37,571 bases of DNA from a virus. Below are positions 1 through 37,571 of this stretch, piece after piece (the first letter of the stretch is position 1; each line of letters starts with the position of its first letter). Where the stretch lies: positions 1-37,571 of the IMG/VR virus record IMGVR_UViG_3300035670_000647; one strand, written 5' to 3'. The position numbers and the translations under genes were made by a program. Under the pieces are notes generated by a model. It did no database searches. It was not told the origin of the DNA and saw only the letters and a program-made list of their open reading frames with translations.

Positions 1-231
1 GCTGGCGAGCTTGCATCGCCCATAAAGGCTTCGTGGATATACGGTCGAGAGCTTGACCGCGAGAACATCCTAGAGGAAGCCGGTGACGCGCTTTTCTACC
101 TCCAGGCGCTGCTAACCGAGATTGGCTTTACTCTGGACGATGCGATGGAGGCGAACGTTCGCAAGTTGGCAAGGCGTTACCCCAAAGGCTACACGGATTT
201 CGACGCAAACGCTCGGGCTGACAAGGCATGA
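1..231 (+). CDS. MazG-like nucleotide pyrophosphohydrolase, C-terminal part (cut by the window start)
   Basis: The open frame from base 1 encodes 76 residues, beginning AGELASPIKASWIYGRELD. It holds the second metal-binding motif (EEAGDALFYL) and the typical end of phage MazG-like proteins (ANVRKLARRYPKGY). MazG enzymes are all-alpha, metal-dependent hydrolases that cut NTPs or dNTPs to the monophosphate and pyrophosphate, so a nucleotide-pool role is likely. The N-terminus is not missing from the genome: the partial gene at 37498 encodes a matching start. The first acidic motif (GE..E) straddles the cut. The stop overlaps the next start as ATGA. Confidence 0.85.
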   Translation, partial: AGELASPIKASWIYGRELDRENILEEAGDALFYLQALLTEIGFTLDDAMEANVRKLARRYPKGYTDFDANARADKA

Positions 232-644
232 GCGATTCAATCTCTGTCCGGTGCTACGAGCCGATACAGGCTCACAAGGCAATGCAGACTATCATATGGC
301 CCCGTCTGAAGGCCATGTTATCGGCTGGCAATCGTATGGTTGTCACCGTCCGCCCCGAAACCCGCAGCCTTGAGCAGAATGCGCGGATGTGGGCCATGCT
401 GACGGAGATTTCAGAGCAGGTCGAGTGGCACGGGAAGAAACTCACGCCGCAAGACTGGAAGCATGTGTTTAGCGCAAGCCTCAAGCGTCTTGATGTGGTG
501 CCGAACCTTGACGGCACCGGGTTTGTGGCGCTTGGCATGTCAACTAGCAAAATGACGAAGGCTGAAATGTCCGATATGCAAACGCTCATGGAGGCATTCG
601 GGGCAGAGCATGGCGTCAAATTCAGCGCACAGGAGCCAGCATGA
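228..644 (+). CDS. ninB: NinB-like recombination protein
   Basis: The 138-residue product has the length and composition of lambda NinB/Orf, a recombination mediator that binds single-stranded DNA and works with the Red functions. Recognisable family stretches are VTVRPETRSLEQNARMWAML, near residues 40-60, and EWHGKKLTPQDWKHVFSASL, near 65-85. The start overlaps the mazG stop (ATGA). Its place in an early arm together with RusA, SSB, Erf and an exonuclease fits a recombination role. The family assignment is made by eye from these conserved stretches. Confidence 0.85.
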   Translation: MSDSISVRCYEPIQAHKAMQTIIWPRLKAMLSAGNRMVVTVRPETRSLEQNARMWAMLTEISEQVEWHGKKLTPQDWKHVFSASLKRLDVVPNLDGTGFVALGMSTSKMTKAEMSDMQTLMEAFGAEHGVKFSAQEPA

Positions 645-1240
645 TTAACCTACGATTCGGGATGCTTACTGTTTTGAGTGAAGCAGGGCGCAGCAAACAT
701 GGCGACATGAAATTTGTTTGCTTGTGTGACTGCGGCTCAAAATCTGTCGTGTTACGGGCGAACCTACTAAAAGGCAACTCAACTAATTGCGGCTGTAAGC
801 GCAAAGTATCTTCTGCGATCAGAATGGCGACCCTTAATGCACGGCATAAGCAAACCGGCACAAAGATTTGGAGAACGTGGAAAGGCGTCGTGGAAAGAAC
901 AACCAAGCCCGGCAGTGAGGCTTACTGTCGCTATGGAGGCGCTGGCATAGGACTTTTTGATGACTGGCTAGTCTTTGAAAATTTTGCCGCCTATATGGGC
1001 GAGCCTCCAACGCCTAAACATTCAATCGACCGGATTGATGGTGGGAAAGGCTACTTTCCTGGAAATGTCCGATGGGCCACGGCCAAAGAGCAGGCGCACA
1101 ACAGGAAAACAAACGTGGTCGTTTCCGTTGGCGGAAAACAGATGATTTTGAGTGATGCAGCAAAGCACTTTGGCGTGTCAAAGTCAACGGCTTCTAGATG
1201 GTTTAAGGCCGGGAAATTAAAAATGGTTGAGACAGCATGA
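641..1240 (+). CDS. HNH-type endonuclease-like protein with zinc-knuckle N-terminus and HTH C-terminus
   Basis: The product has 199 residues. The N-terminal cysteine set (CLCDCG at 27-32, CGC at 50-52) looks zinc-binding. The central block has the YGGAGIG, WLVFENFAAYMG, HSIDRIDGGKGYFPGNVRWA and EQAHN signature of a phage family usually annotated as HNH or homing endonuclease. A helix-turn-helix-like tail follows (LSDAAKHFGVSKSTASRWF). Counted over 721-780 the gene is 50% GC, slightly below its surroundings. A free-standing mobile endonuclease is plausible, but activity cannot be judged from sequence. It overlaps both neighbours by four bases, so it is well settled in the operon. Confidence 0.7.
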   Translation: MINLRFGMLTVLSEAGRSKHGDMKFVCLCDCGSKSVVLRANLLKGNSTNCGCKRKVSSAIRMATLNARHKQTGTKIWRTWKGVVERTTKPGSEAYCRYGGAGIGLFDDWLVFENFAAYMGEPPTPKHSIDRIDGGKGYFPGNVRWATAKEQAHNRKTNVVVSVGGKQMILSDAAKHFGVSKSTASRWFKAGKLKMVETA

Positions 1241-1569
1241 AATTCCCAAAGCACCAATACGTCAGATCAAAGAAGCTGATGGAAGCCTACCGCGAGATTC
1301 CTTGCCAGCACTGCGGCATTGCTGACGGTACGGTCTGCGGCGCTCACGGCTGGGGTTTTGGGCGCGGGAAGGGTATCAAGGCCGACGATAACCGATGTGC
1401 CAGCCTGTGCCACAAATGCCATACCGCGCTCGATCAAGGCAACGTGATGAACAAGGCCGAACGCCTTGAAATGTGGTCATCGGCTCACCGCAACACCGTG
1501 CGCGAGCTGGTGAAGCGTGGTCTGTGGCCTTTGGATGTGACGATTCCAGACATAAGGAGAATGCAATGA
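1237..1569 (+). CDS. Small Cys/His-rich HNH-like (DUF1364-type) protein
   Basis: This 110-residue protein has a metal-binding pattern: C23xxC26, C34xxH37, then C54xxxC58xxC61H62 in SLCHKCHTALDQG. The arrangement (a GAH motif followed by a CHKCH block) resembles small lambdoid recombination-region nucleases of the DUF1364/HNH kind. It sits between NinB/HNH and RusA genes, as those proteins do in lambdoid nin regions. A nuclease role is inferred from family resemblance only. It starts at the ATGA overlap with the upstream gene and ends four bases into the next. Confidence 0.6.
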   Translation: MKFPKHQYVRSKKLMEAYREIPCQHCGIADGTVCGAHGWGFGRGKGIKADDNRCASLCHKCHTALDQGNVMNKAERLEMWSSAHRNTVRELVKRGLWPLDVTIPDIRRMQ

Positions 1570-1901
1570 TTACCCAACCCGAAGCCGAAGCCCTGCGAGA
1601 TATCGGAATGGCGCTTTCTGAGCAGAAGGCGAACCGAGATTCTGATGGATGGACGGAGCGAGCGATGCTTTGCGTAGCGCGATGGTGCCATGCAAATTGG
1701 GACGACCCCGACAGGAAATTCTTGATTGAAGAAGTCCGAGACTGGGGCGAGCATTGGGGTTTCATTGACGCGCCCGAAAATGCCCGCGCATGGGGCGCAG
1801 TAGCCAGACGCTGCGCTAAAGAGGGCATCATTCGCAAGGCTGGGTATCTGCCTGCCCGTTCTTCTAACCTTTCGCCTAAAGTGGCATGGATGGCCGTATG
1901 A
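1566..1901 (+). CDS. Phage protein with winged-helix-like C-terminus
   Basis: The start is the ATG that overlaps the previous stop (ATGA); upstream in-frame ATGs lie inside the preceding gene. The 111-residue product starts MITQPEAEALRDIGMALSEQ and ends AWGAVARRCAKEGIIRKAGY plus SSNLSPKVAWMAV. That ending looks like the recognition part of a small winged-helix domain seen in many uncharacterised phage replication-region proteins. DNA binding is plausible. No function is assigned. Confidence 0.65.
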   Translation: MITQPEAEALRDIGMALSEQKANRDSDGWTERAMLCVARWCHANWDDPDRKFLIEEVRDWGEHWGFIDAPENARAWGAVARRCAKEGIIRKAGYLPARSSNLSPKVAWMAV

Positions 1902-2236
1902 ATTGCAAACCCAATGATCTAGCGGTTGTAGTGAAGGCCACGCATTATCAGCACGTTCTTGGCAGGGTTGTCACTACTCTTAATACGATTCCACCCGGCA
2001 TTGACTACAAGTGTCCAAATGGGTTTTCGCACTTGCCGCTAAATAAAAAATTTGGCGTCTGGTGGATGTGTAAATTTCAAAATCCGATTGCCGTCCTAAT
2101 GTCAAACGGAAAATGGCGCGACACTTTTTATGCTCCAGTGCCCGATGATTTTTTGCGCCCCATCCGAGACCCCGGCGACGATGCCACCGATGAAACGCTA
2201 GAGTGGTTGCCTGTGCCTGTGAAGGAAACGGCATGA
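1898..2236 (+). CDS. Conserved phage protein of unknown function
   Basis: The start is set at the ATGA overlap rather than the ATG twelve bases earlier, matching its neighbours. The product is 112 residues. The N-terminal part (CKPNDLAVVV and VLGRVVTT) looks like a small beta-barrel. The tail has the recurrent phage ending FLRPIRDPGDDATDETLEW. I know this type of protein from other phage early regions but not a function for it. Confidence 0.65.
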   Translation: MNCKPNDLAVVVKATHYQHVLGRVVTTLNTIPPGIDYKCPNGFSHLPLNKKFGVWWMCKFQNPIAVLMSNGKWRDTFYAPVPDDFLRPIRDPGDDATDETLEWLPVPVKETA

Positions 2237-2433
2237 CGCCCTTCGTCATAGTCAAAGACCTTCTAGCCACTGGCCCGAAGCGCAAAAAAGAGCTTGATGC
2301 GGCGTTCGGCGGCGAATGCTGGGCAGCAGACAACGTGCTTAAACAGCTATGCGAGCGCAAGGAAATCAAGCGTATTGCCAGGGGAGTCTATGCGCTGCCT
2401 GGGTCGCGCAACCTTGGGAAGTGGAAACGATGA
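2233..2433 (+). CDS. Small winged-helix protein
   Basis: The gene runs from the ATGA overlap at 2233 and encodes 66 residues. The sequence WAADNVLKQLCERKEIKRIA followed by RGVYALP is a typical wing-and-turn of a winged helix, similar to the N-terminal domains of AbiEi-type regulators. Its size suggests a single-domain DNA-binding protein. It lies directly before rusA with a four-base overlap. The target is unknown. Confidence 0.65.
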   Translation: MTPFVIVKDLLATGPKRKKELDAAFGGECWAADNVLKQLCERKEIKRIARGVYALPGSRNLGKWKR

Positions 2434-2780
2434 ATGAAGTAGTCTTGCCATGGCCTCCAAAGGCTCTTAGCCCTAATGCCCGTGTGCATTGGTCCGTTCG
2501 CAGCAGATCGGCAAAGCAATACCGTATGGCGTGCTTTTTAGCCATGCGTGAAGCTGGAATCTGGACCATTCCATGGGACGGCGAGATACACATGTGGCTG
2601 GACTTTTACCCTCCCGACCGACGCCAGCGCGACGACGACAACATCATAGCCGCGTTCAAAAGCGGGAGGGATGGCATCGCTGATGCGCTGAAGACCAATG
2701 ATGCCCGGTTTCGTATTCACCCCTACGTCAAAGACCAGATCGGCGGGATGGTCAAGGTGCGGTTTACGCCGGGGCCTTGA
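2430..2780 (+). CDS. rusA: RusA-family Holliday junction resolvase
   Basis: The 116-residue product matches RusA in length and layout. It opens with LPWPPKALSPNARVHW. The core acidic motif RDDDNI (D68-D70) follows, then K77 in AAFKSGRDGIADAL, and D91 in TNDARF. These correspond to the catalytic aspartates and essential lysine of RusA, a homodimeric metal-dependent resolvase that cuts four-way junctions. The start is the ATGA overlap with the winged-helix gene. It probably processes recombination intermediates made by Erf and the exonuclease of the opposite arm before packaging. Confidence 0.92.
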   Translation: MNEVVLPWPPKALSPNARVHWSVRSRSAKQYRMACFLAMREAGIWTIPWDGEIHMWLDFYPPDRRQRDDDNIIAAFKSGRDGIADALKTNDARFRIHPYVKDQIGGMVKVRFTPGP

Positions 2781-2823
2781 TAGGGTAAAATTCACGTATG
2801 ACGCTTGGCAGCGTTTCGACAGT

Positions 2824-2904
2824 AGGGTTATGCATGAGTCCTGCCGGTACTGTCCCGGTCTGCCAACTTCCGCAAGGATGAGGACTCACGTATAACCCTT
2901 TTTT
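2824..2904 (+). ncRNA. Structured RNA / complex terminator-like element
   Basis: AGGGTTAT (2824-2831) pairs with ATAACCCT (2892-2899), and GAGTCCT (2836-2842) pairs with AGGACTC (2881-2887). With the bases between them this makes a nearly continuous 19-bp stem (one A-C mismatch, one G-U). The 38-base interior can form CCGG/CCGG with a 7-base loop and a TCC/GGA stem closed by a GCAA tetraloop, giving a three-way junction. Six T residues follow at once (2899-2904). A small hairpin (ACGCT/AGCGT, 2801-2814) precedes it. It could be a terminator or attenuator after rusA, or a free small RNA; no known family was recognised. Confidence 0.6.
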
Positions 2905-2915
2905 ATGGGTGTTAC

Positions 2916-3161
2916 ATGGTCACACTGACCCTGAAGAAAAAACCGGCCACTGCAAAGCCGGAATTGATCGAGCGCCAGCCGCTTGAAAACATCACAGGCC
3001 AATACGCCGTGATGCAGCAGAAGCACCGTTCACGCTCCATGCGGTTCACCGTCACGCATCCGACGCTAGAAACCGCAAAGCGAGAGGCACAACGCCTGAG
3101 CGCAGAATCCCCCGACAAGCGTTATCTGATCGTTTTGGTTGCTGACTATGTGGAGGGTTGA
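2916..3161 (+). CDS. Conserved small phage protein
   Basis: The product has 81 residues, a lysine-rich start, and a compact domain in its second half (FTVTHPTLETAKREAQRLSA then DKRYLIVLVADYVEG) that looks like a small alpha/beta fold. It is the first gene after the structured RNA and sits directly before the replication initiator (its TGA abuts the next ATG). The GGGTG just upstream is the only ribosome-binding candidate, and it can be masked by pairing with the 3' arm of the RNA stem. Function unknown. Confidence 0.65.
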   Translation: MVTLTLKKKPATAKPELIERQPLENITGQYAVMQQKHRSRSMRFTVTHPTLETAKREAQRLSAESPDKRYLIVLVADYVEG

Positions 3162-3941
3162 ATGGCCCGAATCAGAACCATCAAACCCGAGTTCTTCACA
3201 TCAGAAGATATCGTCGGGCTGACGCCACTCGCACGCCTCTTTTACGTGTCATTATGGTGTGAGGCTGATCGGGAAGGCCGTTTGTCATGGCGTTCCGGCA
3301 CGCTCAAGATGCGATATCTACCCGGTGACGACTGCGACGTTGACACCGTGGCAACGGAGCTTATAGACGCTGGCCTGATCGTGCTTTACGAGCATGATGG
3401 CAAGACCTATGCGGAAATCCCCACCTTCAAAAGTCATCAGGTTATCAACAACCGAGAGGCTGAATCGACCATACCCGCACGCGTGCATGACGCGTCGGCA
3501 CGCGTGAAAGCGGAAGGAAGGAAGGAAGGAAGGGAAGGGAAAGGAAAGGAAGGAAAGGAAGTAGATCGTTCGCCTAACGGCTCTCGCCTTCCGCCTGATT
3601 GGGTTTTGCCAGAAGATTGGCAAGCATGGGCACAGCAAGAGAGGCCCGATCTGGACGCAACAACCGTTGCATACCATTTCCGAGATTATTGGGTCGCCAA
3701 GGCCGGGAAAGACGCCCGCAAACTCGATTGGGAGGCGACTTGGAGGAATTGGGTTAGGGGGCAGCGTCAAGCCCCTGCAAAGGCTTCCGAGACGGCTTAC
3801 CAGCGTTCCATGCGCCTACGGATGCAAGAGGCCGCGCCAACCATCGCCCGCCAAGAACCGCAGCAAGCCGCAGACTTTTTCAACTCCATTGACGTTCAAG
3901 CACGAGAGGTAAACCATGAGCCTACCCACCGCCTGGGTTGA
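3162..3941 (+). CDS. Phage replication initiator (winged-helix N-terminus, helicase-loader-type C-terminus)
   Basis: The 259-residue product begins with the widespread initiator domain MARIRTIKPEFFTSEDIVGL and continues as a winged helix to about residue 105. A very charged linker follows (about 107-135, repeats of E, G, K, R). A C-terminal helical domain around 140-190 contains DWQAWAQQERPDL and DARKLDWEATWRNWVRG, as in many phage replisome proteins. Its DNA encodes an iteron-like cluster and a pure purine run, so the gene may contain its own origin as lambda O does. It overlaps the loader gene by 26 bases. A GGAG-type ribosome site precedes the start. Confidence 0.8.
   Translation: MARIRTIKPEFFTSEDIVGLTPLARLFYVSLWCEADREGRLSWRSGTLKMRYLPGDDCDVDTVATELIDAGLIVLYEHDGKTYAEIPTFKSHQVINNREAESTIPARVHDASARVKAEGRKEGREGKGKEGKEVDRSPNGSRLPPDWVLPEDWQAWAQQERPDLDATTVAYHFRDYWVAKAGKDARKLDWEATWRNWVRGQRQAPAKASETAYQRSMRLRMQEAAPTIARQEPQQAADFFNSIDVQAREVNHEPTHRLG
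3477..3561 (+). repeat. Candidate replication origin: three phased ACGCGT repeats plus a 50-base purine tract
   Basis: ACGCGT occurs at 3479-3484, 3490-3495 and 3500-3505, at spacings of 11 and 10 bases, close to one helical turn. The first sits in the 10-base palindrome GCACGCGTGC; the third repeats GCACGCGTG. From 3512 to 3561 the plus strand is purine only (runs of GGAAGGA and GGGAAAGG). Iterons inside the initiator gene next to a skewed tract are the layout of lambdoid origins, although the tract here is purine-rich rather than AT-rich. Coding for a low-complexity linker alone is the competing explanation. Confidence 0.5.
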
Positions 3942-4365
3942 CAAGATTTTCACCAAGCTGTCCCTGATCTATGGCCGAGACTTCATTGGCCGCTGGGAGG
4001 GTATCGAGCTGGCCGACGTAAAGACAGACTGGTCACATGAGCTATCCGGCTTTGAGAACTGGCCCGAGGCCATCGCCTGGGCGCTGAAAAACATGCCAGC
4101 AGGCAAACCGCCAACCGTGCTTGAGTTTCGCGCCATGTGCTACCGAGCGCCTAAGCCTGAGCGCCCGCAGTTGCCAGAGCCTACAGTTGACCCGGCCATT
4201 GTTGCGCGTGAGTTCGAGAAGATGAAGCCTATGCAGCGGCCAGTGGGTGGCTACGACCATAAGGCATGGGCGCGAAAGCTGATCGCCCGCCATGATGCTG
4301 GAGACAACATCCGGCTATACAGCCTGAAGCTGGCGCGTGCTGCGCTGAAATCCGCGAGCGCATGA
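3916..4365 (+). CDS. Lambda-P-like helicase loader / replication protein P
   Basis: The 149-residue product opens MSLPTAWVDKIFTKLSLIYG and contains FENWPEAIAWALKNMPAGKP and TVLEFRAMCYRAP. These are typical of the small P-type replication proteins that in phages pair with an initiator and deliver the host helicase. The C-terminal half (KAWARKLIARHDAGDNIRLY) is helical. The gene directly follows, and overlaps, the initiator, the same order as lambda O-P. The role is inferred from this resemblance and context. Confidence 0.75.
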   Translation: MSLPTAWVDKIFTKLSLIYGRDFIGRWEGIELADVKTDWSHELSGFENWPEAIAWALKNMPAGKPPTVLEFRAMCYRAPKPERPQLPEPTVDPAIVAREFEKMKPMQRPVGGYDHKAWARKLIARHDAGDNIRLYSLKLARAALKSASA

Positions 4366-4397
4366 AAGCCCTGACGCGCTAGGTGTTTTCCCTAGTA

Positions 4398-4427
4398 TTG
4401 TGTATTGCGGTAATATCGTGGTATGAT
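4398..4427 (+). promoter_or_regulatory. Sigma70-like promoter for the accessory gene string
   Basis: TTGTGT (4398-4403) is followed after 18 bases by TATGAT (4422-4427), which has an extended TG-N-10. The leader after it (CGCCTACCGCAACAAACAAC, then GGAGCAATGATG) closely resembles the leader of the pentapeptide gene at 32.6 kb. The 90-base gap after the replication operon is otherwise free of genes. Confidence 0.6.
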
Positions 4428-4454
4428 TCGCCTACCGCAACAAACAACGGAGCA

Positions 4455-4772
4455 ATGATGGACACGATGCACCCCCTGATGGCGCAAGCCCTCGCACCCT
4501 TCGCGCCGCAGCAGAGCGAAGTACACAAGATCGCCAAGCGCCGCGACCCCGAAATGACCGTCAGCCATGCCGGGATTGAGTTTCGCGTGGTGTACGAGTT
4601 CACGCCAGCAGAAAGGCCAAACTACAACGTTGACAGCCCGACATGCGGCCCCGGCCATCCGGCAGAAGTCATCGTGCTGGAGGCTCACATCGGAGACTAC
4701 GAAGTCACGGACGTTTTGAAAGAATCGGTATTGGCTGCGCTGGCTGATTGCGTGCTTGAGGGGATGCTGTGA
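4455..4772 (+). CDS. Conserved phage protein of unknown function
   Basis: The start is set at the first ATG of GGAGCAATGATG (GGAG spaced well), not at the farther upstream in-frame ATG that would lie in the promoter. The product has 105 residues. The second half (PAEVIVLEAHIGDYEVTDVL and ALADCVLEGML) is a pattern shared with small proteins of other phages whose role is not known. It is first in its transcription unit, so it is probably well expressed early. The stop overlaps a GTG start. Confidence 0.65.
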   Translation: MMDTMHPLMAQALAPFAPQQSEVHKIAKRRDPEMTVSHAGIEFRVVYEFTPAERPNYNVDSPTCGPGHPAEVIVLEAHIGDYEVTDVLKESVLAALADCVLEGML

Positions 4773-4933
4773 ACACCAAACCCATCCGCGACAAGTCCCG
4801 CGAGCTTTTCAACGTAGATTACGTACCCCAACGGGTAAACCAGCACAATCAACGCGCATGGACTCGGGCAGTCCTGCAACTTGGGCAGAAGTGGAAACTC
4901 CACCCGGCTAACCATGTGGAGCGCGTGCAATGA
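4769..4933 (+). CDS. Small conserved phage protein (54 residues, GTG start)
   Basis: GTG at 4769 overlaps the upstream stop (GTGA) and opens a 54-residue frame beginning MNTKPIRDKSRELFNVDYVP. The middle NQRAWTRAVLQLGQKWKL is a basic amphipathic stretch found in short phage proteins of this type. The stop overlaps the next ATG (ATGA), so both ends are coupled to neighbours, which argues for a real gene. Function unknown. Confidence 0.6.
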   Translation: MNTKPIRDKSRELFNVDYVPQRVNQHNQRAWTRAVLQLGQKWKLHPANHVERVQ

Positions 4934-5010
4934 ATGCTGACAAGATCGTGATGTGGTTCTGTGCTGCTGCTCTGGTGGCGCTTTTGGTTATTCTGGCGGC
5001 TTGGGGGTGA
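4930..5010 (+). CDS. 26-residue single-span membrane peptide
   Basis: ATG at 4930 overlaps the previous stop. The frame encodes MNADKIVMWF plus CAAALVALLVILAAWG, a charged start and one clear transmembrane helix, and ends one base before the next ATG. A host-directed membrane function or a lysis accessory role is possible, but nothing proves expression. The support is its tight fit in the operon and its composition. Confidence 0.45.
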   Translation: MNADKIVMWFCAAALVALLVILAAWG

Positions 5011-5011
5011 T

Positions 5012-5218
5012 ATGGACTGCTGCACCTACAAATGCACCAATGGCGAGAACTGCCCGGTTCGCGGCCTTGAGCAGTACAAGCCGACACAGCTTGAGTTTGC
5101 TGGCCCTGAGCCTGTTGAGCCTGAAGAACCTGAACTGATGTTTTCCGGATGCCTTACGGTATCCATTGTTCTAACCATAGCCGCCTTTGCCGTAGGGTAT
5201 TGGATTGGCGGAATTTGA
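5012..5218 (+). CDS. Small protein with Cys-rich N-terminus and one membrane span
   Basis: The 68-residue product starts MDCCTYKCTNGENCPVRGLE with cysteines at 3, 4, 8 and 14. An acidic PE-rich stretch follows, and then a hydrophobic helix (CLTVSIVLTIAAFAVGYWIG). The start is the ATG just after the peptide gene, with GGGGGTGA upstream as ribosome site; the longer frame would overlap two genes. It is likely anchored in the inner membrane. Function unknown. Confidence 0.55.
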   Translation: MDCCTYKCTNGENCPVRGLEQYKPTQLEFAGPEPVEPEEPELMFSGCLTVSIVLTIAAFAVGYWIGGI

Positions 5219-5227
5219 GGAGTTGAC

Positions 5228-6472
5228 ATGACCACGAAAGACCAAGCCCTGCGCGAAGCGCGGGAGGCGCTGGAAGCGCACTGGTTCGCAGCCTTGACCC
5301 TCGAACAGTGGACGGCGCTTGCGCAAGTCATCGACGCCGCCATGTCCGAGAAGGCCGATGACGAGCAGTTCTACGCCGACCTGATCACCAGCGTGCAGGA
5401 AATGAAAGCGGCCCACCCCACCCAGCAACCCGAGCCGCAGGCCGAGCCGCTCCCAGCCGCTATGGAAGCTGTGATCGCCGCCATGCGATCCGATCCAGAA
5501 TATGCATGGTCGTGGCACTGCAATGTGGCAATGGCTTTTGTGGATGCTGGCGGAGATCGCTACACCGCAAACCAAGGCGCGGCGAGGTTCATGCGACTGC
5601 TGGCAAACGTTGAGCCAGCACACGAATTGCCCGCCCAGCAACCCGCACCCCAGCCGGTGGAGCCGAGTCCGACCGCAGGAATGCACATTGCCCAACGCAT
5701 CCTTCATGTAGGCGGGCGAAACAACGCGGCGGGCTATGTGGAGTTCGGCAGCATACAGGCGGTTGAGGCGCTGTTTACGCATTGGCTGCGCGACTTGATG
5801 CTGGAAAACGCGCAGTTGAAAAGCGATATTGCGATCTACCGCGACAACATCGCGTCTGTGATTGCAACCGCAGCACCCCAGCCGGTGGACGAGCGCGGGG
5901 CGTTTCAACTCGATCCTCTGGAAGCGGCCATTGACGACTACATCGAAAACTACGTGATGGAAGGCGACTCCGGCGTCCACACACCCGGAGACGACGAGCG
6001 CGTCGTTATCAAGGACGCGATCATGGGCCTGCTAGTTGACCCGGAATGGGATCGACTGTGGGGCGAGCAGATCGCCGCGCAAGCCCGCGCAGCCCTCTCC
6101 ACCGCACCACAGGCGCGGGAGTGGCGGGAACTGCAAGCCGAAATCGACCGGCTGAACGCCATCATCAACACGCCTCAGGCTGACGACTTCCTGCGCGCCG
6201 TGAGCATAGAGGCTGAACACCAGCGCCAGCGGTGGGGCAGCGAGCACGACGCAGGCAAGACGCCAGCCGACTGGTTCTGGCTGATCGGATACCTCGCGGG
6301 AAAGGCGCTGCACTCGCACGCAGCGGGCGACACAGCGAAGGCCGAGCACCACATCATCACCACCGCAGCAGCGTGCGCCAACTGGCATCGCGCCATGTTT
6401 GGGCTGACCGACATGCGCCCCGGCGTTGACGACAGCGCCGCCCTGAAGTCGGCAAACGGGGGTGGGGTATGA
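5228..6472 (+). CDS. Mosaic accessory protein with several phage-specific domains
   Basis: This 414-residue protein is built of blocks that recur separately in phages. An N-terminal helix (DQALREAREALEAHWFAALT) comes first. A block with DPEYAWSWHCNVAMAFVDAG and ANQGAARFM lies near 87-125. A central block (NAAGYVEFGSIQAVEALF) follows. The C-terminal helical block has EAEHQRQRWGSEHDAGKTPA and WFWLIGYLAGKALH, near 325-355. The blocks are joined by proline/glutamine linkers, and the DNA coding for a PAPQPVE-like linker occurs twice (near 5645 and 5875). The C-terminal block resembles all-alpha MazG-like folds, but the catalytic motif is not evident. Function unknown. Confidence 0.6.
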   Translation: MTTKDQALREAREALEAHWFAALTLEQWTALAQVIDAAMSEKADDEQFYADLITSVQEMKAAHPTQQPEPQAEPLPAAMEAVIAAMRSDPEYAWSWHCNVAMAFVDAGGDRYTANQGAARFMRLLANVEPAHELPAQQPAPQPVEPSPTAGMHIAQRILHVGGRNNAAGYVEFGSIQAVEALFTHWLRDLMLENAQLKSDIAIYRDNIASVIATAAPQPVDERGAFQLDPLEAAIDDYIENYVMEGDSGVHTPGDDERVVIKDAIMGLLVDPEWDRLWGEQIAAQARAALSTAPQAREWRELQAEIDRLNAIINTPQADDFLRAVSIEAEHQRQRWGSEHDAGKTPADWFWLIGYLAGKALHSHAAGDTAKAEHHIITTAAACANWHRAMFGLTDMRPGVDDSAALKSANGGGV

Positions 6473-6717
6473 GCTACATCAGAGAAGAAATATCGGTTGC
6501 TGATGGCGAGGGCCGCATCGCAGTTTTGGAGCGATCCAAAGGGGAATTTGTGCGTCCTTGGGCCATCCTATCGCCCGATCTTGGTGACTTGGACCGCATG
6601 ACCCCGAAGCAACTTCGGGCGCTGGGGCGCGAGTTGATCGACATTGGTCGGCGTGCCGGTCGTGAATACACCGTAAGCGGGAAACCGCGCCAAGCCACCA
6701 CCGGAGAGCAGCCATGA
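6469..6717 (+). CDS. Small hypothetical phage protein
   Basis: The 82-residue product starts at an ATGA overlap and ends at another. It opens with an acidic beta-rich part and has a helical second half (LDRMTPKQLRALGRELIDIG). Nothing in it gives a function. It belongs to the accessory run, where genes are strictly coupled. Confidence 0.55.
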   Translation: MSYIREEISVADGEGRIAVLERSKGEFVRPWAILSPDLGDLDRMTPKQLRALGRELIDIGRRAGREYTVSGKPRQATTGEQP

Positions 6718-7082
6718 GTACCGAGCGCGAACTTCTGGACTGCCCGTTTTGTGGCAGCGACGATGTTTCTCAATCTATGGGTGAAAAGGGCGACGGAACA
6801 CCGTGGCCTTACGTTGAGTGCGGAGCATGCGCCGCGTGTGCAGAGCCGGACATGTGGAACCGCCGCGCCTACGCCGACCACATCACAGCAGACGAGGCGC
6901 TGTTGAGGCAGGCGCTGGAGGCTTTGACGGAAAGCCGAGATTCCGTGTGGAACGATTACCTGAACGACTGGCGGCATGGAGTGAAAACGCGCAAGGCGCA
7001 ACTTGATGAACTGAAGCGGCTGGCTGAAGCGCATGACGCAACCATCGCCGCCCTCACCCAACGACTGGAGAAGAAATCATGA
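6714..7082 (+). CDS. Lar-like zinc-ribbon protein
   Basis: The N-terminal part carries the Lar-type ribbon: LLDCPFCGSDDV (C10, C13), a second CxxC group (C36, C39, C42) and MWNRRAY. Lar proteins of lambdoid phages modulate type I restriction. The 70-residue C-terminal part is a long helix (ALLRQALEALTESRDS to AALTQRLEKK) not found in plain Lar, so this is a fusion of a common phage ribbon with a coiled coil. Restriction alleviation is possible but not demonstrated by sequence. Confidence 0.6.
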   Translation: MSTERELLDCPFCGSDDVSQSMGEKGDGTPWPYVECGACAACAEPDMWNRRAYADHITADEALLRQALEALTESRDSVWNDYLNDWRHGVKTRKAQLDELKRLAEAHDATIAALTQRLEKKS

Positions 7083-7411
7083 ACGGCAAGCCATCTCAGT
7101 TTGTGAATTGTCGCGATTGCGGAAGCGTTAATAACAGCCGCAGCAGCATTTGCCGCAATTGCGGATACAAGCTGCAAGACGTCGCAGATCGCAAAACCGG
7201 CATCGACACGCAGCGGATTGACCCAGGTGTCGTGGTCAGCTTCGCAGTTGATCGCTGGCTCGCAGAAGTGTCGAACCGCCCGCTGGTCAACGTGCATCGA
7301 CGCACGCTGGACGATACGTGGCGTCAAGTCATCCGACGGTTTGGTGGTGACCCCGAAGCATTGCTGGGGCCAAGCCACGACACGTTGTTGGCGCAACAGG
7401 GGAAAGCATGA
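7079..7411 (+). CDS. Zinc-ribbon phage protein of unknown function
   Basis: The 110-residue product has an N-terminal CxxC-x10-CxxC ribbon (C11, C14, C25, C28). Its C-terminal block includes VNVHRRTLDDTWRQVIRRFG and LLGPSHDTLL, which recurs in phage proteins of beta-proteobacteria, usually without the ribbon. It is flanked by ATGA overlaps. The combination suggests shuffling of short modules in this region. Confidence 0.6.
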   Translation: MNGKPSQFVNCRDCGSVNNSRSSICRNCGYKLQDVADRKTGIDTQRIDPGVVVSFAVDRWLAEVSNRPLVNVHRRTLDDTWRQVIRRFGGDPEALLGPSHDTLLAQQGKA

Positions 7412-7881
7412 ACATCCCCGACACCGACCTCCCGCCGCTGCCTGAGAAAAGCTACTTGGGCGACGATGTTTCGTGGGGATATGAGCCTTACGACATGCTC
7501 GACTACGCCCGCCAAGCCATCGCCCACTGGCTCAAGTTGCATGAGGGGCAGATCGAAGCATGGCGCACCTTCGACGGCGAAGGCGGTTATGACTTGCGCA
7601 ACTACGAGGGCAACGAAACGTACCGCGAGGATTGGATCAAGCGCAACGGCGACAAGTACGCATCGTGGGTGGAGCCACTATTCCTCGCCCCACAGCCCCA
7701 AGAGGTCGAGGCCGCTGTGATGGCGGAGAGGGGGGCGTGTGCGAAGTTTGTTACATCCAGCGCGGTTTATGGGGCTGTCCGTGGTTATGGCTACATGACT
7801 TCTAGGCAGACCGCTGAATGTTTGGACAGCATCTCCGCCGCCATCCGCGCCCGCACCACTTCACCGGAGACGAGAGAATGA
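7408..7881 (+). CDS. Mosaic accessory protein
   Basis: The 157-residue product has an N-terminal YDMLDYARQAIAHWLKLHEG block, an aromatic middle, an LFLAPQPQE linker and a C-terminal ERGACAKFV...ISAAIRART block. The last block has a short relative in the minus-strand gene at 28804, which ends FARAIRART, so one module is used in both arms. Function unknown. Confidence 0.55.
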   Translation: MNIPDTDLPPLPEKSYLGDDVSWGYEPYDMLDYARQAIAHWLKLHEGQIEAWRTFDGEGGYDLRNYEGNETYREDWIKRNGDKYASWVEPLFLAPQPQEVEAAVMAERGACAKFVTSSAVYGAVRGYGYMTSRQTAECLDSISAAIRARTTSPETRE

Positions 7882-8156
7882 GCCGCTGCCAATGCTGCGA
7901 GTGCGAATGCGAGCGCCAAGAACCGCCAGAGCCTGAAGAACACAATGTCAGGTTCAAGCGGCACGACATCAATGTGTCAAAGGATTCGCTGTCCGTGAAT
8001 TGGTACATCCGCGTGACACACCCAAACGGTTCGATGCTTTATGACGGATGGTGGCGAGCATCGGAGAACGCCACTTGGCAAGAGGCTATCGAAGAAGCAA
8101 AGCGCGGTGCAATGCTAACCACCGCCATTGCCGCACAGCGGGGAGAGAAGCCTTGA
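7878..8156 (+). CDS. Small protein with Cys-rich head
   Basis: The start is the ATGA overlap. The 92-residue product begins MSRCQCCECECERQ with five cysteines in the first eleven residues, which could bind metal. A domain (VNWYIRVTHPNGSMLYDGWW then WQEAIEEAKRGAML) follows that looks like a small alpha/beta fold. GGGAGAG near the end of the gene serves the next start. Function unknown. Confidence 0.55.
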   Translation: MSRCQCCECECERQEPPEPEEHNVRFKRHDINVSKDSLSVNWYIRVTHPNGSMLYDGWWRASENATWQEAIEEAKRGAMLTTAIAAQRGEKP

Positions 8157-8311
8157 CCACCGCCGAACTTCTCGCGCTGATGCGCCTACTAAGCGCCCTT
8201 GAGTCTTGGAGCTTCAGCAGCAAAACGCCGTTGCCTGACTACTTGCACGACGATCTAGCCAAGATGGTCAGCCGACTAGAACAGGAAATCCTGAAAGGGC
8301 AGAGCGCGTGA
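8153..8311 (+). CDS. Small conserved phage protein (TTG start)
   Basis: TTG at 8153 overlaps the previous TGA and has GGGAGAG at the right distance, so it is preferred over internal ATGs. The 52-residue product contains LLALMRLLSALESWSFSS and LPDYLHDDLAKMVSRLEQEI, a pattern I know from short phage accessory proteins. It is helical and of unknown role. Confidence 0.55.
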   Translation: MTTAELLALMRLLSALESWSFSSKTPLPDYLHDDLAKMVSRLEQEILKGQSA

Positions 8312-8475
8312 ACAAAGGAGGACGCCCACCAATTGACCCTACCGGCGTACCGCTCACGATGACAACTATCCGCTTGACGCAAGAGCAGCGGATTCAATTC
8401 AGGCGCTTGGGCGGCTCTGCATGGCTACGGGCGCAGATTGAGAAGGCGAAAAAGAAAACCCCCGCACAACCATAA
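8308..8475 (+). CDS. Small DNA-binding-type protein (GTG start)
   Basis: GTG at 8308 overlaps the previous stop. The 55-residue frame begins MNKGGRPPIDPTGVPLTMTT and continues IRLTQEQRIQFRRLGGSAWL. GRPP followed by a beta strand and two helices is the form of small ribbon-helix-helix-like phage proteins that open with a GRPP arm. It is the last gene of the rightward arm, and its 3' end contains the terminator stem of the opposite arm. Confidence 0.55.
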   Translation: MNKGGRPPIDPTGVPLTMTTIRLTQEQRIQFRRLGGSAWLRAQIEKAKKKTPAQP

Positions 8476-8487
8476 GGCTGGCGGGGT
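8447..8487 (-). terminator. Intrinsic terminator ending the leftward (late/lysis) arm
   Basis: Read on the minus strand, ACCCCGC (8487-8481) pairs with GCGGGGGT (8465-8458) around a 15-base loop and is followed by TTTTCTTTTTC. It lies just beyond the i-spanin stop. The stem is also present on the plus strand but has no T run there, so it mainly serves minus-strand transcripts. Confidence 0.6.
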
Positions 8488-8521
8488 AAGTCCAATGCAA
8501 CATTGGAGGAGCAATGAGGCT
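8488..8521 (+). other. Convergence gap with hairpin and orphan leader
   Basis: A CCAAT/ATTGG hairpin (8492-8506) is followed by GGAGGAGCAATGAGG, a good ribosome site and start. The frame ends after three codons (ATG 8514, TAG 8523). The AGGAGCAATGA block matches the leaders at 4450 and 32.6 kb. It may be the remnant of a lost transcription unit. Confidence 0.35.
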
Positions 8522-9034
8522 CTAGTGTATCACGGTCAGGGATTCCCAAGCCCGCTCGCAGGTTTGCCCAGCAATCCGGAGTCCGTCAGCATACTCCCCG
8601 ACTTCGACAAGCTCTGCTGTATGCCTTGCGAGCATGTTTGCAAGCAGATCGAGGGCGGTTGAATCTTTGACACTCGGGCTTGTTGCGGGAGTGGAGGGAT
8701 TGCCGGAGCCTTTACCGAGACTGGCGGTAAGGGTGGCGAGTTGGACGCGCAGCCGCTCGCCAGCAGCAGCAGCGGAAGCAGCATCTTTGCGGGCAGATAC
8801 AAGGGCTTGTTCGGCTTCATTGGCGGCTTTCTGCGCTTCAGCAGCGCGGCGTTGCTCTTCCTCTCGGGCGTCGGATTCGGCCTTTCTGGCGGCTTCTGCC
8901 ATGACCTGAAGGGCTAGAGCGTGCTGGGCCTTTGTATCGGCGTGGTCGGCCTTTTCCCCCGATAGGCGCATGGTCTGCACGCCAGCAGCGATGCCAAGCG
9001 CGAGAATCAGGCCGCCGACTAGGTAGGTTTTCAT
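8522..9034 (-). CDS. i-spanin (Rz-like, DUF2514 type)
   Basis: The 170-residue product has an N-terminal membrane anchor (YLVGGLILALGIAAGVQTM). A long alanine/glutamate coiled-coil follows (about 30-100), and a C-terminal block containing LRIAGQTCERAWESL, typical of DUF2514 Rz-like proteins. Inner-membrane spanins bridge the periplasm to an outer-membrane partner and fuse the membranes at the last step of lysis. The partner is encoded inside this gene in another frame. It follows the lysozyme by 19 bases, with GGAAGG as ribosome site. Confidence 0.85.
   Translation of the reverse strand: MKTYLVGGLILALGIAAGVQTMRLSGEKADHADTKAQHALALQVMAEAARKAESDAREEEQRRAAEAQKAANEAEQALVSARKDAASAAAAGERLRVQLATLTASLGKGSGNPSTPATSPSVKDSTALDLLANMLARHTAELVEVGEYADGLRIAGQTCERAWESLTVIH
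8536..8820 (-). CDS. o-spanin lipoprotein (Rz1-like), nested within the i-spanin gene
   Basis: The frame encodes 94 residues with a lipoprotein signal (MKPNKPLYLPAKMLLPLLLL then ASGC). The lipobox is L-A-S-G-C with lipidated Cys24. A proline-rich mature start (PPLPPVSVKAPAIPPLP) follows, the hallmark of Rz1 proteins. It lies wholly inside the i-spanin gene in a shifted frame, the classic embedded Rz/Rz1 layout. After processing it should sit in the outer membrane facing the periplasm. Confidence 0.85.
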   Translation of the reverse strand: MKPNKPLYLPAKMLLPLLLLASGCASNSPPLPPVSVKAPAIPPLPQQARVSKIQPPSICLQTCSQGIQQSLSKSGSMLTDSGLLGKPASGLGNP

Positions 9035-9053
9035 GCGATGCCTACGCCTTCCA

Positions 9054-9536
9054 TCATGCCGCCCTCAACCCATAATCAATCGCCTCTTTGGCAGGAGACC
9101 CGAGGAAAAGCGCCCGCTCTGCATTCCGGCGACGACTGAGGCCGCGCATTACCTTGCCTGCCGCCTTGTTCCAGCGTGGGAATTCGTCAGCCGCCCCCAA
9201 AATGTCGCCCGCGTTGAACTTTCGGATCAGCGTCGAGGTTTTGAGGTTACGCAGCCCCACGTTGTAGGCGAAGCACACCAGCGCGTCGAACTGAAGCTGG
9301 CTGGGCTCACGCACGCACAATGCCAGAACGCCGGGTTCAAACTCATTGGCTAGCCGGTCTGCAAATGCCTTGTCAGCCTGCTCTTGCGTCCACTGTAGGC
9401 CCGGCACGACTTCTGGCCCTGTATGGCCCCATCCAATAGTCCATGGTGGGCCGTTCGTTGCAGGATCAGGGTAGGCCGTTAGCTTGCATGCCTCAAAGTG
9501 ATGCATGAGTGCGATGCCTTCGGGTGAGGTTTTCAT
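9054..9536 (-). CDS. Endolysin, GH24 (T4-type) lysozyme
   Basis: The 160-residue product has the lysozyme core: E15 in HHFEACKLTAYPDP, D24, then TIGWGHT (T33), i.e. the Glu-Asp-Thr catalytic set with Glu-to-Asp spacing as in T4 lysozyme. The later LQFDALVCFAYNVG and GLSRRRNAERALFL segments are family hallmarks. It hydrolyses peptidoglycan. There is no signal or SAR anchor at the N-terminus, so release should depend on the holin encoded directly upstream (ATGA overlap). Confidence 0.93.
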   Translation of the reverse strand: MKTSPEGIALMHHFEACKLTAYPDPATNGPPWTIGWGHTGPEVVPGLQWTQEQADKAFADRLANEFEPGVLALCVREPSQLQFDALVCFAYNVGLRNLKTSTLIRKFNAGDILGAADEFPRWNKAAGKVMRGLSRRRNAERALFLGSPAKEAIDYGLRAA

Positions 9537-9808
9537 TGCAACCCCTCAGCAGGCTTTTCACGGTGTTTAATCACCTTGATGAACGTACCCAAGGCGAACA
9601 GGAAAAGACCGGAGTAGAGCCACATGGATTCAGGGTATATCCACCCCCTAGACCATATCCGATCAATCGCAGCAATCGACCAGATCGCAATTCCAGCCAT
9701 GCCTACACACTGGAATAGATTGTCTTTGTAGGAGATAGCGAACGTTCCTACAACACACAGCGTCACCACGACGCCCAGCATGAACACCGCAATGTAAACG
9801 TCCATCAT
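9533..9808 (-). CDS. Holin candidate, three membrane spans
   Basis: The start is set at 9808, where ATGATGG overlaps the upstream TGA and AAAAGG precedes it; the 10-residue longer form would overlap more. The 91-residue product has three hydrophobic segments (about 5-25, 33-50, 60-80) and a charged tail (KVIKHREKPAEGLQ). Size, topology and position immediately before a signal-less lysozyme fit a class I holin. It could alternatively be the antiholin of the next membrane protein. Confidence 0.65.
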   Translation of the reverse strand: MMDVYIAVFMLGVVVTLCVVGTFAISYKDNLFQCVGMAGIAIWSIAAIDRIWSRGWIYPESMWLYSGLFLFALGTFIKVIKHREKPAEGLQ

Positions 9809-10113
9809 TTGCCTTTTGGCTTCATCCAATCTAGCCAAGCCTGAATTGTCGGGCCAAGACTAACCCCCTGCCAAGCGTCGAAAATCTTTGACACAATCGA
9901 CATGCCGAACAGCCCGAGAAGAAATCCGGCCAGCCCCTCGTTGATTGGCATCCATTGAACGAGAACGGGCGCACCGTACCAGCTAAGAGGGCACGCAGCC
10001 GCAGCCATCGCAAACCGCTTCGGCCATGTGTCACGAAGGAACATCATCGCCACAAGACCACCGGCGGGGCCGCTAAGTTTGTGGGCGACTTCGGGAGGGA
10101 TGTTGTCAATCAT
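9805..10113 (-). CDS. Small membrane protein, second holin/antiholin candidate
   Basis: The 102-residue product has hydrophobic stretches around 18-35, 40-55 and 60-77 (including GLAGFLLGLFGMSIVSKIF) and a lysine-rich end. Proteins of this form are often annotated as phage holins. It heads the lysis block and overlaps the next gene by four bases. Which of the two membrane proteins makes the lethal hole cannot be told from sequence. Confidence 0.6.
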   Translation of the reverse strand: MIDNIPPEVAHKLSGPAGGLVAMMFLRDTWPKRFAMAAAACPLSWYGAPVLVQWMPINEGLAGFLLGLFGMSIVSKIFDAWQGVSLGPTIQAWLDWMKPKGK

Positions 10114-10115
10114 TT

Positions 10116-10838
10116 TTAGTTCCGCATGGTGCCCGTGTAGATGATCGCCGCCGCTTTGTCATAGTTGGCGTCGATGCGGTTGTTGGTGCCGGGGCCGACA
10201 ACAATCTGCTGCGTGGTGCCAGAGCCCTGATATGCGCCGCCGCCGTACCATTCGCACCCGTGGCAGTGCCACCACGTCATGGCTTGGAAGGTGGCGTTGA
10301 ACACCGTCACGTCCTGCATGTAGATCGTGCGGATACCGATGGGGGCAATCGTGCGGCCATCGCCCCACGCGCCCAGCGGAATCGCCCAGGTCGCGCCCGA
10401 GCCGCTGGTGATCCAGATGTGGCGCAGCACATGGTTCCCGCCTGCACCCAGCGTGTTGCTCGCCACCATCTCGATGCCGATGCCGCCCGACGTGCCCGCG
10501 CCGGCGTGTAGCGACAGGTTCTCAATGCGCACGCCGTTGCCGAGCAGGCGTAGGAAGTTCCCTGAGTAGCCACGGATCAGCACAGTGGTGCCCTTGCCTT
10601 GACCAATCAGCGAAACGCCGTTTGTGATGAGGTTCGGTTGGCTTGCGAACAGGCAGTTGCCAGCCGGGATGTTGACGGTCTTGTCCGTAGCAGACGCGAG
10701 TGCCGCAGCGTTGGCCGCATTGAGCGCCGGGGTGTTGTCCGTCACGCCATCGCACGCACCGCCAAAGGCCGTGAGATCGTGGGCCAGCGCAGCGGTTGAC
10801 AGCAGCGCGCAAGCGATAGAAATGAGAAGTTTTTTCAT
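10116..10838 (-). CDS. Secreted beta-helix (pectate-lyase-like) protein, possible tailspike relative
   Basis: The 240-residue product starts with a textbook Sec signal (MKKLLISIACALLSTAALAH, AxA site). The mature start DLTAFGGACDGVTDNTPALN is the usual opening of right-handed beta-helix tailspikes and pectate lyases (FGA-GDG-TD-T pattern). The rest (VSLIGQGKGTTVLIRGY, VRIENLSLHAG) fits beta-helix coils. A signal peptide is unexpected for a virion part. The protein is short for a tailspike and lacks an obvious catalytic set. It follows the tail fibre gene by three bases, suggesting co-expression. It could be a periplasmic factor or a captured exported enzyme. Confidence 0.65.
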   Translation of the reverse strand: MKKLLISIACALLSTAALAHDLTAFGGACDGVTDNTPALNAANAAALASATDKTVNIPAGNCLFASQPNLITNGVSLIGQGKGTTVLIRGYSGNFLRLLGNGVRIENLSLHAGAGTSGGIGIEMVASNTLGAGGNHVLRHIWITSGSGATWAIPLGAWGDGRTIAPIGIRTIYMQDVTVFNATFQAMTWWHCHGCEWYGGGAYQGSGTTQQIVVGPGTNNRIDANYDKAAAIIYTGTMRN

Positions 10839-10841
10839 AGA

Positions 10842-11981
10842 TCACTCCCAGGAAATATTGACTGTTCCTGCGTCGAAGGTGTTGACTCCGCCTGCCGTCG
10901 TAATGCGAACGCGATCGAGCGTGGCCGATAGCGTTTTGCTTCCAGCCCCCATCTGTACCGAGTTGTCACCCGTATCACCGATATTGTGCTGAGAAACCCA
11001 CGTATTCCCGTCCAGTTTGCTGATGGTCATGACACCATGCCGAACCGCTGCGGCAAGCTGAACAAAGATGTTGAAGCCAACAACCGAACCGGCCGCAGAG
11101 ACTGCGGTGGCGTTGGCGAGCCGTGCCGCATAACTGAGATAGCCCGTGGTTTCAACGCCCCCAGCGTCGCCAATTTGGACAATAACGTCGCTTGTGCCGT
11201 TCGTGCTAACGCCGTTGAACATCACAGTGATGCGTTTGGCCCAGGACGGGATGCCGGTGAAGTCGATGGCCGTCCCGCTGGTGCTGGCAACCGCTGTGCC
11301 GAGTTGAATCTGCGCAGCCTTGACGTTGGCCGGGGTGATGGCTCGCGCCGTATCTGTGCCAGCCTGCGCCTCGGCGTCGGTCGCCAACTCTACAATGCCT
11401 GCCTCTGTCGTTGAGGCGGTCGGGATCACAAGTGCTTTGCCATCGGCTTTTTGATAAACAAGCACCTTCCATCCGTTAGGCGTGGAGCCAGATGGAACTG
11501 CAATCAGCGCATCGCCAGCAGCAGTCGTTATGTTTGCACCAGTTGGGAGAATCAACGTGCTCGCGTTGTGCGTAAGAGTAAGAATCCCAGCGAAGCGAAG
11601 AAAACGCGGGCCGTTGTAGTTGGCCCCAAAGCTGGTGATTGTCGTGGTGCCGGTGATTTGCAGAAAGTTGGTGTTCTGAGCACCAATGTCTACAGTGGCA
11701 GCAGAGGCAATGTCAGCTTCTACCCCTTGGCTAAACAACTGTTGGAACCGCAAGGAATCGCCTGTTGCAGTTCCAGCGCCAAGCCCCGTTAGCTTATTGC
11801 CGTTCATGTTCAGATTGCCAGTAATAGGCGTCTGACCATCGGCAGAGACAGACCGAGTCAGCGCCGACTCAACATCATCAATCAAAGACTGCCAATCCGC
11901 AGCCGTAGCGGAGTTGCCGTTCGTCGCCGGATTCCAGCTATTGACTGGGAGTACGTAGGTGCCGGTGCCGTTGCGCGCCAT
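10842..11981 (-). CDS. Tail fibre protein
   Basis: The 379-residue product begins MARNGTGTYVLPVNSWNPAT, as in the virion-binding N-terminus of many podovirus fibres, with GNLNMNGNKLTGLGAGTATG typical of collar-proximal repeats. STTEAGIVELATDAEAQAGT (about 190-210) is the common fibre linker. The C-terminal part (IPSWAKRITVMFNGVSTNGT onward) is a frequent phage fibre tip domain. It should form trimers that contact the host surface. It follows an 82-base gap, the largest inside the structural block, with AAGGAAAAC before the start. Confidence 0.85.
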   Translation of the reverse strand: MARNGTGTYVLPVNSWNPATNGNSATAADWQSLIDDVESALTRSVSADGQTPITGNLNMNGNKLTGLGAGTATGDSLRFQQLFSQGVEADIASAATVDIGAQNTNFLQITGTTTITSFGANYNGPRFLRFAGILTLTHNASTLILPTGANITTAAGDALIAVPSGSTPNGWKVLVYQKADGKALVIPTASTTEAGIVELATDAEAQAGTDTARAITPANVKAAQIQLGTAVASTSGTAIDFTGIPSWAKRITVMFNGVSTNGTSDVIVQIGDAGGVETTGYLSYAARLANATAVSAAGSVVGFNIFVQLAAAVRHGVMTISKLDGNTWVSQHNIGDTGDNSVQMGAGSKTLSATLDRVRITTAGGVNTFDAGTVNISWE

Positions 11982-12063
11982 TGTGTTTTCCTTTACAGTG
12001 CATTCATGACCATTTTACAAGCCATCGTTTTTGTGTATTTCGTGTACATGCTAGTCACGGCCT
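11982..12063. other. 82-base gap before the tail fibre gene
   Basis: This is unusual in a block where genes otherwise overlap or lie within about 50 bases of each other. It is AT-rich. On the plus strand a 24-residue hydrophobic frame (MTILQAIVFVYFVYMLVTAF then TEPR, 12006-12080) runs through it but lacks a ribosome site. On the minus strand only the ribosome site of the fibre gene is clear. A local fibre promoter is possible but not well supported. Confidence 0.3.
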
Positions 12064-13683
12064 TCACTGAGCCGCGATAACTGGCGCTGCCGCACCCGCA
12101 CCCCGGCGCAGCATTTCGACTAGCGCCGGGCTAACCATTTGGTCGGCCAAGTTGGCCGCACGGCCAGCACCGTAAAACGTTTCACCCATCAGTCTGGGAG
12201 ACGACACAGCGCCAAGGGCGGCAGCAGCGGGCACATTCCCCATAACTGCAAGACCAGCACCACCTGTTGCAGCGCCTGCACGCTGAAGTCCACGCGGCAT
12301 CACATCAGACAGGGCTTGTCCTGCCAAAGCTGGCATGATGTTTTGACCGCCAGCTTGCTGCATCTGCTGTGCCAGTTCGTCACGGAACCCATACGAGGTA
12401 TTGACGTTGTTGCGCATCAGGCTTTGAAGTTTGCGCATGGCAGTATCAGCGGATGCCTTTTGACCAAGAGACAGAGATTTTTCAATCTCTCGGATCAAGT
12501 CGGTCGCTTCTGAGTAATCCCGCATGACCTTGGAATATTCAGGCGCTTGCTTAGACACTTCAGACTTGATGGAATCATAGATGCCGCCAACCGCAGTACG
12601 CGCCGTTTTCTGCTCAAACGGGATTGACTCCATGATGCCGCCGATGCGCTGCTTTAGCGCGTCCAATCCTTCAGGGGTATGGAATTCAGCAGGGTCAAGT
12701 GCCTTCCATTGGGCGATTTCATCGGATACACGTTGCACGGCTTCAGCCGCCTGAACGTTCTTGGCCTGTCCTTTAAAAGTCGCCATGTTGCGAGCTTTTG
12801 AAATGGCATCGTCCACGCCGTCAAAGGACAGAACCGACTTGTCGGCTTTGACGTTTGCCATGCCTTCTCGGTAGGCTTGTTGACGTTGCTGCCCCATCGC
12901 TTGCAGATTTTGTTTTGCGGCAGTCAGTACATCATCCATCGGAGCCGTGCCGCGCATGTTCTGGGCGAACGACTGTGAGGCTTGACCACCTTGACGGCCA
13001 GCAACAAACGCTTGCCGCAATGCTTCATCGCCTACGCCAGTAGTTCCGCCTATCACTTGACGCGCCAGATTGCCAGCGCCGCGCAAAGCAGGCCCGACCA
13101 TCGGAACAGCGCCCCCAGCTAGTGCGCCAGTCATTGCTTCATCAGGATTTACAGCCCCGCCAGCAGCCATGCCGGTCAAAGCGCCAGCGCCTACACGTTG
13201 CCCCAAGGTTCCGCCAGCCATGCCGCCAGAGCGGAGAGCCTGCACGATACTAGGGGCAGCTCCAAGCGCCTGGGCACCTTTCGCCATCGCCCCGCCGACT
13301 CCAGCAGTCCCAGCGACTTCAGAACCGATCTTTCCGGCCTGAAATGCCAGAGAATTAGGATCAGCGCCCATCTGTTGCAAAGCGCCTGTCATTGCCTCGC
13401 GTCGATCATTGCGGCCAATGATGCTGTTTTGAATGCCCATTGCACGGGCAGCAGCGTCAACCGGAGCCAGCAGAGTTGCGCCAATGGACCCGGCGCCACG
13501 CACCATGCCACCCCCAAGGTTGGCAAGTTGTTGTTGCACTTGCTGACCGAAAGATGGCTCTTTTGGCGCAGGTTGAGGCGTAGCACTGCCAAGTCGTTGT
13601 TTAACAACGCGCTGGATTACATCGGTCGAAGTCCCTTCGGGGAACTCCAAAACTGTACCGTCTGGCAGTTCAGCTTCAATCAT
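12064..13683 (-). CDS. Internal virion / DNA ejection-type protein
   Basis: The 539-residue product starts MIEAELPDGTVLEFPEGTST, a short N-terminal motif shared by podovirus ejection proteins. Glycine/alanine-rich hydrophobic helices follow (about 60-215: GTAGVGGAMAKGAQALGAAP, GALTGMAAGGAV), which could enter membranes. A long helical region with Q and K comes next, and a final Gly/Ala-rich part. Such proteins are carried in the capsid and released to help DNA cross the envelope. It overlaps the upstream gene by four bases. The role is inferred from position and composition. Confidence 0.65.
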   Translation of the reverse strand: MIEAELPDGTVLEFPEGTSTDVIQRVVKQRLGSATPQPAPKEPSFGQQVQQQLANLGGGMVRGAGSIGATLLAPVDAAARAMGIQNSIIGRNDRREAMTGALQQMGADPNSLAFQAGKIGSEVAGTAGVGGAMAKGAQALGAAPSIVQALRSGGMAGGTLGQRVGAGALTGMAAGGAVNPDEAMTGALAGGAVPMVGPALRGAGNLARQVIGGTTGVGDEALRQAFVAGRQGGQASQSFAQNMRGTAPMDDVLTAAKQNLQAMGQQRQQAYREGMANVKADKSVLSFDGVDDAISKARNMATFKGQAKNVQAAEAVQRVSDEIAQWKALDPAEFHTPEGLDALKQRIGGIMESIPFEQKTARTAVGGIYDSIKSEVSKQAPEYSKVMRDYSEATDLIREIEKSLSLGQKASADTAMRKLQSLMRNNVNTSYGFRDELAQQMQQAGGQNIMPALAGQALSDVMPRGLQRAGAATGGAGLAVMGNVPAAAALGAVSSPRLMGETFYGAGRAANLADQMVSPALVEMLRRGAGAAAPVIAAQ

Positions 13684-14930
13684 GGAATTACGTTCCCTTG
13701 AGCGTCAAAGCGAATACGCGGGCGAGACTGCGCAGGACTTGCAACACCTCCAGCGGTTGCAGCGGCAGGGCCAGCAGTAGGCTCCATGTCTCGTTCTGCT
13801 TGTTTCCGCATTTCAGCTTTTTGCTTGATGACCGCTGTCGAATCACCGACCACCGGGAAAAAGGTTCGGCGGTTAAGATCAACTTCGCCTTGCGTTGCAG
13901 CAGCCCCTGTCTTCGCCCGAAGATATGCTTCTGCCCATTGGTTTTGCAACTGGCCAACCTTTTGAGCATTGGCAGGAGTTGCCCAATTCGTCCACGTATT
14001 CCCTGCCGCCGCAGTAGCCACAGGGCTGGCGGCTGGGAGCTTATCAAGTTCAGACGTTGCCGAACGCATTTGACCAAGATACAAAGCGCCCTTGGCTTGC
14101 GATTCAGTAAGCGGTTTTGCCGCACCACTTGCCGTAGCAGCAGGGCGAACTTGAGCGCCGCCAGGCCCAACCACCGGAACAGCCTGATTGCTTCCAGGCT
14201 GAAGAATCATCGGCCCTGTTTCAGTTTGGATTACTTGCGCTTGCGGCATTTGAGCCGGAGCGCGAAGCGATGCCGCCAAACGCGCCATGTTTTCTTGATG
14301 CGCACGATTTTCCGCTGCCATTTGTTCTCGGCTAGCATTTTGCTCGCGTAGCATCTGCAAGCGCAACTCATGCTGTTGTTGCATCTCTGATGCACGTGCA
14401 GCCGCTGCGGCCTCGCGTTCTTCGCGTCGGAATGTACGATTTTCTGTGCGCTCTGCGGCTTGCGCTTCCATTTGCGGTATTTGCAACATGCCTTGCATGG
14501 CGGCTTGTCGCAACTGCGGGTCAGGCGCGTTAAGCAATGCTGCGTATGCCCCACGAAGATTAGGTGCTTGCGCTGGCGTTACCGTTTGCAGCCCTTGACC
14601 CTTCAACATCTGCGCGTCGGCCTCATCGAACGAAGGGGCTACGAATTCGCTGCGCTGCTCTGGCGTGCCTTGTGCCATCGTGCCGAACTGACGCAACGCC
14701 TCAGCCGTGGCTTTCTGACGGCCCTCAGCAAGGGCTTTCATTTCCTGCTGTGCTGCGCGTTCCTCTTGGCCTCCAAGATACTGACGCAGGCCAGACGCGA
14801 GGTATTGCGTGACAGACGGGGCCACATAGTGCCGCCCAACCATCTGACCAGATGGCATCTGCGTTTGTTGCAACATCTGCGCACGGCGCAGCCGGTCGGC
14901 CAGTTGCTGCTGCTCAAGTTCGTAGGCCAT
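13680..14930 (-). CDS. Coiled-coil virion protein, probable ejection protein
   Basis: The 416-residue product is rich in Q, A, R and E. A long coiled coil lies around 150-225 (ERTENRTFRREEREAAAAAR). A C-terminal domain contains GALYLGQMRSATSELDKLPA and EAYLRAKTGAAATQGEVDLN, seen in structural proteins of other podoviruses. It sits between two other ejection-type genes, as the three-protein ejection sets of P22-like phages do. It ends RIRFDAQGNVIP. Confidence 0.6.
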   Translation of the reverse strand: MAYELEQQQLADRLRRAQMLQQTQMPSGQMVGRHYVAPSVTQYLASGLRQYLGGQEERAAQQEMKALAEGRQKATAEALRQFGTMAQGTPEQRSEFVAPSFDEADAQMLKGQGLQTVTPAQAPNLRGAYAALLNAPDPQLRQAAMQGMLQIPQMEAQAAERTENRTFRREEREAAAAARASEMQQQHELRLQMLREQNASREQMAAENRAHQENMARLAASLRAPAQMPQAQVIQTETGPMILQPGSNQAVPVVGPGGAQVRPAATASGAAKPLTESQAKGALYLGQMRSATSELDKLPAASPVATAAAGNTWTNWATPANAQKVGQLQNQWAEAYLRAKTGAAATQGEVDLNRRTFFPVVGDSTAVIKQKAEMRKQAERDMEPTAGPAAATAGGVASPAQSRPRIRFDAQGNVIP

Positions 14931-14936
14931 GGGGGC

Positions 14937-16082
14937 TTACCTCAGTCCAAAAAGACCGCCAGCAATAGAGCCGGTCGGAGCGCCTAGAATAGTTCCGCCA
15001 AGTGAGAACAACCCGCCCAACGTGTTGCCAAACGCCGCATTTTGTGCATTCGTGGCATCAACAGCGGCTTGATACTGAGCGTTTGTCGCGCCAAGAATGT
15101 CCGGGCCTGCTGTAGTGGCTTGCTGGGCAAACTGTTGGAACTGTGGTGCCTGAACCTGATTGCCTGTCCGAAGCGCGTTGATAAGGTTCAATGGCCGGTC
15201 TTGCAGGTACGCTTGTTCTTGGAGCGCAGCCGAACGGTTCGCTTGGTCGAGGTTGATGCCCTGCAATGCGGCTTGCAGTTCAAGATCATTCCTACGTTGT
15301 CCAGCTAGGGCTTGTTCACGCCCGTAAGCCTCAGAACCAAGCCCGATGCCTTGGTTTGCCAATCGAGCGCGCATCGATTCCTCTTGCTGCATCAATTGAG
15401 GCTGAAGCCGCGCCATCAATGCCTGTTGCGCTGTCTGCCCCACGTTAATCGCACGCTCAGGCAAAAGTGAGGTATCCAACTCAGGGTTTTCAAAAATTGT
15501 CCGCGCACGATCAAAGCCCAAATTGGCGACTTCACCATATTTGCGATTTAGGGCCAACTGCTGATCTAGAGCAGACTGAGCCTCAGGGGTAAGCCGCATG
15601 GTCTGGGACCATTTTTCACCCGAAGTCCTGAAGCTTTCCAATTCAGGACGAATAGGGGCGGTTCGATTCTGGGTACCGCTTACGGCGCCTCCAGAGGATG
15701 GGTAAGGCTCATTCCCGTATCCAAATGTGTTGATGAACTCATTAAGAGGGGTTTGCGTTTGGGATTGAGCGCTGCCAGCGTTGTACGATGCCAAAGATCG
15801 GTTGTAATCATCCATCGCCCGGTTGTAGGCGTTGTAATCAATGCTCCCCGTGGGCGTGCGCGTATATTCCAGCGACCCATAAGGGGTGTACTGATTGATT
15901 CGATTGGCTTCAGTCGCATAGCGAGCGGCCTCAAGATTGCCAGCCGCTGTCGCGTTTGCTGCTGCGGTGTAGTCTGGAGCGGGCGGAGGGTCGGACTTGC
16001 CAAAAACGCGCTTGAGTCTTCCGCTTTCTTTCTGGAAGGCCCGAGTGTTCAGGTCTTGGTCAGGATGATCGATGTAGCGCAT
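14937..16082 (-). CDS. Podovirus internal virion / DNA-transfer-type protein
   Basis: The 381-residue product carries a pattern I know from many podovirus structural clusters: TAAANATAAGNLEAARYATE, QYTPYGSLEYTRTPTGS, RARLANQGIGLGSEAYGREQ, then LINALRTGNQVQAPQFQQF. A Gly-rich hydrophobic tail (GNTLGGLFSLGGTILGAPTG) follows and might insert in a membrane. It is probably a minor virion component. It overlaps the GNAT gene by 23 bases. Confidence 0.65.
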   Translation of the reverse strand: MRYIDHPDQDLNTRAFQKESGRLKRVFGKSDPPPAPDYTAAANATAAGNLEAARYATEANRINQYTPYGSLEYTRTPTGSIDYNAYNRAMDDYNRSLASYNAGSAQSQTQTPLNEFINTFGYGNEPYPSSGGAVSGTQNRTAPIRPELESFRTSGEKWSQTMRLTPEAQSALDQQLALNRKYGEVANLGFDRARTIFENPELDTSLLPERAINVGQTAQQALMARLQPQLMQQEESMRARLANQGIGLGSEAYGREQALAGQRRNDLELQAALQGINLDQANRSAALQEQAYLQDRPLNLINALRTGNQVQAPQFQQFAQQATTAGPDILGATNAQYQAAVDATNAQNAAFGNTLGGLFSLGGTILGAPTGSIAGGLFGLR

Positions 16083-16503
16083 ATTTACCCTTGAGATACT
16101 TGCATTCTTCCTTGAACATTCGGAATAGAAGCATGTTGCCTAGACGGGTAGCGCCTACTAATTCCGATTCTAACGTAAAGCCCATGTGAGTTACAAGCGT
16201 TATGCATTTCTTGTTTGTGCTACACACTGGAACTGTGATTCTCCGAACTCCAATCTGGTTGAATGGGTAATCGTATATCACCCCCAAGTATTCCCTGGTT
16301 GCCCAGTCCGGTTCGCCTCGGATGTGGCAAATGACATTGGCCCCGTTGAAATCCTCGTACAACACACCAGCCACCAATTTACCGTCTTTCATGCGACCGA
16401 TTGCGGTTCCTCGCCCCGGAGTCCAAGTGCCCCCAGCCTCAGCGCATACCCACGGCCCCACAATTGAGGCATCCAAACACAGATCAGAGAACCGAGCGGG
16501 CAC
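16060..16503 (-). CDS. GNAT-like acetyltransferase encoded in the tail cluster
   Basis: The 147-residue product reads as a GNAT fold: GTAIGRMKDGKLVAGVLYED and FNGANVICHIRGEPDWATRE, then QIGVRRITVPVCSTNKKCIT, and the terminal HMGFTLESELVGATRLGNML plus LFRMFKEECKYL. Phage relatives in podovirus tail regions are usually annotated as GNAT proteins. The acetyl-CoA loop is not a perfect consensus, so activity is uncertain. It overlaps the tail hub gene by 20 bases and the next gene by 23, so it is translated with the virion genes. Confidence 0.7.
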   Translation of the reverse strand: MPARFSDLCLDASIVGPWVCAEAGGTWTPGRGTAIGRMKDGKLVAGVLYEDFNGANVICHIRGEPDWATREYLGVIYDYPFNQIGVRRITVPVCSTNKKCITLVTHMGFTLESELVGATRLGNMLLFRMFKEECKYLKGKYALHRSS

Positions 16504-18013
16504 GTTGGAATACGTAGTCCGTGTTAGTAAATCGCACTTCGGAACCGTTGTTTTGCACCTTGATCCGGATAGCCGCTGCGTTAGCCACAGCCCCCACGGT
16601 ATTCCAGCTAGTCACGTTTGACAGCCCGCCGCCCCAAACCATTGACCCCCAAACCATCGATCCCCAGACCATTCCCGTTGGGGCGACAAATGAAAGATTG
16701 CCGGTTGGCGGGGTTTCAAGATAGTCCACGTTCAGACTGTAAAGAATCGACGGATTCCCGCTGGTCAAAATATATGGGCGAACCATCGTGAAATACTTAT
16801 TGAATGCTTTGGCACCAAAGTAGTTAAACGCGGGCAATATGTCGGCTTGAATCGGGTCGGTTACGTCAACATCTCCCGTCCATGCTTTATAGACAGTCGT
16901 GGAATCGCCGTAGTAAAGACCACTTGAGGCAGAAAGAAACGTATTAGCATTCCAATTGGTGAACTTGCACCATGCGCCGGTAATTGTGTTTTGGACATAC
17001 TGATATTGGTTTGCCCCATCAGGAACGTTCAATATCATCATGTTGGCGTCAGGATATAGGCACAATTGCCATCCGAAATTGCCAAAGAATGAGTCAGCGT
17101 CTTGAGAAACTGAGTTTTGAATCTTGTCAGTCAAAGCAACGCGGCGATCAACTGAAGCAGACAGTAGGCCACGACCCAGCGGGTACACGCCTTCCGTAGT
17201 ATTGACCGCCAAGTCTCCGCCCAACTTCTCAGCGCATCGACGGCCCAAAGGCTTGCCCAGATTGAACACGCCGATAAGCGACCATGCGTTAGGGTCGCTA
17301 GGGTCAGTGCCGCGATACACAGCGACTTCACCATTGGACGAAATGACAACCAAGTGGTCATCAGCGCCGTTTCCCGCGTCAATCGTCCAAGGGTAAGCGG
17401 CCATGATGTAGCCACCATTGCGGAACACCGAGCCAAGGTCAAGAGCCGTTGCCGCGCCTCCGATTGACAAAACCGGCAGGTAATACAGATTCATGGAGTT
17501 GTTCAGCACCAAGAAAATACGGTTCTTGAACACGCACCCGTGAACAATGTCAGTTGTCGTTACCCCCGTGATTGCAGGTGTTGATACGCCATCAACCGAC
17601 ACCCAAGTCGTGCCATTCCACAGACGCGGCTTGTCTGCCCCGTTGAAAAAGTAGATGAACGAGCCGCCAGGCGTTGTAATCTGTACGGTCTGGAATCTCG
17701 CATTAGTCAGGCCAGATTGCACCGCCGCACCTACTGGGCCAGCCGTTGTGACGTTGTAGATAGCTGTTCCAGCCGCTGCAAACAGGGTTGATGCACCAGA
17801 AGGCGGGAGATACTCGGCCAGCGTCTCCACCGGGCTTAGAAACCCCGTCACATGCTCGATCGCACCCTTGCGAATGCCAACATACGAAGGATATGGGAAC
17901 CAGTTTTCCATGACCACCGCGTCAGATGGCGGCATGTCGGCAATCGAGTCGCGATCATTAAGGCCGCCGACTGGAGCCGGGATGGAGGTGGCGGAAAACT
18001 TGGGAGCGACCAT
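16484..18013 (-). CDS. Tail hub / nozzle protein (P22 gp10-like stabilization protein)
   Basis: The 509-residue product opens MVAPKFSATSIPAPVGGLND and VVMENWFPYPSYVGIRKGAI, the signature start of podovirus tail-stabilization proteins. Beta-propeller-like repeats follow (LFAAAGTAIYNVT, DDHLVVISSNGEVAVYRGTD). These proteins form the tube beneath the adaptor ring and plug DNA in the head. Near residues 450-465 there is a short tandem repeat, MVWGS-MVWGS-MVWGG, coded by near-identical 15-base units. The start overlaps the preceding stop (TAATG). Confidence 0.8.
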   Translation of the reverse strand: MVAPKFSATSIPAPVGGLNDRDSIADMPPSDAVVMENWFPYPSYVGIRKGAIEHVTGFLSPVETLAEYLPPSGASTLFAAAGTAIYNVTTAGPVGAAVQSGLTNARFQTVQITTPGGSFIYFFNGADKPRLWNGTTWVSVDGVSTPAITGVTTTDIVHGCVFKNRIFLVLNNSMNLYYLPVLSIGGAATALDLGSVFRNGGYIMAAYPWTIDAGNGADDHLVVISSNGEVAVYRGTDPSDPNAWSLIGVFNLGKPLGRRCAEKLGGDLAVNTTEGVYPLGRGLLSASVDRRVALTDKIQNSVSQDADSFFGNFGWQLCLYPDANMMILNVPDGANQYQYVQNTITGAWCKFTNWNANTFLSASSGLYYGDSTTVYKAWTGDVDVTDPIQADILPAFNYFGAKAFNKYFTMVRPYILTSGNPSILYSLNVDYLETPPTGNLSFVAPTGMVWGSMVWGSMVWGGGLSNVTSWNTVGAVANAAAIRIKVQNNGSEVRFTNTDYVFQRARSVL

Positions 18014-18291
18014 TATTTAGCCAATTTCGCAGCTTTGCCGCCTGCCATGATCGGCGCAATCATGCCTATTGCACGGCCAGCAGCTTCATAACCGTTCTTT
18101 TCAACGGGCTTTGTCACCCCGTTTTCTTCCATCCATACAGAACTGCCAACGGCATTTTCTGGCACCTTGACGCCAGCTTTCCGGAGTCCAGCCGCGATCA
18201 GGTCAACCGGCCCAGATACAGCTTCAGCCGCCGTATTGCTTGCACTTTGCGCCGTGTCGCGCAAGGCTTTGATGATGGCTTTCTTGTCCAT
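18013..18291 (-). CDS. Small conserved virion-cluster protein
   Basis: The 92-residue product begins with an amphipathic start (ALRDTAQSASNTAAEAVSGP). It continues VDLIAAGLRKAGVKVPENAV, GSSVWMEENG, and a hydrophobic C-terminal segment (AAGRAIGMIAPIMAGGKAAK). Proteins of this pattern occur next to tail hub genes in other podoviruses and are uncharacterised. A membrane-active or internal virion role is possible. Confidence 0.6.
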   Translation of the reverse strand: MDKKAIIKALRDTAQSASNTAAEAVSGPVDLIAAGLRKAGVKVPENAVGSSVWMEENGVTKPVEKNGYEAAGRAIGMIAPIMAGGKAAKLAK

Positions 18292-19188
18292 TTAGCTGCT
18301 AGGGTAATTGCCGTCTGGCAAATTCCATTCGGTCAATAGAACATCTGTCGGGAACGGAGACAGTGAAAGTCGGGGGGCGCTCTTGTCTTGGGCTTTGTTC
18401 TGCTCCAACAGAAGCCGGAATTCCCCGAGGTCAAACGTGCCGTCCAGGCCCTTAGCGGCTTTCCATTGCGCCTTTAGCCCCGTCACCATAAGGCTATCGG
18501 AGAAGATGCACGTATCGGTATCTGCCGTGAACGAGGTTTGAGGCGTGCCCGTAGAACTGCGAACCCAAGCGTTGGAAATGTACTCAAACGCAAACGTCAG
18601 GCCATTGGGCGGCAGAGGGTTGACCGCGATCTGATTCTCAAGAATGCGGAACCGCTCCCGAGGGCCAGCGTACACAATGCCCGACTTGAAGCTCTGCCAA
18701 TCTTGAGCAGACTGCGGCCCCGTCAGCGGCCAGCGATTGGTGCGATCCCATTCAGTCTGGGGAATCTGCTTCAGCCAATCAGACGGGAGGTTGTAGAGAT
18801 ACTGTGCAAACTGGGTATCCACCGTGCCCGACGACAAGGCAGGCATGTTCATTGTGATTTGAGTCGGGGAATCAACGCTCACAATGTTGGCAAACGGAAC
18901 AACGGAATTCCCGTAAAGCCCAAATTGTGTGGTTAGCTGCGACGTATCAGCGACAGTTACAGTCGTAGAGCCTTGAACAAAGGTGGCCGAATAGTCATAA
19001 GATACAGTCGTAAGAATGTGCTCTTTATCCAGCCGTTGCCATTCAAACTGGCGGCAAATGTCCGTCCCCAACCGATTCAGCAAAGCCAGAAACTGCTTAA
19101 TTTGCGGGTCTTGTGAACCAATGACAAGCGAAGGGCTGTTAAGCCCTAGTTCAGCCGTGGTCTGCTGAATCAGTTGAAGTACGTTCAT
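18292..19188 (-). CDS. Head-tail adaptor protein (P22 gp4-type)
   Basis: The 298-residue product has the usual opening of podovirus adaptor proteins (VLQLIQQTTAELGLNSP, FLALLNRLGTDICRQFEWQR). A beta-rich centre includes a TTVTVADTSQL strand. A C-terminal part containing FSDSLMVTGLKAQWKAAKGL and DLGEFRLLLEQNKAQD is also typical. It should form the dodecameric ring under the portal. The four-base overlap with the upstream gene and the tail hub gene nearby agree with that role. Confidence 0.75.
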   Translation of the reverse strand: MNVLQLIQQTTAELGLNSPSLVIGSQDPQIKQFLALLNRLGTDICRQFEWQRLDKEHILTTVSYDYSATFVQGSTTVTVADTSQLTTQFGLYGNSVVPFANIVSVDSPTQITMNMPALSSGTVDTQFAQYLYNLPSDWLKQIPQTEWDRTNRWPLTGPQSAQDWQSFKSGIVYAGPRERFRILENQIAVNPLPPNGLTFAFEYISNAWVRSSTGTPQTSFTADTDTCIFSDSLMVTGLKAQWKAAKGLDGTFDLGEFRLLLEQNKAQDKSAPRLSLSPFPTDVLLTEWNLPDGNYPSS

Positions 19189-19733
19189 GCGGGTTCAGGC
19201 TCTTTCTTTGGACGGCCACGCTGGGGCTTGTCCTCTTGCAGGGCTGCGAAACTGGCTTTCAGGGCTTCAATCTCGCCTCGGAGTCGATCATTTTCTGCGG
19301 CTTGGGCAGATTGCGCAGCCATGCCTTTTGCAGCGTCCAGATAGTTACGCGCCTTTAGGCGAAGCTCCATCCACCCCATGCCAATGCGCTGAAGCGAGGA
19401 ATCGGGCACTTCGGCCAGTTGCTCAACGGTCTTGATGTTGAAGAACTCGGCCTCTTTGACTTGAGACTTGGTGATCTGCGGCCATTGCGCCAGCGGGGTT
19501 CCCACCATTGCGCCCTGCTGATTGGCTTCAAAAGCCTTCCATTCCCGTGCGTATTTGGCGCGGTAATGATCGGTCGCCTTGGTTTCCAGAATGTTGTTCC
19601 GGTCGCCTGCATTTATCAGACGGACAAATGGGATTTCACGAAAGACCGGGCGGCCTTCCTTTTCAGATTCGGCCTTGAACTCGACCGCTTCCATGTAGAA
19701 CTCGACAAAAGTACCGTTTTGAGGATTGCTCAT
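19185..19733 (-). CDS. Coiled-coil structural-region protein
   Basis: The start is taken at 19733 (GGAAACCAAAATGAGC, same spacing as neighbouring genes) rather than 48 bases upstream, which would run into the hairpin. The 182-residue product has an N-terminal beta-rich part, the recurring block DHYRAKYAREWKAFEANQQG and LAQWPQITKSQVKEAEFFNI, a coiled coil (AAENDRLRGEIEALKASFAA) and a basic RGRPKK end that could touch DNA. It is common in podovirus structural clusters; role unknown. Confidence 0.6.
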   Translation of the reverse strand: MSNPQNGTFVEFYMEAVEFKAESEKEGRPVFREIPFVRLINAGDRNNILETKATDHYRAKYAREWKAFEANQQGAMVGTPLAQWPQITKSQVKEAEFFNIKTVEQLAEVPDSSLQRIGMGWMELRLKARNYLDAAKGMAAQSAQAAENDRLRGEIEALKASFAALQEDKPQRGRPKKEPEPA

Positions 19734-19759
19734 TTTGGTTTCCATAAGTTGAAGAAAGA

Positions 19760-19777
19760 TAGGGGCCGAAGCCCCTA
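19760..19777 (-). terminator. UUCG-tetraloop hairpin after the decoration-like gene
   Basis: On the minus strand TAGGGGC-TTCG-GCCCCTA is followed by TCTTTCTTC. It lies directly after the stop of the gene at 19781. A nearly identical element follows the capsid gene at 20495. It is probably a partial terminator or a 3'-end stabiliser that tunes expression of the genes between. Confidence 0.55.
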
Positions 19778-19780
19778 CCA

Positions 19781-20149
19781 TTATGCCGACAGAACAGCGA
19801 ACCAGAAAGCGTTTGTGACGCCTACAAACAGCGCCCGACCTCCAGCGGCGACGGAAAAGCCGCCAGTCGTTGCGGTCAAGGCGTTGATCTGCACGCCAGT
19901 CCCTGGATATACCAGCAGAGCGTTAGCCCCGCTATTGACTACCAGCACCGATTCTCCGGGATTGGGAATCGGCAGTTTCACGCCCGTGCCAATGGCGGTC
20001 GTGGTAACGCGATTGATGGCGTTACCCAATTGCAGAGCATCCGCGTTCGTGGTGCCGGTGGCCGTGAGGCCGTTAGCAACAGAACCCATGATGCCCTGCG
20101 TTTGCAGAGGCGGCGTACCTGCGCCGATCAGCTCTTGCAGCAGTGCCAT
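19781..20149 (-). CDS. Small beta-rich virion protein
   Basis: The 122-residue product is rich in G, A, T and V with alternating hydrophobic pattern (VKLPIPNPGESVLVVNSGAN, VQINALTATTGGFSVAAGGR, ALFVGVTNAFWFAVLSA). That suggests a beta-barrel or trimeric decoration-type fold. It sits after the major capsid and another small beta protein and is bracketed by paired hairpins. A capsid-surface role is likely but unproven. Confidence 0.55.
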   Translation of the reverse strand: MALLQELIGAGTPPLQTQGIMGSVANGLTATGTTNADALQLGNAINRVTTTAIGTGVKLPIPNPGESVLVVNSGANALLVYPGTGVQINALTATTGGFSVAAGGRALFVGVTNAFWFAVLSA

Positions 20150-20158
20150 GGCTAGACC

Positions 20159-20461
20159 TTAGACGCTGGCCTTGGAGAACCAAGCGCGGTCACCAGACGC
20201 CAAAGCGACGGCGGGAGACAGGTACGTTCCGCCAGACGCGGCCACAAGGAAAGTGGTCGTGTTGATATCGCATACTGCGGTAGATGCCGAGATGACAGCG
20301 TTGGCTTGAGCGTACACATAACGCTTGCCATCAGAGGCAAACACTTGAGTGCCAAGCTGAGGAGCATCTTCAGCACCAGACGAAGGGCCAACGTCAGCGG
20401 CCAGAGTTTTGCTGTTGAGGTCAACGCCCAGGCTAGGGGTGACGGAAAACGGAGCAGCCAT
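20159..20461 (-). CDS. Head decoration-type protein candidate
   Basis: The 100-residue product (starting MAAPFSVTPSLGVDLNS) contains APQLGTQVFASDGKRYVYAQ and VALASGDRAWFSKAS, a small beta fold typical of proteins encoded directly after HK97-type capsids. AAGGAAATC precedes the start. A cementing role on the capsid is likely from position; no specific family can be claimed. Confidence 0.55.
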   Translation of the reverse strand: MAAPFSVTPSLGVDLNSKTLAADVGPSSGAEDAPQLGTQVFASDGKRYVYAQANAVISASTAVCDINTTTFLVAASGGTYLSPAVALASGDRAWFSKASV

Positions 20462-20494
20462 TTTGATTTCCTTTCAGATTTGGTTCGTGAAAGA

Positions 20495-20510
20495 TAGGGC
20501 CGAAGCCCCA
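20495..20510 (-). terminator. UUCG-tetraloop hairpin after the major capsid gene
   Basis: On the minus strand TGGGGC-TTCG-GCCCTA is followed by TCTTTC. It begins a few bases after the capsid stop codon. The sequence around it (GCTTCGGCCC then TATCTTTC) recurs at 19760, so the two are copies of one element. It may reduce read-through so that the capsid protein is made in excess. Confidence 0.55.
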
Positions 20511-20513
20511 TCA

Positions 20514-21506
20514 TCAGTCAGTCAGCACACCTTGATACCGAGCGCCCGAGCTAGTCAGGTTGCCAGCCCACCCGATCAGGCGAACCATGGCATCTTGGTT
20601 GACCGACATGCGGTCGCCACCAATCGGCACAAAGTTGCGGTCACGGTGCGGGCGGAAGAAGATGTACTTGGTGTTCAGGAAGTACATGCGGTTAGTGTTC
20701 AGTTGACCACCGATACCACCATCGAGGAACACATCGCAGTTGAAGCCAGCGCCAAAATACTTCAGCGAGGTAAAACCAGCGCCAGCAGCCGACTCGGAAG
20801 TCACGCGCTGGATGGCTTGCAGCGATTCCAGATAGAAGCGATAGTAGTTGTTACCGGCCACGATCATGTCTGGGCGGTCAGAACCACGCACCAGTTGCAC
20901 TGCCACACGGTTCATGTAGCTCTGGATGTTGGCAGCAGAAGCAGCCGCGCCGCCATCCGTGGTAGCGTCAAACGCAATGTTGCGCCAGAAGCTCCAAGTC
21001 AGACGGTTGATGCCGCCGTAGGTACCAGAACCCGGCGAGGCAGCGACAGCCAGCGCAAGGCCGGTAATGTCTTTGCCGCCGTTGCCGGTGCCGTCAGAGT
21101 ACAGACCAGCGGAAATGTCGTTCATCAGTTGGGCTTCAGCCACCTGAATCCGGCCTTCCAGCAGGTCGATAATCTGTTCTTTGCCAGCGTTTTGCAGCAT
21201 TTCCAGACCCGAAATCGACACGGCAGCAGCATACTGCTTGATATCGAATTGAGCCGCAGAAATGGGGCTGTTCGGGGTGATATCGATGATATCGTAACCC
21301 GAATACGAACCGGCGTTTTCCGTGGTCGTGTCGTTGTACATCAGCTCTTGCATGATGACGTTACCGCCCGAGAAGGGCTTAACGTTGCCACGCTCACGAA
21401 GTTTCATGAGCAGAGCATTGTTATTGGTCACGTTGTCAGCAAGGACGCCGCTTCGGTTTTGAATCGTCGTGGTGACGATATCGGAAAGATTCGCAAAAGT
21501 AGCCAT
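20514..21506 (-). CDS. Major capsid protein (HK97-type fold)
   Basis: The 330-residue product follows the scaffold gene, has the length of a phage capsid protein without a long N-terminal delta domain, and shows capsid-like segments (AAQFDIKQYAAAVSISGLEM, LEGRIQVAEAQLMNDISAGL, RPDMIVAGNNYYRFYLESLQ, DRNFVPIGGDRMSVNQDAMV). The separate scaffold upstream agrees with the missing internal one. Assignment rests on these features and the order portal-scaffold-capsid. Confidence 0.85.
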   Translation of the reverse strand: MATFANLSDIVTTTIQNRSGVLADNVTNNNALLMKLRERGNVKPFSGGNVIMQELMYNDTTTENAGSYSGYDIIDITPNSPISAAQFDIKQYAAAVSISGLEMLQNAGKEQIIDLLEGRIQVAEAQLMNDISAGLYSDGTGNGGKDITGLALAVAASPGSGTYGGINRLTWSFWRNIAFDATTDGGAAASAANIQSYMNRVAVQLVRGSDRPDMIVAGNNYYRFYLESLQAIQRVTSESAAGAGFTSLKYFGAGFNCDVFLDGGIGGQLNTNRMYFLNTKYIFFRPHRDRNFVPIGGDRMSVNQDAMVRLIGWAGNLTSSGARYQGVLTD

Positions 21507-21523
21507 TTTGGCAATTCCTTTCG

Positions 21524-22534
21524 TTAACTAGCATCAAATTGCGCTGCGAGCATATCTCGCAACGAACCCTTTACCGGCTGAACCCCAACGGCTGACGGAC
21601 TGGAACCTTTGACACTGACAGCGGCAGCTTTTGCCTTCTGTGCTTGTGCGGTTTCAATCGCCTTCCTCTGGGCTTCGGCGCGTTGCTGGTCAATCAGGGA
21701 TTGCCTGATATCCGGACGCATCCAGACAGCCATATCGTAAGCCTCCTTTTCTGACTTGGCTTTGCCGGATTCCAGCAAGTCTGCCATGTCAGGCCGCACG
21801 GCCTCAAAGTGCGGGTAATTAGCAGTGTCGCTCGCCATGCTCTGGATTAATTCCATTGCCTTGGCTTGTTCCTGCTGCTGAATCTGATTTTGCCACACCT
21901 GCTGCTGATATTGCAACTCATTTAGTTGCTGCATCAGATATTGCGTGTTTGGGTCAACCTGAGGAACCGGCTGATTCAGGTCAATTCCGTACTCCCGCGC
22001 CAATTGCTGGAAGTATTGCGCCTTGGTAGCCGGGTCGCCATTGCGCAGCGTGTAGTCTGCCCGCATCAATGCGCTAATGGCCGTAGGCGCATCAACCCCG
22101 AGTTTCTGCAAATGGGCTTGATAGGGCGCAATGACCTGATCGTAAGCCTTGGCCCGCTCTGAATGGGTCTTGAACTCGCTCACACCCTTGTGGAAGTCGT
22201 TTTCCCGACGCTCGGCCTCTTGGGTCAGCAGCCGAATTTCCTCGGGCGTCAGTGCTTCGCCTCGGTCGGCCTTCAAGAATGCCTCTTGAGCGGCAGGTTT
22301 CCAGCTTGACGGGGCTTTGCGAACCGGAGCGGGCGGCGGCTCAGGCGTGATTTCAGGTGAAACTTCTGGCGCTTCTTCTTTCTTGGCGAAGCGGCCAGCA
22401 TCATCCCGAGCGCGGTCGGCCTTTACTTCAGGCTCGCTTACAGCCGGTTCAGGGGCTTGCTCAATAGGCGCGGCCTCTTGTTCGGGCTGAGGGTCGGCAA
22501 ATGCGGATTCAAGGGCGCTGCGAAGGTCACTCAT
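21524..22534 (-). CDS. Capsid scaffolding protein
   Basis: The 336-residue product has an acidic, proline-rich disordered N-terminus (EQEAAPIEQAPEPAVSEPEV). A helical middle (SWKPAAQEAFLKADRGEALT, EEIRLLTQEAERRENDFHKG) is followed by a long Q-rich coiled coil (LMQQLNELQYQQQVWQNQIQ) and a small basic end (SLRDMLAAQF). That is the usual make-up of podovirus scaffolds, placed directly before the capsid gene. It should direct procapsid assembly and then leave. Confidence 0.8.
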   Translation of the reverse strand: MSDLRSALESAFADPQPEQEAAPIEQAPEPAVSEPEVKADRARDDAGRFAKKEEAPEVSPEITPEPPPAPVRKAPSSWKPAAQEAFLKADRGEALTPEEIRLLTQEAERRENDFHKGVSEFKTHSERAKAYDQVIAPYQAHLQKLGVDAPTAISALMRADYTLRNGDPATKAQYFQQLAREYGIDLNQPVPQVDPNTQYLMQQLNELQYQQQVWQNQIQQQEQAKAMELIQSMASDTANYPHFEAVRPDMADLLESGKAKSEKEAYDMAVWMRPDIRQSLIDQQRAEAQRKAIETAQAQKAKAAAVSVKGSSPSAVGVQPVKGSLRDMLAAQFDAS

Positions 22535-22558
22535 AGGGATTTCCTACGTTGTTGGTAA

Positions 22559-22861
22559 TCAGTAGCCACGGGCATTCAGCACCTCAGCAATGGCACGGCG
22601 TCGGCCTTCTCGGTCGTCTTTGGGCCGGTGTTGCGTCATAGCGGCTTTGACTTCATTGCCAATTTCCACCAGCCCATGTTGTTTCAAATGGGCCTTATGG
22701 TGCGAGCGGGAAGTAATCATTTCGCCCGTCTGCATGGATTTATACGGCTGAATATCCGGCATTACATAAGGCGCATCGGCCTCATGCTGATTTTCAATCC
22801 ACTCCTCAATTGGAATGAGTTTGTGGGTTTTTGGGTCTTGAATAAATCTTTGGCGCGGCAT
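22559..22861 (-). CDS. Small conserved head-region protein
   Basis: The start at 22861 (MPRQRFIQDPKTHKLIPIEE) overlaps the stop of the upstream frameshifted gene as TAATG, so the six-residue longer form is unlikely. The 100-residue product contains PYVMPDIQPYKSMQTGEMIT and SRSHHKAHLKQHGLVEIGNE, a pattern of small proteins between portal and scaffold genes in other podoviruses. Role unknown. Confidence 0.65.
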   Translation of the reverse strand: MPRQRFIQDPKTHKLIPIEEWIENQHEADAPYVMPDIQPYKSMQTGEMITSRSHHKAHLKQHGLVEIGNEVKAAMTQHRPKDDREGRRRAIAEVLNARGY

Positions 22862-23435
22862 TATGGTCGCTCTTCCCACGAAATTGAATAGATGCCTTGC
22901 GAATTGTCATTCACACCGGTAAGTGGCTGCATTCTAAGGAAATACGTTCCAGCGGGCAAATACCGAGTTGCATCTTGGGATGCATCCACATTAACCGCAG
23001 AAACGGTCTGTGATGCCGTCCTGGCTCTCAGCACATCCACTTGCGTACCTCCGGAAAATGTGCCGCCAGTAAAAACGTAGCTTGCCCAACGTAATAGCCA
23101 CTTGGGAATACCCGCCTAGTTGGCGATCTGTTTTTTGCAACAATCTGAACTGTTGACCATCCACCGCCATCTGTAGCATTGATAAATGCTTGAATTCTGA
23201 CGCCGCCAGCATCCAACTCAATGACTTGGCTTTGCAATATGAAATCTACGGGGGAGATAAATTTGAAGTCTCGCGTAGCGCCCACTGCCAACGCTGTTCC
23301 GGCCTCGGTAGAAAACTCAAAGTAACTACGGAATTCTCGCCCCTCAAAAAACCCCGTTTGCCCGGGGTCAACGCGCACCCGATCAAATCCGCTACCGAGG
23401 TCTGAGGTTACGTTTATGAGTTGCGAGTAGGCCAT
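22861..23435 (-). pseudogene. Beta-rich virion protein gene with an apparent -1 frameshift
   Basis: The first frame starts at 23435 (MAYSQLINVTSDLGSGFDRV) and stops at 23028 after 135 residues. A second frame, one base back, continues the same fold: TGGTFSGGTQVDVLRARTAS through YLPAGTYFLRMQPLTGVNDN to YSISWEERP, stopping at 22861. The frames meet at a five-T run (23075-23071, minus strand). One extra T restores a single frame of 191 residues. The stop of the restored frame is coupled to the next start (TAATG). Read error, true mutation or slippage are all possible. The family is a small jelly-roll-like protein beside the portal. Confidence 0.7.
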
Positions 23436-25475
23436 TTACATTACCGCGCCCTCTGCGGCTGCGTCCTGCTGCGCTGTGATCGTGGCATTTGCGCTGATCT
23501 GGGCTTTGTTCAGCTCAGTTTCGGCGCGTAGCATTTCCGTGAATCGGGTCAGCATGGCCTCTTGCTGGATGCGCATCTGCTCAACCAGCATTTCGCGCTC
23601 TTGCCTGCGTTGTTCGGCCTGATCTTCCATTTGCAGCCGCATCTGCTCCACGGCCAATTGCATCTGCGCTGTCTGGGCGTCAGATTGCTGCTTGGCCTGA
23701 AGCCGCATCTGTTCAATCTGCATCTGGCCCTGAACCTTGATTTCTTCGGGGCTAGGCTGCGGCGGTGCGGGCGGTTTTGGTGCTGTCAGCTTGGCAATGG
23801 CATCATCAAAAGCCGCTTCCATCGGTCGGCCACCTTTAAAGGCCCGGACACCATAAAGCAGCATCTCGCCCATAAGGGGAGCCATTTCGGGCACCTGCTG
23901 GGCAACCGGTAGCGCACGCTCCAAGAACTGCCCCGCAGCGGTCAGAAACTCCATACGGGATTGTTTTTCGGTAGCCTCGTCCATTTCCACCAGAGAATCG
24001 GACGCAACCTCGATTCGGAATCCCCTGGACGGCTCAGTCTTCAGAAGCTGGATAGCAGCCATGACCTTTTGCGGGTCTTTGCCGTCCTGAGTCCCGAGAA
24101 TGCCCGACATTTCCACCAGCGTTTCAGGCCGGTAAAGATCGCACATCAACTGAGCCTTGATGCGCAGCACCTCGGAGGCGAATTGCGCCACATCCGTCTG
24201 CATCCGGCGAAGGCGCAAAGATGCGTATTGGCTTTTGATCTGCTGGGCTGTAGCCGTTTCAGAAGCAACCGAAGCGCCACGGATGATGTCCGATAGGCCG
24301 GTGACTTCGTAAATGACTTGTTTAGCTTGTTCCCGCGACTGGTAGCACTGATTCAAGGCGGTCAGCACCATTTCAAGCGGAAGCCAATCCACCGCGCCCT
24401 TGACGCCACCCTTTTCACCGAATGCAGCCCAGTTGTCCACCGGAATCATGGTGTTGTTGACGCCTTCAGACAACATCCGCTGAATGCCGGTCTGCGACGA
24501 ATCGTAAACGCCCACCACCTTGACCGCTTCGGTCAGCATGGCGATTCGCTGGGTCAGCTTGTCCAACTCCTCGGCTTGGTCTTGGTACAGCGAGTAATCA
24601 GGGACTGGAACCAGCGTGTCTGTGGTCTGGGTGGCAAACAGCGGGCGCGGGCAGGGCCAGAAGCCATCCAACCCATATGGATTCTCTTTCTCGTCCAGCG
24701 TCTTGTCGTGGCCCTCTGCAACCCAATACACCTTTTCCTCAGGCTTGCACCAAATCTCCCACACCACGGCTTTTTTCATGCCGTCAGTGTCCATCGTCTC
24801 GATACCCTGCTTTTTCAGTTCATCAAGGCCAATTGGCTCATTGGTGAGGGGGACGGTTTCAAATTCCTCTCCAAACCGCTCTACGCCTTCTTTGCGGCTC
24901 ATGTAGATGCGGCGGGCCACCCATGTAACCTCGTCCCAGCACCGGGCCGGAGAGCATCGGAAATCCTCCCAGTAAACGTAATCCACTGGGGTGCATTCGT
25001 ACTCGTATTCAGGCGCTTCAGGTACGGGGTTATCAGTCTCGGAAGGCTCAAGGCTCTCAGCCTCTACGCCCTCAGTCTCTTTCGTTTCAAACCGCACCCA
25101 GGCAGTGCCACGACCTGGCAACAGACGGTCAAGCACCGCAGACTTGATCGATGCGTCAAAGTCGCCGTAATGGTCAATCTCGTACTGAAGCGCACGCTCT
25201 AGGATGGTCGCAGCCACCCGGCCAACAGGGTCTTGATCTTTGAACCGGCGCTGAACGTCTGCCCGAGGCGTCTTGCCATACAGCGCAGGCAGCATCGTCT
25301 GGATGTTCGACCAGAGGATGTTGTATTTCTTGGTTGCATCGCTCCATCCCTGCCGCTCGTCACGGTAGCGGCGAACGATCTTTTTCCCGCGCTTCACCCA
25401 TTTCTCATCCTCGCGTTTGGCAAGCTGAAGCTCCGCTATCCAGCGGCGGCATTGGTCAGAGGATTGTTTTTCCAT
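23436..25475 (-). CDS. Portal protein
   Basis: The 679-residue product has the features of podovirus portals. KYNILWSNIQTMLPALYGKT and PRADVQRRF come near the start. DRLLPGRGTAWVRFE and the clip/wing segments (CTPVDYVYWEDFRCSPARCW, EVTWVARRIYMSRKEGVERF) follow. The stem region has EVTGLSDIIRGASVASETAT then AQQIKSQYASLRLRRMQTDV. A C-terminal glutamine-rich coiled coil (about 590-660) would form the barrel inside the head. It works with the terminase as the DNA entry ring. It is joined to both neighbours by TAATG or adjacent stops. Confidence 0.92.
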   Translation of the reverse strand: MEKQSSDQCRRWIAELQLAKREDEKWVKRGKKIVRRYRDERQGWSDATKKYNILWSNIQTMLPALYGKTPRADVQRRFKDQDPVGRVAATILERALQYEIDHYGDFDASIKSAVLDRLLPGRGTAWVRFETKETEGVEAESLEPSETDNPVPEAPEYEYECTPVDYVYWEDFRCSPARCWDEVTWVARRIYMSRKEGVERFGEEFETVPLTNEPIGLDELKKQGIETMDTDGMKKAVVWEIWCKPEEKVYWVAEGHDKTLDEKENPYGLDGFWPCPRPLFATQTTDTLVPVPDYSLYQDQAEELDKLTQRIAMLTEAVKVVGVYDSSQTGIQRMLSEGVNNTMIPVDNWAAFGEKGGVKGAVDWLPLEMVLTALNQCYQSREQAKQVIYEVTGLSDIIRGASVASETATAQQIKSQYASLRLRRMQTDVAQFASEVLRIKAQLMCDLYRPETLVEMSGILGTQDGKDPQKVMAAIQLLKTEPSRGFRIEVASDSLVEMDEATEKQSRMEFLTAAGQFLERALPVAQQVPEMAPLMGEMLLYGVRAFKGGRPMEAAFDDAIAKLTAPKPPAPPQPSPEEIKVQGQMQIEQMRLQAKQQSDAQTAQMQLAVEQMRLQMEDQAEQRRQEREMLVEQMRIQQEAMLTRFTEMLRAETELNKAQISANATITAQQDAAAEGAVM

Positions 25476-26365
25476 TATTCAAGCACCGTAAAACCGATTG
25501 GCGGGGCAGATGGAAGAATCGAAGGCAAATTAAATTTAACTGCTACAGAACCGTTGTTATTGCTATACCCAGCAATACCTATATTTATAACTCCTGCCCA
25601 ACTAAGATTATTTCCAGTTCCAGCCGCGGGGTCGCCGGGCAATGACCCAGCGCCAATCCATGCCTTTTTTGCATCAACATCAAACGCTATATAAATATCA
25701 ACATCAATCCCAAGCCCCGCACTAAATGTTGGCATTGTTCCTGAAATTCCACCTAGAAACAAAGCGCCACCACTTCCGCCAATTGCATAAGCCGATGGTG
25801 GCGCACCTACGTTTGAACATATTGCATATCCTTTGCTATCCGTAGGAGATGCAAAATCAACAATTCTAATTACGGTAAACCACTTGCCAGTAGACTTAAA
25901 TATTGGGGTAAAAACATATGCATTTTGCGCAGATGCAATAGCCGCCGTTTTATTTGAGTCCGTTAACGTCCAATTTGCAGCGCCGCCAGAAGATGGATCA
26001 AAAGCTAGAGATGATGTAATTGCTCCTCCTGATGTGTTTGCAGAAATGGCTCCATTTGCGGCCAACGGCATGCCGTTTTGCCATTCATCAACCGGTCCGG
26101 TAGAAACACACAAAGCCCCAGCAGAACTAATCGGAAGACCGTTCACGTACTGTGTGTTTGCCGGAAGCCCAGCCGTCGCGTCAACGTAGATAACCGCGCC
26201 ATTGGCGTCTAACAAAAGTCCGTTTTGCACTTGCGTGCCGCCAGAAGTCGCGCCATATGCCGCGCTAGCATCTGCCTTTAGTCTGATGCCATTGGAGAAC
26301 TGATCGGCAGAAACTGGAGCTGCGCTTGTCAGTTGTATCGCATCGTTGGCAATCGGGAAAAGCAT
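25475..26365 (-). CDS. Lectin-like (concanavalin/SPRY-type) protein between terminase and portal
   Basis: The N-terminal 100 residues hold repeats of a short beta motif (YVNGLPISSAGALCV, WQNGMPLAANGAIS) common in phage fibre-associated proteins. The C-terminal 190 residues look like a concanavalin-type sandwich (KWFTVIRIVDFASPTDSKGY, VDIYIAFDVDAKKAWIGAG, SLPGDPAAGTGNNLSWAG). The C-terminal part is AT-rich (47 of 120 bases G or C over 25501-25620), unlike the portal gene next to it. It may be an acquired surface-binding domain. It is coupled by TAATG at both ends. Confidence 0.6.
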   Translation of the reverse strand: MLFPIANDAIQLTSAAPVSADQFSNGIRLKADASAAYGATSGGTQVQNGLLLDANGAVIYVDATAGLPANTQYVNGLPISSAGALCVSTGPVDEWQNGMPLAANGAISANTSGGAITSSLAFDPSSGGAANWTLTDSNKTAAIASAQNAYVFTPIFKSTGKWFTVIRIVDFASPTDSKGYAICSNVGAPPSAYAIGGSGGALFLGGISGTMPTFSAGLGIDVDIYIAFDVDAKKAWIGAGSLPGDPAAGTGNNLSWAGVINIGIAGYSNNNGSVAVKFNLPSILPSAPPIGFTVLE

Positions 26366-27717
26366 TAGAACCTCTCTACACGTTTTGGCGTTTCAGACCA
26401 CAATTCATCGAGGGTCGCGGTCACTATCCGGCCATTTTGGGCCTTTACAGGGAAGATTGTAGGCTTTTCTGGCTCTTTCGGGGCGGATTCTTGCATAACT
26501 TGGCACCCATATGCAAATGCATCAGACGGATGTGACGCCCAATTGTGCAGCGGCTCACGGGAAAACACGCCGTTTTCCTCGTTGTAGGCGTATTCCCATG
26601 CCAACAACCCATCAATCCCAGCCTCGCAGTTATCTCGGTGAAATTCGCACTTCTGAATGATCGTGCGGGCCGCGTTGATTTGGTCTTGCTTCTTGGATTG
26701 GGCGACGATTGCCACCTTGTCAGCCCCGAAGGATTGGGCGAACTGTTCGATTGTGGTGTACTTGCTTTGAAAGGTCTTGGCGCGGGCATCATGGGGGAGC
26801 CATATCTTGCCCAGCTTTCCCCCGCCCGTGATTTCGATGATCTTGTCCCGAATGCGTGGAATCCACTCCGATGCGTCTAGTCCGGTATCGCCGTCATAAG
26901 CTAGCAGCCTAAAGCCCCCCAGAGTGCGCTGCCAATACCAGAAGCTGGCCGTATCCCTAAAGCCCAAATCCGCGCTAACCTCGATTGGTGCGCCCTCACG
27001 GTCATAGGCTACGTCATTGTGAATTCTCCCCGCTCGCTCTGCCTTGCCAACGTAGCGGGCCAGGATAGCGCCCTGAGAAGCGCCATACGCCCCGTTCCAG
27101 ATATGTTCGGCTTTGTCCTCGTCTGAGGCAAAGTCATGCTCCATTTCCTTGCGGAGCACTTCGGGAAACCATGGGTTGTCGTACCAGTTGACCATGACCG
27201 ATATGGCATCGGGCGGCGGGTTCTTGCGAAAGAACATATCCACCGGGTCTGTCTTATAGCGGGGGTTCCACGAAAACCATAGCTCACTACCCTCTTTCCG
27301 CAGAGTAGGGCGCAACAGGTCTAGGGAATGCTGGCTAAGGGTTTGGGCTTCCTCAACCCATGCCACATCGTAGCCTTCTAGGGATTTGATGTTGCTGGCG
27401 TTATAAGACTGCATGCCCTTGAAAACGATAATCGAGCCATTAGGGGCGCGAATCTCGCTCTCTAGCTGGTCAAAGTACCGCTCTAGGCCGAATTTGGCGA
27501 TCTTGTCTGAGAGAAGCTGCTTTACAGAGTCCTTGATGGAGTTCTGCACCTCGCGGATACAGACGATCCGCGTCGGCTGCATGAAAGCCCGAAGGATGAT
27601 CTGCTCGGCGAAGAAGTGGGATTTTGAACCGCCTCTGCCCCCAAAGAGTCCTTTGTACCTTTTAGGATACAGAAGGGGCTTTAGCTTGCGCGGGACTTCA
27701 GCCCGAATGACGCTCAT
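26365..27717 (-). CDS. Terminase large subunit (PBSX/Terminase_3 type)
   Basis: The 450-residue product carries a Walker A (GGRGGSKS, 26-33), Walker B and catalytic glutamate (VAWVEEAQ, 118-125), and the coupling motif SWNP (149-152). Its RNase-H-like nuclease has D250 in SADLGFRDTA, D310 in WLPHDA and D399 in HPSDAFAYG. It pumps DNA into the procapsid and cuts it. The gene overlaps TerS by four bases. The family includes headful packagers, consistent with a permuted map. Confidence 0.95.
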   Translation of the reverse strand: MSVIRAEVPRKLKPLLYPKRYKGLFGGRGGSKSHFFAEQIILRAFMQPTRIVCIREVQNSIKDSVKQLLSDKIAKFGLERYFDQLESEIRAPNGSIIVFKGMQSYNASNIKSLEGYDVAWVEEAQTLSQHSLDLLRPTLRKEGSELWFSWNPRYKTDPVDMFFRKNPPPDAISVMVNWYDNPWFPEVLRKEMEHDFASDEDKAEHIWNGAYGASQGAILARYVGKAERAGRIHNDVAYDREGAPIEVSADLGFRDTASFWYWQRTLGGFRLLAYDGDTGLDASEWIPRIRDKIIEITGGGKLGKIWLPHDARAKTFQSKYTTIEQFAQSFGADKVAIVAQSKKQDQINAARTIIQKCEFHRDNCEAGIDGLLAWEYAYNEENGVFSREPLHNWASHPSDAFAYGCQVMQESAPKEPEKPTIFPVKAQNGRIVTATLDELWSETPKRVERF

Positions 27718-28049
27718 TTGCTGGCGTCAATAATGGTGAACTCCACCTTATGGGCCAACGGGCTGTCAGCATCCCCAACAACCTCTTGCCGCGACAGTTT
27801 TGGTGCCGCGTACTCTGCCAGCTTTGCCATCAGGTCTAGGGCTTTGCCTGGGTCGGGCTTTATGTCATTGTCCGGATCGCCGTCAGCAACGGCCAGAAGC
27901 CACTTAGACACGTTGGCGCTGTTGGCCTCTAGCAGAGCCTGGACAGTCTCTCTAAAGGCCGTGGTGACCTTATTAGGCGTGCCGGGTGGCCTTCCTCGGC
28001 CACGGTTGGTCAGGTTCTCGGTTTTTCCGGCCTGTACTTTATTTGACAT
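27714..28049 (-). CDS. Terminase small subunit candidate
   Basis: The 111-residue product begins with a basic arm and GRGRPPGTPNKVTTAFRETV, followed by a helical part (QALLEANSANVSKWLLAVAD, PGKALDLMAKLAEYAAPKLS) that ends RQEVVGD. This pattern is usual for genes directly before TerL in podoviruses. It should recognise the packaging site. It is first in the structural transcription unit, with GGGTGAAC as ribosome site. Confidence 0.75.
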   Translation of the reverse strand: MSNKVQAGKTENLTNRGRGRPPGTPNKVTTAFRETVQALLEANSANVSKWLLAVADGDPDNDIKPDPGKALDLMAKLAEYAAPKLSRQEVVGDADSPLAHKVEFTIIDASK

Positions 28050-28058
28050 AGTTCACCC

Positions 28059-28073
28059 ATCAGGTTAGCTGAT
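28059..28073 (-). promoter_or_regulatory. Leader hairpin or operator in front of the packaging operon
   Basis: ATCAG and CTGAT form an inverted repeat around five bases (GTTAG on the plus strand). It would fall at the very start of the transcript from the promoter just upstream and ends about nine bases before TerS begins. Confidence 0.35.
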
Positions 28074-28082
28074 TGATGACCT

Positions 28083-28112
28083 ATTGTATCCTAATGCCTG
28101 TTTTCTAGGCAA
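28083..28112 (-). promoter_or_regulatory. Sigma70-like promoter for the packaging/structural operon
   Basis: On the minus strand TTGCCT (28112-28107) is followed after 18 bases by TACAAT (28088-28083). The next gene, TerS, starts about 35 bases on. It lies in a 66-base gap in an otherwise dense arm, so a separate start for late genes is plausible. Confidence 0.55.
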
Positions 28113-28115
28113 TTA

Positions 28116-28268
28116 TCACTTGAAGTATTTTGGCCTCTGCTCACCCGCAGCCGTTGGGTTTTGCTCGATGATCTGGTCGAAATCAGGCTCTGCCAGCCAG
28201 TGCTTGACGGCCAGGATAGCGAAGATGCCGATTACCCAGATGGCTATGAATAGGGCTAGTTTGCTCAT
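28116..28268 (-). CDS. 50-residue single-span membrane protein
   Basis: The frame begins MSKLALFIAIWVIGIFAILA, one membrane helix with a short N-terminus, and continues VKHWLAEPDFDQIIEQNPTA with a polar tail ending RPKYFK. The start is one base after the TAG of the upstream gene, and the stop lies just before the late promoter. The tight fit and clean topology support a real gene. Function unknown. Confidence 0.55.
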   Translation of the reverse strand: MSKLALFIAIWVIGIFAILAVKHWLAEPDFDQIIEQNPTAAGEQRPKYFK

Positions 28269-28269
28269 G

Positions 28270-28500
28270 CTAGTCTCGCTTGAGTTCGCCCGTGATCTTG
28301 AACGGGAATCCTTCCTGATACTCGATGCCCATCAGGTCGCACAGATCGCAGATCATGCCATGCAGGTATTGATTGACCGTGAACCACCACTCTAGCCATG
28401 GATGGCGGGCTTCTACGGCCATTCCTTCGCCTTCATTGGCGTTTAGGTACACAGGGCACATAAAGAACCAGCCTTTGTGAGTGTAGTTTTGTTCTTTCAT
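28270..28500 (-). CDS. Small conserved phage protein
   Basis: The 76-residue product begins MKEQNYTHKGWFFMCPVYLN and has an aromatic middle (RHPWLEWWFTVNQYLHGMIC). Short proteins opening with HKGWFF and CPVY occur in several phages and are uncharacterised. The start is in an ATGA overlap. Confidence 0.6.
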   Translation of the reverse strand: MKEQNYTHKGWFFMCPVYLNANEGEGMAVEARHPWLEWWFTVNQYLHGMICDLCDLMGIEYQEGFPFKITGELKRD

Positions 28501-28703
28501 GATTCAGCCCTCTGTTTCGTGCGTTTGATTCTCCGCTCAATTCTTGCCCACAGCGGGCCTTCCTTGTTGACGGCAAGCGTTATCCACCGGTCAATCTCTT
28601 TCACCAGCCGGTCAAGAATCTTAGGATGCACGCCAGCACGCCATGAAAACCGTTCGCGGCGCTTGATTCTCGCTCTGATACGCATTTTCCGCATGCTCGG
28701 CAT
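28497..28703 (-). CDS. Small strongly basic protein
   Basis: The 68-residue product is very rich in Arg and Lys (MRKMRIRARIKRRERFSWRA, ARIERRIKRTKQRAES) with a helical middle (LDRLVKEIDRWITLAVN). It may bind nucleic acid. It lies between the tRNA and the next gene (ATGA overlap). Confidence 0.5.
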   Translation of the reverse strand: MPSMRKMRIRARIKRRERFSWRAGVHPKILDRLVKEIDRWITLAVNKEGPLWARIERRIKRTKQRAES

Positions 28704-28720
28704 GGCTGGTTCCTTTTAGG

Positions 28721-28797
28721 TGGCGCGACCGGAAGGATTTGAACCCTCAACCGGCTGGGTAGAATCCAGCGGCTCTGTCCAGTTGAGCTACGGTCGC
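28721..28797 (-). tRNA. tRNA-Arg (anticodon UCU)
   Basis: On the minus strand GCGACCG (28797-28791) pairs with CGGTCGC, followed by a G and encoded CCA. The D arm is GCTC/GAGC. The anticodon arm is GCTGG/CCAGC around ATTCTAC, giving UCU. The T arm is GAGGG-TTCAAAT-CCTTC. All stems and invariant loop bases are present. It reads AGA, a codon rare in many high-GC hosts. It lies within the minus-strand early genes. Confidence 0.95.
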
Positions 28798-28803
28798 TTG
28801 ATT

Positions 28804-29013
28804 TTAGGTGGTTCTTGCTCGGATGGCGCGGGCGAATTCTGCGCCAGTAGCCGGAATATCGTTCCGTTGCGGTTCTACCCATGCCGCAATGCTCTCTTTC
28901 TCCTGCTCTGCTACTAGCTGGGCGAAGCGTTCAAAAAGTGTCAAAGCTGCTTCTGAGTACCCAATTCCGAACCCAGCCTCGCGGGCCAGCCTGATTATGT
29001 CGTCTTTGGTCAT
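28804..29013 (-). CDS. Small phage protein (MTKDDIIRLAREAG type)
   Basis: The 69-residue product has the common phage opening MTKDDIIRLAREAGFGIGYS, a helix LERFAQLVAEQEKESIA-like middle (here LTLFERFAQLVAEQEKES) and an end FARAIRART. The ending resembles that of the plus-strand protein at 7408, so the two share a module. Starts in an ATGA overlap. Role unknown. Confidence 0.6.
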   Translation of the reverse strand: MTKDDIIRLAREAGFGIGYSEAALTLFERFAQLVAEQEKESIAAWVEPQRNDIPATGAEFARAIRARTT

Positions 29014-29228
29014 GATTTATCTAATCTTGTTACCTTGAATTTCACCAAATCCAAATCAGCCCATCCCCATATTTCCTTTATGTACTCTTTTTCATAGCAA
29101 GTCCCAATAGCCCAATTCAAGGCTTCGTATCTATGCTCCAGACAGGTGTATCTGTCTGCCCTTGCTTCAGACGTAAATAGCGGGGTTTTTAGCTTCCCGC
29201 GCTTGTCAACAAATCCATACCGTATCAT
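29010..29228 (-). CDS. Small hypothetical phage protein
   Basis: The 72-residue product is rich in aromatic and charged residues (MIRYGFVDKRGKLKTPLFTS, EARADRYTCLEHRYEALNWA). The DNA is more AT-rich than most neighbours. The start follows the upstream stop by one base, and the stop overlaps the next start. No function recognised. Confidence 0.5.
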   Translation of the reverse strand: MIRYGFVDKRGKLKTPLFTSEARADRYTCLEHRYEALNWAIGTCYEKEYIKEIWGWADLDLVKFKVTRLDKS

Positions 29229-29229
29229 T

Positions 29230-29445
29230 TCAGCCTCGCTTATGCATCTGATTCACAGCCTCAGCCAATAGGTTCCCCAAGGGTGAATAGCTGAGGTATT
29301 CATCCCTGCCCAGCACTGTTATCCAGCACCCAGCACACCCATGAGGCAGCGATTCATTCATCAAGGCTCTTGTCTCACCATGGAAGCCCTGACTTATCCA
29401 GTCCCTCGCTGACAGGCTGGACGCATAACCGGGGTGAATCGGCAT
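29230..29445 (-). CDS. Small hypothetical protein downstream of the C4-like RNA
   Basis: The start is taken at MPIHPGYASSLSARDWISQG, after the structured RNA; a longer form would run through the RNA. The 71-residue product continues CAGCWITVLGRDEYLSYSPL and ends MHKRG, one base before the next ATG. In P1-like phages the gene after a C4 RNA is the regulated target, so this is a candidate target. The minus strand also holds ACCCTTGG near 29280, complementary to the 3' end of the RNA. The ribosome site is weak. Confidence 0.45.
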   Translation of the reverse strand: MPIHPGYASSLSARDWISQGFHGETRALMNESLPHGCAGCWITVLGRDEYLSYSPLGNLLAEAVNQMHKRG

Positions 29446-29515
29446 ACGGTGTTCTTTGGGTGCAGCCCATGCAGGCCCGTTAGCTGTGTCAATTCGCGCC
29501 CTGACGGTAGAAAGC

Positions 29516-29585
29516 AAAAACCCTTGGTGTCTGCTCCCCGCGCTCGAACCGCGTCCCATTTAAGGGAGGGAACAGAAACCAAGGG
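29516..29585 (-). ncRNA. C4-like antisense RNA candidate
   Basis: On the minus strand CCCTTGGTTTCTGTTCCC (29585-29568) pairs with GGGAGCAGACACCAAGGG (29538-29521), 18 positions with two mismatches. Inside, TCCC-TTAAAT-GGGA (29567-29554) and CGCG-GTTCGAG-CGCG (29553-29539) fill the interior exactly, giving a three-way junction with no unpaired linker. Five T residues follow (29520-29516). The second hairpin is complementary over 13 bases to 29613-29601 just upstream in the same strand. This is the design of the C4 RNAs of P1/P7-type phages, which silence an antirepressor region. Family identity is from memory of the architecture, not a covariance search. Confidence 0.55.
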
Positions 29586-29600
29586 CCTCTGTACTGTCTT

Positions 29601-29613
29601 GCGGTTCGAGCGC
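29601..29613 (-). repeat. Upstream complement of the C4-like RNA hairpin
   Basis: GCGCTCGAACCGC (minus strand) is the exact complement of GCGGTTCGAGCGC at 29552-29540. If both helices form, the RNA is a pseudoknot. As an antisense target, it would correspond to the self-complementary sites known around C4 genes. Confidence 0.6.
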
Positions 29614-29624
29614 TTGACCATGTG

Positions 29625-29651
29625 ATTATGCCACCAAAATGGCTTTGTAAA
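29625..29651 (-). promoter_or_regulatory. Possible promoter for the C4-like RNA
   Basis: On the minus strand TTTACA (29651-29646) and CATAAT (29630-29625) are separated by 15 bases, a little short. A start seven bases on would place the complement at 29613-29601 at the 5' end of the RNA. It overlaps the end of the preceding gene. Confidence 0.35.
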
Positions 29652-29883
29652 TAGCCGCTTGCATCTGTTCTTCAATGCTTTTCAGCTCGTCGGTCTGCGC
29701 GGGGTTCTTTGCCGCCCAAATCGCGTACCGTAGAAGCACCTCCAGCAGATCAGGGGCAGCGGCCATAAGCTGAGCATTCTGCTCCCGATTCTCTGCCGCG
29801 TACAGCTTGCAGATGTGAAAGCCCGTTTCTGTCACCACGTAGCGGCTCTCACGTTTCCACGGGCCGGGGCTGTATCCGGTCAT
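29626..29883 (-). CDS. Conserved phage protein (SPGPWK / AAAPDLLEVL family)
   Basis: The start at 29883 overlaps the upstream TGA. The 85-residue product begins MTGYSPGPWKRESRYVVTET and contains REQNAQLMAAAPDLLEVLLR. This combination is widespread in phage early genes and often just called hypothetical; it suggests a small alpha/beta domain. Role unknown. Confidence 0.65.
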   Translation of the reverse strand: MTGYSPGPWKRESRYVVTETGFHICKLYAAENREQNAQLMAAAPDLLEVLLRYAIWAAKNPAQTDELKSIEEQMQAAIYKAILVA

Positions 29884-30230
29884 TTCAGCACCTTCAGCAG
29901 CCATACCCGGCCCTTTCCGTCGTCACATTTGGCATTTCGCCTGATGATGCCCTTGATTTCGTTTTTCTCCAGCCACTTACGCAAAGCAATCTCAGCGCGG
30001 GGGCAGTCCTCGGGCTGCATCTCCCAGCAATCGCCTTCCTTGGCACCTTGAAACAGGTCGGCCCACTTGCTTGGCCCGGTGTACTTCGGGGGCTTGTAGG
30101 GCGCTCTGGTGCGCTTGATTGCGGCGAAGTTGGTTGAAGCCGGGGCGGCTTTCTTCTTTGCTGGCTTTTTCACTGTCTCAGCCTTCGGAGTGTGGCCGGG
30201 AAAGTTGCCTCGGAGTTGAGTGGCTGTCAT
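29880..30230 (-). CDS. Basic phage protein of unknown function
   Basis: The start at 30230 is in an ATGA overlap, which is preferred over the start 54 bases upstream. The 116-residue product has a Lys/Pro/Ala-rich flexible N-terminal third (KKPAKKKAAPAS) and a compact C-terminal domain (WADLFQGAKEGDCWEMQPED, ALRKWLEKNEIKGIIRRNAK) that might bind nucleic acid. Confidence 0.55.
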   Translation of the reverse strand: MTATQLRGNFPGHTPKAETVKKPAKKKAAPASTNFAAIKRTRAPYKPPKYTGPSKWADLFQGAKEGDCWEMQPEDCPRAEIALRKWLEKNEIKGIIRRNAKCDDGKGRVWLLKVLK

Positions 30231-30505
30231 TCCTTGCCTCCACGCGGCAGCATTGCAGCCTCGCCCAGCGGCCTGCCCACGCACTGCGCCTTGATGCCCG
30301 TATGCGGTACCAGAACGCCATCGCGAAGGCTGGGCAGGGAGAATGCCAGCATCGCACCCGGGCGGCCTTCAAAGGGCTTCAGTTCGCGCCCGTCGTAGCT
30401 GTCTCGCGGGACATGGCGTTTTTGGGTTGTCTTGCCTTTGAACATGGCTCTTACCTCTCGGTGGTGGCGCTGGACATGGGCCATTTGGTCGATGGGTGAT
30501 TTCAT
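30227..30505 (-). CDS. Small hypothetical phage protein
   Basis: The 92-residue product begins MKSPIDQMAHVQRHHREVRA and has YDGRELKPFEGRPGAMLAFS plus LPSLRDGVLVPHTG, a conserved-looking middle. AAGGAGCAAC precedes the start, the strongest ribosome site of this run. Role unknown. Confidence 0.55.
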   Translation of the reverse strand: MKSPIDQMAHVQRHHREVRAMFKGKTTQKRHVPRDSYDGRELKPFEGRPGAMLAFSLPSLRDGVLVPHTGIKAQCVGRPLGEAAMLPRGGKE

Positions 30506-30514
30506 TGTTGCTCC

Positions 30515-30712
30515 TTAAACTTCGGACGGCCAAACAAAAACAGGTTTCAACGGCGGATGTTCCGCGCCAGGTATCGGGTCAAACTTCACCGGCTGCTGGA
30601 TACCGCGCACATCCTCCACCCCGTCCAAGGTGTAGGCGCGGCCTTCGATCTTCTCGACAAGATCGGGAATGGGCTTGGTGTGGGTCACTTCTAGGGTGAT
30701 GATGGTTTTCAT
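30515..30712 (-). CDS. Small hypothetical phage protein
   Basis: The 65-residue product begins MKTIITLEVTHTKPIPDLVE and reads as a small beta-alpha-beta protein. The start overlaps the upstream stop. No function recognised. Confidence 0.5.
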   Translation of the reverse strand: MKTIITLEVTHTKPIPDLVEKIEGRAYTLDGVEDVRGIQQPVKFDPIPGAEHPPLKPVFVWPSEV

Positions 30713-31164
30713 GATTTCTTTCCCGGCTTAAGAGCTATGAAATTTTCAAGCTCTACTTTGTCTGGATTGTTTGCGTAGAACGGCTGCCCCCACTCGCGCA
30801 AGTTACTATCAACACACATGATGCGTGACCATGCGCGATCAAGCGGTCGACTTGATTCCCCAATCAGCCTTCCAACCCAACTCGGATGGGCCGTGCGGTC
30901 TTCCAATGCTTGATCAAACCATTTATGCGGAATCAACCGGTTACCAATCCGCAAAAGTTCATCACGAACAGCCCAGAATGTTTTGGGGTCATGCTGCAAG
31001 AATCCGTAACCATTGGAAAACTTGCACCCAGAATCATCAGGGCGGTTAGGAAGTTTCCGCATGATTTCATCGATTTCAGCACACAAAGCCTCATGCGCAA
31101 TGCAATCTGACTCCTTTGTAAACTCTGTACCATCATCTGCTTGGAATTTCTTGATTGTTTTCAT
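30709..31164 (-). CDS. Phage protein of unknown function
   Basis: The 151-residue product begins MKTIKKFQADDGTEFTKESD, with CIAHEALCAEIDEIMRKLPN, an opening seen in small early proteins of several phages. A second part (DPKTFWAVRDELLRIGNRLI, DRTAHPSWVGRLIGESSRPL) looks like a separate domain. The ribosome site AAGGAGCAAG lies in the exonuclease gene's last codons. Role unknown. Confidence 0.55.
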   Translation of the reverse strand: MKTIKKFQADDGTEFTKESDCIAHEALCAEIDEIMRKLPNRPDDSGCKFSNGYGFLQHDPKTFWAVRDELLRIGNRLIPHKWFDQALEDRTAHPSWVGRLIGESSRPLDRAWSRIMCVDSNLREWGQPFYANNPDKVELENFIALKPGKKS

Positions 31165-31808
31165 ACTTGCTCCTTGTGGGTTGATACAAATTCCTCCATG
31201 ACCTGAGCGTAATACGCCCTCGCATGGGTCACTTTCTCGGCCATTGTTTCCTCAATGGACTTGTCTCGCTTGACCGTCCAAGTGGTCAGGCGGAGATGCT
31301 CGGGGATGTGGTCAACGAAGTGCAGCGAAGGCAGTTCATAGCGCATCAGGTGTTCGGGCGTGGACAGAAGGCAGTAGTTAACCTCCCATTCGTCGGCGTC
31401 CCAGAGCCACATATAGCCGCGCATTTGCCATTCGTACAGCTTGTCCTCGGCATCCGTCGCCAGCAGCGGGAAAGTGGCGATTGACCATGAAACCTTCAGG
31501 TCATGCCCACAGCGCTTCGGTGCGTCAAATAGATCGGCCTCGCCAGTCACAAACCCGTTTGACTTGCGCTCGGTGTTCTTGGCAAGGTCAAGGCCGCGCA
31601 CCCGGTTGAGTAGCTGGATGGCGTCACCCTCGCACTCGATGCCCTTGTTCATTTCCTTGGATGTGACTTCAAAGTCAACCCCGAAAATCTCCTGAGCCAC
31701 CAGCGAGCGAATGTACGTTTTAGCCCCCACTGACAAGACCTCAGACTTGCTTTTCGGCTCGGTCATGATCTTTCCAAGGCTGGAGCAGCGAAACAGTACC
31801 TCACGCAT
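31161..31808 (-). CDS. YqaJ/RecE-type 5'-3' exonuclease
   Basis: The start is set at MREVLFRCSSLGKIMTEPKS (31808), eight bases inside the erf end. The 215-residue product shows the PD-(D/E)XK set: E58/E60 in KGIECEGDA, E90 and D92 in GFVTGEADLF, and D103-x-K105 in GHDLKVSWS. Such exonucleases resect duplex ends to leave 3' strands for an annealing protein, here the Erf gene just upstream. It is probably the nuclease of a two-part recombination system used for replication and circularisation. Confidence 0.85.
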   Translation of the reverse strand: MREVLFRCSSLGKIMTEPKSKSEVLSVGAKTYIRSLVAQEIFGVDFEVTSKEMNKGIECEGDAIQLLNRVRGLDLAKNTERKSNGFVTGEADLFDAPKRCGHDLKVSWSIATFPLLATDAEDKLYEWQMRGYMWLWDADEWEVNYCLLSTPEHLMRYELPSLHFVDHIPEHLRLTTWTVKRDKSIEETMAEKVTHARAYYAQVMEEFVSTHKEQV

Positions 31809-32550
31809 CGACAACCCCCTTATCGGCCATCTGTGCCACCTTGCGGAGCGCCCCAAAATCAGCATTCAGGTTGCTACGATCACGAGCAGACAAACCACCC
31901 CACCACTTGGTCAGAGCCTCCATGCCCTGCATCGCGGCATCGCGGCCAGCTTGGAGTTTGGGATTCTCGGGCGGCGCGGAGCCATCGGCCCCGTTTCCGT
32001 CGTCGTCCTCTTCGCCAACTGCCACGTTGAAGATCATCTTGAGCAGGTAGCGCATGCCGTAAGACATGGCCGACCCTGTAGCGTGGGTTTTGGTCATCAC
32101 ATCGCCACCCTTGGCCCCCTTGCCATCAGCGGGAATGTCGGCCCTGTAAGTGCGGGTATGCCCTTCAGCGTGGGACACGTAGCACAGCACCCGAACGAAC
32201 GATTCCGGCGCACCTTCGCCAGTGTCGAAACTGAGTGAGAAACCATTGGCCGAATAGATCGGGCGCAAAGCCTTGTCTAGCTTGGCATACGTGGCGTACA
32301 CGCTGCGGGTTTGAGTGTTGGACGCATCAGCCGCCACCCGGCCCATTTCAGACTGCGCCTTGTTCATTGCCACGTTGAACGCTTGTTCAGCATCACGCGC
32401 CGCGATGCGCTCATGCATGGCCCACAGCCGTTCCATCTTCTCCACGTTCACATCGGGATTTGTTGCCGCAACCGTGATCGCCTGGATGATCGACCGCGCC
32501 TCGGATGGTTGGCTGACCGTCGCCAGTTCGTTTATCGTCTCTTGCATCAT
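31801..32550 (-). CDS. erf: Erf-family single-strand annealing protein
   Basis: The start is the first ATG of AGGAGCAATGATG at 32550; the frame stays open far upstream only because it runs through the antisense of a repeat gene. The 249-residue product has the Erf core: ERIAARDAEQAFNVAMNKAQ, VYATYAKLDKALRPIYSANG, and THATGSAMSYGMRYLLKMIF. The tail is acidic and flexible. Erf-type rings anneal complementary strands. It is the first gene of the leftward arm and is followed directly by the exonuclease. Confidence 0.88.
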   Translation of the reverse strand: MMQETINELATVSQPSEARSIIQAITVAATNPDVNVEKMERLWAMHERIAARDAEQAFNVAMNKAQSEMGRVAADASNTQTRSVYATYAKLDKALRPIYSANGFSLSFDTGEGAPESFVRVLCYVSHAEGHTRTYRADIPADGKGAKGGDVMTKTHATGSAMSYGMRYLLKMIFNVAVGEEDDDGNGADGSAPPENPKLQAGRDAAMQGMEALTKWWGGLSARDRSNLNADFGALRKVAQMADKGVVDA

Positions 32551-32562
32551 TGCTCCTGGTGG

Positions 32563-32577
32563 TCGGCACTGTGCCGA
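32563..32577. promoter_or_regulatory. Palindromic operator candidate in the erf leader
   Basis: TCGGCAC-T-GTGCCGA is a perfect 7+1+7 palindrome between the leftward promoter and the erf ribosome site. The rightward leader lacks it at the matching place, so it could give erf its own control, by a protein or as an RNA hairpin. Confidence 0.45.
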
Positions 32578-32584
32578 TGGGAGT

Positions 32585-32613
32585 ATTATCACACAAAAAT
32601 TTTCACACCACAA
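32585..32613 (-). promoter_or_regulatory. Leftward promoter (erf operon)
   Basis: On the minus strand TTGTGG (32613-32608) and GATAAT (32590-32585) are 17 bases apart, with an extended TG-T-10. Its -35 touches the -35 of the rightward promoter. Confidence 0.65.
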
Positions 32614-32631
32614 CATTTTTTGTGTCACAAT
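32602..32631 (+). promoter_or_regulatory. Rightward promoter (pentapeptide gene and early operon)
   Basis: TTCACA (32602-32607) and CACAAT (32626-32631) are 18 bases apart. The -35 lies immediately beside that of the leftward promoter, so one bound regulator could act on both. The -10 and leader mirror the opposite side (TTTTTGTGT, AATAC, CCCATC). Confidence 0.6.
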
Positions 32632-32658
32632 ACGCCCATCAACAACCCAACAGGAGCA

Positions 32659-33444
32659 ATGATGAAACATCAAATCAAACACCGCTACACCGATGACGTA
32701 CTCTATGAGTGCGATGTGTCCGAGGACATGGAAAGCGGTTTGTATACGCGTCATGCGCTGGAACAAGCCGCGAAAAGCGGTGCCGACCTGAGCGGTGCCT
32801 ACCTGAGCGGTGCCGACCTGCGCGGTGCCGACCTGCGCGGTGCCTACCTGAGCGGTGCCGACCTGAGCGGTGCCGACCTGCGCGGTGCCTACCTGAGCGG
32901 TGCCGACCTGAGCGGTGCCGACCTGAGCGGTGCCGACCTGAGCGGTGCCGACCTGCGCGGTGCCTACCTGAGCGGTGCCGACCTGAGCGGTGCCGACCTG
33001 CGCGGTGCCTACCTGAGCGGTGCCGACCTGCGCGGTGCCTACCTGAGCGGTGCCGATGGTAAGCAACTGCCACGCGCTACGTCTGAGCAAGCTATCGAGA
33101 ATCTGGACAAAGTACGCGCCATCGTTCTTGACAACCGCGACCGGCTCAACATGGGCCATTGGCACGGTGATGATTCGTGGCGTGAGAAAACCTGCGCCGA
33201 AGAAACGCTGTGCGGCACCACTCATTGCATGGCTGGCTGGCTGCAAGTCTGCACGACTGAGGCCGCGCTGAAAGACATTGATACTCAGCTTGCTGGAACG
33301 CTGGCTGCTCCGGTAGCGGCAAAGATGTTCTTCCGTAGCGATGCTGAGGCGCTGGAATGGCTGGAATCTCGGGCCTACGTTGCCGAGACTGAGGAAGCAG
33401 AACGCCTCGCCGCTGAACGCAAGGCGAAGAAAGGAAACGCATGA
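32659..33444 (+). CDS. Pentapeptide-repeat protein with phage-specific C-terminal domain
   Basis: The start is the first ATG of AGGAGCAATGATG. The 261-residue product has a 40-residue head (MMKHQIKHRYTDDVLYECDV). Eighteen perfect A(D/Y)L-type pentapeptides (GADLS, GADLR, GAYLS) follow, predicting a right-handed square beta-helix as in MfpA/Qnr DNA mimics. The C-terminal domain has LDNRDRLNMGHWHGDDSWRE, CGTTHCMAGWLQVCTTEAAL and AEALEWLESRAYVAETEEAE. It is the first gene of the rightward arm, so an early host-takeover or gyrase-related role is conceivable, but no direct evidence exists. The stop overlaps the next start. Confidence 0.8.
   Translation: MMKHQIKHRYTDDVLYECDVSEDMESGLYTRHALEQAAKSGADLSGAYLSGADLRGADLRGAYLSGADLSGADLRGAYLSGADLSGADLSGADLSGADLRGAYLSGADLSGADLRGAYLSGADLRGAYLSGADGKQLPRATSEQAIENLDKVRAIVLDNRDRLNMGHWHGDDSWREKTCAEETLCGTTHCMAGWLQVCTTEAALKDIDTQLAGTLAAPVAAKMFFRSDAEALEWLESRAYVAETEEAERLAAERKAKKGNA
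32779..33048 (+). repeat. Eighteen tandem 15-base coding repeats
   Basis: Every unit reads GGTGCC-NAC-CTG-NGC, with only G or T at the seventh base and A or C at the thirteenth; the other 13 bases never change. A partial unit follows at 33049. Larger three-unit blocks (DR-YS-DS) recur, which suggests growth by slippage or unequal exchange. Confidence 0.95.
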
Positions 33445-33764
33445 AACTCACCGAGTCCACAATCACCGGCCCCATCTGTCGCACGCTGCGAACGGATGCG
33501 GGCCTGACACAGCGCGAGTTTTGGGTATCGTTCGGTGTCACGCAAAACGCCGGGAGCCAGTACGAGAACGGGAAGAATCCTCTACCCGCTTCGATCAGAA
33601 AGCTGGTCTACGCATGGCACTCCAAAGACGCGCCCGTAGTCCGAAGCACAGCCGAGGCCGATGCGCTACGGTCTGAGCTTGAGGCAACGCGCAAACGCGC
33701 ACATCGTCTGTCGAAAGCTGCCAAGGCTGCACGGCGGGCGCTCACAAACGCACTGAATTCTTGA
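33441..33764 (+). CDS. XRE-family helix-turn-helix regulator
   Basis: The 107-residue product holds an HTH of the type LRTDAGLTQREFWVSFGVTQ followed by NAGSQYENGKN, with an altered but readable helix-turn-helix. A lysine/arginine-rich coiled C-terminus follows (EATRKRAHRLSKAAKAARRA). Regulators with LTQREFW are common near the early promoters of phages. It lies second in the rightward operon and could act on the divergent promoter region. Confidence 0.75.
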   Translation: MKLTESTITGPICRTLRTDAGLTQREFWVSFGVTQNAGSQYENGKNPLPASIRKLVYAWHSKDAPVVRSTAEADALRSELEATRKRAHRLSKAAKAARRALTNALNS

Positions 33765-33773
33765 AAGGCACAC

Positions 33774-34199
33774 ATGGCACATATCACAGGTATTTTCAGG
33801 CTGGGCAAAGATGCCGAACTCCGGTATACAGCTTCTAGCGAGCCGGTCGTTAGCGTTGCTTTGGCGTACAACTACGGCAAGAAAGGCGACAACGGCCAGC
33901 GTCCTAGCCAGTGGATTGAAGCCGCCATGTTTGGCAAGCGTGCCGAGGCTCTGGCGCAGTACCTGACGAAAGGTAGCCAAATCTCCGCGCTGCTGTCTGA
34001 CCCGCATATCCAGACGTACCAAAAAAAGGACGGCGGCGAAGGATTCAAGCTGTCGGCCAAGGTCGTGGACATTGAGTTGATCGGCGGGCGTCAAGAGGCA
34101 GCGCCAGCACGCGCACCACGGCCAGCGCCTGCACCGGCACGCCAAGCGCCCGCACAGAGCAGCGGATTTGACGACATGGACGATGACATTCCGTTTTAA
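33774..34199 (+). CDS. ssb: Single-stranded DNA-binding protein
   Basis: The 141-residue product has an OB-fold start (MAHITGIFRLGKDAELRYTA, VVSVALAYNYGKKGDNGQRP, QWIEAAMFGKRAEALAQYL). A Pro/Ala-rich linker follows, and the acidic tip DDDIPF that SSBs use to recruit partner proteins. It probably coats replication and recombination intermediates and could cooperate with Erf. Confidence 0.93.
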   Translation: MAHITGIFRLGKDAELRYTASSEPVVSVALAYNYGKKGDNGQRPSQWIEAAMFGKRAEALAQYLTKGSQISALLSDPHIQTYQKKDGGEGFKLSAKVVDIELIGGRQEAAPARAPRPAPAPARQAPAQSSGFDDMDDDIPF

Positions 34200-34201
34200 T
34201 C

Positions 34202-34576
34202 ATGAGACAAGAACTTGTTTTGATTCGCGGACTTCCCGGCAGTGGAAAAAGCACGCTTGCCAAAGCCATGAAAAATCACGTTCACCTTGAAGCTGACATG
34301 TACTTCATGGTTGATGGCGAATATTGCTTTGACCATGGTGGCATCAAAAGGGCGCATGAGTGGTGCCAGTCCGAATGCTTCATGCATTTGAAGACTGGAC
34401 GCTCCGTCGTGGTGTCAAACACTTTTACGCAGCAATGGGAAATGCGCCCTTACATTGATATGGCGAAGCGCCTTGATGTTCCTGTTCGCGTGATCGTTGC
34501 AGATGGTCAGTATCAAAACGTGCATAACGTGCCAGATGAAGTGATTGTGAAAATGCGCCAGCGGTGGGAGGCATGA
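34202..34576 (+). CDS. P-loop kinase (polynucleotide-kinase-like, AAA_33 type)
   Basis: The 124-residue product has a Walker A (GLPGSGKST, 10-18), a short acidic strand (HLEADMYFMVDGEY), and VVVSNTFTQQWEMRPYIDMA with a terminal lid region (VPDEVIVKMRQRW). This is the compact kinase fold found in NEDD4BP2-like and T4-PNK-like proteins. The substrate could be an RNA or DNA 5' end or a small molecule. It lies two bases after ssb. Confidence 0.75.
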   Translation: MRQELVLIRGLPGSGKSTLAKAMKNHVHLEADMYFMVDGEYCFDHGGIKRAHEWCQSECFMHLKTGRSVVVSNTFTQQWEMRPYIDMAKRLDVPVRVIVADGQYQNVHNVPDEVIVKMRQRWEA

Positions 34577-34770
34577 CCGACTGGCCCACCGACCTAGCAC
34601 AAACCCGCGCACGCTGGCTGGGCGAACTGGCATATGCTGATGGCGTTCCTGAGCGTCAAGCTGGATGGGCTGAGTATGTGAAAGCAGAGCGCCAGAAACT
34701 AGAGGCCTCGCATCCGGGTATGGCTCGGGTTGCGCTGGCGAGATTCAGAGAACTTAGCAGGAGCGAATGA
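34573..34770 (+). CDS. Small hypothetical phage protein
   Basis: The start is the ATGA overlap at 34573. The 65-residue product begins MTDWPTDLAQTRARWLGELA and has YADGVPERQAGWAEYVKAER, all helical. Both ends overlap their neighbours. No function recognised. Confidence 0.55.
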   Translation: MTDWPTDLAQTRARWLGELAYADGVPERQAGWAEYVKAERQKLEASHPGMARVALARFRELSRSE

Positions 34771-35138
34771 TGGACTTTGTTAACATCCACGGACAACTCG
34801 TACACCTTGCGCCAGCCACAAAGCGTAAGCGCGATCCGAAGCCAGACGAAAGCTATCACCGAGGCTGGAAAGTCGTAGGCATCCCACCAGGAGCCTATGA
34901 AAAGGCCGTGGCCGAAAACCAGAAACAGCAGCAGTTCGACCGGACGTATGGCTCCGAGGTCCGGCCCGATTTGCCACCCTATGAGCAATGGGCAAACAAC
35001 TTCACTCCGAAGCCTGTGCGCGCCAAGCCCTACGAAGTCCCAGAGGCTGCGGAGGTGTGCGCGGAGATTGCGCGAAAAGAGGGATGGCAACGTGTGTTTG
35101 TTATCGAACTCAAGCACGAAGCCAAGAAACAAGCATAA
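34767..35138 (+). CDS. Phage protein of unknown function
   Basis: The 123-residue product (MMDFVNIHGQLVHLAPATKR) has a basic N-terminal part and a C-terminal part (YEVPEAAEVCAEIARKEGWQ, RVFVIELKHEAKKQA). It lies directly before the ParB-like gene. A second in-frame ATG three bases on is equally possible as start. No function recognised. Confidence 0.55.
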   Translation: MMDFVNIHGQLVHLAPATKRKRDPKPDESYHRGWKVVGIPPGAYEKAVAENQKQQQFDRTYGSEVRPDLPPYEQWANNFTPKPVRAKPYEVPEAAEVCAEIARKEGWQRVFVIELKHEAKKQA

Positions 35139-35150
35139 ACGCGAGGCAAC

Positions 35151-36287
35151 ATGGAGCAAACGCAATTGGAGCTGGAAACCACGATCAGCAAAGAGGCCGT
35201 TATTGAATGGCTGCGCGATCAAGCCTCATTGGGCATTGATGCTCGGGCCGAACTGGTTAACGAGCTACGCGAGGCGATCCACGAAATTTCCCCGTTCAAG
35301 ACTGAGCCGGTTGATTACGTCAAGTGGGTGAAATCTCCCGCAGTCCACGCGAACGATTACAACCCCAACAGCGTAGCGCCGCCAGAAATGGAGCTTCTGC
35401 GCGTCTCAATTGACGCTGACGGCTATACGCAACCTATCGTTACGATGCTGCACGACGGGCAGCATGAGGTTATCGACGGTTTTCACCGTCACCGCGTGGG
35501 TAAAGAATGCGCCGACATTCAAGCCCGCGTGCATGGTTACTTGCCGGTGGTGCAGATTCGCGCCAGCCAGACGGACAAGTCCGATCGCATGGCATCTACC
35601 ATCCGCCACAACCGCGCCCGAGGCAAACACAAGGTCGAAGCCATGAGTGACATTGTGATTGAACTCAAGCGCCGCAACTGGACGGATGAAAAGATCGCAA
35701 AAAACCTGGGCATGGATGCTGATGAGGTTCTAAGGCTGTGCCAGATTACCGGACTGGCCGAAGCATTCAAAGACCAGTCATTCTCCGAAGCATGGGAAGT
35801 TGACCGAGGCGAAGCCATCAACGGCGAAATTCTGAGCGACGTTATCCCCGACTTTGAGGCGAACGACCGTGGCCGCGTGTATCACACATGGGAAAAGTGG
35901 GAGTGCTTCCGCGCTGGCTTCTATGCCGAACGCTGCGAAGGCATGACGCAAGAGGAAGGCGAGGAAAAGTATCGGGAATTTCTGGCCGACCTTGACAAGT
36001 TCCGCGATGCGCTAGAGCATGTCGTTGGCGAGTGGAAATACTCATGCGAACACTATCTGACGAACGACCGCATGAACCGCATAGCGTGGCTGGGTCAAGC
36101 GTCCGTGGCCTACGCGCTGGGCATTCCTTCGCTGTGTCGTGGTGGGTATCACCGACTCACCGAGGAGCAAAAGAAAGCGGCTGACGATTTGGCGCTGGAA
36201 TACCTCAACAAGTGGCTTGTGTCCAATGGCCGCGCTGAGGTTGACTACGACAAGGCCGGTGGCCGCACAGAGGCGGAGCTTTACTAA
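35151..36287 (+). CDS. ParB/Srx-fold protein, IbrB-like
   Basis: The 378-residue product has a ParB-like N-terminal domain (about 55-190). The strand-turn VKSPAVHANDYNPNSVAPPE comes first, then the nucleotide-binding-type motif DGFHRHRVGKE (GFHRHR, 110-115) and HNRARGKHKVEAMSDIVIEL with an HTH-like segment (LKRRNWTDEKIAKNLGMDAD). The C-terminal 150 residues (HTWEKWECFRAGFYAERCEG, LTNDRMNRIAWLGQASVAYA) are specific to this family. It stops one base into the PAPS-reductase-like gene, the pairing described as IbrB/IbrA in E. coli. The molecular function is not known. Confidence 0.75.
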   Translation: MEQTQLELETTISKEAVIEWLRDQASLGIDARAELVNELREAIHEISPFKTEPVDYVKWVKSPAVHANDYNPNSVAPPEMELLRVSIDADGYTQPIVTMLHDGQHEVIDGFHRHRVGKECADIQARVHGYLPVVQIRASQTDKSDRMASTIRHNRARGKHKVEAMSDIVIELKRRNWTDEKIAKNLGMDADEVLRLCQITGLAEAFKDQSFSEAWEVDRGEAINGEILSDVIPDFEANDRGRVYHTWEKWECFRAGFYAERCEGMTQEEGEEKYREFLADLDKFRDALEHVVGEWKYSCEHYLTNDRMNRIAWLGQASVAYALGIPSLCRGGYHRLTEEQKKAADDLALEYLNKWLVSNGRAEVDYDKAGGRTEAELY

Positions 36288-37501
36288 TGGCAACGATCAA
36301 GAAACGAGTTGGCATTGATGTGCTGACAGCGGCGCGTAACCGCATCCGATACACCTTTGACCACTTTGAACGGGTTTACATCTCGTTCTCTGCTGGCAAG
36401 GATTCAAGCGTGATGTTTCACCTTGTCATGGACGAGGCCATCAAGCGAGGCCGCAAGGTAGGCGTTCTGCTGATTGACCTAGAAGCCCAGTATCACCTAA
36501 CCATCAAGCACGCGGAAGACATGTTCCGCCTGTACGCCGACCACATCGAGCTTTACTGGGTGTGCCTTCCCATCAAACTACGAAACGCAGTGAGCAATTA
36601 TGAGCCTGTCTGGTGTGCCTGGGATCCTGAAAAACGCGACGACTGGGTTCGTCCCATGCCGAAAGGATTGGGCGTCATTTCCGATCCATCGTTTTTTGAT
36701 TTTTTCCAACCCCGCATGGAGTTTGAGGAATTTATCGAACTGTTCGCAGTCTGGTACGGACAGGGCCGAACCACTGCCGCATTCATCGGAATCCGAGCTG
36801 ACGAAAGTCTAAACCGCTTCCGCACCATAGCGGTTTGGGACAAGGAAACCCACTTCGGTAAACGCTGGACAACCAAAGTCATTGACGAGGTTTACAACGT
36901 TTATCCGATCTACGATTGGCACGTTACCGACATTTGGAAGTATCACGCCGCTTTCCCTGAGAAGCCTCATAACGAGGTTTACGACCGGATGCAGCTTGCC
37001 GGTGTGTCACTGAGCCAGATGCGCCTTTGCCAGCCCTACGGCGACGACCAGCGGCGCGGCCTGTGGCTCTACCACCTGATTGAGCCGCAGACATGGGGCA
37101 AGGTTGTAGCGCGTGTCAACGGCGCGAACTCTGGCGCTCTTTACATTGAGGAAACCGGAAATGTCACCGGCTACAACAAGGTAACGCTTCCGCCTGGGCA
37201 TACGTGGCGTAGTTTCACCAATCTGCTGCTGGCGACAATGCCTCAAGTCACCCGAGAGCACTACACCAAGCGTTTCCGCGAGTGGTTGCTTGGCTGGCAC
37301 AAGCGCGGCTATCGTGAAGGAATCCCTGACTATGCCCCGCGTGAGTTGGAGAAAAAGTATTGGGCACCATCATGGCGGCGCATGGCTAAGGTTTTGCTTC
37401 GCAATGACTGGTGGTGCAAGGGGTTAGGACTCCAGCAACCAAAAAGCGCCGCATATCAGCGGTACATGGAACTTAAACGAGCACAGAAAGAGGCAGCATG
37501 A
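36287..37501 (+). CDS. PAPS-reductase-like PP-loop protein, IbrA-like
   Basis: The 404-residue product has the PP-loop of N-type ATP pyrophosphatases (SFSAGKDSSVM, motif at 35-40). FIGIRADESLNRFRTIAVWD and VYPIYDWHVTDIWKYHAAFP are typical of the DUF3440/IbrA branch of the PAPS-reductase superfamily; DndC belongs to the wider fold. It is likely to activate a substrate with ATP, perhaps for sulfur chemistry. The gene overlaps the ParB-like gene by one base and mazG by four. Confidence 0.8.
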   Translation: MATIKKRVGIDVLTAARNRIRYTFDHFERVYISFSAGKDSSVMFHLVMDEAIKRGRKVGVLLIDLEAQYHLTIKHAEDMFRLYADHIELYWVCLPIKLRNAVSNYEPVWCAWDPEKRDDWVRPMPKGLGVISDPSFFDFFQPRMEFEEFIELFAVWYGQGRTTAAFIGIRADESLNRFRTIAVWDKETHFGKRWTTKVIDEVYNVYPIYDWHVTDIWKYHAAFPEKPHNEVYDRMQLAGVSLSQMRLCQPYGDDQRRGLWLYHLIEPQTWGKVVARVNGANSGALYIEETGNVTGYNKVTLPPGHTWRSFTNLLLATMPQVTREHYTKRFREWLLGWHKRGYREGIPDYAPRELEKKYWAPSWRRMAKVLLRNDWWCKGLGLQQPKSAAYQRYMELKRAQKEAA

Positions 37502-37571
37502 ACACCACCGATTTTCAACGCCACGTTAACCGCCTATTCATCAAGCCAACCGACGAGACAGGCCGACTTGT
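37498..37571 (+). CDS. MazG-like pyrophosphohydrolase, N-terminal part (cut by the window end)
   Basis: ATG at 37498 overlaps the previous stop. The 24 whole codons encode MNTTDFQRHVNRLFIKPTDE and TGRL, the usual start of phage MazG-like proteins that continue with an AGEAGELAD-type motif. Exactly that continuation appears at base 1. The two fragments cannot be joined base to base in frame (one base short, modulo three), so a short stretch is missing. Confidence 0.75.
   Translation, partial: MNTTDFQRHVNRLFIKPTDETGRL

Follow-up and report, generated by a model that had tools for sequence, protein, structure and literature searches.

A choice between two mutually exclusive RNA folds underlies control by RNA I and RNA II of ColE1 as well as attenuation of the pT181 type, and the complementary loops of these systems diversify between types. 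The specificity elements of the C4 RNAs of phages P1 and P7 differ between the two types (PMC5320573), and for the large ornate RNAs GOLLD and ROOL homo-oligomers have been reported (PMC12286853). The window analyzed here, a viral DNA of 37,571 nucleotides (IMG/VR record IMGVR_UViG_3300035670_000647), carries on its minus strand a phage RNA element of about 350 nt (about 29619-29268), the 5' third of which forms a module that is followed by a 3' domain. Two hypervariable, always self-matching elements of this module, b and b', suggest an RNA on/off switch, and this switch may distinguish one phage's RNA from that of another.

In the window, the minus strand from 29586 to 29515 folds into a three-way junction (MFE -42.4 kcal/mol, z = -6.3, equaled by 0 of 200 shuffles). 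An outer helix of 9 bp, one U x C mismatch and a further 9 bp is formed by the strands 29586-29568 and 29538-29520, and its interior is fully occupied by the hairpins P2 (29567-29554) and P3 (29553-29539) with zero unpaired bases. UUUUU (29520-29516) directly follows the junction and makes up an intrinsic-terminator-like structure with the outer helix. This is the gap-free junction with a T5 run that had been described in an earlier note on this DNA, and the 13-base self-complement claimed there is equally exact, since 29613-29601 (GCGCTCGAACCGC, element b) perfectly complements 29552-29540 (element b'), which lies inside P3. Taken together, junction and complement are far beyond chance because relatives keep the same architecture in different sequences: counterparts of the outer helix are sequence-divergent, and P2 is conserved in position and variable in sequence. 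Element b is displayed by a 5' hairpin of the form GUC-AA-[b]-AA-GAC (29618-29596, minus strand), for which the relatives have GUUGYC-[b]-RCAAC. The 3' strand of the outer helix (GGGGAGCAGA) can also pair with UUUGCUUUCU, and the resulting alternative hairpin (29538-29509, minus strand) competes with the terminator.

On the same strand a -10 sequence, CATAAT (29630-29625), is preceded by a -35-like TTTACA (29651-29646) at a spacing of 15 nt, which is below ideal, and the predicted transcription start lies at about 29619-29617. In most typical members of the family a TAnnnT -10 sequence ends 6-7 nt before the 5' hairpin, and transcription is therefore predicted to start at that hairpin. Promoter and terminator are predictions made from sequence, and we infer that the element is a stand-alone RNA gene with a promoter-like sequence of its own. 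Terminator-like helix and U-run characterize most members, and just one of the 5'-module types seen is without them. A T run of at least four residues precedes the 3' domain of 54 of the 65 members; five of the remaining ones carry an extra domain inserted at that place, and L159 lacks the U-run.

The 5' region also shows larger variations. L138, L179, L133, L139 and L119 have an extra domain of 100-200 nt that precedes the 3' domain or sits at its beginning and is closed by a long perfect stem in several cases. Within that of L119 (5790-5855, plus strand) a fold resembling a tRNA, but with a very short anticodon arm, scores 33.6 bits with the Rfam tRNA model, with a weak Y-RNA-like match and no ARAGORN call. 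In L149, L153, L189, L132 and L159 larger, different helices replace the C4-like module, and most of these still have a U-run at their end; L153 and L189 have retained a b:b' pair of 9-12 bp.

The first relative, L002, was found with the peptide of the supposed downstream gene. Its DNA has the same architecture in other letters (GTGTTCGCACCAC...GTGGTGCGAACAC) with a different outer helix, and its 79-nt fold reaches z = -6.35. The next relatives were L115, from a prophage-like region in Hydrogenophaga, and L116; BLASTN with the latter retrieved MW202484, a public podovirus genome of 41.8 kb that carries the RNA. A core motif is common to 14 contigs, two of which (L121 and L126) resemble unrelated coding sequence. 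A wide viral pattern, CTGCATGGNCNGNAN{168,198}TYCACCCTWG, matched at least 80 viral contigs, and the matches listed comprise 68 distinct sequences including 65 real members, a collection biased by the fixed letters of the pattern. L134, L141 and L169 matched it as well and were judged false by sequence, without a match to model R1. The exact 13-mer inverted pair had no match across IMG/VR, owing to the hypervariability of the element; a BLASTN search with the window region found nothing in phages and plasmids, and a GTDB pattern search of about 770 bacterial genomes returned one true match and one false one.

Members of the family, about 65 of them in metagenomic phages, adjoin genes for replication initiation proteins, major capsid, terminase, portal and methyltransferases, and the RNA is absent from all 93 loci selected for having the exonuclease of the window or the small gene upstream of it. 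This variation of neighbors and the missing linkage indicate that the RNA moves as a unit; common descent with the exonuclease or the small gene is argued against by the same loci. Judged by its genomic contexts, the element acts like a phage RNA gene that is mobile or inherited independently. In MW202484 the RNA (33533-33892, equivalent to L131 5913-6272) is overlain by an annotated hypothetical protein, UOF77725.1, which is probably a spurious gene call. The window itself contains a tRNA-Arg (anticodon tct; 28721-28797, minus strand), which lies between the RNA gene and the terminase genes, about 470 bases downstream of the former. Around 32648-33054 it encodes the N-terminal part of an Erf-like protein with a pentapeptide-type repeat, the DNA of which has matches of 81-91% in many phages of Rheinheimera and Salmonella, and ParB-like and PAPS-reductase genes at about 35268-37265 show a match of 68% over 2 kb to Microcystis phage Mwe-JY13.

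The stretch 29506-29268 (minus strand, CGTCAGGGCGCG ... CACCCTTGGGGAACCTA) is a covarying structured RNA domain of about 240 nt. In an alignment of 43 sequences, 38 pairs in seven helices are paired in 95.4% of the cells, as compared to no more than 48% after a shift of 1-3 columns. Double changes affect 255 cells, against 52-66 after such a shift, and none of these measures is reached by any of 500 shuffles. Covariation in related phages, on which the earlier note had made its RNA depend, is thus present and very strong. Furthermore, G-U pairs are retained in the helices, and model R1 scores the 3' domain of the window, a member of its own training set, with 93.9 bits. Helix 1 is paired in 99.1% of the cells and is near-invariant, such that it contributes no covariation evidence. 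The near-invariant CACCCTTGG (29285-29277, minus strand) would close the domain by pairing with CAGGG near 29506. At this very position the sequence ACCCTTGG had been noticed near 29280 as a complement of the RNA's 3' strand; the sequence is present, but the match is not family-wide and was rejected because the outer helix is variable, in contrast to the nearly invariant CACCCUWGG. The more likely partner of CACCCUWGG is CAGGG, situated where the 3' domain starts. A search of 29230-29640 with Rfam 15 at E<=10 gave only chance-level matches to MIR394 and SNORD99, leaving the 3' domain without an Rfam family.

These data bear on several other explanations of the locus. The open reading frame 29230-29559, in which a target in trans had been proposed, is very unlikely to be a gene. 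It is open for 109 codons in the window, and L115 retains part of the frame; on the other hand, no more than 6 of 65 members have the window's frame uninterrupted across the 3' domain, its product has no family match, and compensatory pairs run all through the stretch. That it encodes a protein and contains the hairpins as incidental sequence is hardly conceivable, and the presumed target is itself a structured RNA. The element might instead be a riboswitch-like cis-regulatory leader, with the 3' domain as sensor and the conserved GGGGAACCTATG as ribosome site of the next gene. Many members do have GGAG/GGGG...ATG after the 3' domain, and some have a gene that begins no farther than about 40 nt away. 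We consider this improbable, as the conserved ATG opens just 3-8 codons in many members, the capsid-gene group has a promoter-like TTGACA there instead, and the genes downstream are unrelated between phages. Varied genomic positions, with some copies adjoining terminase or replication-initiation genes, could also be expected of an element acting as DNA, namely an origin, a packaging site or a mobile element whose strands fold by happenstance. The spacing from promoter to 5' hairpin, the orientation of the U-run and the retained G-U pairs indicate RNA, however, and leave only a faint chance for such a DNA element.

The same holds for a true C4 antisense RNA acting in trans to repress an antirepressor or another gene, which we regard as very improbable. 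The topology is that of P1 C4, and a target-like element is present in the 5'-end hairpin of the same transcript, comparable to a1/b1. However, 29400-29700 and 29230-29640 have no match to the Rfam C4 model (RF01695) even at E<=10, nor have twelve further relatives at E<=3 or 5, while C4 of P1 scores 68.8 bits in the same library. The CCACC-type 3' tail of the C4 model is absent and UUUUU stands in its place. A second, a2/b2-type target at a downstream ribosome site was not found in the genome, and no complement of b' longer than 9 nt exists elsewhere on its minus strand; the single 9-mer is at about chance level. No icd/ant antirepressor family was recognized among the window proteins scanned, so that the earlier note's statement on missing P1-type immunity genes holds for these proteins. 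Finally, one true match in about 770 bacterial genomes is little sign of use in lysogeny. By these tests the element is not a member of the C4 family; the C4-like RNA that had been proposed stands with respect to topology and the upstream partner in a hairpin and falls with respect to family membership. By analogy, the element may nevertheless work like C4.

Pairing between b and b' is kept in typical members of the family, and the sequences of the two elements are hypervariable. Among 28 distinct typical members with 19 different 7-mers, b being taken as the 7-mer defined by position in the 5' hairpin, b:b' is paired at 7/7 positions in 27 and at 6/7 in one. When partners are swapped between members only 4.28 of 7 positions pair, and 0 of 10000 permutations reach the observed sum. 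The two elements always occur in cis. In 17 non-independent pairs of members with 3' domains at least 97% identical, b differs at a mean of 1.94 of 5 positions with pairing kept. Between L145 and L154, 8 of 382 columns are different, and four of these differences constitute two compensated b:b' pairs. Elements b and b' therefore turn over much faster than the rest of the RNA, including the longer outer helix. Such changes could arise without selection if quasi-palindrome correction copied one arm onto the other. Diversifying selection on b/b' is, tentatively, the better reading, since comparable turnover is not seen in the longer arms of the outer helix.

Formation of b:b' and of the terminator exclude each other in the window and in four of the five relatives nearest to it in type. 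The best b:b' fold lies 0.0 (window), 1.1 (L115), 2.4 (L116), 1.6 (L117) and 0.0 (L130) kcal/mol above the best overall fold, and in L143, which belongs to the window's own subtype, the terminator is favored by 7.8 kcal/mol, all energies disregarding pseudoknots and co-transcriptional kinetics. The b:b' helix of this subtype comprises 11-15 bp, and in the b:b' fold the 3' arm of the terminator is paired with a downstream GCUUUC. This competing hairpin is kept with matching changes, as GCGUUCC in L115 and GCGUUU in L143. In the modeled folds, the layout of the window subtype is that of an attenuator. The large subtype has a b:b' helix of just 7-8 bp, and replacement of the outer helix mostly costs about 15-25 kcal/mol; the median cost of an exclusive b:b' fold over all 51 members tested is 18.8 kcal/mol. 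No exclusive switch is thus apparent in the 7-8 bp subtype, where b:b' is too short to replace the outer helix and a pseudoknot or an intermolecular contact is to be assumed.

We tentatively put forward, with confidence slightly below even, that the element is a terminator/antiterminator switch that controls read-through into the 3' RNA and resembles C4 in its logic. The 5' module would act as an attenuator. Pairing of b with b' in cis, together with the alternative hairpin occupying the 3' arm of the terminator, would allow polymerase to read into the 3' domain, and loss of b:b' would cause termination. The terminated short RNA would have a free b' with which it could trap b of newly made transcripts of its own type. 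Such a role of b/b' in trans could bring about self-limiting and type-specific control in the manner of C4, and the rapid compensated change of b/b' would reflect selection for type specificity. Most likely, the system would serve to adjust the amount of 3' RNA in the course of infection and to ignore RNAs of co-infecting phages of other types. This switch is supported by the folds at z of about -6.3 in window and relative, the pairing of 27 of 28 members with their own b', the -10 sequence upstream of the 5' hairpin and the terminator-like helix with U-run in most members, the near-equal folds (0-2.4 kcal/mol) with a compensated competing hairpin, the compensated turnover of b and the covariation of the 3' domain, as well as by the lack of another target in the phage genome and the variable neighboring genes. 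The energy cost in the large subtype, the 7.8 kcal/mol of L143 and the missing U-run of L159 weaken it.

A minority possibility that has to be taken seriously is that b:b' is a structural contact within one large RNA, either a pseudoknot in cis or a kissing interaction between molecules that would yield homo-oligomers as in GOLLD/ROOL or phi29 pRNA, with the U-run being structural or incidental. In the large subtype b resides in the loop of the 5' hairpin and b' in the junction, and with a terminator fold that is better by about 19 kcal/mol a contact without unfolding is the sole option there. Retention of the combined RNA across very different genome contexts also fits. A structural contact leaves unexplained, however, why b/b' change faster and the longer outer helix more slowly. 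Furthermore, a near-perfect intrinsic terminator in the middle of the RNA would be costly, and the window subtype is balanced between two folds. A more far-reaching proposal, namely self/non-self discrimination based on RNA only, in which b/b' would be an identity tag under diversifying selection and the short RNA of a phage's own type would control a conserved effector RNA, appears rather unlikely.

Literature searches yielded no description of the element, and its core sequence gave only a chance match to a primer. A structured RNA of about 350 nt that occurs in dozens of apparently unrelated phages and has no match in Rfam is a target for phage RNA biology, and the compensated hypervariability of b/b' leads to the testable prediction of type-specific RNA recognition between co-infecting phages. 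On its own, the 5' module would be a C4-like or attenuator variant; the novelty rests on the RNA as a whole, for the main (3') domain of which no known relative was found here.

In comparison with known systems, the element shares with P1/P7 C4 an outer helix of about 17-18 bp, a small P2 hairpin, a complementary element beside the 3' strand of the outer helix and elements that differ between types, here represented by b/b'. As for a1/b1 of P1 C4 (RF03163; target sites as annotated in AF234172), the partner precedes the complementary element on one transcript and apparently resides in a hairpin. It differs from C4 in lacking a2/b2 near a downstream ribosome site and icd/ant, whereas P1 C4 is devoid of the RNA domain of about 240 nt that follows here (L114, no R1 match). 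GOLLD and ROOL are likewise large, structured, phage-associated RNAs of unknown function, but the element described here is much shorter, has no Rfam match and carries a terminator and hypervariable paired elements. With ColE1 RNA I/II and pT181 it has in common the choice between exclusive folds and the diversifying complementary loops. Unlike in those systems, target and effector share strand and transcript, and the regulated product is apparently another non-coding RNA.
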